From the IMG/VR virus record IMGVR_UViG_3300034418_006398, positions 1 through 44,679 of that record: a stretch of 44,679 nucleotides of DNA; one strand, given 5' to 3'. Position numbers and translations under genes: made by a program. Source of the DNA: a virus. The notes under the pieces are model-generated. The model did not search any database. It saw only the letters and a list, made by a program, of their open reading frames with translations, and was not told the DNA's origin. Below are positions 1 through 44,679 of this stretch, piece by piece. Each line of letters opens with the position of its first letter. Position 1 is the first letter of the stretch.

Positions 1-381
1 GCCGCATTTACCGACGAGCGTGGTCTGCTGATCGCGGCCCGACCCCGTCGTTTGATCGTTCCACCCGCGCTTCAGTTTGTAGCAACTCGTTTGCTTGAGA
101 CTGAAGGTCGAGTTGGCACGGCTGACAACGACATCAACGCCCTTCGCAACAACGGTTCGATTCCGGAAGGTTACTCTGTCAATCACTTCCTGACAGACAC
201 CAACGCCTTCTTTATCATTACCGATGTACCGAACGGCATGAAGCACTTCAACCGTACCGCGTTGGAGACTTCAATGGACGGCGACTTTGATACCGGTAAC
301 GTCCGGTACAAGGCTCGCGAGCGATACAGCTTCGGCGTATCCGATCCTCTGGGAATCTACGGCTCGCCCGGAACTTCCTAA
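1..381 (+). CDS. Major capsid protein, C-terminal part (5' truncated)
   Basis: The reading frame is open from base 1, so the window starts inside this gene; the last 126 residues are present. The tail contains KARERYSFGVSDPLGIYGSPG-like sequence (a basic segment, then an SFG-x-SDPLGIYGSP turn), which resembles the C-terminus of HK97-fold phage major capsid proteins. It would form the icosahedral shell. A strong terminator follows directly, and the next genes are small structural proteins and head-tail connectors, which is the usual position of the capsid gene. The identification rests on this short C-terminus plus context; another abundant head protein is possible. Confidence 0.7.
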   Translation, partial: AAFTDERGLLIAARPRRLIVPPALQFVATRLLETEGRVGTADNDINALRNNGSIPEGYSVNHFLTDTNAFFIITDVPNGMKHFNRTALETSMDGDFDTGNVRYKARERYSFGVSDPLGIYGSPGTS

Positions 382-387
382 TCCTAC

Positions 388-410
388 GGGGGCTTCGGCC
401 CCCTTTTCTT
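388..410 (+). terminator. Rho-independent terminator after the capsid gene
   Basis: GGGGGC-TTCG-GCCCCC forms a 6-bp GC stem capped by a stable UUCG tetraloop and is followed by TTTTCTTT. It begins 6 bases after the capsid stop codon. It probably ends or attenuates the very abundant capsid transcript before the downstream structural genes. Confidence 0.85.
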
Positions 411-421
411 TCCTGACTGAT

Positions 422-437
422 TGTTCCATGTGGAACA
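422..437. promoter_or_regulatory. parS-like 16-bp palindrome
   Basis: TGTTCCATGTGGAACA consists of 6-bp inverted arms around ATGT. It differs from the chromosomal ParB-binding consensus TGTTNCACGTGNAACA at one specified base (C to T in the core). It sits in the gap between the capsid terminator and the next gene. It may instead be a simple mRNA hairpin or a chance match; only one copy was noticed and no ParB-like gene is visible. Confidence 0.35.
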
Positions 438-466
438 TCAGACACTAGCCAAGACAGGAGATCCTC

Positions 467-682
467 ATGGCCAACACTACTTTCAACGGACCCGTCCGCT
501 CAGAAGGCGGTTTCAAAGAAATCACCAAGAATGCCACGACTGGCGCTGTTACTGAGAACATTTCCATCACTCACGATGGAACCAACAGCGTAGTCATTAT
601 CAAAGACCTGCCCACTTCAGATCCAACTGTTGCTGGTCAGCTTTGGAGCAACTCTGGCGTCGTTACCGTATCCGCCGGCTAA
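467..682 (+). CDS. Small virion structural protein
   Basis: This 71-residue protein follows an AGGAG Shine-Dalgarno box. Its C-terminus (LPTSDPTVAGQLWSNSGVV then TVSAG) matches a motif recurring at the ends of small structural proteins in many environmental phages: LPTSDP, a GQLW tryptophan, and a final V-S-A-G. The sequence is Thr/Asn/Gly-rich and beta-like, with no membrane segment. Its place next to the capsid gene suggests a head decoration or fibre-like role. The exact role is unknown. Confidence 0.6.
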   Translation: MANTTFNGPVRSEGGFKEITKNATTGAVTENISITHDGTNSVVIIKDLPTSDPTVAGQLWSNSGVVTVSAG

Positions 683-687
683 TTATT

Positions 688-703
688 GGGGGCTAGCGCC
701 CCC
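688..703 (+). other. GC-rich hairpin between structural genes
   Basis: GGGGGC-TAGC-GCCCCC forms a 6-bp stem starting 6 bases after the preceding stop codon. The following bases, GTTATCT, lack a U-run, so it is more likely a 3'-end stabilising hairpin or weak attenuator than a full terminator. The Shine-Dalgarno box of the next gene (GGAGAGG) follows immediately. Confidence 0.5.
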
Positions 704-720
704 GTTATCTGGAGAGGATT

Positions 721-1128
721 ATGGCTGACACAGTTACCAGTCAGACAATTGAAGACGGCCCCCGCACCGCAATCTTTGCGTTCACTAACGTCAGCGATGG
801 CACAGGCGAATCTGCTGTGACAAAAATCGACGTGTCTGCTCTCTCAAACAACCCCATTACCAATGCCGCATGCACCAACGTAAACATTGAGCGCATCTGG
901 TATTCCACTATTGGCATGGGCGTTGAGATTCTGTTTGACGCAACGACTGATGTTTTGGCGTGGGAGCTTCCTGCTGACTATTCAGACTCACTGGATTTTT
1001 CCGATTTTGTTGGCATACCAAACAATGCCGGCGCCGGAAAGACTGGTGATATTAAATTCACTACCGTGGGGCACACCCTTGGCGACTCGTACACTGTCGT
1101 CATGCAGGTGAAGAAGAACTACGGCTGA
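721..1128 (+). CDS. Virion structural protein, function unknown
   Basis: This 135-residue protein has a GGAGAGG ribosome-binding site. It is predicted to be soluble and beta-rich (alternating Thr/Val/Ile stretches, several Asp-Ser turns), without signal peptide or membrane helix. Proteins of this size and style sit between the capsid and the tail-connector genes in other environmental podovirus-like genomes, which supports a head or neck role. I do not recognise a named domain. Its stop codon overlaps the next start (TGATG). Confidence 0.55.
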   Translation: MADTVTSQTIEDGPRTAIFAFTNVSDGTGESAVTKIDVSALSNNPITNAACTNVNIERIWYSTIGMGVEILFDATTDVLAWELPADYSDSLDFSDFVGIPNNAGAGKTGDIKFTTVGHTLGDSYTVVMQVKKNYG

Positions 1129-1331
1129 TGAGGCAGTATTACGCAAAGGGGGGTAAGACGAAATCCCGTGTCAATGAAGCTGGAAATTACACTAAGCCCT
1201 CCTTGCGTAAGCGCCTGTTCAATAAAATCAAGGCAAGCGGCAAGGGCGGTAAGCCCGGACAGTGGTCTGCTAGAAAAGCACAAATGCTCGCCAAGCAATA
1301 CAAATCCGCAGGCGGAGGCTACAAAGACTGA
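1128..1331 (+). CDS. Tiny lysine-rich phage protein
   Basis: This 67-residue, strongly basic protein begins MRQYYAKGGK and ends SARKAQMLAKQYKSAGGGYK. It overlaps the previous stop codon by one base (TGATG), so translation is probably coupled. Many Lys/Arg and few acidic residues suggest nucleic-acid contact. The N-terminal Tyr-Tyr-x-Lys-Gly-Gly tag recurs in the gene at 1755. Similar small basic proteins occur beside capsid genes in environmental phages, but no biochemical function is known to me. Confidence 0.6.
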   Translation: MRQYYAKGGKTKSRVNEAGNYTKPSLRKRLFNKIKASGKGGKPGQWSARKAQMLAKQYKSAGGGYKD

Positions 1332-1510
1332 TGGGCATGGGAGTCAAGCACTACCTCAAGGACGGCACCGTTCACAGGGGTGGTATGCATAAGATGCCTG
1401 ACGGCTCTTTGCATTCAGGCAAGACGCACGGCAAAAACAGCAAGCGGCTGTACCACTATGGCGACCTATCAAAGGCCGCTCAGGAGAAGGCGAGGCGCTC
1501 ATGGCGCTAA
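1331..1510 (+). CDS. Tiny His/Lys-rich phage protein (59 residues)
   Basis: This short reading frame of 59 codons starts at ATG 1331, 12 bases after a GGAGG box (1314-1318), overlapping the previous stop. The protein begins MGMGVKHYLKDGTVHRGG, contains HKMPDGSLHSGKTH and ends in a basic helix. A second ATG at 1337 is possible but is further from the ribosome-binding site. The KHYLKDGT...MPDGxxHxGKTH pattern recurs in related phage genomes between capsid and connector genes. The function is unknown. Its 3' end overlaps the next gene by 10 bases. Confidence 0.6.
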   Translation: MGMGVKHYLKDGTVHRGGMHKMPDGSLHSGKTHGKNSKRLYHYGDLSKAAQEKARRSWR

Positions 1511-1755
1511 AGAAGCCGCAACAGTCCCTTAAAAAGTGGACTAAGCAGAAGTGGCGGACCAAGTCAGGAAAGCCCAGCACTCAGGGGTCGAAAGCGACAG
1601 GCGAGCGATATTTGCCGGAAAAGGCAATCAAGTCACTCTCCTCCAGCGAGTATGCCGCCACCACCCGCAAAAAGCGGGAAGACAGCAAGAAGGGCAAACA
1701 GCATTCCAAGCAACCAAAGAAGGTTGCCAAAAAGACGGCGAGGCATCGTAAGTAA
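1501..1755 (+). CDS. Small basic protein, DUF5872-like
   Basis: This 84-residue protein is rich in Lys and Arg. The signature segments KKWTKQKWRTKSGKPS, GERYLPEKAI, EYAATTRKKR and a C-terminal KKTARHRK match what I remember of the DUF5872 family, found in phages and in some bacteria and viruses; the family number comes from memory. A GGAGAAGG box lies upstream, inside the overlapping previous gene. The high charge suggests DNA binding, possibly packaged with the genome, but this is inference. Confidence 0.65.
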   Translation: MALKKPQQSLKKWTKQKWRTKSGKPSTQGSKATGERYLPEKAIKSLSSSEYAATTRKKREDSKKGKQHSKQPKKVAKKTARHRK

Positions 1756-2069
1756 TGCGACTCTATTACAAGAAAGGCGGTCGCGTTGACAAAGGCGCGA
1801 TGGCCTGCAACAAGCCGAAGAGGACTCCGGGCCATGCCAAGAAGTCGCACATCGTCAAAGCGTGCGAGGGCGGCAAGGAGAAGATTATTCGCTTTGGGCA
1901 ACAGGGCGTAAAGACGAACCAGACCGTTGGTCAGCGCAAGGCGTTTAAATCGCGTCATGCGAAGAATATTAAGCGCGGCAAAATGTCTGCGGCTTACTGG
2001 GCGGATAGGGTCAAGTGGAGCCCAAGCAAGACCAAGTCAAAGTCCACTAAGTGGAAGAAGGGTAGCTAA
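1755..2069 (+). CDS. Small basic phage protein, function unknown
   Basis: This 104-residue basic protein opens MRLYYKKGGRV, sharing the YY-x-KGG tag of the gene at 1128. It contains KEKIIRFGQQG and SRHAKNIKRGKMSAAYWADR, segments recurring in proteins from many phages. The start overlaps the preceding stop (TAATG). Two Cys residues (CNKP, ACEG) flank a basic stretch and might coordinate metal, though not in a classical zinc-finger spacing. The function is unknown; the charge and position suggest a nucleic-acid-associated virion component. Confidence 0.6.
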   Translation: MRLYYKKGGRVDKGAMACNKPKRTPGHAKKSHIVKACEGGKEKIIRFGQQGVKTNQTVGQRKAFKSRHAKNIKRGKMSAAYWADRVKWSPSKTKSKSTKWKKGS

Positions 2070-2336
2070 ATGGCCATCAGCAGAGCGCAAGCTGGCAAGC
2101 AGACCAAAAATGCGCCCAGCAAGGTCAAAAAGGTCATGAAGGAGTTCAAAGCCGGCACGCTGAAATCTGGCGGATCAGGCGATAAGGTGACCAACAAAAA
2201 GCAGGCTGTTGCTATCGCGCTCTCTGAGGCGGGACTGAGCAAGCCAAAAAAGGCGGCGAATGGCGGGCAAATGCCCAAGGCCAAGTGCCGGAACGGCATT
2301 GCCATGCGCGGCAAGACTAGGGGAGTGGTTGTTTAA
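2070..2336 (+). CDS. Small basic protein, DUF6496-like
   Basis: This 88-residue protein starts directly after the previous stop. The core SKVKKVMKEFKAGTLKSG, then KVTNKKQAVAIALSEAG, matches the DUF6496 pattern (a basic helix, a Gly-Ser turn, then a KQAIAIALSEA helix), a short domain seen in phages and bacteria; the family number is from memory. The C-terminal CRNGIAMRGKTRG segment is another recurrent phage motif. It is the last of five tiny overlapping basic genes between the capsid and connector genes. A DNA-binding role is inferred only. Confidence 0.65.
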   Translation: MAISRAQAGKQTKNAPSKVKKVMKEFKAGTLKSGGSGDKVTNKKQAVAIALSEAGLSKPKKAANGGQMPKAKCRNGIAMRGKTRGVVV

Positions 2337-3032
2337 ATGGCGACTAGCGGAACAACCAGCTTTACTCTGGACTTGTCAGATATTATGGAGGAGGCATTTG
2401 AGCGTGCCGGCTCCGAACTCCGCAGTGGTTATGATTACAAAACCGCTCGGCGGAGCATTGATTTGCTTATGCTGGAGTGGCAGAACCGAGGACTAAACCT
2501 CTGGACAGTGCGAGATGCGTCACTGGCCTTGGTTGCGGGCACTTCGTCGTATGACCTTACTTCTGAAAAGTTAGACATAATAGAGGGCTTGCTACGCACT
2601 GACGCGGGTAACACCTCCAAGCAGTCTGATCTGACAATGCAGAGAATTTCTGTCAGCCAGTACGCGCACCAGACAAACAAGCTGACGCAAGGGCGTCCGC
2701 TCCAGTACTACGTTGAGCGTAAGCCGACTGGCATTACCGTTCATTTTTGGCCTGTGCCAGACGCAACAACCAGCTACACATTTGCCTACTACTACTTAGA
2801 CCGCATCGAAGATACAGGCAAGCCGGCGTCTAACACGATGGATGTTCCTGCCCGATACTTACCATGTCTTGTAGCGGGTCTGGCCTACCAGATTGCCAGC
2901 AAGAAGCCCGAATCCATGAGTATCGCGCCTGCACTCAAGCAGGTGTACGAAGAGCAGTGGGATTTGGCGGCTGATGCGTCCCGCGAGAAGGCGGCTCTGT
3001 ATATGGCGCCGGGAGGCTATAACGACCTATGA
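2337..3032 (+). CDS. Head-tail connector / head completion protein
   Basis: This 231-residue protein is mainly helical at its N-terminus (IMEEAFERAG...ARRSIDLLMLEWQNRGLNLW). That pattern is typical of the P22 gp4-like or gp11-type adaptor family that docks under the portal in podoviruses. The region LQYYVERKPTGITVHFWP, with a following YYYLDRIED strand, recurs in homologues. Its order, followed by the adaptor-like genes at 3029 and 3373, supports a connector role. The start adjoins the preceding stop. Assignment is by motif recall and context; I cannot separate adaptor from head-completion function. Confidence 0.6.
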   Translation: MATSGTTSFTLDLSDIMEEAFERAGSELRSGYDYKTARRSIDLLMLEWQNRGLNLWTVRDASLALVAGTSSYDLTSEKLDIIEGLLRTDAGNTSKQSDLTMQRISVSQYAHQTNKLTQGRPLQYYVERKPTGITVHFWPVPDATTSYTFAYYYLDRIEDTGKPASNTMDVPARYLPCLVAGLAYQIASKKPESMSIAPALKQVYEEQWDLAADASREKAALYMAPGGYNDL

Positions 3033-3373
3033 GCAGTTATGCCAAAGGTAAACATGCTTTCGGCTTTTGTGACCGGACTGGATTCCGTTACCCACTGCGC
3101 GACCTTGTCCGTCAGATCGAAGACGGGCGATGGAACGGTCTTTTGGTTGGCCGAGATGTAGTGGATCAGGACCAGCCCCAGCTCAAATTGGGGGATGTCA
3201 ATGCGAACGATCCACAGGCTCTTAGATTTCCTAGACCTGACAATTCACTTGACGAAAGCCGCGCTTTGTCTGCCTTTGATCCCGTTGGTGGTGGCAATAC
3301 AGCTCTTGGGAGCCGCACTGTGGGCCTTGACATGGCAGGTATGGTTGGGCGCGTAACGGTAGAGATTTCCTGA
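3029..3373 (+). CDS. Virion structural protein near the connector
   Basis: This 114-residue protein overlaps the previous gene by 4 bases (ATGA) and the next by 1. The N-terminus KGKHAFGFCDRTGFRYPLRDLV and the LVGRDVVDQDQPQLKLGDV segment are characteristic of a conserved small protein always found between the two connector genes in this kind of phage. The conserved Arg/Asp-rich NDPQALRFPRPDNSL stretch follows. It is presumably a neck or connector component. No catalytic motif or membrane segment is seen. Confidence 0.55.
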   Translation: MSSYAKGKHAFGFCDRTGFRYPLRDLVRQIEDGRWNGLLVGRDVVDQDQPQLKLGDVNANDPQALRFPRPDNSLDESRALSAFDPVGGGNTALGSRTVGLDMAGMVGRVTVEIS

Positions 3374-4014
3374 TGGCGTTTACTTACACCACACTGAAGC
3401 AGGCCATACAGGACTATATGGAGTCCAACGAGACCAGCTTTGTCAACAATCTGCCTACAATCATTCAGCAGGCAGAAGACAAGATTCTTAAAACGGTACA
3501 GTTGCCCGACTTCCGTAAGAACGTCGAGGGGACTGTGGCTGTTGGCAACCAGTATCTGGTGATGCCATCGGATTTTTTAACGCCATATTCATTGGCAATC
3601 GATAATTCCGGATATGATTACCTTTTGTTCAAGGACGTAAACTTTATCCGTCAGGCATACCCATCGACGGCGACAAACGGTGTGCCCAAGTATTACGGCA
3701 TATTTAGCCGCACGGCATTTATTCTTGGCCCTACCCCAGAAGCGGCATATGACGCGGAACTGCATTACTTCCACAAGCCTACCTCAATAACCGCCTCTAC
3801 AGACGGCACTAGCTGGCTTGGCACAAATGCCGAGTCAACGCTCCTTTATGGCTGTCTTGTAGAAGCGTACACCTACCTCAAGGGCGATCCAGATTTAATG
3901 CAGTTGTATACGCAGAGATACATGGAAGCGCTTGGCAAGCTGGAGGAGCTGGGCGAGGGCTATAGCACAACGGACAGCTATCGTGGCGGAGAGGTAAGGA
4001 AGCCTAGATCATGA
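3373..4014 (+). CDS. Tail adaptor (tail tubular protein A-like)
   Basis: This 213-residue protein contains TTLKQAIQDYMESNETSFVN at the start, then EDKILKTVQLPDFRKN, FLTPYSLAIDN, LFKDVNFIRQAYP and ELHYFHKP. These recur in the gatekeeper/adaptor (T7 gp11-like) protein of podovirus-like phages, which forms the ring between the portal and the tail nozzle. The nozzle candidate is at 16722. Its C-terminus EAYTYLKGDPDLMQLY is a helical segment also seen in this group. The start overlaps the previous stop by one base. Confidence 0.6.
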   Translation: MAFTYTTLKQAIQDYMESNETSFVNNLPTIIQQAEDKILKTVQLPDFRKNVEGTVAVGNQYLVMPSDFLTPYSLAIDNSGYDYLLFKDVNFIRQAYPSTATNGVPKYYGIFSRTAFILGPTPEAAYDAELHYFHKPTSITASTDGTSWLGTNAESTLLYGCLVEAYTYLKGDPDLMQLYTQRYMEALGKLEELGEGYSTTDSYRGGEVRKPRS

Positions 4015-4289
4015 TTGACGCTACCGTTGGCAACGTGTTTGTAGAAACAACGTCCAATAGGGGTTTTACTCCCGAGGAAGTAGCAGAAAGGTGCTTAGGC
4101 AGGATTGTTTCCATAGCCGAAAGCGCCGCGCCAGAAGTACGAGCGCAAGCTGAGGCATTTAGAGCTGACATTAGAAAGCTCCTTGTCTACTACATGAAGG
4201 AAGCCATAAAAAGCGACCGGACCACTGTTTACAACGCCCTGTGTGATGCGGGGCAAAAAGACCTAGCCGAACTTATCAGGAGACTTTGA
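4011..4289 (+). CDS. Conserved small virion-operon protein
   Basis: This 92-residue, mostly helical protein overlaps the upstream gene by 4 bases (ATGA). Segments such as RGFTPEEVAERCLGRI, RAQAEAFRADIRKLLVYYMK, and SDRTTVYNALCDAG with LAELIRRL are well conserved in small proteins at this place in many environmental phage genomes. It has no membrane helix. A structural or assembly role beside the adaptor is likely; the function is not known. Confidence 0.55.
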   Translation: MIDATVGNVFVETTSNRGFTPEEVAERCLGRIVSIAESAAPEVRAQAEAFRADIRKLLVYYMKEAIKSDRTTVYNALCDAGQKDLAELIRRL

Positions 4290-4290
4290 T

Positions 4291-4737
4291 ATGGCTTTTA
4301 GCGGAAACTACATGTGTACATCATTCAAGCAGGAACTGCTTGTAGGATCTCACAACTTCACTGCCAGCACCGGTGACACCTTCAAGCTGGCCATGTATGA
4401 CAACAACGCAAGTTTTACGGCGGCGACAACCGACTATACCGCGACCAATGAGGTTAGCGGGACAGGTTATTCTGCTGGCGGCGGCACACTGACCAATGTT
4501 ACGCCTACCACGTCAGGAACAACGGCATTGACGGACTTTGCTGACCTCACATTTAGCTCGTCCACGATCACTGCTCGCGGAGCGTTGATCTACAACACAA
4601 CCACTGGCGGCGGCACAGGCACAACCGACTCGATTGTTGTTCTGGACTTTGGCTCGGACAAGTCATCCAGTGCAGGAGACTTCACCATTGTGTTCCCAAC
4701 TGCTGACGCATCTAACGCTATTATTCGGATTGCATAA
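4291..4737 (+). CDS. Tail-associated structural protein
   Basis: This 148-residue Thr/Ser/Gly-rich beta protein is preceded by AGGAG. The pattern GDTFKLAMYDNNASFTAATTDY, then TNEVSGTGYSAGG and ALIYNTTTGG, is a common phage structural fold seen near fibres. It opens the fibre block. No enzymatic motif is present. It may be a fibre base or tail decoration protein; the exact role is unknown. Confidence 0.55.
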   Translation: MAFSGNYMCTSFKQELLVGSHNFTASTGDTFKLAMYDNNASFTAATTDYTATNEVSGTGYSAGGGTLTNVTPTTSGTTALTDFADLTFSSSTITARGALIYNTTTGGGTGTTDSIVVLDFGSDKSSSAGDFTIVFPTADASNAIIRIA

Positions 4738-4739
4738 TC

Positions 4740-5576
4740 ATGGCTCTGGTCGTTGCTGATCGCGTAAAAGAAACTACCACCACGACGGGTACGGGAGCAA
4801 TCTCGCTTGGTGGCGCGGAGGCCAACTTTATAGCCTTCTCGTCAGCTTTGTCGGATGGTGACACAACCTACTACGCCATTATTGATAATGTGAACCAAGC
4901 CTACGAAGTGGGCCTTGGCACTTATACGGCGAGTGGGAACACGCTGGCCCGGACGACAGTGCTGGCCAGTTCTAATAGTGGATCTGCTGTTAACTTTTCA
5001 GCAGGAAGCAAAGATGTATTTATCAACTACCCTGCGGGGAAGTCGGTATATTTGGATGGGTCAAACCAACTTGTCATCAACGGCACGGCGGTTACATCAA
5101 CTCCGGCAGAGATTAATCTAGTAGACGGCTCTTCAGCGGGTACAATTGTTAATTCAAAAGCAGTAATTTACGGTGCGTCGGGTGAGGTAAACGCCACAAC
5201 TTTGCAAGTTGCAGGCACGTCTATTACCGCAACTGCCGCAGAGCTTAATTACTCAAGCGGCGTAACCTCTGCTATTCAAACTCAAATCGACAGTAAGAAT
5301 GCGTTGCCGATCTTGAAGGGCGCAAACTACACGGCGTCTGCTGGCGAGTTTGTTATAGCCACGGCAGGTGGTATCACCATCACGCTACCGGCGTCACCCA
5401 GCGCGGGCAACACTGTAACAGTCAAGGACGGTACTGGTGCGGCGGCAACCACCACGTTTACTGTCGGCAGGAATGGCGAAAACATTGCGTCTAGCGCAAC
5501 TGACCTGACTTTCGACAAAAACTTTGCCGAAATTACCATGACGTACATCAACGGCACTATTGGCTGGAGCGTGTAA
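4740..5576 (+). CDS. Tail fibre-like protein
   Basis: This 278-residue protein begins MALVVADRVKETTTTTGTG and contains an AIDN/AYEVGLGTYTASGNTLAR segment and VFINYPAGKSVYLD, which together form a recurring phage tail fibre N-terminal (attachment) module. Residues about 110-180 contain two triple-helix-type ELN motifs (TSTPAEINLVDG, ITATAAELNYSSGV), characteristic of fibre shafts. The C-terminal 80 residues form a beta sandwich (ITLPASPSAGNTVTVKDG). It probably links the tail to the large receptor-binding proteins encoded next, with which it overlaps functionally but not in sequence. Confidence 0.65.
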   Translation: MALVVADRVKETTTTTGTGAISLGGAEANFIAFSSALSDGDTTYYAIIDNVNQAYEVGLGTYTASGNTLARTTVLASSNSGSAVNFSAGSKDVFINYPAGKSVYLDGSNQLVINGTAVTSTPAEINLVDGSSAGTIVNSKAVIYGASGEVNATTLQVAGTSITATAAELNYSSGVTSAIQTQIDSKNALPILKGANYTASAGEFVIATAGGITITLPASPSAGNTVTVKDGTGAAATTTFTVGRNGENIASSATDLTFDKNFAEITMTYINGTIGWSV

Positions 5577-7820
5577 GTGAGCAACCTTTCGGAGCTATTA
5601 CCGGCTGGTGGAGGTCAGAACAACTTCACCTTCACTGCGTCTGGCGCTATCTCCAATGGCGACACGATTATCGTAAACAGCGATAACACCGTGTCCGCCG
5701 TTTCCTCTTCAGCAACTGGAGTAATTGGCGCTATTGGAACGGCGACTTCGTTTGACTCCAATGCCACCCATATGTCGGGGGCGTATGATCCCATTAATAA
5801 GATAGTGTTAATTGCCTACGACGATAACAATAATAGTTCTTACGGCACGGCTGTTGTAGGCACAATATCGGGAAACACAATTACATTTGGCACTCCAGTT
5901 GTCTTTCTTAGCAATACCGTAGCCTATACCTCGACGGCGTTTGATAGCACGGCAAAAAAGTTTGTTGTGGGGCATCAGGGAGGAATTGGTGGATACGCCA
6001 CCCTTCTGACCGTCAGCGGCACATCCATAACAGTAAATCAAAATTATCAGTTCACTTCCTCCGCGATCTCCTTTACTTCTGTAGCGTATTCTTACACAGA
6101 CAACATCACCGCGATTGCTTTTAGAAATGGGGCGGGCACACCGGGTGCGGCTGTTGGTGCCACCGTTAGCGGAACCAGTATAAGCACTAGCTCTGTACAA
6201 TATTACATGGCAAATAATTCTTCATACACAGCCGTTGCTTTTGATGAGAGTGCTGGGAAATTTGTATTTGTCGCCCAAGATGGAGGAAACAATGACGCTG
6301 GAACAGCGGTAGTTGGCACATGGGGCGGTGGAAGTTTTAGTTTTGGTACTCCTGTCACATACGACACTTCTGGTCTAGTGGCATTTAATCAGATTGCGTA
6401 TGACGCCAGCGCTCAGAAAGTTGTTATTGCTTGGACTGCTTATGGAAACAATCAATACGCAACAGCCATTGTTGGCACGGTAAGCGGAACGTCCATCAGC
6501 TTCGGAACGTCAGTTGTCTTCGGGAGCTACGCCGCTCAGTATCCCAGCGTAACGTATTGCCCTCTTTTGCAACGTGTTTTTGCTTTTTCCAAAAACAATG
6601 CATTAGGGAGTCCATATCCCAGCTTCGCGGCTATGGGGAAGGTTTCTGGCAGTTCAATTTCTTTTGGATCGTCAACGCAAATATCAGACGGCTCGGCTTA
6701 CAATTCAGCAATTTATATTCCTGACAAAAACAAGGTTTTGACGCTGTACCAAGATCCTACCTCTACTTCAGGAGTGGTAAACCTCGTTGAGGTCAATAAC
6801 TACAACTTTACTGACGCAGGCTTTATCGGGCTTGCCGCACAAGCCATTTCTGACACTGCCACGGGATCAGTCAATACTCTTGGGTCGCTAAACGAATCGC
6901 AATCTGGGCTGACTATCGGATCTGATTATTACGCTTACAGGGACGGGAACCTCGTTACAAGCCCTGTCGGGTTTGATATTGGCGGAGGCTCTTACGACAA
7001 TAAAAGCGTTAGCGTGGCGGCTCAAGTCGCGTCGCCGTCCGCAGTGGCAATTAGCGCAGATGGAACTGCTATGTATGTGCTGAATTTAGGCTCTCCATAC
7101 AACGTGGCTCAATACACCCTTGCAACAGCCTATGATGTCTCAACAGCTACCTACGCATCAAAGAGCTTTTCGGTATCAAGCCAAGAAACATCCCCACGGG
7201 GAATGACGTTTAAGCCTGACGGGACAAAATTTTATGTAATTGGCTCAGGAAATAAGACTGTCTACGAGTATACCCTGTCCACGGCATGGGACATATCTAC
7301 AGCCTCCTACAGCGGAAACTCTTTCCTTGCTACAGGACAATCTACCCCTTGCGGACTAGGATTTAATAGCGCAGGCACCAGACTTTTTATTGTTGACCAA
7401 GCTGACGATGACGTTCATCAATACAATTTAAGCACTGGCTTTGATCTTTCCACTGCATCAGCCTCCGGCAACGTGTTTGACGGCACTAACCAAGACTCTA
7501 CGGCGCAGGATATGTTTGTGTCTCCAGACGGCACTAAATTTTTTATTCTGGGTAATGCCACCTCCACCGTCTATCGTTACGACATGGCGACCGCAGGCGA
7601 TTTATCTACCGCCTCCTACACGGGGCTTCTTTTATATTTTGGATCTCAAGCAAGCGGGAGTGGATATGGCCTTACCTTTTCTCAAGACGGCCTGAAAATG
7701 TATGTATCAGGCGGCTCAAGCGACTTTGTTTATCAGTACACAGCCTCAACAGCATATACCGACAATAAAGTCGGCAAAGCCATTTCTGCTACCACCATTA
7801 ACATGAAGAACCGATCATGA
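5577..7820 (+). CDS. Double beta-propeller tail protein, paralogue 1
   Basis: This 747-residue protein starts at GTG 5577 right after the previous stop, with GGAG upstream. The N-terminus MSNLSELLPAG is shared with the next two genes. Residues ~60-410 hold seven ~50-residue repeats (a D-x-VVIAY strand, then YGTAVVGTVSG, then SISFGTPVVF), suggesting a seven-bladed propeller. A ~55-residue linker (GFIGLAAQAISD...YYAYRDGNL) follows. Residues ~470-735 hold five ~48-residue repeats (S-x-DGTKFYV, YEYTLSTAWD, ISTASY). The end is VGKAISATTINM. It is likely a receptor-binding or host-surface adhesin. Blade counts are my own counts from the sequence; no structure-based check was possible. Confidence 0.65.
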   Translation: MSNLSELLPAGGGQNNFTFTASGAISNGDTIIVNSDNTVSAVSSSATGVIGAIGTATSFDSNATHMSGAYDPINKIVLIAYDDNNNSSYGTAVVGTISGNTITFGTPVVFLSNTVAYTSTAFDSTAKKFVVGHQGGIGGYATLLTVSGTSITVNQNYQFTSSAISFTSVAYSYTDNITAIAFRNGAGTPGAAVGATVSGTSISTSSVQYYMANNSSYTAVAFDESAGKFVFVAQDGGNNDAGTAVVGTWGGGSFSFGTPVTYDTSGLVAFNQIAYDASAQKVVIAWTAYGNNQYATAIVGTVSGTSISFGTSVVFGSYAAQYPSVTYCPLLQRVFAFSKNNALGSPYPSFAAMGKVSGSSISFGSSTQISDGSAYNSAIYIPDKNKVLTLYQDPTSTSGVVNLVEVNNYNFTDAGFIGLAAQAISDTATGSVNTLGSLNESQSGLTIGSDYYAYRDGNLVTSPVGFDIGGGSYDNKSVSVAAQVASPSAVAISADGTAMYVLNLGSPYNVAQYTLATAYDVSTATYASKSFSVSSQETSPRGMTFKPDGTKFYVIGSGNKTVYEYTLSTAWDISTASYSGNSFLATGQSTPCGLGFNSAGTRLFIVDQADDDVHQYNLSTGFDLSTASASGNVFDGTNQDSTAQDMFVSPDGTKFFILGNATSTVYRYDMATAGDLSTASYTGLLLYFGSQASGSGYGLTFSQDGLKMYVSGGSSDFVYQYTASTAYTDNKVGKAISATTINMKNRS

Positions 7821-10063
7821 GCAATCTGAGCGAGTTATTTCCTGCGGGGGCTGGCAAGGAGGTCAGCTTTGTCGCTTCCGGAACTATCGACACGGGTGAC
7901 ACGGTAATCCTGAATAGCGACGGAACTGTTAGCGTGGTTTCTGGTCAGGCTGAGGTTATGAATCAGGGGGCTTACTTTGCGCCATCAGGCACTTCTGGGA
8001 ATTACTCAGTTGCCGCCTATGATTCAAATGCAGGCAGAGTTGTCATTGCGTATGCAAACCAAAGCACCGCTCAGGGAGAGGCAAAAGTTGGGACACTGTC
8101 TGGAAACACTATTCTTTTTGGCACCGCCGTTGTATTTGAAACGGGAGATACGCGAGACATTGCTATTTCCTATGACGAAAACGCGCAAAAAGTTTTAATT
8201 AGCTACAAAGACCAAACTAATAACCAATACGGCACTGCTATAGTCGGCACCGTATCTGGGACCAGCATTTCATTTGGCACCCCAGTAGTTTTTCAAAGCA
8301 ATATTACGGGGCACCACACAAGCATCTATGTGCCAGATCAGCTATGTGTTTTGATGGTTTATGGTTATTTCCCTGTTAATAAGCTTATTCCTGTTGCAAA
8401 AAGGGTAACCATTTCGGGTACTACGCCGTCATTTAGCGGCACTTACACAGTAGACTCAAATGAAATTAACGACACTGGATGCCTGACTTATGACACAGAT
8501 CAGGACAAGGTTATTTTTTCATGGACTGACCAAGGGCAAGCCTTTTACGGCGTGGCAAATGTAATTACGGTGACCACTGGCGTGTCGGTTGCGACAAAGG
8601 TGGTGTTTAACTCTGGGACTACTTTTTTCTCTAGCGTCGCCTATAACACTCACGCTCAAAAAACGGTATTAACCTATCAGGACTCTTCAAACGGCGGTGT
8701 ATTGACGGGAAGAATAGCAACCCTGAGTGGAACGACCATTAGCTTTGGCGGCGAAATTACGCTTGAGGTCATCAACCCATCGTATGCATTTATGAAATAC
8801 TATGCATCAGGAGAGTTAAATGTCCTTGCTTACAGAAATAACACCACAAATAAATTTAATTACAGGACAGTAAAGATATCTGGCTCTACCTTGGTTATTT
8901 CTGATGAAGTGGCTGGAAATCAAAATTATTATGGTAATGAGCGGGCTTTTATCGCCTATGACCCGATAAACGATTATTTTTTAATGGGGGGCGCAAGATA
9001 CGCTTACATCACCCGACCCGCTTACACAAATGTCACCTCGGATAATTTCCTCGGAATATCAACAGGAGCTATCTCCAACGCGGCCAGTGGAAGCATCACC
9101 GTCAAGGGCGGAGTATCAAGTAATGTGTCGGGGCTTACGCCAAACTCTGTGTATTATGTTCAGAACGACGGGAGCTTTCAGCCTACCGGGGCAATTCCAT
9201 TTAACTTAAATGGGGCTAGCTATGATGGCATCAATTTTTCTGTAAACAGTCAGACAGAACTCTACACGTTTGCTTTTAGTTCAGACGGCACCAAACTGTA
9301 TGCAACGGGAAACACCAGCGGAATAGTCTATCAATATACACTGGCCACCGCTTGGAATGTTGGAAGCGCATCATATGCATCTATTAGTTTTAATGCTTCT
9401 TCTCAAATTGCAAACCCCTATACAATCAGGTCTATGGACTTTTCTGATGACGGAACAAAAATGTACCTCACAGATTGGTCTAACAATGTTATTTACCAAT
9501 ACACTTTAAGCACCGCTTGGAATATCTCTACAGCGTCTTACGACTCAAAATCATTTTCACCTTCATCGCAAGGCAGTCAGCCATATGGTATTCGCATTGA
9601 AAACAGTGGATCTAAACTGTATGTGTTATGTGACTCTTCGCAGGACAGCATCTTTGAATATGATTTAAGTCCTGCTTACGATATATCAACAGCAAGCTAT
9701 TCGTCAAAAAGCCTAGATATTTCCGCAAGAGGAACGTCACCGACAGGTCTAACTTTCTCTTCTGACGGCACCAAGCTAATAACCTCGGAAAGAATCGGAG
9801 AGAACCAGCTACACAAATGGAATCTTTCTACCGCTTGGGATATCTCCACTGGAGTCTATGAAATCTCTTTTAGTGTTGACACTCAAATTACCAATGCCTG
9901 CTGGGGAGTTTCTACTAGCTCTGATGGCAAAAAAATATACGCCATTGGCAGTGGGTCACAAACAAACATTGTGTGGCAATATTCAGCGGGACCAGCGATT
10001 ACCAGCCTGCTTGCGGGAAGGGCGCTATCGGCAACCAGTATTGACTTGGATTACAGCACATGA
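7817..10063 (+). CDS. Double beta-propeller tail protein, paralogue 2
   Basis: This 748-residue protein overlaps the previous gene by 4 bases (ATGA) and has the same plan: MSNLSELFPAG N-terminus, an N-terminal set of ~50-residue VVIAY/GTAIVGTVSG/ISFGTPVVF repeats, a FLGISTGAIS...YYVQNDG linker, five C-terminal SSDGTKLY / YQYTLSTAW / STASY repeats, and the closing GRALSATSIDLDYS. Divergence from paralogue 1 is high in the blades but low at the two ends, as expected if the ends attach to the tail and the blades meet the host. No catalytic residues are recognised. It probably acts as a receptor-binding protein. Confidence 0.65.
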   Translation: MSNLSELFPAGAGKEVSFVASGTIDTGDTVILNSDGTVSVVSGQAEVMNQGAYFAPSGTSGNYSVAAYDSNAGRVVIAYANQSTAQGEAKVGTLSGNTILFGTAVVFETGDTRDIAISYDENAQKVLISYKDQTNNQYGTAIVGTVSGTSISFGTPVVFQSNITGHHTSIYVPDQLCVLMVYGYFPVNKLIPVAKRVTISGTTPSFSGTYTVDSNEINDTGCLTYDTDQDKVIFSWTDQGQAFYGVANVITVTTGVSVATKVVFNSGTTFFSSVAYNTHAQKTVLTYQDSSNGGVLTGRIATLSGTTISFGGEITLEVINPSYAFMKYYASGELNVLAYRNNTTNKFNYRTVKISGSTLVISDEVAGNQNYYGNERAFIAYDPINDYFLMGGARYAYITRPAYTNVTSDNFLGISTGAISNAASGSITVKGGVSSNVSGLTPNSVYYVQNDGSFQPTGAIPFNLNGASYDGINFSVNSQTELYTFAFSSDGTKLYATGNTSGIVYQYTLATAWNVGSASYASISFNASSQIANPYTIRSMDFSDDGTKMYLTDWSNNVIYQYTLSTAWNISTASYDSKSFSPSSQGSQPYGIRIENSGSKLYVLCDSSQDSIFEYDLSPAYDISTASYSSKSLDISARGTSPTGLTFSSDGTKLITSERIGENQLHKWNLSTAWDISTGVYEISFSVDTQITNACWGVSTSSDGKKIYAIGSGSQTNIVWQYSAGPAITSLLAGRALSATSIDLDYST

Positions 10064-12336
10064 GCAATCTATCTGACTTGTTGCCAGCAGGGGCGTCCGG
10101 AAAAAAAGCCACATTTACTGCATCAGGCGCGATTTCAAACGGTGATACCGTCATCCTGAACACAGACGGAACGATTAGCGTTGTAGCGCAGATTAGCGAG
10201 TCAAAAGGCTCGTCATCGACGTTTGAGTCGGCAAGTACAACTTATTTTGACTCTGTATATGACACTAACGCAGATGCAATAGTCATCTCCTATAGGGATA
10301 ACGGCCTTGGCGGTTATTTGACCGTTGTGGCTGGGTCTATATCGGGAAGCTCAATTACATTCGGCACACCCGTTGTTTTTTATAGCTTCGCGACCACCCA
10401 CACATCTATTGCATTTAATCCAGACAACAACACGATTGCGGTAGCGTTTCAGGCGAATACATGGGGCAGACATGCCGTTGGAAGCGTAAGCGGCACCACC
10501 GTCACTCTCGGTGGAACAGGCAATTTTTATGGGGCGTCCGCTGGGGAGTGTTCAATAGCCTACAACATAGCCGCAAGCAAGTGGGTGGTGGTAGTTGAAG
10601 GAGTCTCCAATTCCAACTATCTGTACTCATATAGCGGGAGCGGCGACTTAACCGGCATAAGCTGGAATGGCGCACAAAACATCAAAGCCGCCGCAGGGTA
10701 TTGGCCAAATGTTGTTTATGACCCCAACGCGGAACGCATCGTTATATTTTGGAGAGATGGTGGAAATGCCAACTACGGTACGGCTGTTGTTGGAGAAATA
10801 AACGCAAGCAGTACGGGATATGATTACGGTACTCCGGTAGTTTTTGAGAGCGGTCAGACTGACTACCCAGATGCCTGCTTTGATTCAGACAACAACCTTG
10901 TTGTCGTGGCATATCGCGACACTTCGGACAGCAACGCGGGTAAGGTTATAGCGGGTCAAGTTTCCGGAACGGGTACAGGCTCGACTATTTCTTTTGGGTC
11001 AGCAGTGGCAATCGGACAGCAGTCTGGCGATTACAGCATTACCTACGACGCCGTAAACAAAAAGTCGGTGGTTGGCGTTCGTAACGGCACAAACGGCTAC
11101 CCTTATGTCTACAACGCCACAGTTTCGTCAAACAAAAGCGTTTCTGTTGATTCTGGCTTTGAAATAAACACAACCGCCACATCTAGCACTCAATATAGCT
11201 CCATCTCTGTAACATATAGCCCAGACACGGCAACGACTGCTGTGATGTACTCAAATAGCAGTACATCGGGCGATGCGGTCGTATACCAGCCCTTGTCCAG
11301 CAACGCATTACCCACCCCCAAGTTTGTGGGGATTGCTCAAGAAGATATTGCTAATGCGGCGTCTGGAGAGGTTGTATTGGTGGGCGGAATAGCTGAAAAC
11401 GCCACGTCTGAAGTGACCACGACTAACTCTACCGTATACCTTCAGCTTGACGGAACACTGTCTACCACAGCCTCAGCTATTGAGGCTGGATTGGCGTTTG
11501 GCCCTTTAGCCGCGATTGGATATCAATTAAGCAATGCGTCTTATGACTCTGTGAATTTTAATGTGTTTGCGCAAGAGAACATCCCGACCGGAGTTTTATT
11601 TAATAACGATGGAACTAAGATGTTTATTGTTGGATACAGCGGAGATGAAGTTAATGAATACACATTAAGCACTGCTTATGATGTCTCTACTGCCTCTGCA
11701 TCAACATTATTTAGTGTTGCAAGCCAAGAACTTACCCCCCTTGGAATGTCGTTTAATAGCGATGGAACTAAATTTTATATTATAGGCTCTGCCAACGACA
11801 CAGTGTTTCAATACAGTTGCTCTACCGCTTATTCTATGGCAACAGCTTCTTATGACTCCGTAAGTTTTTCTGTGGCCTCGCAGTCTACTAATCCTACAGA
11901 TGTGACCTTTAATAACGATGGTACAAAAATGTACATTTCGTCTTCAAACGCATCTACGGGAGGAGTATATCAATATAGTTTAAGTACTGCGTTCAATGTT
12001 TCAACAGCTTCCTATGATTCTGTAACTTTAAACACAACTGCACAAGAAAATAACCAAAGGGCCATCGCATTTAATAATGATGGAACAAAGCTGTTTATTG
12101 TGGGTCAACAAAATGACACTGTTTTTGAATATGCTTTAACTACAGCTTACGATTTAAGCACAGCTTCTTATTCGTCAACCTCGCTTAGTGTCACTGCTGT
12201 AGTTACTGAACCACTAGGGCTTACATTCAAACCAGATGGAACCAAGATGTACCTTGTCAGCGCTGGCGGCAATGTTGCTGTTTATCAATACTCATCATCA
12301 ATTAACACAACCAGCAAACTTTTACTTAACGGGTAA
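10060..12336 (+). CDS. Double beta-propeller tail protein, paralogue 3
   Basis: This 758-residue protein overlaps paralogue 2 by 4 bases. The N-terminus MSNLSDLLPAG and the GAISNGDTVILNTDGTISVV segment are close to those of its two neighbours. The N-terminal propeller is more divergent, with several blades carrying Gly/Ser insertions. The linker KFVGIAQEDIANAASGEVVL is conserved. The five C-terminal repeats (NNDGTKMFIVG, NEYTLSTAYDVSTASA) are the most regular of the three, and codon use there is more AT-rich (runs of TTTAAT/GATGGAACT). The end is shorter (TSKLLLNG). It is inferred to be a receptor-binding protein. Confidence 0.65.
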   Translation: MSNLSDLLPAGASGKKATFTASGAISNGDTVILNTDGTISVVAQISESKGSSSTFESASTTYFDSVYDTNADAIVISYRDNGLGGYLTVVAGSISGSSITFGTPVVFYSFATTHTSIAFNPDNNTIAVAFQANTWGRHAVGSVSGTTVTLGGTGNFYGASAGECSIAYNIAASKWVVVVEGVSNSNYLYSYSGSGDLTGISWNGAQNIKAAAGYWPNVVYDPNAERIVIFWRDGGNANYGTAVVGEINASSTGYDYGTPVVFESGQTDYPDACFDSDNNLVVVAYRDTSDSNAGKVIAGQVSGTGTGSTISFGSAVAIGQQSGDYSITYDAVNKKSVVGVRNGTNGYPYVYNATVSSNKSVSVDSGFEINTTATSSTQYSSISVTYSPDTATTAVMYSNSSTSGDAVVYQPLSSNALPTPKFVGIAQEDIANAASGEVVLVGGIAENATSEVTTTNSTVYLQLDGTLSTTASAIEAGLAFGPLAAIGYQLSNASYDSVNFNVFAQENIPTGVLFNNDGTKMFIVGYSGDEVNEYTLSTAYDVSTASASTLFSVASQELTPLGMSFNSDGTKFYIIGSANDTVFQYSCSTAYSMATASYDSVSFSVASQSTNPTDVTFNNDGTKMYISSSNASTGGVYQYSLSTAFNVSTASYDSVTLNTTAQENNQRAIAFNNDGTKLFIVGQQNDTVFEYALTTAYDLSTASYSSTSLSVTAVVTEPLGLTFKPDGTKMYLVSAGGNVAVYQYSSSINTTSKLLLNG

Positions 12337-12341
12337 ATGAA

Positions 12342-12602
12342 ATGAAAACCATTGTAGAAAACGCAACCAATCTATCTAAATACCTCTTTGCCGATGACAA
12401 GGCGGTTGATATGCAGGCCGGTCAAATCAATGTGGGCGACCCTGACAGCCTTGACTTTATTATTGGCGACCTCAATTCGGGCAACTCCACTTTGCACGAA
12501 AATGTAACTGATGCGCCAGCGGATTGGATGGGTAACAGGTACACCTACGACGGCACCACTTGGACTCAAGACCCGAACTGGGTTGATCCGAACGCAGAGT
12601 AA
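12342..12602 (+). CDS. Small tail-associated protein
   Basis: This 86-residue acidic protein starts at ATG 12342. It contains KYLFADDKAVDMQ, INVGDPDSLDFIIGDLNS, and ends YTYDGTTWTQDPNWVDPNAE. The same QDPNWV ending appears in the repeat protein at 13745, so the two may share an interaction or attachment tail. Similar short proteins follow fibre genes in marine phages. No strong Shine-Dalgarno box is seen; translation may be coupled to the propeller gene, whose stop is 6 bases upstream. The function is unknown. Confidence 0.5.
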   Translation: MKTIVENATNLSKYLFADDKAVDMQAGQINVGDPDSLDFIIGDLNSGNSTLHENVTDAPADWMGNRYTYDGTTWTQDPNWVDPNAE

Positions 12603-12609
12603 CCAATGA

Positions 12610-13086
12610 ATGGACCCCTTGAGTTTGGTAGCGATGGCCTCGACCACCTTCAAGGGGTTACAGGTACTTGTCAGTAAAGGGGCCGAAATAGAACATGTGG
12701 CTCAGAAGCTGGGCCACTGGTACACGCTAGTATCTGACATCAATCAGGCAGAGAAAGAGGCGGAAAGCCCGCCCTTTTTCAAGAAAATGTTTGACGGCTC
12801 CTCCGTTGAAGAGCAGGCGTTGAATGCTGTTATTGCAAAAAAAAAGATAGAAGAGCAGAACAAGCAAATCCGCGAACTAATTATGTACGCATACGGGGAG
12901 GAGACATATCGTGAAATGCTCCAAATGCGCAAAGAAATTAGGGCAAAGCGGGAAAAAATGATTTATCAACAGCGGCGCAGACAGCGCCGTATGCTTGATG
13001 TGTCAGCGTTAGTGATGGCGCTTATTTTTTCTGGCGGCATCATTTATTTTACTTTAACCCTTATCCAATCACTAAGGAGCGCGTAA
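12610..13086 (+). CDS. Coiled-coil protein with C-terminal membrane helix
   Basis: This 158-residue protein starts at ATG 12610; an ATG four bases earlier opens only a 23-codon frame and is rejected. Residues 45-130 are highly charged and heptad-like (IEEQNKQIRELIMYAYGEE, RKEIRAKREKMIYQQRR), ending in an Arg cluster RRRQRRML. Residues ~131-152 (VSALVMALIFSGGIIYFTLTL) are a membrane helix. The layout suggests a cytoplasmic coiled coil anchored in the inner membrane, for example a lysis accessory or an ejection-related protein. It overlaps the next start by one base (TAATG). The function is unknown. Confidence 0.55.
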   Translation: MDPLSLVAMASTTFKGLQVLVSKGAEIEHVAQKLGHWYTLVSDINQAEKEAESPPFFKKMFDGSSVEEQALNAVIAKKKIEEQNKQIRELIMYAYGEETYREMLQMRKEIRAKREKMIYQQRRRQRRMLDVSALVMALIFSGGIIYFTLTLIQSLRSA

Positions 13087-13460
13087 TGCGTAATCTACTT
13101 GCACTGCTTTCCATCTTTTCAATTGCCGCGTCAGCGGAGACGGTCATTAACTACGATGACGGCTCCACCTACACTCTGTCTGACAATCAAGAAATATATA
13201 TCAGCACCCCAAACAGCACCTTGTTTACGCGCAAGCTGTACAAAAATAAAAACACTTACTTTGTCGCCCAAGAGCCGTGGTCTAAACGCGACTATGTCCC
13301 GCAGGCTACCGACGGTTTCCCGGTCGGTTCTCATGAGTGGTGTAAGGCGTACATCCCTTGGAGCGAGGGCTTTACCTTTAGCATGCAGTCATGGCAACGA
13401 CACTGCGATTCGAACAACGACGGCGTATACGACGAGAACGACGACCGCTGGTCTGAATAA
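13086..13460 (+). CDS. Secreted protein with EF-hand-like loop
   Basis: This 124-residue protein starts with a classical signal peptide (MRNLLALLSIFSIAASA, cleavage before E18 probable), so it should be exported by the host. The mature part is Tyr/Trp-rich (WSKRDYVPQ, HEWCKAYIPWSEG, MQSWQRHC) with two Cys residues that could form a disulphide in the periplasm. Residues ~108-120 read DSNNDGVYDENDD, matching the D-x-N-x-D-G calcium loop of EF-hand/dockerin modules. It lies between membrane protein genes upstream of the lysis cassette. It may act in the envelope during infection; the true role is unknown. Confidence 0.6.
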   Translation: MRNLLALLSIFSIAASAETVINYDDGSTYTLSDNQEIYISTPNSTLFTRKLYKNKNTYFVAQEPWSKRDYVPQATDGFPVGSHEWCKAYIPWSEGFTFSMQSWQRHCDSNNDGVYDENDDRWSE

Positions 13461-13486
13461 TACTGGTTTGCCGGCGAGGGCTGATT

Positions 13487-13738
13487 ATGGATCAGGGGAT
13501 GATCAACACTGTTATTACTCTTGCCGGCGGCGTATTTGGCTGGTTATTGAAAACGCTATGGGACTCTGTGCGGATGCTGGAAAGGACGGACGACATGATT
13601 CTGGAAAAGGTAAACAGGGTCGAAGTGCTGGTTGCTGGCGAGTATGTTCGCAGAGAGGAATTCAGGGATACCGTCGAGCGCCTGTTTGTCAAGCTGGATC
13701 AGATAGAGGCTAAGATCGACCAAAAGGCGGATAAGTAG
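13487..13738 (+). CDS. Holin-like or spanin-like membrane protein with coiled coil
   Basis: This 83-residue protein is preceded by GAGGG. Residues ~5-28 (MINTVITLAGGVFGWLLKTLW) form a membrane segment; residues ~30-82 form a charged heptad-rich helix (EKVNRVEVLVAGEYVRREEF, LDQIEAKIDQKAD). This single-TM plus coiled-coil design is common in phage genes near endolysins that are annotated as putative holins, and it would also fit an i-spanin. It is 1.8 kb upstream of the lysis cassette, so a lysis role is plausible but not proven. Confidence 0.5.
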   Translation: MDQGMINTVITLAGGVFGWLLKTLWDSVRMLERTDDMILEKVNRVEVLVAGEYVRREEFRDTVERLFVKLDQIEAKIDQKADK

Positions 13739-13744
13739 TAAATC

Positions 13745-14527
13745 ATGCTTGGGTCTCGTAGCTTATCAGCGTCGGCGTTTAGCGAAAGCCCAGATGGCCC
13801 CGTAAGCGCTCAGGGCGTGGCCGCTACAGGCTCCGTTGGCTCTGTTGTTGCAACTGGAGACGCTATCGTATCGCTGACAGGGGTAAGCGGTACTAGCGCA
13901 GTTGGCTCGGTAATCGCCCGATTCCCAGTGGATGTATCGGTCACCGGAATATCTGGAACGACATCTGTTGGCGCCGCAATAGGCTCAATCCCAGTCTCGG
14001 TCAGCGTGACGGGCGTTGGTGCCATTATGCCCATGACCGCTACAGAGGCTGGTGGTCCCCTATTTGGCGGGATGGCGTTTAGTCAGGAATCGTTCTCCTC
14101 ACTGGCGGACGGCCCGAATAATATCATAGTCCTAGAGGGCGCTGGCGCAATACTGGTAGGTGTCGAGGCGACTGGAGCAGTCGGCGCCGTTGCAGTGAGC
14201 GGAGACGCAAATGTCGGCACCACCGGCCTCTCTGCCACAGCCTCCGTGGACAGCGTTAGCGTTACTGGTAAGGCCAACGTCAGCCCGACAGGCATTGCCG
14301 CCACAGGCACTCCGGGCACCGTAACGGTTGTTGAGGGGACGGGTGTTAATGCTCTCCTTAGCTCGCCAAGGATGCAAGGTCAGGTTGGAATTGTTGCGCC
14401 AAATGCGGAAATAAAAGTGTTTTTGACCGGGGTGTCGGCAACTGGACAGGTTACACCCGCGTCTGTTGTCTCTTGGAACGAAATCATTGTTAATCAAGAC
14501 CCGAACTGGGTTGAAATTGCGGCGTAG
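13745..14527 (+). CDS. Repeat-rich virion structural protein
   Basis: This 260-residue Gly/Ala/Val/Thr-rich protein is built from ~22-25-residue repeats of the form GVSATGSVGSV-x-V-TGDANVS-x-T, with at least seven recognisable copies split by a non-repetitive segment (residues ~95-140). An N-terminal LSASAFSESPDGP is echoed in that middle segment (MAFSQESFSSLADGP), suggesting an internal duplication of a whole half. The C-terminus NQDPNWVEIAA resembles that of the gene at 12342. It is likely a beta-solenoid or stacked-strand fibre. No membrane segment is seen. Confidence 0.55.
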   Translation: MLGSRSLSASAFSESPDGPVSAQGVAATGSVGSVVATGDAIVSLTGVSGTSAVGSVIARFPVDVSVTGISGTTSVGAAIGSIPVSVSVTGVGAIMPMTATEAGGPLFGGMAFSQESFSSLADGPNNIIVLEGAGAILVGVEATGAVGAVAVSGDANVGTTGLSATASVDSVSVTGKANVSPTGIAATGTPGTVTVVEGTGVNALLSSPRMQGQVGIVAPNAEIKVFLTGVSATGQVTPASVVSWNEIIVNQDPNWVEIAA

Positions 14528-14535
14528 GGGAAACC

Positions 14536-15507
14536 ATGCCTAGCACATACACAGCAAATCTTGGCATTGAAAAGATCACAACCGGAGATCAGTCCGGCCT
14601 GTGGGGTGCCACGACAAACATTAACTTCGACATCATTGATCAGGCTGTAAACGGCATTCTGTCTTTGACGCTGGCCTCTGCCGGAAGCTCAGGTTCGCCT
14701 ACAGACATCCCAATTAGCGATGGCGCGGTGTCGAATGGGCGCAACAAGTTCATTGAATTTACTGACGGCGGGGATCTTGGCGCGACAGCTTATGTCCGCC
14801 TTACGCCGAGTAATGCGGAAAAGATTGTATTTGTAAGAAACAGCCTATCCGGCGGCAGGTCTGTCATCCTGTTTCAAGGAACGTACAGCGCGTCAAATGA
14901 CTTTGAGCTGGCAAATGGCAAGGACGCAGTGTTGAAGTTTAGCGGCGCTGGAGCCGGTGCAACGGTTACTCAAGTGTTTGCCGATCTTGTTGCTGACAAC
15001 TTAACAGCAAATGTTACCGGCAACCTCACGGGAGATGTTACCGGTAACGTGACAGGAGCAGTGACTGGTAACGTAACCGGGAACCTGACCGGGAATGTGA
15101 CAGGGGATGTGACCGGCAATGTGACTGGAAACATAACCTCTATCGGCGCATCATCGTTTACTAACGCCGACATCAATGGGGGGGCGATTGACGGCACCGT
15201 GATTGGCGCTTCTTCAGCCGCCGCCGCCACGTTCACCAATATTACGGCCTCGGGAACATCGACGCTGACCACCGTGGACATCAACGCGGGTGATATCGAT
15301 GGCACTAACATCGGCTCGTCAACTCCCGGCGCAGGCACCTTTTCGGCGCTAGTCACGACAGCCGATCATATTCGAATTAACACGTCCCAGACCCCAGCAA
15401 GCTCTTCGGCATCTGGCGCGGCAGGGGAAATCGCTTGGGACAGCAACTATATATACGTCTGCGTGGCGACCAATAGCTGGAAGCGCGTGGCGCTATCGAC
15501 ATTCTGA
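14536..15507 (+). CDS. Tail fibre protein with VTGN tetrapeptide repeats
   Basis: This 323-residue protein has a GGGGAAA ribosome-binding site. The N-terminal ~115 residues (NLGIEKITTGDQSGLWGATTNINFDIID) form a fibre-base domain seen in many phages. Residues ~160-199 are ten tandem (V/L)TG(N/D/A) units. A segment with repeated INGGAIDGTVIGASS / INAGDIDGTNIGSS motifs follows, and the C-terminal SGAAGEIAWDSNYIYVCVAT then NSWKRVALSTF is a widely shared phage fibre tip. The domain order indicates an elongated trimeric fibre. The stop overlaps the next start (TGATG). Confidence 0.65.
   Translation: MPSTYTANLGIEKITTGDQSGLWGATTNINFDIIDQAVNGILSLTLASAGSSGSPTDIPISDGAVSNGRNKFIEFTDGGDLGATAYVRLTPSNAEKIVFVRNSLSGGRSVILFQGTYSASNDFELANGKDAVLKFSGAGAGATVTQVFADLVADNLTANVTGNLTGDVTGNVTGAVTGNVTGNLTGNVTGDVTGNVTGNITSIGASSFTNADINGGAIDGTVIGASSAAAATFTNITASGTSTLTTVDINAGDIDGTNIGSSTPGAGTFSALVTTADHIRINTSQTPASSSASGAAGEIAWDSNYIYVCVATNSWKRVALSTF
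15013..15132 (+). repeat. Twelve-base coding tandem repeats (VTGN units)
   Basis: Ten consecutive 12-base units, each encoding (V/L)TG(N/D/A), lie inside the fibre gene at 14536. Codons vary between units (GTTACCGGC, GTGACTGGT, GTAACCGGG), so the repeat is old enough to have drifted or is kept by selection on protein sequence. It probably sets shaft length. Confidence 0.8.
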
Positions 15508-15620
15508 TGGATGCATTTAGGGTAATGGCTAGCGCTTTCCTGATGGCGCTGGTGCTTATCTCTGCGTCCTGTACCGTTATATCAAGCTCCGATCCGGAGT
15601 GGGAGTGGCCCCATGATTGA
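15507..15620 (+). CDS. Small lipoprotein-like lysis-cassette protein (possible o-spanin)
   Basis: This 37-codon frame starts in the stop of the fibre gene (TGATG) and ends inside the holin gene. It encodes a hydrophobic N-terminal segment (FRVMASAFLMALVLISASC) with Cys22 after I-S-A-S, a near-lipobox with a less usual residue at -3, then a short polar tail ending EWEWPHD. Size, position and a possible lipid-anchored Cys fit an outer-membrane spanin subunit (Rz1-like). The weak lipobox and lack of a Pro-rich tail leave this uncertain. Confidence 0.45.
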   Translation: MDAFRVMASAFLMALVLISASCTVISSSDPEWEWPHD

Positions 15621-16014
15621 AGCACTGATAGCCCCAGTAACGAGCCTTCTGGACAAGTTTATCCCTGACGCAGATGAGCGTAATCGTTTGGCCCACGAGA
15701 TCGCCACGATGTCAGAGAGGCACGCACATGAACTTGCCAAAGGTCAGATTGAGGTTAATAAGGCCGAGGCAACGCACAAGTCAATGTTTGTTGCCGGTTG
15801 GCGCCCGTTCGTCGGGTGGGTTTCTGGAGTGGCCCTTTCATGGCATTTCATCGGTCAACCACTGGCTGTTTTTGTCATTGCGTACACGGGCATAGAGACC
15901 CCGCCGCTACCGGCATTCGACATGGATAGCCTGCTTACTGTGCTTCTTGGAATGCTAGGTCTCGGAGGCTTGAGGACGTTTGAAAAAACCAAAGGGGTAG
16001 CGAGGGAAAAGTGA
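15613..16014 (+). CDS. Holin, GTA_holin_3TM family
   Basis: This 133-residue protein has an N-terminal cytoplasmic part (LLDKFIPDADERNRLAHEIAT), a helical linker (KGQIEVNKAEATHKSMFVAG), the hallmark WRPFVGWVSGVALSWHFIG, and two to three membrane segments (about residues 62-82, 84-95, 108-122). This matches the 3-TM holin family first described in gene transfer agents. It would permeabilise the inner membrane to release or activate the endolysin at 16362. It overlaps the small lipoprotein-like gene by 8 bases and the next gene by 1. Confidence 0.8.
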   Translation: MIEALIAPVTSLLDKFIPDADERNRLAHEIATMSERHAHELAKGQIEVNKAEATHKSMFVAGWRPFVGWVSGVALSWHFIGQPLAVFVIAYTGIETPPLPAFDMDSLLTVLLGMLGLGGLRTFEKTKGVAREK

Positions 16015-16154
16015 TGTTTGTAATGGAGCAGATTAGGGCGATTGGAAAGGCATGCAAGGCTCGCATGATGCACCTCACAGAGGGCGAAGCGGGAGCGCTG
16101 TTTCTTTCTGCGGTGGCTTTATTAATCCTATTGGCCGCTTGGGCGATTTCATAA
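16014..16154 (+). CDS. Tiny single-TM protein of the lysis cassette
   Basis: This 46-codon frame starts in the holin stop (GTGATG) and ends in the next start (TAATG). It has a basic N-terminal part (RAIGKACKARMMH), then LTEGEAGALFLSAVALLILL and AAWAIS, a single membrane helix at residues ~26-45. The one-base overlaps on both sides and the codon pattern support a real coupled gene. It could be an antiholin, a holin partner or a signal-anchor protein. No homologue is recognised. Confidence 0.5.
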   Translation: MFVMEQIRAIGKACKARMMHLTEGEAGALFLSAVALLILLAAWAIS

Positions 16155-16369
16155 TGATTACGCCGGAAGGGCTGGATCGATGGCGAATAATACCGAGACT
16201 GCTCATGGTTACGATGCTGGTGATGACCTATCGCGTGGTCGAGTGGTTTATGGACATTCCCGCTAATCAGGTATCTATTCCGCAGAGCGCCTTGGTGTCC
16301 GTGATGACGGGCGCGTTGACTGGCGCTTTTGGTTTGTACCTTGGTAGTGACAAGTCAAAAAGTGACTAA
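16154..16369 (+). CDS. Small two-TM membrane protein of the lysis cassette
   Basis: This 71-residue protein starts at ATG 16154, which overlaps the previous stop; the frame stays open upstream to 16052 but that extension is only a shadow of the neighbour. Residues ~12-32 (IIPRLLMVTMLVMTYRVVEW) and ~46-64 (ALVSVMTGALTGAFGLYLG) are membrane helices. The RIIPRLLM...YRVVEWFM pattern recurs in small holin-like proteins next to phage endolysins. It may be a second holin or pinholin. Confidence 0.6.
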   Translation: MITPEGLDRWRIIPRLLMVTMLVMTYRVVEWFMDIPANQVSIPQSALVSVMTGALTGAFGLYLGSDKSKSD

Positions 16370-16712
16370 CTTTAAGTATTTCAACCTGTCTGACTTCAAT
16401 TGTCAGGAGACAGGTGAGAACGAAATGGACCTTGATTTTATCAGGGATCTGGATGAGCTACGCGAAGCCTGCGGGTTCCCATTCGTTATTACGTCCGGAT
16501 ACCGATCTTCTCGCCATAGCCTAGAGGCTAAGAAGGAAAAGCCGGGTATGCACGCCCACGGCATTGCGGCAGACATACAGGTCAAAAATGGCCATGAGCG
16601 CATGCTGATTGTCTGGAAGGCGATAGAAATGGGCTTCAATGGCATCGGCGTGGCTAAGACATTTGTCCATGTAGATAAGCGAAATTCCACACCCGTTATG
16701 TGGGTTTACTGA
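16362..16712 (+). CDS. Endolysin, peptidase M15 family
   Basis: This 116-residue protein is best started at GTG 16362 (MTNFKYFNLSDF), which overlaps the previous gene by 8 bases; an upstream TTG (16329) lies deep in that gene and is unlikely. It matches the Peptidase_M15_3 fold: ITSGYRS at residues 43-49, the zinc motif H64-x-x-G-x-A-x-D71, and FVHVD with H103 as the third ligand. These enzymes cleave peptide bonds of peptidoglycan. There is no signal peptide, consistent with holin-dependent release. Confidence 0.85.
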   Translation: MTNFKYFNLSDFNCQETGENEMDLDFIRDLDELREACGFPFVITSGYRSSRHSLEAKKEKPGMHAHGIAADIQVKNGHERMLIVWKAIEMGFNGIGVAKTFVHVDKRNSTPVMWVY

Positions 16713-16721
16713 GGTACACCA

Positions 16722-18578
16722 GTGGCGCTGACCAAGATTGCCTTCAAGCCGGGAATAGACAAGGAAGGTACAGAGTACAGCGCAGATTCCGGCTGGTTTG
16801 ATGGCGACAAAATTCGCTTCAGAAAAGGCCGCGTCGAGACCATTGGCGGTTGGACGAAGTATGTCAGCACCCCGATTAAAGGCGTGGCTAGATCGCTATT
16901 CGACTGGGGATCTGCCGTTGGTAACAAGTATTTAGGTGTAGGCACGAACTTAAAGTTTTACGTCGAGACCGGCGGCATTATTTCTGACATCACGCCGATA
17001 AGGGAGACCACTGCCGCTGGCTTCGTAACCTTCGCCGCCACCAACGGATCATCTACGCTGGTTGTCAACGATGTGGCGCACGGGGCAGTGGAGGGGGACT
17101 TTGTCACTTTCTCCGGCGCGGTCTCTATGGGCGGAAACATCACTGCGGATGTGCTGAATCAAGAGTATCAAATAGACCTGATTATTGATGCCGACTCGTA
17201 CAACATAACCGCCAAAGACACAAGCGGAGCCACGGTCACGGCCAATGCCAGCGATACTGGCAACGGCGGAGGAGCTATTGTCGGCGCATACCAGATCAAC
17301 ACTGGCACCAACTTCTATGTGGACAGCACGGGATGGGGCGTAGGAGGCTGGGGTATCCCCGCTTTTGGCGAATCCGTTGATCTGACGGTATCAAACCAGC
17401 TCCGATTGTACAGTCAGGATGCTTTCGGGGATGACCTGATATTCAACCCAAGGGCTGGTGGCGTTTATTACTGGGATGAGAGCAATGGCGTTTCGACGCG
17501 GGGAATACCCCTCTCGTCACTTGGGGGCGCTTCAAACACCCCGACTGCGGCATTACAGGTCATGGTGTCCGATATAGATCGGCACGTTATTTGCTTTGGG
17601 TGCAACCCGCTTGGGTCGTCCAGCATCGACCCACTCCTGATCCGTTGGTCAGATCAAGAAAATGCGGCAGATTGGACGCCAACGGCAACTAACAGCTCTG
17701 GCGGTCAGGTGCTGTCAACCGGCACCACTATCGTTGGTGCAATCAAGACCCGACAAGAAATACTGATATTTACGGACGTGGGCATACAGGCGATGCGGTT
17801 CGTCGGCGCCCCGTTCATTTACTCGTTCTCTCCGGTGGCGGAGAACGTCAGCATGATATCCCCAAAGGCTGGGGTAGCGGCGGCTGACGCGGTCTTCTTC
17901 ATGGACCGAGAGGGGTTTTATGTTTACCGAGGCGCGGTACAGCGCTTACCCTGCTCGGTACTGGATTATGTGTTTTCTAATTTACAGTTCGACCAGAGAT
18001 TTAAGATATACGCAACCACTAATCCTGACGATTCTGAGGTAACATGGCACTACCCGGTTGGTGACGCCAGCGCAGACATCACCAACTACGTTACATACAA
18101 CTATTTAGAGGATAACTGGACAATCGGAACGCTAGATCGCGGGGCGTATATCCACGCTCCCACGAAGGAGTATCCGGTTGCGGCGTCAAATAACTTGTCA
18201 GACATAAACGACAATTACCTGTACTTGCATGAGTTCGGGCATAGCGCTGACGGGGAGCCTTTGAACGCATTTGTAGCTTCTGGGGGAATTGGGCTGGGTG
18301 ATGGCGAGTCGTTCTTGGCAATGAGGCGTGTGATACCGGACTTCACGTTTCGGGGCACGACCTCCGCCGCAGACCTGTCGATGGAGATTCTGGGCAAGGA
18401 TTTCCCACTCAACACAGAGACCGTGCTTGATACGGCCTCCATCAACAGCTCAACAGGGCAGTATCATTTACGGGCTAGAGCAAGAGAAGTGATTGTCAAG
18501 ATCACCACAAACGGCGCGGAATACGGCTGGACGCTTGGTGACTTGCGCTTTGATATACGCACGGATGGTCGCCGGTAA
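16722..18578 (+). CDS. Tail nozzle / DNA stabilisation protein (P22 gp10- or T7 gp12-like)
   Basis: This 618-residue protein starts at GTG 16722 (MALTKIAFKPGIDKEGT). N-terminal features (FKPGIDKEGTEYSADSGWFDG, KIRFRKGRVETIGGW) and blade-like segments such as DRHVICFGCNP, WTPTATNSSGGQVL, REILIFTD, and FMDREGFYVYRG recur in the nozzle protein of podovirus-like phages, which forms a beta-propeller tube below the adaptor. Residues ~98-195 look like an inserted Thr/Val-rich domain (TLVVNDVAHGAVEGDFVTFS). It is too large for T7 gp11 and fits the gp10/gp12 role. The next gene starts in its stop (TAATG). Confidence 0.65.
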   Translation: MALTKIAFKPGIDKEGTEYSADSGWFDGDKIRFRKGRVETIGGWTKYVSTPIKGVARSLFDWGSAVGNKYLGVGTNLKFYVETGGIISDITPIRETTAAGFVTFAATNGSSTLVVNDVAHGAVEGDFVTFSGAVSMGGNITADVLNQEYQIDLIIDADSYNITAKDTSGATVTANASDTGNGGGAIVGAYQINTGTNFYVDSTGWGVGGWGIPAFGESVDLTVSNQLRLYSQDAFGDDLIFNPRAGGVYYWDESNGVSTRGIPLSSLGGASNTPTAALQVMVSDIDRHVICFGCNPLGSSSIDPLLIRWSDQENAADWTPTATNSSGGQVLSTGTTIVGAIKTRQEILIFTDVGIQAMRFVGAPFIYSFSPVAENVSMISPKAGVAAADAVFFMDREGFYVYRGAVQRLPCSVLDYVFSNLQFDQRFKIYATTNPDDSEVTWHYPVGDASADITNYVTYNYLEDNWTIGTLDRGAYIHAPTKEYPVAASNNLSDINDNYLYLHEFGHSADGEPLNAFVASGGIGLGDGESFLAMRRVIPDFTFRGTTSAADLSMEILGKDFPLNTETVLDTASINSSTGQYHLRARAREVIVKITTNGAEYGWTLGDLRFDIRTDGRR

Positions 18579-18775
18579 TGCCTAGATATACAACACTACC
18601 GGTAGCGACCCGCGAGTACGAGCAACAGAATGAGCAGGTTGCTCGCAGGACAATAGAGCAGTCCTTGCAGGACATCTCCAGCACGGTAGAAGGCAATACA
18701 AATAAAACCAACAAAAACTCATCACTGGCCCTGCGCCGGTTCCAGTTCTTGTTGATGGGAGCGAGCAGTGGCTGA
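18578..18775 (+). CDS. Small helical virion-operon protein
   Basis: This 65-residue protein has a Gln/Glu-rich helix (REYEQQNEQVARRTIEQSLQ) and a short C-terminal hydrophobic segment (LALRRFQFLLMGAS). It overlaps the nozzle stop by one base and the next gene by 8 bases. Small proteins with the ALRRxQFxLMGA ending are common after the nozzle gene in related phages. The function is unknown; it may be a tail assembly or plug component. Confidence 0.5.
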   Translation: MPRYTTLPVATREYEQQNEQVARRTIEQSLQDISSTVEGNTNKTNKNSSLALRRFQFLLMGASSG

Positions 18776-19097
18776 CATAATCAAGGTTCTTGGTCAGGTA
18801 GCTCCTGCGGCAACGACGACGACAACGCTGTACACGGTGCCGAACCTTAATCAAACCACTGTTAGCTCGTTGGTTATCTGCAACAGGACAGGAGGCGCAC
18901 TAGCCTATCGCGTGAGCGTGCATGTTGCGGACGCGGCAACTGACGACAAGCAATATCTGTACTACGACAAAACCCTTGCGGCAAACGAAACATTCTCTGC
19001 TGTTCTGGGGCTAACTCTCAATCAAAGCGACGTGGTCAAGGTGTATGCAAGCAACACCGGCCTTAGCTTTAACATGTTTGGTGTAGAGACAAGCTAA
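18768..19097 (+). CDS. Small beta-sandwich virion protein
   Basis: This 109-residue protein starts at GTG 18768 with GGGAGCGAG upstream. Its sequence alternates strands and turns ([76 protein letters not shown]), a signature of a recurrent phage structural protein. It has no signal or membrane segment. A capsid or tail decoration role is likely. Its stop overlaps the next ATG by one base. Confidence 0.6.
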
Positions 19098-22000
19098 TGA
19101 ATCGATATCCAGCAAAACCAATGATGGACGAAATGGCGAAGTATGGCCGTTATGGCGATACCATGCTGGTTCATATGAACCCCGTAGAAGTAGCGGGTAT
19201 TGCGTCCTTGGTTCCCGGCGGCAAGCTGACCACAAACCCCGTTACAGGACAGCCAGAGGCGTTCCTGCCCTTATTGTTAGGCATAGCGGCCAAAGGGTTG
19301 GGCCTTACCGCTTTGGGGACGGGCGCTCTTGTTGGGGCCGGGACGGCGGCTGTTACAGGCGACCTCAAGCGCGGCCTTCTGTCCGGACTTACCGCCGGAT
19401 TCGGGGCCGGGATCGGCGATGCTTTGGGCGCGGCAGAAGCCATTCCCAGTGAAATCGACGTTGGCATTGCGGACGTAATAGAGGGTGCCGGCGACATCCC
19501 TGCCGGAGAGGCGCTGGCTCAGGCTTCTCAGGCTGGACAGCTTGCTGACATGTCTGCTACCGCTGGGTCTTCTCTTGGCGGCTTCGGGGAAGGCATAGAA
19601 AGTCTGCGATCTACTGTTTCCAATGCGCTTCCCGAGGCCATGCAGTCTGGAACTGGTCTTGGCGAAACTGCAAGCCAGACCCTCGGCCTGTCGGGGAATG
19701 TCATGGGGGCTGGAGTTACCGCTGGGATGGAGGCTCAGATGCTCGCCCAGCAGGACTTTGAGCGCCAGCAAGCGGCTATGCGAGGAGAGTCAGAGGCAAA
19801 GCGCCGTCAGGCGTATGACGACCTGCAAGGTGCCTACGCGGCGGCACAGCCATTCGCCCAGCGCGGTTATAGCCCATACCGCTCAATGATGAGCAGAAAC
19901 ACGCCCCCGCCCATGTATGCGGCTCAGGGTGGTGTTGTACGCATGGAAGAAGGCGGGGAGGCTGAAAGTGACCGCACATACGACCCAGCGGCGCTTGCGG
20001 CTTATTTGAAGCAACTGCAAGACCTTGGTTTTACGGGTTTTAACTTTAACTACATGGGCCAAAATGTAGACCTTTCTAGCCTTGACCCCGCCACTATGGG
20101 GGGAGGGGGCGGCGGCACCGATACGGGAGTAGATCTGTCGCAATTTGACGTAACGCCCACCGAAAAAGAGCTAGAGATTCTAGAAATGGCTAATCGGGGG
20201 CTGATCCTTGGCCACAACGGCCAAGCAATCTTGGAGGGTTATTACAACCGGCTCAACGAGGCTAATCGAGGATACCTAGAGGCGACCGGCCAGACTTTAA
20301 GCCAGTCTGGCTTAGACACGAACAATTTAAGTGCCGCGTTGGCGAAGGCTGGCATCCCCGGATTTTCCGCTGTTGGCGCTGGGTTACAGCCCGGATACGG
20401 TGGACTAGACCCAGTAACCATACAGAAAAACCTTCGCGGTGGGGTTTCTGTTGCTCCTCCAAAGGACTACATGCCGGGCTTTGAGCCTGAGTTTAGCTAC
20501 TTCCAAGCTGATCCAGATAGGATTGTCACCCCAACAAGACAGTATCGCCCAACCATAAACCGCTTCACTAATTACGGCACGGACTACTTCGATCCAGTAT
20601 TGGACAAGCAGGCATATCAAACGCAGTTGGAAGACTACTACAGGACACTCGGCACCTACGAGCCAAAAGACGTGCCTGTCGTCACTCAAACAGGTACAAC
20701 CCCGGATGATCCCACTCAAACTGGCACTGGTGTGGGTCCACAAACCCCCGGTGGCGGTGGTGAGACGATAAGCAGGGCTTATGTCAATGAACTTTACCAG
20801 CAGTTGTTTGGTCGGGACGCGCTTGATGCAGGCGCTGAGTACTGGATTGATCAGGTTGCCAGAGGAAACGTCAGCGCAGACCGCCTGCGAGACGCCCTGA
20901 TTGCCGCCGCCAAGGAAGGGGGCGGTGCAGACTGGGATTGGTACAGGACAAATGTTCTTGGTGAAGGAACAGGCACTGAGACAGGCGGCGGCACAGGTGG
21001 CGGAGGCGGCACAACCACCGGCCCAACCATCAGCAGAGCGGATTTAAATGCTCTGTATCAAGAGCTATTCGGCAGAGACGCACTGGATGCAGGAGCTGAA
21101 TACTGGATGAGCCAAGTTCAAAGCGGCGCAGTCCCCCTTGATCAATTGAGAGAGACGTTGATTGCCGCCGCTCAAGGATCTGATCTGGACTGGTACAGAA
21201 AGAATGTGCTGGGCGAAAGCACAGGCACAGGCACAGGAACAGGCACAGGCACGGGCACAGGAACAGGCACAGGCACAGGCACAGGAACAGGCACAGGCAC
21301 GGGCACAGGAACCGGCACAGGCACGGGTACAGGAACCGGCACAGGCACGGGTACTGGAACTGGTGCCGGAACCGGAGCATCTGGTTATGTAGGGCCGGCA
21401 GACCTAAAAGATGAAGATCCCTATATATGGAGCAAGAGGGGCTTACTGTCGGGTCAAAATGTGCTGGCTGGGTCTCGGGAAGACCTCACTCCAGAGGAAT
21501 TCCAAGAACTCCTTAGCAAACAACCGGGGAAATATGGGTCAGGCTCCACTATGGCCTACGATCCTGACTTTGGGATCTATAGCACAGCAAGCGACGACTG
21601 GATGGAAAAATACCTTTCTGGCGAGTACAAGGACATTCCGCAGTACCTCAACCCCAACGAGATGTCAAATGTTGACAGGATTAGACTTGCTCACATGGGC
21701 TTTAACAAGGCGTATGGGCGCAAGTACACCGACGCTCAGGGCCGGGAACACAACATTGGCGCTCACGCCGCCAGTATCCAGATCGGCGACCGTCGCTACT
21801 TTGCGAACAAAGACGGTAGCGTTTCGTCCTATGCCGTTGAGGACATCAAGTATGGGTACACCCCTAAGTTTGCGGACGGCGGGACCATTCCGCTTCGTTC
21901 GTCAATGGGCAATGCTGAAGTTTCGGCTGGCGGCATAGCAAATGTGCCAACTGAATTTACCGCGACAATGCCTACCGAGCAGGAATACAACATGGTGGCG

Positions 22001-22381
22001 GCGGCGGTTCTTGGGCGAGTAGAAAATCCTGACGCTATTGTTGACATGTTTGTGAGAAAATACGGGCCTGAAATGTTCCAGCAGATCCGCAACATGGTAT
22101 TGCGGTCTGTGGCGCCTCAAGCGCAAACGGAGGGCATGATTCGTGGTCAAGGTAGCGGCATGGAAGACAAGATCCCCGGCATGATTGGCGATCAACAGCC
22201 TGTCGCGGTGTCGCCGGGAGAGTTTATTGTCCCTGCTGATGTCGTGTCAGGATTAGGCGATGGAAGTTCTGACGCCGGGGCGGAAAAGCTAGACCAGATG
22301 ATGGATCGAGTCAGAATGGCTCGCGGCGGTAACACAAAGCAAGCCCCATCCATTAACGCAGAGAGAATAATGCCTGCATGA
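19097..22381 (+). CDS. Large internal virion / tail protein with two DUF4214-like domains
   Basis: This 1094-residue protein has a Gly/Ala-rich amphipathic segment (residues ~55-120, [19 protein letters not shown]), helical central parts, and two ~65-residue domains at ~558-625 and ~645-708 beginning [20 protein letters not shown] and [20 protein letters not shown]. Both carry the LY-x-x-L-x-GR-x-AxDAG-x-xYW signature of DUF4214. They are separated by a Gly/Thr linker and followed by a 24-fold Thr-Gly tract. The C-terminus contains [17 protein letters not shown], common in phage ejection proteins. It probably sits in the virion interior or tail and enters the host. The start overlaps the previous stop (TAATG). 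Confidence 0.6.
21221..21364 (+). repeat. Coding minisatellite: (Thr-Gly)24, 24-bp higher-order unit
   Basis: Twenty-four consecutive Thr-Gly codon pairs (ACN GGN) lie inside the gene at 19097. Third-base variants recur every 24 bases, in the order GGC, GGC, GGC, GGA with ACG at the third Thr, giving about five 24-bp units plus a leading 18-bp partial one. The rightmost units carry more substitutions (ACC, GGT, ACT), as expected if units are being duplicated at the left. Confidence 0.85.
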
Positions 22382-22788
22382 AAATAAGCCTAGTGCCACT
22401 GGAACACGCTTCCACCGCTTGGAATCAGGCGAGGCACTGGCTTGAGCCGGCTGTAGAGGTAGCCAACGGTCGGTGGACGATGGAGCATCTCTGCGCGGCA
22501 GTGATGATGGGCAACACCCAGCTTTGGATCGCTTTTGACGATGACAAGGTCTGGGGCGCAGTGACCACTGAGATTACTAGATACCCCGCAAGGACAATGC
22601 TATCCATGCATTTCTTGGGCGGCGAGGGCTTTGATGCATGGTACAGCGATATGCTCAACAGCTTAACTCAGCATGCCAAGGAAATGGGGTGTGATGGCAT
22701 AGAGGGCATAGCCCGCTTTGGCTTTTGGGAGTGGCTGAAAGACGACGGATTCCGCAGGACATCTGCATTTTACGAAAAGGACTTGTAG
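22378..22788 (+). CDS. GNAT-like protein (internal virion protein A / T7 gp13-like)
   Basis: This 136-residue protein overlaps the previous gene by 4 bases (ATGA). It has a GNAT-like order: an N-terminal helix pair, a [19 protein letters not shown] beta hairpin, a Met-Leu-Ser-Met-His strand (MLSMHFLGG), a helix, and [19 protein letters not shown] with ending YEKDL. The classical Q/R-x-x-G-x-G/A acetyl-CoA loop is not clear. T7 internal protein gp13 is of similar size and also lies just before the other ejection proteins, so a virion core role is as likely as enzymatic activity. Confidence 0.55.
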
Positions 22789-23258
22789 TGCCGGACATTC
22801 AATACAGGCGACTAGAGGAGAATCGGGAAGACCTACAGAAGATCGTGGACTTCCTGATTGCAACATTCGGCAAAGAGCATGAGATGGGCAGTTTAAGCGC
22901 ATCAAAATTCAGTTTTGCCAAAGGACTGCCTTTTGTCGTGGCGGCAATTGAGTGTGGCGCATGGGTCGCCGAAGACGAGGGCGAAATAGTCGGGTCTGTT
23001 GGATTGCAGATAACCTCTCCGTGGTACACGGAAGCGCAGTATATGGGAGACCTGTGGACATACGTTACGCCGGAGTACAGAGAGCATGGTGTCGCGGGTC
23101 GATTGGTTGAGCTGGCAAAGGATCACGCCACTGAGAAAAGCATGCCGCTTATGATGGGCATCTTTAATAATGTGGACGTGGACAGGAAAATTAAGTTTTT
23201 TGAAAAAATGGGCTTCCGGATGGTTGGCGCTCAGTTTTTAAGGGATAAGGAGCAATAA
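22788..23258 (+). CDS. GNAT family N-acetyltransferase
   Basis: This 156-residue protein starts best at GTG 22788, which overlaps the previous stop by one base; the frame is open 21 codons further upstream but only within the neighbour. It contains WVAEDEGEIVGSVGLQI (strands 3-4), LWTYVTPEYREHGVAGRL with the R-x-x-G-x-A acetyl-CoA loop, and FFEKMGFRMVGAQFLRD near the C-terminus, all typical of GNAT enzymes. The substrate is unknown. Its place in the ejection-protein operon suggests it may be packaged or may modify a virion or host protein early in infection. Confidence 0.75.
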   Translation: MPDIQYRRLEENREDLQKIVDFLIATFGKEHEMGSLSASKFSFAKGLPFVVAAIECGAWVAEDEGEIVGSVGLQITSPWYTEAQYMGDLWTYVTPEYREHGVAGRLVELAKDHATEKSMPLMMGIFNNVDVDRKIKFFEKMGFRMVGAQFLRDKEQ

Positions 23259-23261
23259 AGG

Positions 23262-24407
23262 ATGTGTGGAGGAGGCGGCGGTGGTGGTCCCACAGAGTCC
23301 ACAGTAACTCAAACAAACCTGCCTGAGTATGCAGAACCTTACTACCGTGACCTACTGGTCCGGACAGGGCTAGAAAGCTCTCAACTGTATTCCCCCTACG
23401 GCGGGTCTAGGCTTCAGTATTTCATGCCGGCAGAACAGACTGCGATGAAGCGCATCCAAGACCTCGGCATGTCTGGAACGCCAGCAGAGCTGGAGGCGGC
23501 TGGCTCTATTGCGGCTCAGATTGGCGGTGGCAGTCCTTACGCGAGCACCATGCTGGAGACAACACGTCGGGCACAAGAAATGCCCGGATATCTCAGCCAG
23601 TTCCAGCAGGGCAACGTGTACAGCGGGTACACCCCTCAGTTCATGAACGACCCAGAAGTCATTCGCTCATACATGAATCCGTACATGGAGCTGGTGACGG
23701 ACCCGCAGATGCGCGAGGCGCAACGCCAGTCTGAGATTCAGGGCCAGCAATTGGGATTGCAGTCAGCAGGGCTGGGTAGCTTGGGCGGGTATCGCGAAGC
23801 CATCATGCAGGCAGAAAGAGAGCGCAATCTACAACAGCAGAAAAGCGACATATATGGGGCGGGGCTTGCGCAGGCATACACCCAAGCCACAGGCACCTTC
23901 CAAGCTGGCGAGCAGGCCAGACAGCAGGCGGCAGGAATGGGTCTGGATGCGGCAAGAATCGAGCAGGCTGGCCGTATTGCAGAAGAGCAAGCCAGAAGCC
24001 GTGCAATGGAGATGAATTACGCTCAGGCGCAGAGAGCGGCACAGCTTGGTCAGTCAGCTTACGCTCAGTTGATGGGCGGCGATCAACAACGGCTTGCGGC
24101 GGCTGGCATGCTGGGCGATTTCGTGGGTCAGCGCCAGCAGATGGAGCTGGAGCGACTTAGAGCCATGCAGACTGCCGGTCAGATCGAAAGAGAACTGCGT
24201 CAGCGCGGCTTGGATATCGGCTACTCCGACTTCCTCCGCCAGCAGGCATACCCAAGAGAGAATCTGACGTTCTACAGCTCTATGTTGCAGGGCATCCCGA
24301 TTGCGCCCGGACAGATATCACAATCATATGGCATCACCCCGTCCATGACTCAGCAGTTGCTGGGCGCTGGTATCGCGGGTGTCGGCCTGTACAACGCATT
24401 TCGATAG
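23262..24407 (+). CDS. Internal virion / ejection protein
   Basis: This 381-residue protein begins MCGGGGGGGP and is Gln/Ala/Arg-rich, with long predicted helices (residues ~150-320: REAIMQAERERNLQQQKSDI, AGRIAEEQARSRAMEMNYAQ). The MCGGGG start and helical Gln-rich body recur in phage internal proteins positioned between GNAT-like and giant polyvalent proteins, equivalent in order to T7 gp14. It would be ejected into the cell envelope to build a DNA channel. No membrane helix is certain, although the C-terminal LLGAGIAGVGLYNAF is hydrophobic. Confidence 0.6.
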   Translation: MCGGGGGGGPTESTVTQTNLPEYAEPYYRDLLVRTGLESSQLYSPYGGSRLQYFMPAEQTAMKRIQDLGMSGTPAELEAAGSIAAQIGGGSPYASTMLETTRRAQEMPGYLSQFQQGNVYSGYTPQFMNDPEVIRSYMNPYMELVTDPQMREAQRQSEIQGQQLGLQSAGLGSLGGYREAIMQAERERNLQQQKSDIYGAGLAQAYTQATGTFQAGEQARQQAAGMGLDAARIEQAGRIAEEQARSRAMEMNYAQAQRAAQLGQSAYAQLMGGDQQRLAAAGMLGDFVGQRQQMELERLRAMQTAGQIERELRQRGLDIGYSDFLRQQAYPRENLTFYSSMLQGIPIAPGQISQSYGITPSMTQQLLGAGIAGVGLYNAFR

Positions 24408-24417
24408 AGGCTAGCCG

Positions 24418-26655
24418 ATGAATATCCTTGAGCAAGAAGACATCATCAAGGGACTTCCCGATCAAGCCCTGATGAAGGAGGCGTCAGCGCCCAGCGGACA
24501 GGTGCCGCAGTTTCTGGTGGTATCCGAAATCAAGCGCCGTAGCGATATGCGCAAGCGCTATCAGGAACAGCAACAACAGCCACAGGGCACTGTCAAAGAC
24601 CAGATCGTGATGGAGGCTATGGGTATTGGTGGCGTAATGCCCCCGCAAATGGCTCCTCAACAGCCTCCAATGGCGCCAGCAGGAGCGCCTCCGATGGGTG
24701 GCATGCCTCCTATGGCGCCCCCTATGCCGCAGGCAGGAATAGCATCTGCTCCGCAAGGAATGCCCCCTATGGGTATGGCGCAGGGCGGGACAGTAAAAAT
24801 GCAGACTGGCGGGATTACGAGCATGCCCGGATCTGGTGCTTTGTATGGGATACAGAAGCAGTACATTGACCCCCTTCTAGACAGGGCGCAGATTTTAGCC
24901 AGAACTGCGGGAATTAGTATTGAAGAGGCGTATCAGGCGCTTGTCAGGCAGGCTCAGATGAATATGCCTGATTATGGCATGCTGGGTCCGGCTGGCATGG
25001 GCGAACTGCCGTCACTAGCAGGGCTGGATAAGGCCGTGGGGGAAAAACTGCAAGACGCCTACGGGGCAATCCCAAAGTACTCCATGACTGATCCGTTGGG
25101 CGGGGTTAAATCTGCGGCTGAGTCGGTAGAGAGCTTTGTCGATAGTTTTCCGTATCAGTCTGCGTTGCAGAGGCCAAACTACAGCGCATTGTTGGGGCCG
25201 ACAGAGGCACGAAGGTCGGGTCGGGCGCCAGTCCCGATGGACGAAGAGCAGATGCGCACCGCAGAAGCGCAGTTAGATGCTCTTGACGGAATGCCCGTAA
25301 CGCCAGAAGACAGAAGCTTCAAGGGGATTACTCTCTCCGAAACGAGGCCGAAGCCGCAAGTCAAGCCGGCAAGCGAGATATATGCAGACTCCTCCCTCAA
25401 GAGGGGCATAGAGGCGCTCGGCGGCGCTATATCAGATGAGTTGTCAGCTACTCCATTAGCTCAATTTGACAGAGAGGCAAGTCAACGGATTCGCGAGGTG
25501 ATGGAGAAGGACGGCATAGGCGCCGCAATTGGCCAGTTTGGCAGAGAGGCCGTTGCATCCGTCATGCCTGCGGCAAGGACCGTGGTAGAGGGCGGAATCG
25601 CGCCGATCCTTGGCGCGGTGGGTGAGGGAGTAGCATATATTGCAGACACTCCAATTATCAGCGAGCCGGCAAGAGCACTCGACCAGCTTATTACTGGTTC
25701 TGTAGATGACCCATTAACCCTTGGTCAGATATTCGGATCTAAAGACGCCACTAAGCAGGGCAGAAGCCCCGTTCAGACTCAAGGAAACGGAATGCTTCCT
25801 GAGTACACGGATTACACAACACTGCTCCCTGCGGTTGCGGCAGACGAAGTTGCGGCTCAGTCCCCATACAGCCTTGAGTACCTTCAGCGACAGAACGCTA
25901 TTGCGGCGGCAAGGGAAGCGGCCAGAAACAGCACAAGCGTTTTTGATCGCGAGACGACTGACGGTGGGGCAGGCACAGCAACGACCAAGGGCGAAAGGAC
26001 TCCCGCAACAAGAGCGACAGATGCGGTTACTGCGTTGCCAAGAAACGACAAAAGCGCTCCGGACATGCCTGCTCTTGACTTCTCAGACCTAATAGCAGAA
26101 AGCAAGCAACAGGCTCTGGCCAACGCAATGATTCAGCTTGGCGCTGGCGTTGCATCTGGTGATGTGGCCAAGGGGCTGTCCGCCGCAGGCACTGCCGCCA
26201 TGCAGGGTACCTCCGACGCAAGGGCGCTGGATATGAAGCGCCGTCTGGCTGAGTACCAAGCTGGTCGCGAAGACATCCGCAGAGGCGACGAGGCAGATCG
26301 CTTTGAGCGCCAGATGAGCTTGCAGGAGCGCAAGCTGGAAGTCAGTGAGGAGCAGTTTGCCAGCACTCTTGATCAGGCAGATCGCAAAATTAGAGCTGAA
26401 ATCGAGAAGGGCGAGAGAGTCAACATGGGCCAGCTTTTTAGCTTTGTATCGGCACTTGTGAAGGAGTCGATGCCTGATCTGGCCCCAGAAGGCAAGACGA
26501 TGCGAGATGTAGTTAACAGCATGACAATGGAACTCCTGCAAAAATACGGGCCTCTGATGGACGTTGATGTGTCGGGATTGGCCGCCCCCAGCGGGACGCA
26601 GACTGGAAGCCGCAGTAGGGAAGACATCCTCGCTCAATACAATGTAGCTAACTAA
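24418..26655 (+). CDS. Internal virion protein, Pro/Met-rich N-terminus
   Basis: This 745-residue protein has an N-terminal helix (MNILEQEDIIKGLPDQALMK), a Gln run, then a disordered Pro/Met/Gly segment (residues ~75-125, MAPQQPPMAPAGAPPMGGMP). The middle carries predicted helices, and residues ~560-700 are charged coiled coil (RRLAEYQAGREDIRRGDEAD, QMSLQERKLEVSEEQFASTL). The LANAMIQLGAGVASGDVAKG segment recurs in phage ejection proteins. By order it corresponds to T7 gp15. Ejection function is inferred from context and composition. Confidence 0.6.
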   Translation: MNILEQEDIIKGLPDQALMKEASAPSGQVPQFLVVSEIKRRSDMRKRYQEQQQQPQGTVKDQIVMEAMGIGGVMPPQMAPQQPPMAPAGAPPMGGMPPMAPPMPQAGIASAPQGMPPMGMAQGGTVKMQTGGITSMPGSGALYGIQKQYIDPLLDRAQILARTAGISIEEAYQALVRQAQMNMPDYGMLGPAGMGELPSLAGLDKAVGEKLQDAYGAIPKYSMTDPLGGVKSAAESVESFVDSFPYQSALQRPNYSALLGPTEARRSGRAPVPMDEEQMRTAEAQLDALDGMPVTPEDRSFKGITLSETRPKPQVKPASEIYADSSLKRGIEALGGAISDELSATPLAQFDREASQRIREVMEKDGIGAAIGQFGREAVASVMPAARTVVEGGIAPILGAVGEGVAYIADTPIISEPARALDQLITGSVDDPLTLGQIFGSKDATKQGRSPVQTQGNGMLPEYTDYTTLLPAVAADEVAAQSPYSLEYLQRQNAIAAAREAARNSTSVFDRETTDGGAGTATTKGERTPATRATDAVTALPRNDKSAPDMPALDFSDLIAESKQQALANAMIQLGAGVASGDVAKGLSAAGTAAMQGTSDARALDMKRRLAEYQAGREDIRRGDEADRFERQMSLQERKLEVSEEQFASTLDQADRKIRAEIEKGERVNMGQLFSFVSALVKESMPDLAPEGKTMRDVVNSMTMELLQKYGPLMDVDVSGLAAPSGTQTGSRSREDILAQYNVAN

Positions 26656-26656
26656 C

Positions 26657-29600
26657 ATGGCCACAAGGGAAGAGCTTAAAAATGCGCTGGTAGACGCGCA
26701 TAAAGCGGGAGACTTTGAGGCCGCAGAGACGTTCGCCGGCATGATCCGCGGGAACGAGTTCGACCCAGAGACAACCGTTCTTGGCGCGACCGGAGAAATG
26801 CTGAAAGGCATTCCCCGTGGCGTGGCTAACAGTCTTATATCTACCGGCGAGGGCTTGTTCCAGCTCGCCGACGCCGGCCTGAATCTGGTCGGGCTAGAAG
26901 ATGCCATAGACGAAGAGGACGAAGATTATCTTCTGAATCTTGCTCGTCAGGGCCGAGAGGCTCTCAATGAAAGCGCTTTGGGCGTTGACCAACGATATCA
27001 GGACTCATTCGGCACCAAGTTTGGCGAGGGTCTTGGATCATTCTTTACCTTCCTTGGCCCCGGCCTGATCGGCAAAGCCGCAGGACTTACCGGAAAAGGA
27101 CTGAAAGCCGCCGAGCTTGGCGGTGCAGGCACGCTCGCGTATAGCGCCGGCGCTGGCGACCAGTCACAGAGAATCGCTCAGGCGCGGGCGCAGGGCATAG
27201 AAATTAGCCCTGAGACCGAGGACGCGGCTATCTTTATTGGCGCCGCCATCGGCTTGACCGAGCTAGCGCCCGTTGAACGATTGTTCAGGGGTCTGCCAGC
27301 GGACGTTGCCGGTCAGTCTCTCGCCAAGTCAATCATGCCCAGACTGATCAACGCGGCGAAGACAGGTGGCGTGGAGGGTGTGCAGGAGGTTACAGCCGGT
27401 CTCTTGCAGGACTTCACGGCTCGCGGACTGTATGACCCGAATACCCCGATTGGCGAATCAGCATGGGATGACCTGACTGTTGGTGGCGCAGTCGGTGCCG
27501 CCGCAGACCTTGTTGTTAACTATGCGGCAGGAAGACGTAAGTCAGCACTAAACCAAGCCGCCCTAGAGGAAGAGCGCCGGCTTAGAGAAAAAGAAGCCGC
27601 TGACGAGCAAGCACGCAGGGAGGCGCGGTCAGCGCCGGCAGTTGAGGAGGAGGTCGATGTAATTAATGTCGAGCCTGCTACCGTGCCGTTTACGACCACA
27701 GGGAAAGATGGTGCGCCTATCGTCGAGCAGAGACTTGCTGGCGGCAACCCATACAAGGCGACAGCAATTGCCATATCAGGCAGGATGGGATCATCTTTTC
27801 CCATGTACGAAAGTTTTGCTTTGGAGCAGGTGGGGGCGGAGTCCACTATCGTCGTGGACAGCCAAGGCAAGCAATACGGGCCTGAGTATGCCGACCCGAG
27901 GGAGGCAATACAGCTTGCAGGCGCCTTAAACGAGCAGGTGCTAGAGCAATCTCTGGAGCAGAATAATCTCCTTGCTATCAGCGAGATGGATGCGCGTCTT
28001 GATGACGATCAAAAACGGTCTCTGCTAACGCTTGGCCGTCAAGTTCTTGGCGCGGACAGGACTACATATAACAAGTCAGCAGTAGATTATGCCGCCGGGA
28101 CAATCGCAGAAGAGGGATTTGCGGATGATCTGACAGCCCAGCAGGCCATGGAGGCTGGCGTCAAGCCCAAGGATATGACCGCCTCGCAGAGGTTGAATGC
28201 GGCCAGAATCAAGAAGGGCCTGCCGGAGACGGACAGGTTCTCCATATCCGAAGTGCGCAGGGCGCTTGGGGATAACGTCGGGCGCCTTGCTGAGTTTGAG
28301 TCGGGCGCATCTGAAGTTGATACGTTGCGAGCCATGCAGAAAGATGGCGTGCCAATGATCAGCATAGATCGTGACGGCGTATCGACGGGAACCATAAACT
28401 CCAGACCGGCAACCGCTCAAGAGAAAGACGCGGCTCGCAGTGCGGGTAAACGCGCCCCGAACAGGGTGAAGTTCACTAGCATGCGGGACGCAATGAATTA
28501 CGCGGCCTTTGTTAACCAGCGCAAAGGCGGTTCTTTCATTAGCAGTTCTGAGCTGTTTGGCGAAGAGGATCTTAGCAGGGAGAAGTTTGAACAGCTCCTT
28601 GCGGCTAAAAACATCGACATGGGGTATATGTCCCCAGAGATGCGGCAGATTGCCCAGCGCTACACGGGCAGAAAGCTACGCCGCGACCAGTCCATCAATG
28701 ACCTCACAAAAGAAGAGCGGCAGTTGCTTTATTACAAGCTACGGCAGGCTCCTCGCTTCAACAAACCCACCCAAGTGCCTCTCTTTGAGGTAAAGCCATA
28801 CTCCCCCGCGCAACTACAGTTGGCTGTGGATCATCTGCGCGAGCAGGGTTCTGACATCCCTAGAGCGGCCTTTGAGTTCCGTGGCGTTGAAATCAAGCCA
28901 GCGGCCTATGAGAAGGTGGTCAAAAAAGCCAGAGAAATCGCCTCTCCGGCGCCATCTGTTGCTGTTGAAGAGTCAGAGATACTGGCGCTCCCGGCTCCAG
29001 ACCAGCGTCGTCAGGCAATGGCAAAGGCAATCTCAGACCGACTCACGGCTATGGGTCTGGCTGGCGACATAACCGCAAAGCTGGTTGATAGAGTCAGACT
29101 CGCTCGGGTTGACGCAGAGGGCAATATAACCTTTGTTGAAGACCCTAGAAGCGAAAGGAGTAGAGGCGCATACAACCCCGCCGGCAGGGTCATGCAAGTC
29201 AGCATTGACACCATCATGGAAGAGGTTGGCCCCGACGCAACCGACGCAGAGCTTGAAGCGGCCATACTCGGCACGTTTAACCACGAAACAATCCACGCGC
29301 TACGCGCATTAGACCTGATCACTCAGGAGGAGCTGGAGCTTCTTGAGCGTGTCGCCAGACGATACAAGCCCGTTAACGCTCGCGGCTATGAGGCCGGCGA
29401 GACCTTTGTTAAGTATGCGGCAAGGCAATACAGCAACCTCAACCCCGTCCAGCAGATGGAAGAGGCCATTGCGGAGCTAATCAAGTACGGCTACCAAAAC
29501 AAGCTGATCGATGACCGTGGCAATCCCGTCAAGCTGGGCGGCAAGCCAAGGACGCTGATGCGCCGCATCATGGATTTCTTCAAGCAGATGGTCGGCTTTA

Positions 29601-32600
29601 CCCGAGGCGTAGAAGCCAGAAACTTCAGCGACTTCCTGCGGCGTCTGGAGACCGGAGAGGTCGGAGCGAGAGAGCGCGGCGAGATACGAACGCTATACCA
29701 GACCGAGCGGCAGGCAGGAGTCGTCCCAGAGCGGGCTATAACCGGGACTGCTGTTGTTGCTGACACGTCACAGAGAAAGCCGCAGGCTGTCGGCGACCAA
29801 CCAACATTAGTAGCGGAAGAGGAGCTGGCGGAGGGAGAGTTGCTCGACCGTGTTCCTCTTGACACATCTGTCGATATCATTGAAGTCGTTTCCGGAGCAG
29901 AACAGCCGCCCAAGCTGAAAGGCAAGAAAGCAGTTGCAGGATACTTACAGCGGCGAACGCTGGAGCGCCTTGGTGGCGTGCCGCGCAATATCAACAGAGA
30001 GGCAGACCGCGAGGCTATCGCGGACGATCTGGCGCGTGAGGCGATCTTTGAATACGAAAACCAAGAGAGCGCCGTAGAGTGGTACAACGAGACTATCGAC
30101 AAGACGATTGAGATGCTTGCCGAAGTCCATCCGGAGATCAAGACAGACCCCGGTTCTCGGGCGGCGTTCCTGATGTCGCTAGCCATAACATCTCAGAACC
30201 TAGCGGTGCCAGACAATCTTGCGCTCGCGGAGCAGGCGTACAACTACTACAAAAAGAACGGCAAGTTCAAGGAAGAGGGTAAGGGCGACAAGAAAAAGTC
30301 GATGGAGGCCAACTTCAAGAAGGCGAACAAGCTACTGGCTAAGATGACCCCCGTTGAGATCGAGCAGTTCCTGCGCACGGAGTTCTTGGTCAAAGACCTC
30401 AACAAGGCGAGCAAAGCGCTTTTGGGCAAGCAAGCGGACACCGGAGAGCTGGCCGCAAACACCGTATATGGGTCGGCTATCTTTGGGCCGAAGATCGGCA
30501 ACGGCTTCTACACCAATCTGCGCGGCGACTTCAGTCCTGTCACGATGGACATGTGGTTTATGCGCACGATGGGTCGCCTTGCGGGAACGCTGACGGGTAC
30601 ATCAAAGACCAAGCTCGACAATGCTTACAAGCGATTTGCAACCGCCGTTGGAAAGAAACGTGTAGTCAAGGACGCCATTGAGCGCCAAGCCAGAGAGGCG
30701 AAGAGTCAGCACGAAAGCGATTACAGAAAGTATGCGGCTGAGTTCAAGTCAGGCAAGCGGGAGAAGAGCGAGAAAACGCTTGCGGCTGAAAACCTGATCA
30801 AGCTGTTAGACGGCACAAATGATGTGCCGATGAATGGCACCCACAGGAACCAGCTCAGAGATATCACATACAGGGCGATACAAAAGTTTGAGGACGCCAC
30901 AGGCGTCTCGATTGAACCGGCGGCATTCCAAGCCCTGATATGGTATCCTGAGCAGGATTTATACAAATCACTCGGGGTTAATCTACGACATGTTAGACAA
31001 GACTATGCAACCTCAACAGAGCAGTACCTTACCAAGCTCGGAGTTGACCGAGGCAGAATCAAGCGAGCCAAGGATCGGGTTCGGCGCCGCGCAGAGCGAG
31101 GACCAGATGGAGTTCGACGCGATGCAGATGTCGGAGGCCGAGATAGACGCGGGGCTGGACGGCTTGATAGCGCTCTTTCGGAAACAGAACAGCTAGAAGA
31201 TCGTTCAGCTCGCCAGATCGACCCAGTCAAGGTCGAGAAGGCGGTTCAGCAGAATCTCGACGCAATCAACCAGACTCAGGGACCGCCGCGCTTTAGCGTC
31301 AAGGCATCCCCAGAGGCGCAGTATATTGGCCGCAACCCAGAGGCGGCACTTGTTCCTGATGAGCAGTTATACGACCAGCCGGAATACTCCCCGGCGGCTC
31401 AGTCTGCTATTGACAAGTTAACAACAGGTCCAGAGCAAGAACAAGCGAATGGCAAGGTGTATATGCAGGTCACGGGTTCTGGCCCGATTGGCACCATGCT
31501 GACAACCTTTAAGCAGTTGGCACTGAACCGATACGCCGGTCTGGAAAAGTACTACCAGAAAGTGCCCATGCTGAGGGAGCTGGAGGCAGACTCCAGCGCC
31601 ATAGCCGCCGCGCTATTCGCCGACCGGTCTAGGGGTATTCTGGCCTCCGCAATCAAGCAAGGCGTCCCCGTTTATGAAAACGGCCTGACAAAGGTTGTGG
31701 ATTTCTATTACGGCGACAAGAAATACAACGGCCTGATTGACGTAATGTCGCTCATCTACAACAAGGAGGTGGGTGATCTGCGTAAGCTGGCGCAAGCATA
31801 CGCAATCGTCAAACGCGCTGACTACCTTAAAACAGTTGAGTACAAGAAGAAGGTGGCGGGCAAGGTCAAGACGATGGTCGGCAAGGAAACGCCGGTAGAC
31901 GAAAAGACTCGCGCAGAAATACTTGCCGCAGTTGACGCCTTGACGGATGTCAATGGATACAACCCCGTCACTGAATGGCACGACGTATGGCAGGCGTACA
32001 ACAACAAAACCATCGACTTTTTAAAAGCAACCGGCATTCTAAACGACGAGACCGCAGACCAGTGGCAGAAGTCGGCTTATGTCCCGTTTTACCGCCAAGC
32101 GCAGGGCGACAAGAATGTGCCGAAAGTGGCGACGGGGGTGTTCGGCGACCTGACTCACCTCTCCAGCTTCAAGGAGTACAAAGGTAGCGAAAAGGCGGTC
32201 GATATCGGCCTGATTGAATCTATATCCTTAAACCTGAGCGCCGCCATCGAAATGGGCATGCGCAATGTGGCACAGCAGAGAATCGCTAGGGATATGCAGG
32301 CGCTTGGCCTTGCGAGACAGGTCGGGCTGAAGCAAAGTGTCCCGAATGGGGTGAAGTTCAAGGTGAACGGCAACCCCGTCCAGTTTGAAATAGATGACAA
32401 CCTGATCTACAGCTCAATGGAAACACTGGGCGGTGGTGTTGTCACTGACATCTTAACCAAAACGCTTGGCTTTCCGAGCATGGTATTGCGAGAGACGATC
32501 ACGCGAGACCCCGGCTTTATGATTGCCAACCTGATGCGAGACACGTTTTCCACTTTCGTCACGTCAGGCTCTAACTTCATACCGGTTATAGACAGTCTCC

Positions 32601-34021
32601 GAGGTTTAGGCGATGGCATGGAGCGCCTTGAGCGCGTGGGTGTTGTGGGGGGCTACGACTACTCCAGAGATCCAGACGATGTAGTGAAGTTTTTCGCCGA
32701 CGAGTCAAACCGCAGGGGTATCGGCCCTGATGGGAAGCGCGGCGGTCCCTTGGGAATGTTCACAACGCTGTGGCGCTGGGCTGGCGAAGCAACCACTGCG
32801 TCAGACGCCGCCACCAGAAACGCCGTATACAATGACGTGCTTGCCAGAACGGGCAATGAGGCTGAGGCCGCATTCCAAGCGATGGAGATCATCAACTTCT
32901 CCAGACGTGGCGCACACCCGCTGGCTCGCGTCATCACTGCGGCGATACCGTTCCTTAACGCTAGGTTCCAAGGTTTGGATGTATTTGCGCGTGCGGCTAG
33001 CGGCAACTATTCAGCAGTAAGGAATCCTCGCGGCAAGACGCTACAGAAGTTCGCAACCAGAGCCTTGTTGCTGTCTGGTATTAGCGGCATCTATTACATG
33101 CTGGTCAGTGACGATGATCAGTATAAGGAGCAGTCAGACGAAGTCAGGGATAACAACTGGTTGCTCCCGACATCTGCCGGCGTACCTGTCAAGATCCCTA
33201 TCCCGTTTGAAGTGGGTCTGCTGTTTAAGACAGTTCCCGAAACCATTATGGCCGCAACGATTGGCGAAAAGACTGCCCCAGAGGTCAGGGAGACCATCAC
33301 GCGGGGCATCGTTTCGACACTGGAGATCAACCCGCTAGGCGCTCAGGCTGTGGCGCCGATTGTAGAGGCGAGCCTTAACCATAACTTCTTCACAGGAAGG
33401 GCCATCGTTCCGTACTACATCGATCAGAAGATTACGGGCGGGTTACAGGATTCTGCCGGCACCACGGAGATGGGTAAGTACATTGGGCAGGCGCTCAACA
33501 TCAGCCCCATGAAAGTAGACCACGTCATGTTCGGATACACCGGAACGATTGGTGGGTATGTGCTGAATTTAATTGATCGCGGGATGAAGTCGGAGTTCGT
33601 GCAGGGCGAAGACGCGCCACTGCCTCCATCCAAGAATGTGTTTGAGTTCCCGCTGTGGCGCAGGTTCTTTGGCCAAAAGGAGGGGTCTGGTCTGAGGGAG
33701 GATGCATATCAGCTCTATGACGAGATAACCACCGTGGTTAATACGGTCAACAGGCTGAAGAAGGATGGGCGAGCAGAGGATTTAGAGGCTTATCTGGCCT
33801 CCAGACGCCACTTGTATGATCTGAAAGACCCTGTATATTCCGTCAAAAGAAAACTGGACGCAGTCAGAGATCAGAAGCGCAAGGTGATCAATTCCAGTTT
33901 GGACCCCGATCTCAAGCGGGAAATGATTGATGACCTTGACGCGCAGTTGAATGAGTACCTGAAGGTGGTCACACGACTGAAGGAGGCGGCAGACCTTCCG
34001 TTCATCGAAACAACATTCTAA
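26657..34021 (+). CDS. Giant polyvalent ejection protein with zinc metallopeptidase motif
   Basis: This 2454-residue protein ends the ejection block. Its N-terminus (MATREELKNALVDAHKAGDF) and the following Gly/Ala-rich hydrophobic region resemble other phage polyvalent proteins. H876-E-T-I-H880, with a downstream E-E-A-I-A-E cluster at 935-940, forms a zincin active site. Residues ~1268-1310 (VYGSAIFGPKIGNGFYTNLR, then PVTMDMWFMRTMGRL) match a DUF7178-type domain. Residues ~1945-2110 (DPGFMIANLMRDTFSTF, INFSRRGAHP, PFLNARFQG) match LPD38. Domain numbers are from memory. The C-terminus is coiled coil. It is likely injected to cross the envelope, like T7 gp16. Around 31070-31200 the coding signal shifts frame (see findings). 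Confidence 0.7.
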   Translation: MATREELKNALVDAHKAGDFEAAETFAGMIRGNEFDPETTVLGATGEMLKGIPRGVANSLISTGEGLFQLADAGLNLVGLEDAIDEEDEDYLLNLARQGREALNESALGVDQRYQDSFGTKFGEGLGSFFTFLGPGLIGKAAGLTGKGLKAAELGGAGTLAYSAGAGDQSQRIAQARAQGIEISPETEDAAIFIGAAIGLTELAPVERLFRGLPADVAGQSLAKSIMPRLINAAKTGGVEGVQEVTAGLLQDFTARGLYDPNTPIGESAWDDLTVGGAVGAAADLVVNYAAGRRKSALNQAALEEERRLREKEAADEQARREARSAPAVEEEVDVINVEPATVPFTTTGKDGAPIVEQRLAGGNPYKATAIAISGRMGSSFPMYESFALEQVGAESTIVVDSQGKQYGPEYADPREAIQLAGALNEQVLEQSLEQNNLLAISEMDARLDDDQKRSLLTLGRQVLGADRTTYNKSAVDYAAGTIAEEGFADDLTAQQAMEAGVKPKDMTASQRLNAARIKKGLPETDRFSISEVRRALGDNVGRLAEFESGASEVDTLRAMQKDGVPMISIDRDGVSTGTINSRPATAQEKDAARSAGKRAPNRVKFTSMRDAMNYAAFVNQRKGGSFISSSELFGEEDLSREKFEQLLAAKNIDMGYMSPEMRQIAQRYTGRKLRRDQSINDLTKEERQLLYYKLRQAPRFNKPTQVPLFEVKPYSPAQLQLAVDHLREQGSDIPRAAFEFRGVEIKPAAYEKVVKKAREIASPAPSVAVEESEILALPAPDQRRQAMAKAISDRLTAMGLAGDITAKLVDRVRLARVDAEGNITFVEDPRSERSRGAYNPAGRVMQVSIDTIMEEVGPDATDAELEAAILGTFNHETIHALRALDLITQEELELLERVARRYKPVNARGYEAGETFVKYAARQYSNLNPVQQMEEAIAELIKYGYQNKLIDDRGNPVKLGGKPRTLMRRIMDFFKQMVGFTRGVEARNFSDFLRRLETGEVGARERGEIRTLYQTERQAGVVPERAITGTAVVADTSQRKPQAVGDQPTLVAEEELAEGELLDRVPLDTSVDIIEVVSGAEQPPKLKGKKAVAGYLQRRTLERLGGVPRNINREADREAIADDLAREAIFEYENQESAVEWYNETIDKTIEMLAEVHPEIKTDPGSRAAFLMSLAITSQNLAVPDNLALAEQAYNYYKKNGKFKEEGKGDKKKSMEANFKKANKLLAKMTPVEIEQFLRTEFLVKDLNKASKALLGKQADTGELAANTVYGSAIFGPKIGNGFYTNLRGDFSPVTMDMWFMRTMGRLAGTLTGTSKTKLDNAYKRFATAVGKKRVVKDAIERQAREAKSQHESDYRKYAAEFKSGKREKSEKTLAAENLIKLLDGTNDVPMNGTHRNQLRDITYRAIQKFEDATGVSIEPAAFQALIWYPEQDLYKSLGVNLRHVRQDYATSTEQYLTKLGVDRGRIKRAKDRVRRRAERGPDGVRRDADVGGRDRRGAGRLDSALSETEQLEDRSARQIDPVKVEKAVQQNLDAINQTQGPPRFSVKASPEAQYIGRNPEAALVPDEQLYDQPEYSPAAQSAIDKLTTGPEQEQANGKVYMQVTGSGPIGTMLTTFKQLALNRYAGLEKYYQKVPMLRELEADSSAIAAALFADRSRGILASAIKQGVPVYENGLTKVVDFYYGDKKYNGLIDVMSLIYNKEVGDLRKLAQAYAIVKRADYLKTVEYKKKVAGKVKTMVGKETPVDEKTRAEILAAVDALTDVNGYNPVTEWHDVWQAYNNKTIDFLKATGILNDETADQWQKSAYVPFYRQAQGDKNVPKVATGVFGDLTHLSSFKEYKGSEKAVDIGLIESISLNLSAAIEMGMRNVAQQRIARDMQALGLARQVGLKQSVPNGVKFKVNGNPVQFEIDDNLIYSSMETLGGGVVTDILTKTLGFPSMVLRETITRDPGFMIANLMRDTFSTFVTSGSNFIPVIDSLRGLGDGMERLERVGVVGGYDYSRDPDDVVKFFADESNRRGIGPDGKRGGPLGMFTTLWRWAGEATTASDAATRNAVYNDVLARTGNEAEAAFQAMEIINFSRRGAHPLARVITAAIPFLNARFQGLDVFARAASGNYSAVRNPRGKTLQKFATRALLLSGISGIYYMLVSDDDQYKEQSDEVRDNNWLLPTSAGVPVKIPIPFEVGLLFKTVPETIMAATIGEKTAPEVRETITRGIVSTLEINPLGAQAVAPIVEASLNHNFFTGRAIVPYYIDQKITGGLQDSAGTTEMGKYIGQALNISPMKVDHVMFGYTGTIGGYVLNLIDRGMKSEFVQGEDAPLPPSKNVFEFPLWRRFFGQKEGSGLREDAYQLYDEITTVVNTVNRLKKDGRAEDLEAYLASRRHLYDLKDPVYSVKRKLDAVRDQKRKVINSSLDPDLKREMIDDLDAQLNEYLKVVTRLKEAADLPFIETTF

Positions 34022-34034
34022 CTGGGGGCAATGA

Positions 34035-35201
34035 ATGCAGTTAGGGAAATTTGCCGAGAGCGAGTCTCAGGCTGAAGTCGCGGCGTTGCTGGACAGCGGC
34101 GTGACAAGGCGAGAGGCGGCAAAGCGGCTAGGCATATCCGAGCGCAACGTCTACAAGGCGGTTGTGCGCATCAAGGCCAATGCCGCGAGGCGGGGATACA
34201 GCCCAGAGCACGACATGACGCATGTTGTGCCAGAGGGCTACAAGGTCAAGGGCGTATCCACCTACTACAACGAAGACGGCAAGCCTGTCGGGCAGTGGGT
34301 CAAGTCTGCGACCGACGAAAGGCAACGAGTCGAGTCCATCCTCCACGCCATAGAGGGCTCGGCAAAGGCACTTCCCGCTTTCAAGCCGGTCAAACCCCCC
34401 AAGCAGGCAGACGAAGAGCTAGCCTCCCTCCTTACTATCACGGATTTTCACCTCGGCATGCGTGCTTGGCGTGCCAGTGACGGCGAGGACTGGGATGTCA
34501 AAATTGCGCGTGATGTATTTCTTAACGCTATTCATAACATGTTACAGGGAAGCCCTAAATCCGGGACCGGGATACTCAACCAGATCGGCGACTTCTTCCA
34601 TTGGGATGGCTTAATACCGGTCACGCCCACGTCTCAACATGTTTTGATCGGCACTGACGACCGTTACAGTAAACTTGTCGAGATGACCATCGCCATCATG
34701 GACGAAGCGGTCAAGATGATGCTCGGCAAGTTCGGCAAGGTGGTGATTGTGCAGGCCGAAGGCAACCACGACCTATCTTCCAGCGTGTGGATGCGGAAAT
34801 ACATGAAACACCGGTTCCGTGATGAGCCACGGGTCGAGGTGATCGATAACGAGTTCCCCTACTACGCCTACCTCCACGGCCAGACCATGCTCGGCTTTCA
34901 CCACGGCCACAAAATGCGGATGGCTAACCTGCAAAAGCTGTTTGCGGCAGAGCCTCGGTTCCGCGAGATGTGGGGTAAAGCGAAGCACTGCTACATACAT
35001 TGCGGTCACCTGCACCATGAGCGAATTCTGGATGACGCAGGGGCCACGATTGAGCAACATCCGACGCTCTCAGCGCGTGACCACTACAGCAGTTCCCACG
35101 GCTATGTCAGTCAGCGTGGCGCAAAGGTAATTACATATGACAAGTCAGACGGAGAAGTACACCGAGTCACTGTGAGGCCGAGGTATGACAAAGATTCTTG
35201 A
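34035..35201 (+). CDS. HTH plus calcineurin-like metallophosphoesterase
   Basis: This 388-residue protein has an N-terminal helix-turn-helix (residues ~13-45, VTRREAAKRLGISERNVYKA), a YYNEDGKPVGQWVKS linker, and a metallophosphoesterase domain with all motifs: D137-x-H139, GD186-FFHWDG, GNH245D, H290-G-H292 and GHLHH (324-328). Proteins with this layout are common in environmental phages. The combination suggests a DNA-targeted nuclease or phosphodiesterase, but the substrate is unknown. The gene sits at the end of the virion block, 13 bases after the giant gene, and overlaps the next by 17 bases. Confidence 0.75.
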   Translation: MQLGKFAESESQAEVAALLDSGVTRREAAKRLGISERNVYKAVVRIKANAARRGYSPEHDMTHVVPEGYKVKGVSTYYNEDGKPVGQWVKSATDERQRVESILHAIEGSAKALPAFKPVKPPKQADEELASLLTITDFHLGMRAWRASDGEDWDVKIARDVFLNAIHNMLQGSPKSGTGILNQIGDFFHWDGLIPVTPTSQHVLIGTDDRYSKLVEMTIAIMDEAVKMMLGKFGKVVIVQAEGNHDLSSSVWMRKYMKHRFRDEPRVEVIDNEFPYYAYLHGQTMLGFHHGHKMRMANLQKLFAAEPRFREMWGKAKHCYIHCGHLHHERILDDAGATIEQHPTLSARDHYSSSHGYVSQRGAKVITYDKSDGEVHRVTVRPRYDKDS

Positions 35202-35460
35202 GTTCAAGCGCCCGATGGCATGGGAATCAGCGCAGGAGATGGCTGAGGCATTCGCCGAAAGATTGAGTGAGAACGAAGACAACCTTGCGTCTGATTTATA
35301 CAGCGCGGTAATCATGTACCGCATGAAGGACGGCAGTATTGCCTTTGAATGTAGCGGAGGCGCCAACGCCCTCGACGTAGGAATGATGGCGTCAGCGGTT
35401 CACATGGCGTGTCTTTATGAGATCGGGATGGCAGAGATGGGAGACGAAGTTATCCACTAA
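35185..35460 (+). CDS. Hypothetical protein at end of the + strand block
   Basis: This 91-residue acidic helical protein overlaps the phosphoesterase gene by 17 bases. It contains AEAFAERLSENEDNLASDLY and a hydrophobic central part (ANALDVGMMASAVHMACLYE) that is amphipathic rather than membrane-spanning. No family is recognised. Its stop overlaps the end of the convergent gene at 35450 by 11 bases, and no terminator was seen between the two blocks. Confidence 0.55.
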   Translation: MTKILEFKRPMAWESAQEMAEAFAERLSENEDNLASDLYSAVIMYRMKDGSIAFECSGGANALDVGMMASAVHMACLYEIGMAEMGDEVIH

Positions 35461-35620
35461 CCTCTGGCCAATAAACCACGACAACAGACATAAATATCAC
35501 AATCAACAGCGCCCAGAGATACTCTGGCACCCCTTCCATCCTGATCTTTTTTTTGCACTCATCGCACAGCGCATCCGAAATAGGAACGCCCGACTTGTTG
35601 CAGACGTAGCAGTGTCTCAT
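35450..35620 (-). CDS. Tiny zinc-ribbon membrane protein (56 residues)
   Basis: This minus-strand frame of 56 codons starts with ATG at 35620, which overlaps the upstream stop (ATGA), behind a strong GAGGAGG box. It encodes MRHCYVCNKS...LCDECKKK, i.e. C4-x2-C7 and C19-x2-C22 as a four-Cys zinc ribbon, then a membrane helix at residues ~34-51 (YLWALLIVIFMSVVVVY). It is the last gene of the leftward operon. A membrane-bound zinc protein of this kind has no assigned function that I know. Confidence 0.65.
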   Translation of the reverse strand: MRHCYVCNKSGVPISDALCDECKKKIRMEGVPEYLWALLIVIFMSVVVVYWPEVSG

Positions 35621-36126
35621 TGCGAATACCTCCTCTCAATTAGGTGGCGCCATAGCCACTCTATCGGCTTCAGCTCATGGGCTTCCATCACCAAACGCTC
35701 CCCGTACCCGAAGTCATGCGTTTTCGCGTGAGCATGAAACAGCTTTTTTCCTATCGCCCCCCAGATGCGCATTGAGCTTGGATCATCCGTCTTGCTCACC
35801 AGCACCGCGCAATCCGCTTTAAACTTCTCCATGTTGTCAAAGATAAGCGGACCACCATCCCTGTTTGTGAATTTCACGTCAATTGAAACGTCATCAAACC
35901 AGAGGTCAACACCGCCGTCAGTCAGGACATTAACTGTTGGCAAGTCAGTACCAAGCACCCTCGCAACGGCAAACTCAGCTTTGAATCCGTATATGTTTGC
36001 ATCAACCCGCGACTGGCGTTCGTTTTCAAGTCTGGGTGGGAAGCCCTGCATCTCGCATAGCTTCACCGTATCGGCGCCCATCAGCTCTGAGGCATGAACA
36101 TCCTGCCTGCTGAGGCGAACGAGCAT
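35617..36126 (-). CDS. PD-(D/E)XK nuclease candidate
   Basis: This 169-residue protein has the restriction-endonuclease fold signature: a helix with E51 (GFKAEFAVARVL), then GGVDLWF with D74, and IDVKFTN with D83 and K85 (D-x(8)-D-x-K). This pattern is used by many phage nucleases, including Holliday junction or structure-specific endonucleases. The start directly follows the stop of the upstream gene (TAA-ATG). It may process recombination intermediates or host DNA. The family assignment beyond the fold is uncertain. Confidence 0.6.
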   Translation of the reverse strand: MLVRLSRQDVHASELMGADTVKLCEMQGFPPRLENERQSRVDANIYGFKAEFAVARVLGTDLPTVNVLTDGGVDLWFDDVSIDVKFTNRDGGPLIFDNMEKFKADCAVLVSKTDDPSSMRIWGAIGKKLFHAHAKTHDFGYGERLVMEAHELKPIEWLWRHLIERRYSQ

Positions 36127-36333
36127 TTATATGCCGCCCAACTCTGCCAGCTTGTTCTGGGCCTTCTTCAAATCCTCAATCGACGCCTCAATGATATCCA
36201 GAGTGTCCGCGTTCATATTGGATATGTCGGTTATCCTCTTGATGGCCTTGTCCAGCTCCTCCAGCCTCTCCAGTACAGCGGTCACAGCTTGCTCTGCCAT
36301 GTCTCCCTCCAGTTCCACTTTAATTCTAGTCAC
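36127..36333 (-). CDS. Small helical protein of the recombination operon
   Basis: The start chosen is GTG 36333, which overlaps the upstream stop by 4 bases (GTGA), giving 68 residues: a short strand (MTRIKVELEGD) and then helices (TAVLERLEELDKAIKRITD, IIEASIEDLKKAQNKLAELG), coiled-coil-like. An ATG at 36300 with a better GGAGG box would give 57 residues and is an alternative. No known domain is recognised; a partner subunit for a neighbouring protein is plausible. Confidence 0.5.
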   Translation of the reverse strand: MTRIKVELEGDMAEQAVTAVLERLEELDKAIKRITDISNMNADTLDIIEASIEDLKKAQNKLAELGGI

Positions 36334-36755
36334 ACCCTTCCCTCTTCTGCCGGCGGGACGTAGTAACCAATCTCTGCGGCAATGCGGCACAGCGTCTCTA
36401 TTAGATCTGAATAGTCACCCCTAGAGGTTTCACTGCTACGCTTGGTCGGTCGTCGCCGAATGCCAAATTTGGTCGCATGCTCTGTCGAGCCGTAGCACTG
36501 GCAGAGCAGTTCCTCATGCATCTCATCAGGCGTCATCCCGCAGAACCGAGCAAATTCAGCGCAGTACTTGCGGTAGTAATTCTCCTGCGGTCTGGTCCGC
36601 TCGCTACGCAGGGGCTTGATCTCAATCGTGACCCCGTATGGCGCCTGCTTGTTGGTATCGATCAGCTCCTTGACGGAGTCGGGAAAGATTGAGGACAGAT
36701 ACTGGAACACGTTCATCAACTGGATGGACTTAGTTCGCGGAATGTGCAACTGCAT
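36330..36755 (-). CDS. NinB-like recombination protein
   Basis: This 141-residue protein is preceded by AAGGAG. After an N-terminal helix, VTIEIKPLRSERTRPQENYY with RKYCAEFARFCGMTPDEMHE and a C-terminal LIETLCRIAAEIGYYVP are laid out like the NinB/Orf family: a strand, an Arg-x-x-x-QN-x-YY motif, a His-Glu helix, and a final helix before a Pro-rich tail. In lambda this family assists RecBCD-independent recombination by binding ssDNA or SSB. It fits the surrounding recombination genes. The assignment is by pattern only. Confidence 0.55.
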   Translation of the reverse strand: MQLHIPRTKSIQLMNVFQYLSSIFPDSVKELIDTNKQAPYGVTIEIKPLRSERTRPQENYYRKYCAEFARFCGMTPDEMHEELLCQCYGSTEHATKFGIRRRPTKRSSETSRGDYSDLIETLCRIAAEIGYYVPPAEEGRV

Positions 36756-36951
36756 TCTTTTGCTCCTTAGTTTGGTACGGACGAAATCGGTGAAGCGGAC
36801 ACTTGACTGAAGTACAGTCCCTGATGTCCTGCCTAAACCCCTGCTCTAACTCTTCCTTTGTACACCCCATACAGGCCGCGCACATTGCCTTGATCGCCCG
36901 TTGGCGAGTCGGCTTGGCCTCGTACAAAATGAACGGATTCTGTTCACTCAT
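36730..36951 (-). CDS. Small phage zinc-binding protein
   Basis: The start is ATG 36951 (MSEQNPFILYEAKPTRQRAI, 73 residues); the longer frame to 36990 lies inside the upstream gene. Five Cys residues (C24, C27, C30, C46, C51) in AMCAACMGCTKEE...IRDCTSVKCPLHRFRPY match a short zinc protein widely found in phages and prophages, where C-x2-C and C-T-x3-CPLxxFR are conserved. It probably binds nucleic acid or regulates a partner. It overlaps both neighbours. Confidence 0.65.
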   Translation of the reverse strand: MSEQNPFILYEAKPTRQRAIKAMCAACMGCTKEELEQGFRQDIRDCTSVKCPLHRFRPYQTKEQKNAVAHSAN

Positions 36952-37267
36952 TGGTATGCCCCTTGATTGTGATGATGTCCTGCGCAACACGCCGCAGTAA
37001 CGTCTGAATTATTAGGAATAAGAATTGCTCGCTCAGATCAACCTTCTTTTCAAACGTCGATCCATCAAACGCCACATCAAATGCGTGATGACATTTGTGG
37101 CACAGATCGGCGATGCAGAGGTCGTGGGGCTTGTGACCAGTGCCCTTACCGAAACGATGCGATCTCATTCCGGTGTAGTGGGCGGCAACCACGGTGCCAT
37201 CAGCGGCACCGCAGTTAACACATGACTGGCCCTTGGCCCCGTCGAGCATTTTCTTTGATCTAATCAA
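36944..37267 (-). CDS. HNH-like nuclease (YbcO/DUF1364 type)
   Basis: This 107-residue protein starts at TTG 37267 (overlapping the upstream stop by 4 bases, MIRSKKMLDGAKG); the internal ATG at 37249 is the alternative. C16-x2-C19, H30 (AAHYTGMRSHRFGKG), and C56-x2-C59-H60-H61 (LCHKCHHAFD) form a treble-clef zinc nuclease pattern like the lambda-type HNH protein YbcO. Such enzymes may cleave DNA in recombination or packaging. A C-terminal helix (EQFLFLIIQTLLRRVAQD) is extra. Confidence 0.6.
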   Translation of the reverse strand: MIRSKKMLDGAKGQSCVNCGAADGTVVAAHYTGMRSHRFGKGTGHKPHDLCIADLCHKCHHAFDVAFDGSTFEKKVDLSEQFLFLIIQTLLRRVAQDIITIKGHTNE

Positions 37268-37581
37268 AATGGAATATCATCCTCTGACATCAGGATGGGC
37301 TGGGGTTGTGGTACGGGAGGCGGCGGCGGGGCAGGCGCAGTCTCCTCTCCGTCCCAGAATACTTCGCCGGTCACATACTGGTATGGCTGACCGGTGTCTT
37401 GCGCCTTGCGGTCCCATGCGGCCAGCTTGATTTTGGGTGTCTCGCCTTTCTTTGCCATAGCAATCAGCCCTTTAAGTTGTTCGCGTGACAGCTCAACCCT
37501 GCCCGTTTTGTCGGGGTGATTGGCGGCTTTCTTTTCCGCATTTGGCCAAAGACCGCCTTCGCTTTTGTGGTACTTACTCAT
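37264..37581 (-). CDS. Putative ssDNA-binding protein with SSB-like DDIPF tail
   Basis: This 105-residue protein has an N-terminal region with KSEGGLWPNAEKKAANHPDK, strands around VELS / PKIKLAAWDRKAQ / YQYVTGEVFW, a Pro/Gln-rich linker (residues ~82-96), and ends MSEDDIPF. The acidic D-D-I-P-F tip is the protein-docking tail of bacterial SSB proteins. A small OB-like core plus linker plus acid tip suggests an ssDNA-binding protein. It lies directly downstream of the annealing protein gene, as expected for a recombination set. The fold itself is not verified. Confidence 0.6.
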   Translation of the reverse strand: MSKYHKSEGGLWPNAEKKAANHPDKTGRVELSREQLKGLIAMAKKGETPKIKLAAWDRKAQDTGQPYQYVTGEVFWDGEETAPAPPPPPVPQPQPILMSEDDIPF

Positions 37582-38320
37582 TGGTTCCCTCCTTTTGGGT
37601 CTTGAGTGTTTGTCGCAGGGCAGTGAAGTGACCCTTCAACTGCTCATAGTGCTCGTTGTAGTTTTGATCCAGCAGATCAATCACCTGTTTATTCTGCTTC
37701 CAGAAGTCAATCAGGTCTTGCTCGGTTCCTGTTGCGAACGTGTCAGCAGTACTCATCATGAACGCCAGCACGTTGTCAGCTTCTTCCTTGGACCCGATGT
37801 GGTTCTCGACAGGCTGTGCCTGCTCGGCAACCTCCTGCTTGATCGGCGTCACCTTCTGCACCGGCTCTTTCGCCTTGGCTGGCTTCTTCTCTGGTTTCGG
37901 CTCTGAGGGCGGCTCATCATCTGGCGGCAAGTCTTCGCCAGCATAGATGTAGTGGCCCAGACCGAACATGCCAATACACTTGGTCAGGCACCGCATGCGG
38001 GTGTCCGACACCTTCCGCATGTCAGGATTCTGGACCGCCTCATTCTTGTAATTCATTACCGGCAACCACATCGTGCGCTCCAGATCGCCGATCTTGACCC
38101 TGCACCAGACCTCGCAGAAGCCCTGCGCGTCACGTTGCTCGTTGAAAAACTCATAGGTTGCGTCAGGATAATGCTCCATCAGGATGCCCCAAGCCCAAGC
38201 CCAAGACAGGTAACTCAGACCGTTCTTGTTCTTTTTGTGCTCGTTGCAATCGACTTTGGAAAGGGTCTCCCATACCGACTGGTATGTCGGTTCAGAGGAG
38301 GTAGTTTTTTTTGTGCTCAT
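37574..38320 (-). CDS. Single-strand annealing protein, Sak/DUF1071 family
   Basis: This 248-residue protein contains the DUF1071 core at residues ~30-130: YLSWAWAWGILMEHYPDATYE, MWLPVMNYKNEAVQNPDM, then SDTRMRCLTKCIGMFGLG and YIYAGEDLP. This family comprises Rad52-like phage recombinases (Sak) that anneal complementary ssDNA. Residues ~130-165 are a disordered Pro/Lys linker, and the C-terminal ~75 residues are helical. It pairs with the exonuclease at 38734 and the SSB-like protein at 37264 in a two-component recombination system. Confidence 0.8.
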   Translation of the reverse strand: MSTKKTTSSEPTYQSVWETLSKVDCNEHKKNKNGLSYLSWAWAWGILMEHYPDATYEFFNEQRDAQGFCEVWCRVKIGDLERTMWLPVMNYKNEAVQNPDMRKVSDTRMRCLTKCIGMFGLGHYIYAGEDLPPDDEPPSEPKPEKKPAKAKEPVQKVTPIKQEVAEQAQPVENHIGSKEEADNVLAFMMSTADTFATGTEQDLIDFWKQNKQVIDLLDQNYNEHYEQLKGHFTALRQTLKTQKEGTNE

Positions 38321-38513
38321 TGCTTACTCCTAGTGTTTGCCATACTTCCTTGGGTGTCATTTTGTAGAACTCGGCGGCGGTGATATTCCCAACATGCTTT
38401 TCGTTGAGATAGAACGCCAACACGGTCCCGTGAATGGTTATCTGTAACTTGTTTTTTGATTGTTGCATCATGCCAACAACCTTGAGGTAGAAATCAGGGT
38501 CTTGCGCTATCAC
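38292..38513 (-). CDS. Hypothetical protein in the recombination operon
   Basis: This 73-residue protein starts at GTG 38513, overlapping the upstream stop by 4 bases, and ends 29 bases inside the annealing protein gene. It has a hydrophobic strand pair (LQITIHGTVLAFYL), a loop, and a helix (AAEFYKMTPKEVWQTLG). ATGs 14-15 codons in are alternative starts. No family is recognised. Confidence 0.5.
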   Translation of the reverse strand: MIAQDPDFYLKVVGMMQQSKNKLQITIHGTVLAFYLNEKHVGNITAAEFYKMTPKEVWQTLGVSNEHKKNYLL

Positions 38514-38737
38514 TGTATCGGCTTCCTTCGACCCGCTGAGACCGCCCGAATGTTGAGAATCTCCTCAACGCAATCATCAAACAAATGCTCTTGTACATCG
38601 CAAGCGGGGTTTCTGGGGGCATCTCGCAACATGCCCTGCACTGTCATGCGCAAGCATGAGAACACGTCATCCAAATGCCTGAGCACCTCCTGCTCGCCCG
38701 ACTCTCTGGTTAATTCTTTCGCATCTGACTCACTCAT
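38510..38737 (-). CDS. Small acidic helical protein
   Basis: This 75-residue protein starts at ATG 38737 (overlapping the exonuclease stop, ATGA) behind GGAGG; the frame is open for 8 more codons inside the upstream gene. It is helical and acidic (ESDAKELTRESGEQEVLRHL, DVQEHLFDDCVEEILN) with three Cys. No family is recognised. Coupled translation with the exonuclease suggests a related job. Confidence 0.5.
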   Translation of the reverse strand: MSESDAKELTRESGEQEVLRHLDDVFSCLRMTVQGMLRDAPRNPACDVQEHLFDDCVEEILNIRAVSAGRRKPIQ

Positions 38738-39594
38738 ATTTCCCTCCATTGGTCGCACCACTCAGCAACACGGCACCAGTTATCCTCGCATCTGGTGTAC
38801 CGGCCCTCTCTGGTCTCGACAATCAAATCATCTTTCCCCTCTGCGTATTCACGCGCCTCATCCATTGAGTCAAATACCCTCAGCGCTCGCTTGTTGCCAT
38901 CCTTTTTGACGGCAAACTGGTCAGCCTTTTTCCACCGCTCCTCATCAGAGCACAGGGGTAATGGCTCGCCGGTCAGGCGCAGGAATTCCGCTTCGTCGTG
39001 CAAACGGACCCGTTCACGGACATAGCTATCCCTGTCTTGTTTACTCCAAAGCGGGATATCCACGATCACGATAGGCGCTTTCGGGTAATGAGCTTCGCCG
39101 GCCTTGTTGCGTTGCCAATCACGCAGGACCGCCACAATGTTCAGCGCCGACACCTCGGCGTCGTGATTCTGCTCGACTAGCCAAGCATAGAAGTTGAGTT
39201 GCTTGTCCCACTCCTTCTTGCCGTAGATGACTGACCAGACCGACGTGCATTTGTAGTCAAGGATGGTGACGGTGCCATCTTCCTCGGAGCGTTGCAGATC
39301 GATGGCGCCACTGATAAGCCAGTTATCGATCTCGGCAAACAGCCTTTCTTCCACGATGTGGCCGTCCGGTTGATGCTTTTCAAACATGTTGTGGACTGCG
39401 GTGCCAAGCACAGACCAGACCATGTCGGATGCATCCTCCTCAATAACGCCATCATGCTCGGCTTTGAGAATGCGCACACGCGGAGAGTCGATCAGTTGAG
39501 TGACGGATCGATTGCTGTTGCCACGGCTGTAATCGCTGTGGGTCAGCGCCTGATAAACAGGCTCCGGTAGATTTGTGTGGTTGGTTATTCTCAC
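38734..39594 (-). CDS. RecB/Cas4-like PD-(D/E)XK exonuclease
   Basis: This 286-residue protein starts at GTG 39594, overlapping the previous stop (GTGA). Motifs match the PDDEXK_1 (RecB/Cas4/lambda-Exo-like) family: GTAVH with H68, ISGAIDL with D99, and ILDYKCT with D113 and K115, followed by a Q-x-x-x-Y helix (KQLNFYAWLVEQ). The C-terminus RCEDNWCRVAEWCDQW has three Cys that may hold an Fe-S or zinc site, though Cas4 normally uses a fourth, N-terminal Cys not seen here. It would resect DNA ends for the annealing protein. Confidence 0.75.
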   Translation of the reverse strand: MRITNHTNLPEPVYQALTHSDYSRGNSNRSVTQLIDSPRVRILKAEHDGVIEEDASDMVWSVLGTAVHNMFEKHQPDGHIVEERLFAEIDNWLISGAIDLQRSEEDGTVTILDYKCTSVWSVIYGKKEWDKQLNFYAWLVEQNHDAEVSALNIVAVLRDWQRNKAGEAHYPKAPIVIVDIPLWSKQDRDSYVRERVRLHDEAEFLRLTGEPLPLCSDEERWKKADQFAVKKDGNKRALRVFDSMDEAREYAEGKDDLIVETREGRYTRCEDNWCRVAEWCDQWREI

Positions 39595-39821
39595 TGGATT
39601 CTAAACACTCGCATCTGTTCGCCGTCTCGCACTACGCTAAATTTTTTCGGGGGGTTGCGCCTTTGGAACCGCACCACTCGTTGGCGTAACGCTTGGACAA
39701 GTCGGGCGTCGTCTGACATAACAGGAGCGAGAAATGATTCGTTGATCTCCATCTCCGAAAATGGTAACTCTGGCAAGCGGGTGCGTTGCGGGATTGGAAT
39801 GTTCTGTTCGATCTTGATCAT
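39591..39821 (-). CDS. Small conserved phage protein (DUF7303-like)
   Basis: This 76-residue protein has IPIPQRTRLPELPFSEMEIN, then ESFLAPV, RLVQALRQRVVRFQRRNPPK, and a C-terminal KFSVVRDGEQMRVFRI. The order of a Pro-rich start, an E-ESFxxP strand, a helix, a (K)KF strand and a final R-V-x-RI strand matches a short conserved phage family I associate with DUF7303 (from memory). It is probably a nucleic-acid-binding or regulatory protein. The next gene overlaps its stop by 4 bases. Confidence 0.6.
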   Translation of the reverse strand: MIKIEQNIPIPQRTRLPELPFSEMEINESFLAPVMSDDARLVQALRQRVVRFQRRNPPKKFSVVRDGEQMRVFRIQ

Positions 39822-39879
39822 ACAGCTCTCTCTCTTCAGATTCTTGAAGTTGGTAGACGTAGCGTCCCATTTTGCTCAT
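39637..39879 (-). CDS. Possible first gene of the leftward operon, overlapping the next
   Basis: This 80-residue frame starts at ATG 39879 (MSKMGRYVYQLQESEEREL) about 26 bases after the predicted transcription start, with GAGG upstream. The MSKMG-x-Y/W-V start is similar to that of tiny phage proteins of this location. The last ~60 residues overlap the gene at 39591 in another frame and look like shadow sequence (Arg/Ser/Pro-rich). Either the gene has lost its stop codon or it is a real overlapping gene. Confidence 0.35.
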   Translation of the reverse strand: MSKMGRYVYQLQESEERELYDQDRTEHSNPATHPLARVTIFGDGDQRIISRSCYVRRRPTCPSVTPTSGAVPKAQPPEKI

Positions 39880-39911
39880 GGATCGGTCCTCGTTGTGAAC
39901 CAGTCGCAATG

Positions 39912-39938
39912 ATAATAGCGGGAAGAAAGAAATGTCAA
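39912..39938 (-). promoter_or_regulatory. Sigma70-type promoter for the leftward recombination operon
   Basis: On the minus strand, TTGACA (39938-39933) is a perfect -35 box and TATTAT (39917-39912) a near-perfect -10 box, 15 bases apart (slightly short). Transcription would start near 39905, just before the first leftward genes. The -35 box overlaps the start codon region of the divergent RusA gene. Confidence 0.6.
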
Positions 39939-40333
39939 ACAATATCGTAGAGATGGTGATTCATGGCGAGCCGTGTAGCAAAGCAAATAGCCGTAGACTT
40001 GTTAAGAGTAAGAGTGGCCGCCCGCTGTTTATCAAATCACAAAAAGCGCTCGACTATGTCAAGTCATTTCAGAAGCAATGCAGGAAAATTGAGCCGCCAG
40101 TCGAGAAAGATGTGGCGGTGCGCATCGTTATCTTTTATGCTAGCAGACGGCCTGACCTTGACGAATCTCTGATACTGGACTGCATGCAAGGCCCAATATA
40201 CAAGAACGACAGGCAGGTTAAAGAGAAGCACATAATTTGGGGCGGGGTTGATAAAGACAACCCGAGGGCAGAAATCAGTGTCCGATATCTACAAGACGGT
40301 TTACAGCAAGGTAATATTCCAAGCGATTCGTGA
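39932..40333 (+). CDS. RusA-family Holliday junction resolvase
   Basis: This 133-residue protein has the RusA signature: a GEPCSKANSRR N-terminal loop, a strand (VRIVIFYAS), RRPDLDESLILDCMQGPIYK with D75, D77 and D83, and NDRQVKEKH with D93. These acidic residues bind Mg2+ and cut four-way DNA junctions. It starts the rightward block, divergent from the recombination operon. A GGGAAG box precedes it, and a GATAAT -10-like element (39911-39916) lacks a clear -35. Confidence 0.8.
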   Translation: MSNNIVEMVIHGEPCSKANSRRLVKSKSGRPLFIKSQKALDYVKSFQKQCRKIEPPVEKDVAVRIVIFYASRRPDLDESLILDCMQGPIYKNDRQVKEKHIIWGGVDKDNPRAEISVRYLQDGLQQGNIPSDS

Positions 40334-40529
40334 TCTCGTTGGCGCACAGCCGCAAGAAAAAGAAGACGCCGTCAAGTATTTACAATCCCCAGCATTCCTG
40401 ATGCATTGCGACATCGCCGGTTTTCCGTCTGGGTTGCAGGATGCTCTGGATGAGATGTTACTACTCAGTAAAACTGAGCAGAAAGTCGTCGCCAAAATGG
40501 TGATGGAAGAGTTGACATCTAGTGTTTAA
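40278..40529 (+). CDS. Small conserved phage protein after RusA
   Basis: The start chosen is GTG 40278, 9 bases after GAGGG, giving 83 residues (MSDIYKTVYSKVIFQAIRDL); the frame runs 10 codons further upstream inside RusA. It contains EKEDAVKYLQSPAFLMHCDI and AGFPSGLQDALDEMLLLS, a pattern that recurs in short phage proteins of replication regions. It is helical. The function is unknown. It overlaps RusA by 56 bases. Confidence 0.55.
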   Translation: MSDIYKTVYSKVIFQAIRDLVGAQPQEKEDAVKYLQSPAFLMHCDIAGFPSGLQDALDEMLLLSKTEQKVVAKMVMEELTSSV

Positions 40530-40554
40530 AAAAATGCCCCCGATGGGCGGGGGC
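40528..40554 (-). terminator. Leftward-facing rho-independent terminator
   Basis: GCCCCCG-ATGGG-CGGGGGC (40536-40554) is a 7-bp stem. The seven-A run lies on its left (40528-40534), so the U-tract is on the minus strand and the hairpin ends leftward transcription. On the plus strand it lacks a U-run. No minus-strand gene lies directly to the right, so it may block antisense transcripts entering the RusA operon. Confidence 0.65.
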
Positions 40555-40576
40555 GAGACTCAAGGAGGTTCATTCA

Positions 40577-40664
40577 CTAGTACTGTCCTAGTCTAGTACA
40601 TTACTAAGTATATATAAATAGTAATGTTCTAAGCTGGTACTGTTCTAGTCTAGGACAGTTCTAG
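40577..40664. repeat. Compound palindrome cluster upstream of the helicase: candidate origin/operator
   Basis: Three nested elements occupy about 90 bases in a gene-free gap (40530-40704). First, a 29-base dyad 40578-40606 centred on T40592 has 12 of 14 pairs. Second, a 21-base dyad 40639-40659 centred on T40649 has 9 of 10 pairs; its core is a near-copy (19/21) of the first, 57 bases away. Third, between them, perfect 9-bp arms ACATTACTA (40598-40606) and TAGTAATGT (40619-40627) flank an AT-only core apart from one G. CTAG occurs six times. This fits a multi-site protein-binding region such as an origin or operator. Confidence 0.65.
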
Positions 40665-40704
40665 GGTCTACTCATATCACAAAAAAAGGGGGTAGGCAAG
40701 CATT

Positions 40705-42438
40705 ATGGATGCGCTGGAAGACTACGTTCTGAGCTACAACACGGACGCCAGAGTGAGGTGTCCCGATTGTGGCGATCAGCGAAAGAAGAAAAACCAAAAA
40801 ACATTTTCAATCACAATCAAGCCAGACAGTAACCTTTACCACTGCCATCATTGTGGTTTGTCGGGTGCTGTGCGGCGCAAAAAATTTTACGAGGCCCACA
40901 TGGAGAAGGTAGTAAAGATACCCACGCAATTAAATTACAACGTGCAGTTGATACAGGATTTTTTTGGAGCGCGTAACGTGCATCTGGATACCCTTGAGGG
41001 GTTACCAGCAATGACCACCGGCATGAAATATTTCAACGGCGCTCAACAGGAAGCAGTGGGTTTCATTTACGGGCCACGGGAAAACCCGACAGCGATCAAG
41101 TGGCGATCTGTTGAGGGCAAGGGATTTCTCTGCGATGGCGCCCCAAGATCATTTTACGGCATAGAAAACGTGGAGGAAACGGACGAGGATTTAACGATAG
41201 TCGAGGGGGAGTGTGATGTCATTGCCTTGGCTAGCGTTGGAATTAAGGCCGTTTCCTGCCCAAATGGTGCCCCCGCCAAGGTAAGCCAGAATCGGGTCTC
41301 TCCGGAGGAGGACAACAAGTTCTCGTATATCTGGGAGGAGAGGGAGCGTCTGGAGCGTGTCAAGCGCGTTATTCTGGCGACTGATAGCGATCAGGCAGGC
41401 GAGGCGCTGGCAGAGGAGATTGCCCGTCGAGTGGGTCGAGCCAAGTGCTGGCGGGTCAAGTTCCCCGAGGGCACGAAGGATGCAAACGATGCTGTTGACA
41501 AGTTAGGTGCAGAAGAAACACGCAGACTCTTCGATAACCCTGAGCCAGTTCCGCTGTCCGGAGTCTACGGTGCGTCAGAATATCTGAATGACATCAAAGA
41601 CATCTACGCCAACGGACACGGTCGTGGGGCGTCCACCGGTTTCCCCACCATCGATGAGTTGTTCACCATAGCGGAGGGGCAGTTATCTATCGTCACGGGA
41701 ATGCCGAGTTCGGGTAAGTCTGAGTTCATTGACCAGATCATGGTGAATCTGGCCCAGCGCGAGTCATGGAAGTTCGCCGTGTGTTCGTTTGAAAACCCGC
41801 CGCATATGCACATCGCCAAGCTGGCAGAGAAGGTGTCTGGCAAGCCGTTTTATGACGGGCTTGGCGCCAGAATGACAGAGGAAGAGCTGGATGAGGCGGT
41901 CAGCTTTATCAATGATCACTTTGTATTTCTGGAGTCAAAAGATGGCGGCATGAGCACCATCGACAGCGTCATTGAGCGCACCAAGCAGGCGGTTATGCGT
42001 CTGGGTGTGCGGGGGCTGATTATCGATCCCTATAACTATATTGAGCAAACAGGCACAGAAGAGCACAACGGCATCAGTCAAATGCTGAGTCGGATCACCG
42101 CATTTGCCAAGGCCCACGGCATCCATGTCTGGTTTGTCGCCCACCCCCAGAAGATGTATCCCCGTGAAGACGGCACCTATGCAGTGCCCAAGGGAATGAA
42201 CATTTCCGGTTCGGCGGCATGGTTTGCCAAGGCAGATCTGGGCATCACCGTTCACCGAGCGGAGGACTGCGTTGAGATACATTGCTGGAAGTCGAGGTTC
42301 AAGTGGACTGGTCAGCAGGGAGTTGCGTGTCTTACATATGAGTTGTCAAACGGTAGATATCACGACTGGTCTCCGCCAGTAGAGATCAAGACGATCAAGG
42401 GAGTTGACCGGAGTTGGGAGGATTTTGATGAGTTCTAG
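40705..42438 (+). CDS. Bifunctional primase-helicase (T7 gp4 / Twinkle-like)
   Basis: This 577-residue protein has an N-terminal zinc finger (C19-x2-C22, C47-x2-C50), a TOPRIM primase domain (E167-G-E169, D227-S-D229, and the KDANDAV motif at ~258-264) and a RecA-type helicase domain: Walker A GMPSSGKS (332-339), Walker B LIID441PYNY, and VAHPQKM with H480. This is the gp4-like hexameric primase-helicase that drives the phage replication fork. The gene follows the palindrome cluster. AAAAAAAGGGGGT precedes the ATG. Confidence 0.9.
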   Translation: MDALEDYVLSYNTDARVRCPDCGDQRKKKNQKTFSITIKPDSNLYHCHHCGLSGAVRRKKFYEAHMEKVVKIPTQLNYNVQLIQDFFGARNVHLDTLEGLPAMTTGMKYFNGAQQEAVGFIYGPRENPTAIKWRSVEGKGFLCDGAPRSFYGIENVEETDEDLTIVEGECDVIALASVGIKAVSCPNGAPAKVSQNRVSPEEDNKFSYIWEERERLERVKRVILATDSDQAGEALAEEIARRVGRAKCWRVKFPEGTKDANDAVDKLGAEETRRLFDNPEPVPLSGVYGASEYLNDIKDIYANGHGRGASTGFPTIDELFTIAEGQLSIVTGMPSSGKSEFIDQIMVNLAQRESWKFAVCSFENPPHMHIAKLAEKVSGKPFYDGLGARMTEEELDEAVSFINDHFVFLESKDGGMSTIDSVIERTKQAVMRLGVRGLIIDPYNYIEQTGTEEHNGISQMLSRITAFAKAHGIHVWFVAHPQKMYPREDGTYAVPKGMNISGSAAWFAKADLGITVHRAEDCVEIHCWKSRFKWTGQQGVACLTYELSNGRYHDWSPPVEIKTIKGVDRSWEDFDEF

Positions 42439-42450
42439 TCGTGACGGGTG

Positions 42451-42504
42451 CCGGTTTGACCGGTTTTTCCAGTTTGCCCAGTTTGCCCAGCTTTTCCAGT
42501 TTTC
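42451..42504 (+). repeat. Six tandem 9-bp repeats (iteron-like)
   Basis: Six consecutive 9-base units follow CC(A/G)G(T/C)TT(T/G)N, including two identical CCAGTTTGC copies. They lie in the 80-base gap between the helicase stop and the ATG at 42519. A reading frame from GTG 42441 passes through them as a low-complexity Leu/Pro/Ser/Phe stretch, but the ATG at 42519 with GGGGAG 7 bases upstream is the better start. The repeats may be protein-binding iterons. Confidence 0.6.
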
Positions 42505-42518
42505 CGGGGAGCATCCTT

Positions 42519-42998
42519 ATGTCTGACAAGTCACACACAGACCTCGGCACGAAAGAAATTTACAAACGCCACGCCGTGATGGTCGAGGGCGGCACGATGC
42601 CTCGGGCCAAGGTGATGGATCAGACGCTGATCGACAGGTATCTCATGGACGGTCTGATTTCTTTGTCGCAACATCAGGCCGCTGAATACATCATGAGTCA
42701 GGCGTTGCAGGCGGGGCTATACACCAAGCCCCTTAGCTCTGAGCCGTCATCCGGTGAGCGAGCCAAGGACGCCATCGCCACAGAGTCGCTGATGCGTTAC
42801 GGGCGCACGCTGGACCTAATCAGCAAGCGGTTCGGCCCGTATCACAAGTATCTGGTGGAGGAGGTCGTTCTGCATGGGTGGGACGTGTCTCTGGACGCCA
42901 AGAAAATGGGCACGCTGAAGGAGGGGTTGGATTGGATATCTGACCGGCGCTTGGCGGGTGGACGCAATCCATTAAAAAGACTGAGGGAAAGCAGGTGA
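42519..42998 (+). CDS. Conserved phage protein of unknown function
   Basis: This 159-residue protein starts at ATG 42519 (MSDKSHTDLGTKEIYKRHAV). It has helices VMDQTLIDRYLMDGLISLSQ and HQAAEYIMSQALQAGLY, then SLMRYGRTLDLISKRFGPYH and LVEEVVLHGWDVS. The arrangement, an RYLMDG-x-IS-x-xQ helix followed by a conserved GP...VV-x-V-x-HG segment, is common in phages and prophages of proteobacteria, but I have no firm family name. The final GGRNPLKRLRESR is basic. It may be a replication accessory or DNA-binding protein. Confidence 0.5.
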   Translation: MSDKSHTDLGTKEIYKRHAVMVEGGTMPRAKVMDQTLIDRYLMDGLISLSQHQAAEYIMSQALQAGLYTKPLSSEPSSGERAKDAIATESLMRYGRTLDLISKRFGPYHKYLVEEVVLHGWDVSLDAKKMGTLKEGLDWISDRRLAGGRNPLKRLRESR

Positions 42999-43204
42999 GT
43001 AGTTTTGATGAGCAAGTAGGCGGGGATCATTACAAGCGGTTCAAGATACAGCCGCTGGAGTATGCGCTGGAAAATGGTTTGGGAATCTGCGAACACGCCG
43101 TGATCAAGTATGTGACCCGCTGGCGTGACAAGGGTGGTGCTGATGACTTGTTAAAAGCAAGACACTACATTGACTTATTGCTGGAGTTTGAAAATGGGAA
43201 GTGA
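42995..43204 (+). CDS. DUF3310 family protein
   Basis: This 69-residue protein starts at GTG 42995, overlapping the previous stop by 4 bases. It has GGDHYKRFKIQPLEYALENG, CEHAVIKYVTRWRDKGG and DLLKARHYIDLLLEFE, matching DUF3310: H-Y, I-Q-P-(I/L)-E, K-Y-x-x-R-x-x-x-K-G, DLxKAxxYI. These small phage proteins have been linked to nucleotide metabolism by name only; no activity is established. Confidence 0.8.
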   Translation: MSSFDEQVGGDHYKRFKIQPLEYALENGLGICEHAVIKYVTRWRDKGGADDLLKARHYIDLLLEFENGK

Positions 43205-43316
43205 TCTGACGGGACCGATCCTGATCGGAGCGGCGTGGGTGATGATGGGGTTGATCGCGGGATTTTTGCTGACAGCTACCGCCATCGGCGCAGTGTCATT
43301 CTGGATGTTTGGGTAA
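43194..43316 (+). CDS. Tiny single-TM protein (40 residues)
   Basis: This 40-codon frame starts at ATG 43194 inside the end of the DUF3310 gene. It encodes MGSDLTGPILIGAAWVMMGL then IAGFLLTATAIGAVSFWMFG, one or two short hydrophobic segments with no charged residue after position 4. It is the last gene of the rightward block. It may be a small membrane protein such as a host-modulating peptide. Only length and hydrophobicity support it. Confidence 0.45.
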   Translation: MGSDLTGPILIGAAWVMMGLIAGFLLTATAIGAVSFWMFG

Positions 43317-43357
43317 AGGTGCGGTGGATAGCGTCTTACCGATCACATGAGAGTTGA

Positions 43358-43416
43358 TAGCCCCCAGTAAGAACACTTTGCCCACGCCACCGCTCGCGGT
43401 TAGGAGTTTGGGGCTA
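43358..43416. other. Long stem-loop at a convergent gene junction
   Basis: TAGCCCC (43358-43364) pairs perfectly with GGGGCTA (43410-43416) across 45 bases. Inside lies a smaller hairpin ACCGC-TC-GCGGT (43389-43400), and GATC boxes flank the outer stem. The right arm contains the stop codon of the leftward gene. No U-run follows on either strand, so a simple rho-independent terminator is not supported. It could be an RNA processing or convergence element. Confidence 0.4.
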
Positions 43417-43605
43417 CCTGATCCTAACACCATGCCGCTTCTTTCGTAAAGCGACAGGGCACCGAATAACTTCAATGGATGGAGAGTCTACCTCCCTTAG
43501 CAACGACACCGATAAGTTGGGCATTATCGCTACGTCCTCTCCGAATCTCTCGGCCATTTGCATAGCCGCCTGCACTGCTATCTGGTAATCGTCTGGCTCG
43601 GCCAT
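43414..43605 (-). CDS. Small phage protein, hypothetical
   Basis: This 63-residue protein has an AAGGGG box 9 bases upstream. It reads MAEPDDYQIAVQAAMQMAER, FGEDVAIMPNLSVSLLREVD, then SPSIEVIRCP and a basic tail. The EPDDYQIA-x-QAA-x-xMAERFGE pattern appears in short phage proteins. It is mainly helical at the N-terminus. The function is unknown. The upstream frame overlaps its first ~45 codons. Confidence 0.5.
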   Translation of the reverse strand: MAEPDDYQIAVQAAMQMAERFGEDVAIMPNLSVSLLREVDSPSIEVIRCPVALRKKRHGVRIR

Positions 43606-43756
43606 TCATGATCCCCTTGCGTCTAAGAAATCTGGAGTAAGCGCCGGCCTCAAGGTCAGCGCATTTGCCTGTCCCGCACAAATCAATTGACTCATAAATC
43701 GCAGGGCACGCGGGGGCGTGAACGCCCCCTTCCATGTCGCAATAGTCGCAGGTCAT
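43472..43756 (-). CDS. Small zinc-type protein overlapping the next gene
   Basis: This 94-residue frame starts at ATG 43756, overlapping the upstream stop by 4 bases (ATGA). The first ~45 residues (MTCDYCDMEGGVHAPACPAI, then LCGTGKCADLEAG, FLRRKG) have C3-x2-C6 and further Cys pairs, a plausible zinc protein. The remainder (GRARRLPDSSAGGYANGREI) overlaps the gene at 43414 in another frame and looks like shadow sequence. The functional protein may be just the N-terminal half. Confidence 0.45.
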   Translation of the reverse strand: MTCDYCDMEGGVHAPACPAIYESIDLCGTGKCADLEAGAYSRFLRRKGIMNGRARRLPDSSAGGYANGREIRRGRSDNAQLIGVVAKGGRLSIH

Positions 43757-44139
43757 GAGAGCATCGCCAAGATGACAAGCACAAAGGTTGTGAATGACAT
43801 CATCGCCCCAACCCCAGCCATCAGGGTCAGCATCGGAATCTGCTGAACCATGCGCTCCGCTTCCAGCACCCGATCCAGAATGGTATCTGGCATTTCTGGG
43901 GGCTTGGGGATCACGCTTGGCTGGTCATGAAAATTTGGGCGAGCCTCCACCTTCTTGGCGGGTGCGTTAAAGGGCAACGCTCTCTGAGTGTTCTTGCGGA
44001 TGTGTGTCGCCCTCCATGCAACAGAGTCTGGAGTCCTGCCTAGCGCTCGGGCAATCGATTCTTTCTTGATCCCCTTCTCCAAGCATTCTGCCAGCACTGC
44101 ATCATCGTCCTGAGACCACCGTGTAAAATGACGTTCCAT
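43753..44139 (-). CDS. Myb/SANT-like DNA-binding protein with C-terminal membrane helix
   Basis: This 128-residue protein has GAGGAG upstream. Residues ~5-48 (HFTRWSQDDDAVLAECLEKG, IARALGRTPDSVAWRATHI) form a Myb/SANT-type helix-turn-helix with a conserved Trp at position 8. Residues ~50-82 are a basic Pro-rich linker. Residues ~102-127 (PMLTLMAGVGAMMSFTTFVL then VILAMLS) are a membrane helix at the extreme C-terminus. This predicts a tail-anchored protein with its DNA-binding domain in the cytoplasm. The role could be tethering DNA to the membrane or membrane-linked regulation; both are inference. Confidence 0.65.
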   Translation of the reverse strand: MERHFTRWSQDDDAVLAECLEKGIKKESIARALGRTPDSVAWRATHIRKNTQRALPFNAPAKKVEARPNFHDQPSVIPKPPEMPDTILDRVLEAERMVQQIPMLTLMAGVGAMMSFTTFVLVILAMLS

Positions 44140-44144
44140 AATGA

Positions 44145-44315
44145 TTACTCCTCACAGTTAATGTTTGGGTTGTAGGCAGGCCATAGCTTGTCCTCAACCA
44201 TTTCACAATAGTGGCGCTCGGCGGCGACTGCATCATCGTAGTCACCGCGTCCCACCACGCCTAAAACGAGCAGGAGTGAAAGCACCCCCATCCATATAGA
44301 GATCGCGTTATCCAT
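44145..44315 (-). CDS. Small signal-anchor protein (56 residues)
   Basis: The start is ATG 44315 (MDNAISIWMGVLSLLLVLGV), overlapping the upstream gene by 8 bases; a 12-codon upstream extension lies within that gene. Residues ~5-22 are an N-terminal membrane helix; the rest is short and acidic (DYDDAVAAERHYCEMVEDKL, WPAYNPNINCEE) with two Cys. Proteins with the A-x-AERHYCEMV...WPAY pattern are frequent in phage early regions. The function is unknown; the tail is probably periplasmic. Confidence 0.6.
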   Translation of the reverse strand: MDNAISIWMGVLSLLLVLGVVGRGDYDDAVAAERHYCEMVEDKLWPAYNPNINCEE

Positions 44316-44589
44316 AGTTCCAAACCTCGCTCTCGTTGATGTAGCACCCACCGATCACGATGCCATGCTCGTTGATGATGTCGGCCTCGCCGTCTTCGAT
44401 AACGGTCGAGGGATTGAACCCCCACAGCTTCGCGGCGGTACGCATTTCGGCCTCACTTGACAGCCAGTCATCCATCGGTCTGCCGGTCAGCCACAGCGTA
44501 AAGGTCGGCTCAGGCGCGTCCTCAGCCTCTGGGCAATGGGGATGGTGCGCGTTGTTTACGCGCAGGCACTCGTTACACATTCTGATCAT
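44308..44589 (-). CDS. Small zinc-binding phage protein
   Basis: The start chosen is ATG 44589, 8 bases after AGGAG; the frame extends to a GTG at 44598, which sits on the ribosome-binding site itself and is rejected. The 93-residue protein begins MIRMCNECLRVNNAHHPHCP, a C5-x2-C8...H-x2-H-C cluster for zinc, followed by an acidic body (LTGRPMDDWLSSEAEMRTAA). It is the first gene of the leftward mini-operon at the right end. No family is known. Confidence 0.55.
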   Translation of the reverse strand: MIRMCNECLRVNNAHHPHCPEAEDAPEPTFTLWLTGRPMDDWLSSEAEMRTAAKLWGFNPSTVIEDGEADIINEHGIVIGGCYINESEVWNYG

Positions 44590-44619
44590 GTCATTCACTC
44601 CTACTTTAAGACATTGTTT

Positions 44620-44648
44620 ATGTTACGTCCGCATGGACGCACAGGCAA
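44620..44648 (-). promoter_or_regulatory. Predicted promoter with a palindrome in its spacer
   Basis: On the minus strand, TTGCCT (44648-44643) and TAACAT (44625-44620) are separated by the optimal 17 bases. The spacer holds the dyad CGTCC-ATGC-GGACG (44639-44626), which is well placed for a repressor or activator. Transcription would start near 44612 and lead into the gene at 44308. Box matches are only 4/6 each, so this is tentative. Confidence 0.4.
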
Positions 44649-44679
44649 GTACTATCATGCAGATTCTCTTAGAAACCCT

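Follow-up and report, generated by a model that had tools for sequence, protein, structure and literature searches.

Paired dyad arrays in aquatic phages, one beside a primase–helicase gene: a possible replication-origin and regulatory module

Layout of the array 1 locus

The window, that is, the whole stretch of 44,679 nucleotides that was analysed (IMG/VR record IMGVR_UViG_3300034418_006398, positions 1 to 44,679), contains a 175 bp gap between the stop codon of a small open reading frame (ORF; 40527–40529) and the start of a primase–helicase gene (40705). Array 1 lies in this gap and consists of five copies of the 13 bp dyad TAGNA-NNN-TNCTA (units 13–15 bp) at a pitch of about 16 bp. The dyads start at 40578, 40594, 40619, 40635 and 40651, with start-to-start steps of 16, 25, 16 and 16. 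The features of the locus and the neighbouring genes are as follows:

36330–36755, strand −: NinB/Orf-like protein, the main early family tracking the dyad arrays; a weak candidate for the binder or its partner
39932–40333, strand +: RusA-like Holliday junction resolvase
40248–40529, strand +: ORF of uncertain start whose stop lies at the terminator; a search of group B gave no homologue
40529–40664, strand −: leftward RNA of about 135 nt without a conserved ORF, predicted from the promoter and terminator positions
40536–40554, strand −: leftward intrinsic terminator GCCCCCGCCCATCGGGGGC, then a T-run (40535–40529)
40577–40664, no strand assigned: array 1, five tandem dyads either side of an AT core, from the sequence; retained in 38/38 close relatives
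40578–40590, no strand assigned: dyad unit 1, TAGTACTGTCCTA
40594–40606, no strand assigned: dyad unit 2, TAGTACATTACTA
40607–40618, no strand assigned: AT core AGTATATATAAA, 12 bp
40619–40631, no strand assigned: dyad unit 3, TAGTAATGTTCTA
40635–40647, no strand assigned: dyad unit 4, TGGTACTGTTCTA
40651–40663, no strand assigned: dyad unit 5, TAGGACAGTTCTA, covering the predicted +1 of the leftward promoter P_L
40671–40676, strand −: P_L −10 TATGAG, with the extended −10 TGA before it (40679–40677); TGnTA invariant in the gap alignment
40694–40699, strand −: P_L −35 TTGCCT, from the gap alignment; match to TTG-N17-TGnTA
40705–42438, strand +: twinkle/DnaG-type primase–helicase (Toprim and DnaB_C, phrog_239)
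42519–42998, strand +: conserved helical protein after the primase, a second, weaker binder candidate; not found in group B

Several claims of the first-pass annotation were reproduced on counting. Its two near-identical 21-mers (at 40577 and 40634, 57 bp apart) are equal at 18 of 21 bases, its perfect 9 bp inverted repeat (ACATTACTA, 40598–40606, and TAGTAATGT, 40619–40627) encloses the 12 bp core, and the six CTAG tetramers reported for about 90 bases fall within the 88 bp of 40577–40664. CTAG, described there as rare, is depleted in the window (79 observed versus 126 expected). At least six CTAG within any 88 bp stretch were obtained in 0 of 300 dinucleotide shuffles of the window, and clusters of at least two dyads at a rate of 0.007 per shuffle (300 shuffles). 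The 30 bp segment at the AT core belongs to the lowest-GC 0.022% of the contig. Half-sites are repeated, as had been stated, but their supposedly alternating geometry is one of plain tandem dyads with a 16 bp pitch. The first-pass annotation had recognised no phage origin of this geometry; the lambda O iterons and the paired origins of SPP1 are comparable. The array had also been said to sit alone in the only sizeable gap of the region; by ORF coordinates the gap at 43205–43413 is larger, and array 1 is framed by a leftward promoter (40699–40671) and a leftward terminator (40554–40529). The rest of the window was scanned for the dyad and gave occurrences at about chance level, for which reason a master operator acting over many operons was rejected.

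The phage encodes an exonuclease and the Sak annealing protein in addition to RusA. Elsewhere in the window, a giant protein is encoded by a single ORF of 2454 residues (26657–34021, strand +), and the related phage MinM2 has an 8.4 kb gene in the corresponding region. An Rfam match to Mu-gpT-DE RNA (411–469, strand +; 52.1 bits, gathering threshold 49) is located directly 3' of the end of the apparent major capsid gene.

Leftward promoter and terminator

The array 1 locus was aligned over 17 gaps (mean identity 56%). Besides the dyad positions, the invariant element was a leftward-strand TTG-17-TGnTA between the array and the primase start, which in the window reads TTGCCT-17-TGA-TATGAG and is of the sigma70 type; array 1 is just downstream of this promoter, P_L. 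The exact pattern TTG-N17-TGnTA was found at 28/28 group A loci, with 0.009 expected per gap, the sequences being related and the counts consequently not independent. Across the group A loci the 17 bp spacing is constant and the distance to the primase ATG variable, and in most of them the first dyad half-site starts 5–8 nt past the −10, over the predicted +1. Group B has a similar leftward promoter, less strict than that of group A.

The terminator is located at the stop of the ORF upstream of array 1, and an A-run with a GC stem is present at its site in all 28 group A loci checked. For the window, the predicted leftward RNA forms a single long hairpin when folded (z = −6.3). Its own terminator and the lack of a conserved ORF are more in keeping with an origin or regulatory RNA than with an ordinary operon.

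Conservation of the dyads and their reading as DNA or RNA

The sample of relatives comprised 80 viral contigs encoding a relative of the primase–helicase. An alignment of the gap across related phages, which had been proposed as a check, found the array kept in 38/38 contigs with a primase at least 72% identical and the gap covered. Among the 80 contigs, the exact dyad array was absent from relatives with a primase at most 57% identical. A consensus built from 96 distinct units reads CTAG[G>T>A]A[C/A]N[G/T]T[C/T/A]CTAG. Steps from unit to unit are mostly 16–17 bp; those across the core range over 21–28 bp in group A, and groups B and D have 36 bp there. With such spacings the idea of strict helical phasing across the core was dropped.

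In the 96 distinct units, no covariation was detected at opposing positions within a unit (positions 5/11: 38% Watson–Crick versus 36% expected, p = 0.41). The units are therefore read as DNA dyads and not as RNA stems, and RNA hairpins formed by single units were ruled out. The wider proposal that the array acts as a transcribed hairpin, in a leader or in the leftward RNA, is very improbable: besides the missing covariation, folds differ between relatives, and unit number and spacing vary. In its favour are the long hairpin predicted for the leftward RNA of the window, the structured RNA held by array-less sister phages in the corresponding slot, and a complementarity of mirrored units across the core that is weakly above chance (of 5 variable positions, 2.90 within arrays versus 2.25 between them; p = 0.0006 without a control for relatedness).

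A second array at the late operon

When viral contigs were scanned with the dyad pattern, the same units were found beside terminase genes in other phages. The near-complete or long relatives G001–G004, G011 and G025 have two arrays each, one ahead of the primase and the other flanked by the small terminase gene and the late gene next to it, and the distance between them is 9.5–10.9 kb in G001–G004 and G025. Both arrays are also present in the group B contigs G018 and G021, and neither in the sister genomes G014–G016. The window is a partial contig, which stops short of the array 2 position. The single master operator of the first-pass annotation thus gives way to one of two arrays per genome.

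Array 2 is at the start of the late operon and adjoins the small terminase gene in groups A–D. It follows a strongly conserved promoter-like block, TGTAGACATG...TGTCAAGGGGGTATATTCTNTACAATCC, about 25 bp past its −10, and is on this ground placed in the late leader. Both arrays are just downstream of a sigma70-type promoter, and an AT core is present at both loci, the core segments belonging to the lowest 0.01–0.5% GC of each genome (a measure of composition only). GC-skew minima are found near array 2 in five genomes; the coding strand switches there too, and skew was discarded as evidence for an origin because of this confounding. A further small inverted repeat, with the sequence TTGAC..GTCAA or GACA..TGTC, was observed over the −35 region of the late promoter in L148:3180–3420 and relatives, G019, G027 and G028; another regulator may bind there.

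The position of array 2 in groups A–D would suit terminase recognition sites of the pac/cos type, with the dyads bound by the small terminase subunit (TerS). We consider this very unlikely, as array 1 is located beside the primase, at a distance of about 10 kb, and the TerS type does not co-occur with the arrays: TerS of the array-less G014/G015 is closer to that of group A (E about 1e-31 to 1e-34) than is TerS of the array-bearing group B (about 1e-10 to 1e-13). TerS was rejected as the dyad binder for this distribution across array-bearing and array-less genomes.

A purely transcriptional pair of operators is a more serious alternative, and nearly as likely as the origin/regulatory module discussed below. 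A phage repressor or regulator would shut or modulate P_L and the late promoter and have no direct replication role, and the AT core would merely aid bending or looping between the dyad groups. Such operators are suggested by a first half-site that, at most group A loci, covers the predicted P_L +1, by the position of array 2 past the −10 of the late promoter, by dyads that are typical for dimeric repressors, and by two targets, which would make up a small regulon. Arguing against them are a P_L that serves no gene and ends at its own terminator, an AT core of extreme composition retained at both loci, and the domain searches, in which no HTH_3 repressor of an array-bearing genome scored over the cut-off and a LexA-type domain occurred only in group D and the array-less G016 among the genomes scanned.

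Concerted change at the two loci

In the primase tree, the array-bearing groups A and B are on opposite sides of a well-supported split, and the array-less clade L047–L063 joins group B. From these placements, the arrays probably go back to an ancestor and disappeared in L047–L063. The slot between RusA and the primase in this clade (e.g. L053:4600–5000, strand +) is occupied by a conserved structured non-coding element of about 350–400 nt. This element comes in two related types and matches nothing in Rfam, and 22 of its base pairs are changed on both sides among 7 sequences; it is a candidate new phage RNA. In the array-less L045/L046, the gap before the primase has AT-only palindromes (TATAGATATATCTATA and one of 28 bp), possibly another type of dyad.

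Three divergent outliers, G026, G027 and G028, were inspected. The dyad of G028 is TAAATANTATTTA at both loci (0.1 chance matches expected in the contig), with four copies at an exact 16 bp pitch and one more in array 2, and one copy in array 1. In G027, AGGAATATTCCT occurs exactly twice, once per locus; no clear dyads were seen at the loci of G026. Nothing argues more strongly for one phage-encoded, trans-acting reader of both arrays than this concerted change of the dyads at two distant loci, and a single phage-encoded protein probably reads them. The earlier proposal of a phage protein that recognises repeated half-sites is supported in the same way and by the persistence of the dyads in all close relatives. 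At the level of sequence, the array, its pairing, the promoter and the co-evolution are demonstrated.

A host transcription factor site exploited by the phage is the least probable of the explanations. The distribution of the arrays is matched by no phage regulator with a recognised HTH, as such a site would allow. Against it, related phages differ in dyad sequence in a concerted way at the two loci, and a scan of 84,980 species genomes of bacteria and archaea gave next to no such tandem dyads (4 stretches, one of them from a phage of this lineage in an archaeal MAG). Both arrays are also present on contig L142 (PBMQ01000020, 61 kb); this contig belongs to a phage of the present lineage and was binned in the Euryarchaeota MAG SP209, which indicates a binning error in that MAG.

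Candidate reader proteins

The reader was sought by HMM search with 115 group A families. The Myb-like protein and the HTH-phosphoesterase proposed earlier as binders were set aside, neither being found in the array-bearing group B genomes. The NinB-like protein and a 68-residue membrane-like protein (groups A and B) are the sole early families that occur where the arrays occur and are missing from genomes lacking them. The NinB-like protein accompanies the arrays in 13/13 group A contigs, in groups B and C and in the three outliers, and is absent from 23 others, a distribution mostly explained by one shared loss in the tree. Its fold model has lambda NinB as best match, a weak one (E = 0.03). 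As the NinB family prefers single-stranded DNA (PMC4118853), the NinB-like protein may act as a partner and not itself read the dyads.

A structure search with the protein encoded after the primase gave no PDB match, and no initiator, gp38-like ones included, was recognised among the proteins scanned. No HTH_3, HTH_17 or LexA domain is common to the array-bearing genomes. The LexA-like protein adjoining the array in L110 was rejected as binder, since the other array genomes lack it and the array-less G016 has it. Free-standing LexA DNA-binding domain proteins are encoded near the terminase genes at L110:1982–2278 (array-bearing) and G016:1023–1208 (array-less), and a free-standing integrase-type Arm DNA-binding domain was observed in a group C phage contig (L090:11385–11645, strand −).

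Proposed function

The best explanation, to which we give just short of an even chance, is that array 1 is half of a paired replication-origin/regulatory module resembling SPP1 oriL/oriR. The AT core, the gene-less P_L with its terminator, the primase–helicase neighbourhood, the paired layout and the exonuclease, Sak and RusA count in favour of this module; the dyad over the predicted +1 and the place of array 2 in the late leader count against it, fitting a pure operator equally well, as do the fused primase–helicase and the failure to recognise an initiator homologue among the proteins scanned. The array pair is probably a protein-controlled switch for the onset of DNA replication and late gene expression. 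We lean towards array 1 serving as both origin and operator, of which we infer the origin part.

In the proposed mechanism, one phage-encoded, probably dimeric DNA-binding protein would read the paired cis-acting sites, cover the dyads, wrap or bend the DNA and strain the AT core. At array 1, the strained core and short leftward transcription would set the start of replication beside the primase–helicase gene, and the reader would also control P_L through the first dyad over the predicted +1. At array 2, in the late operon, the action of the same reader would make the site a second origin, a fork barrier or a late-gene switch.

A bolder version, which we hold to be rather unlikely, is a dual-origin/regulatory switch of widespread aquatic phages of about 55–62 kb: one protein of diverging specificity would bind two co-evolving dyad arrays, an oop-like gene-less transcript would start replication at the first, and the second would couple the replication switch with late transcription. 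With a co-evolving pair of sites defined to exact coordinates, the origin and the early–late switch of these phages become testable, and the concerted dyad change at two loci provides a natural series for tracing the reader protein and the evolution of its specificity.

Comparison with known systems

By TerL and primase, the closest named phages are HTVC023P-type pelagiphages and Synechococcus phage MinM2, which have the same gene modules as the phage of the window. In HTVC023P, similar units form a weak array immediately before the small terminase gene (11680–11790). An array-like site is also present in HTVC027P, which like HTVC023P is cultured and for which RNA-seq data exist (PMC12753301). 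No array was found at the primase of HTVC023P-type pelagiphages and MinM2, and none in the stretches scanned of MinM2, DSL-LC04 and 023Pt_psg01. In the HTVC023P-type literature searched, promoters and origins are not treated, and the search returned no publication on these sites or on an origin or early–late switch for HTVC023P-type and related aquatic phages.

The lambda OL/OR, Mu and 186-type operators are tandem dyads overlapping promoter starts at two loci. The present arrays share tandem dyads over (here predicted) promoter starts at two loci with them, but differ in the central AT-rich core, the promoter without a gene and the lack of a recognised repressor.

The SPP1 origins oriL and oriR are two sites about 12–13 kb apart, with repeats and an AT-rich unwinding element, and are bound by gp38 (PMC6316719, PMC3485210); theta replication from oriL is followed by recombination-dependent replication (PMC3485210, PMC6316719). 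Both systems have two sites per genome about 10–13 kb apart, one at replication genes and one in the late region, repeats common to both sites with an adjoining AT-rich element (here by composition only), and an exonuclease, an annealing protein and a Holliday junction resolvase, the sort of enzymes that serve SPP1 in its recombination-dependent replication. In contrast to the direct repeats inside the SPP1 initiator gene, dyads here lie either side of a core; a Toprim/DnaB_C primase–helicase fusion takes the place of the DnaB and loader of SPP1 (and lambda); no gp38-like protein was recognised, both arrays are behind sigma70-type promoters, and the origin activity is putative.

In lambda, the O iterons are dyad-symmetric and the oop RNA has a terminator. 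Loss of the pO/oop promoter harms lambda replication (PMC3985674). The closest counterpart of P_L is this pO/oop promoter. Array 1 resembles the lambda system in a convergent promoter beside a replication gene that gives a short leftward gene-less transcript (here predicted), and in dyad-symmetric iterons with AT-rich DNA; it differs in being intergenic and within the leftward unit, whereas the lambda iterons are inside gene O, and in having a second array at the late promoter. The overall layout would unite paired origins like oriL/oriR of SPP1 and an oop/pO promoter like that of lambda. Each part belongs to a known kind; what is new is their arrangement, in which paired co-evolving dyad arrays lie behind promoters, one of them in a gene-less unit.
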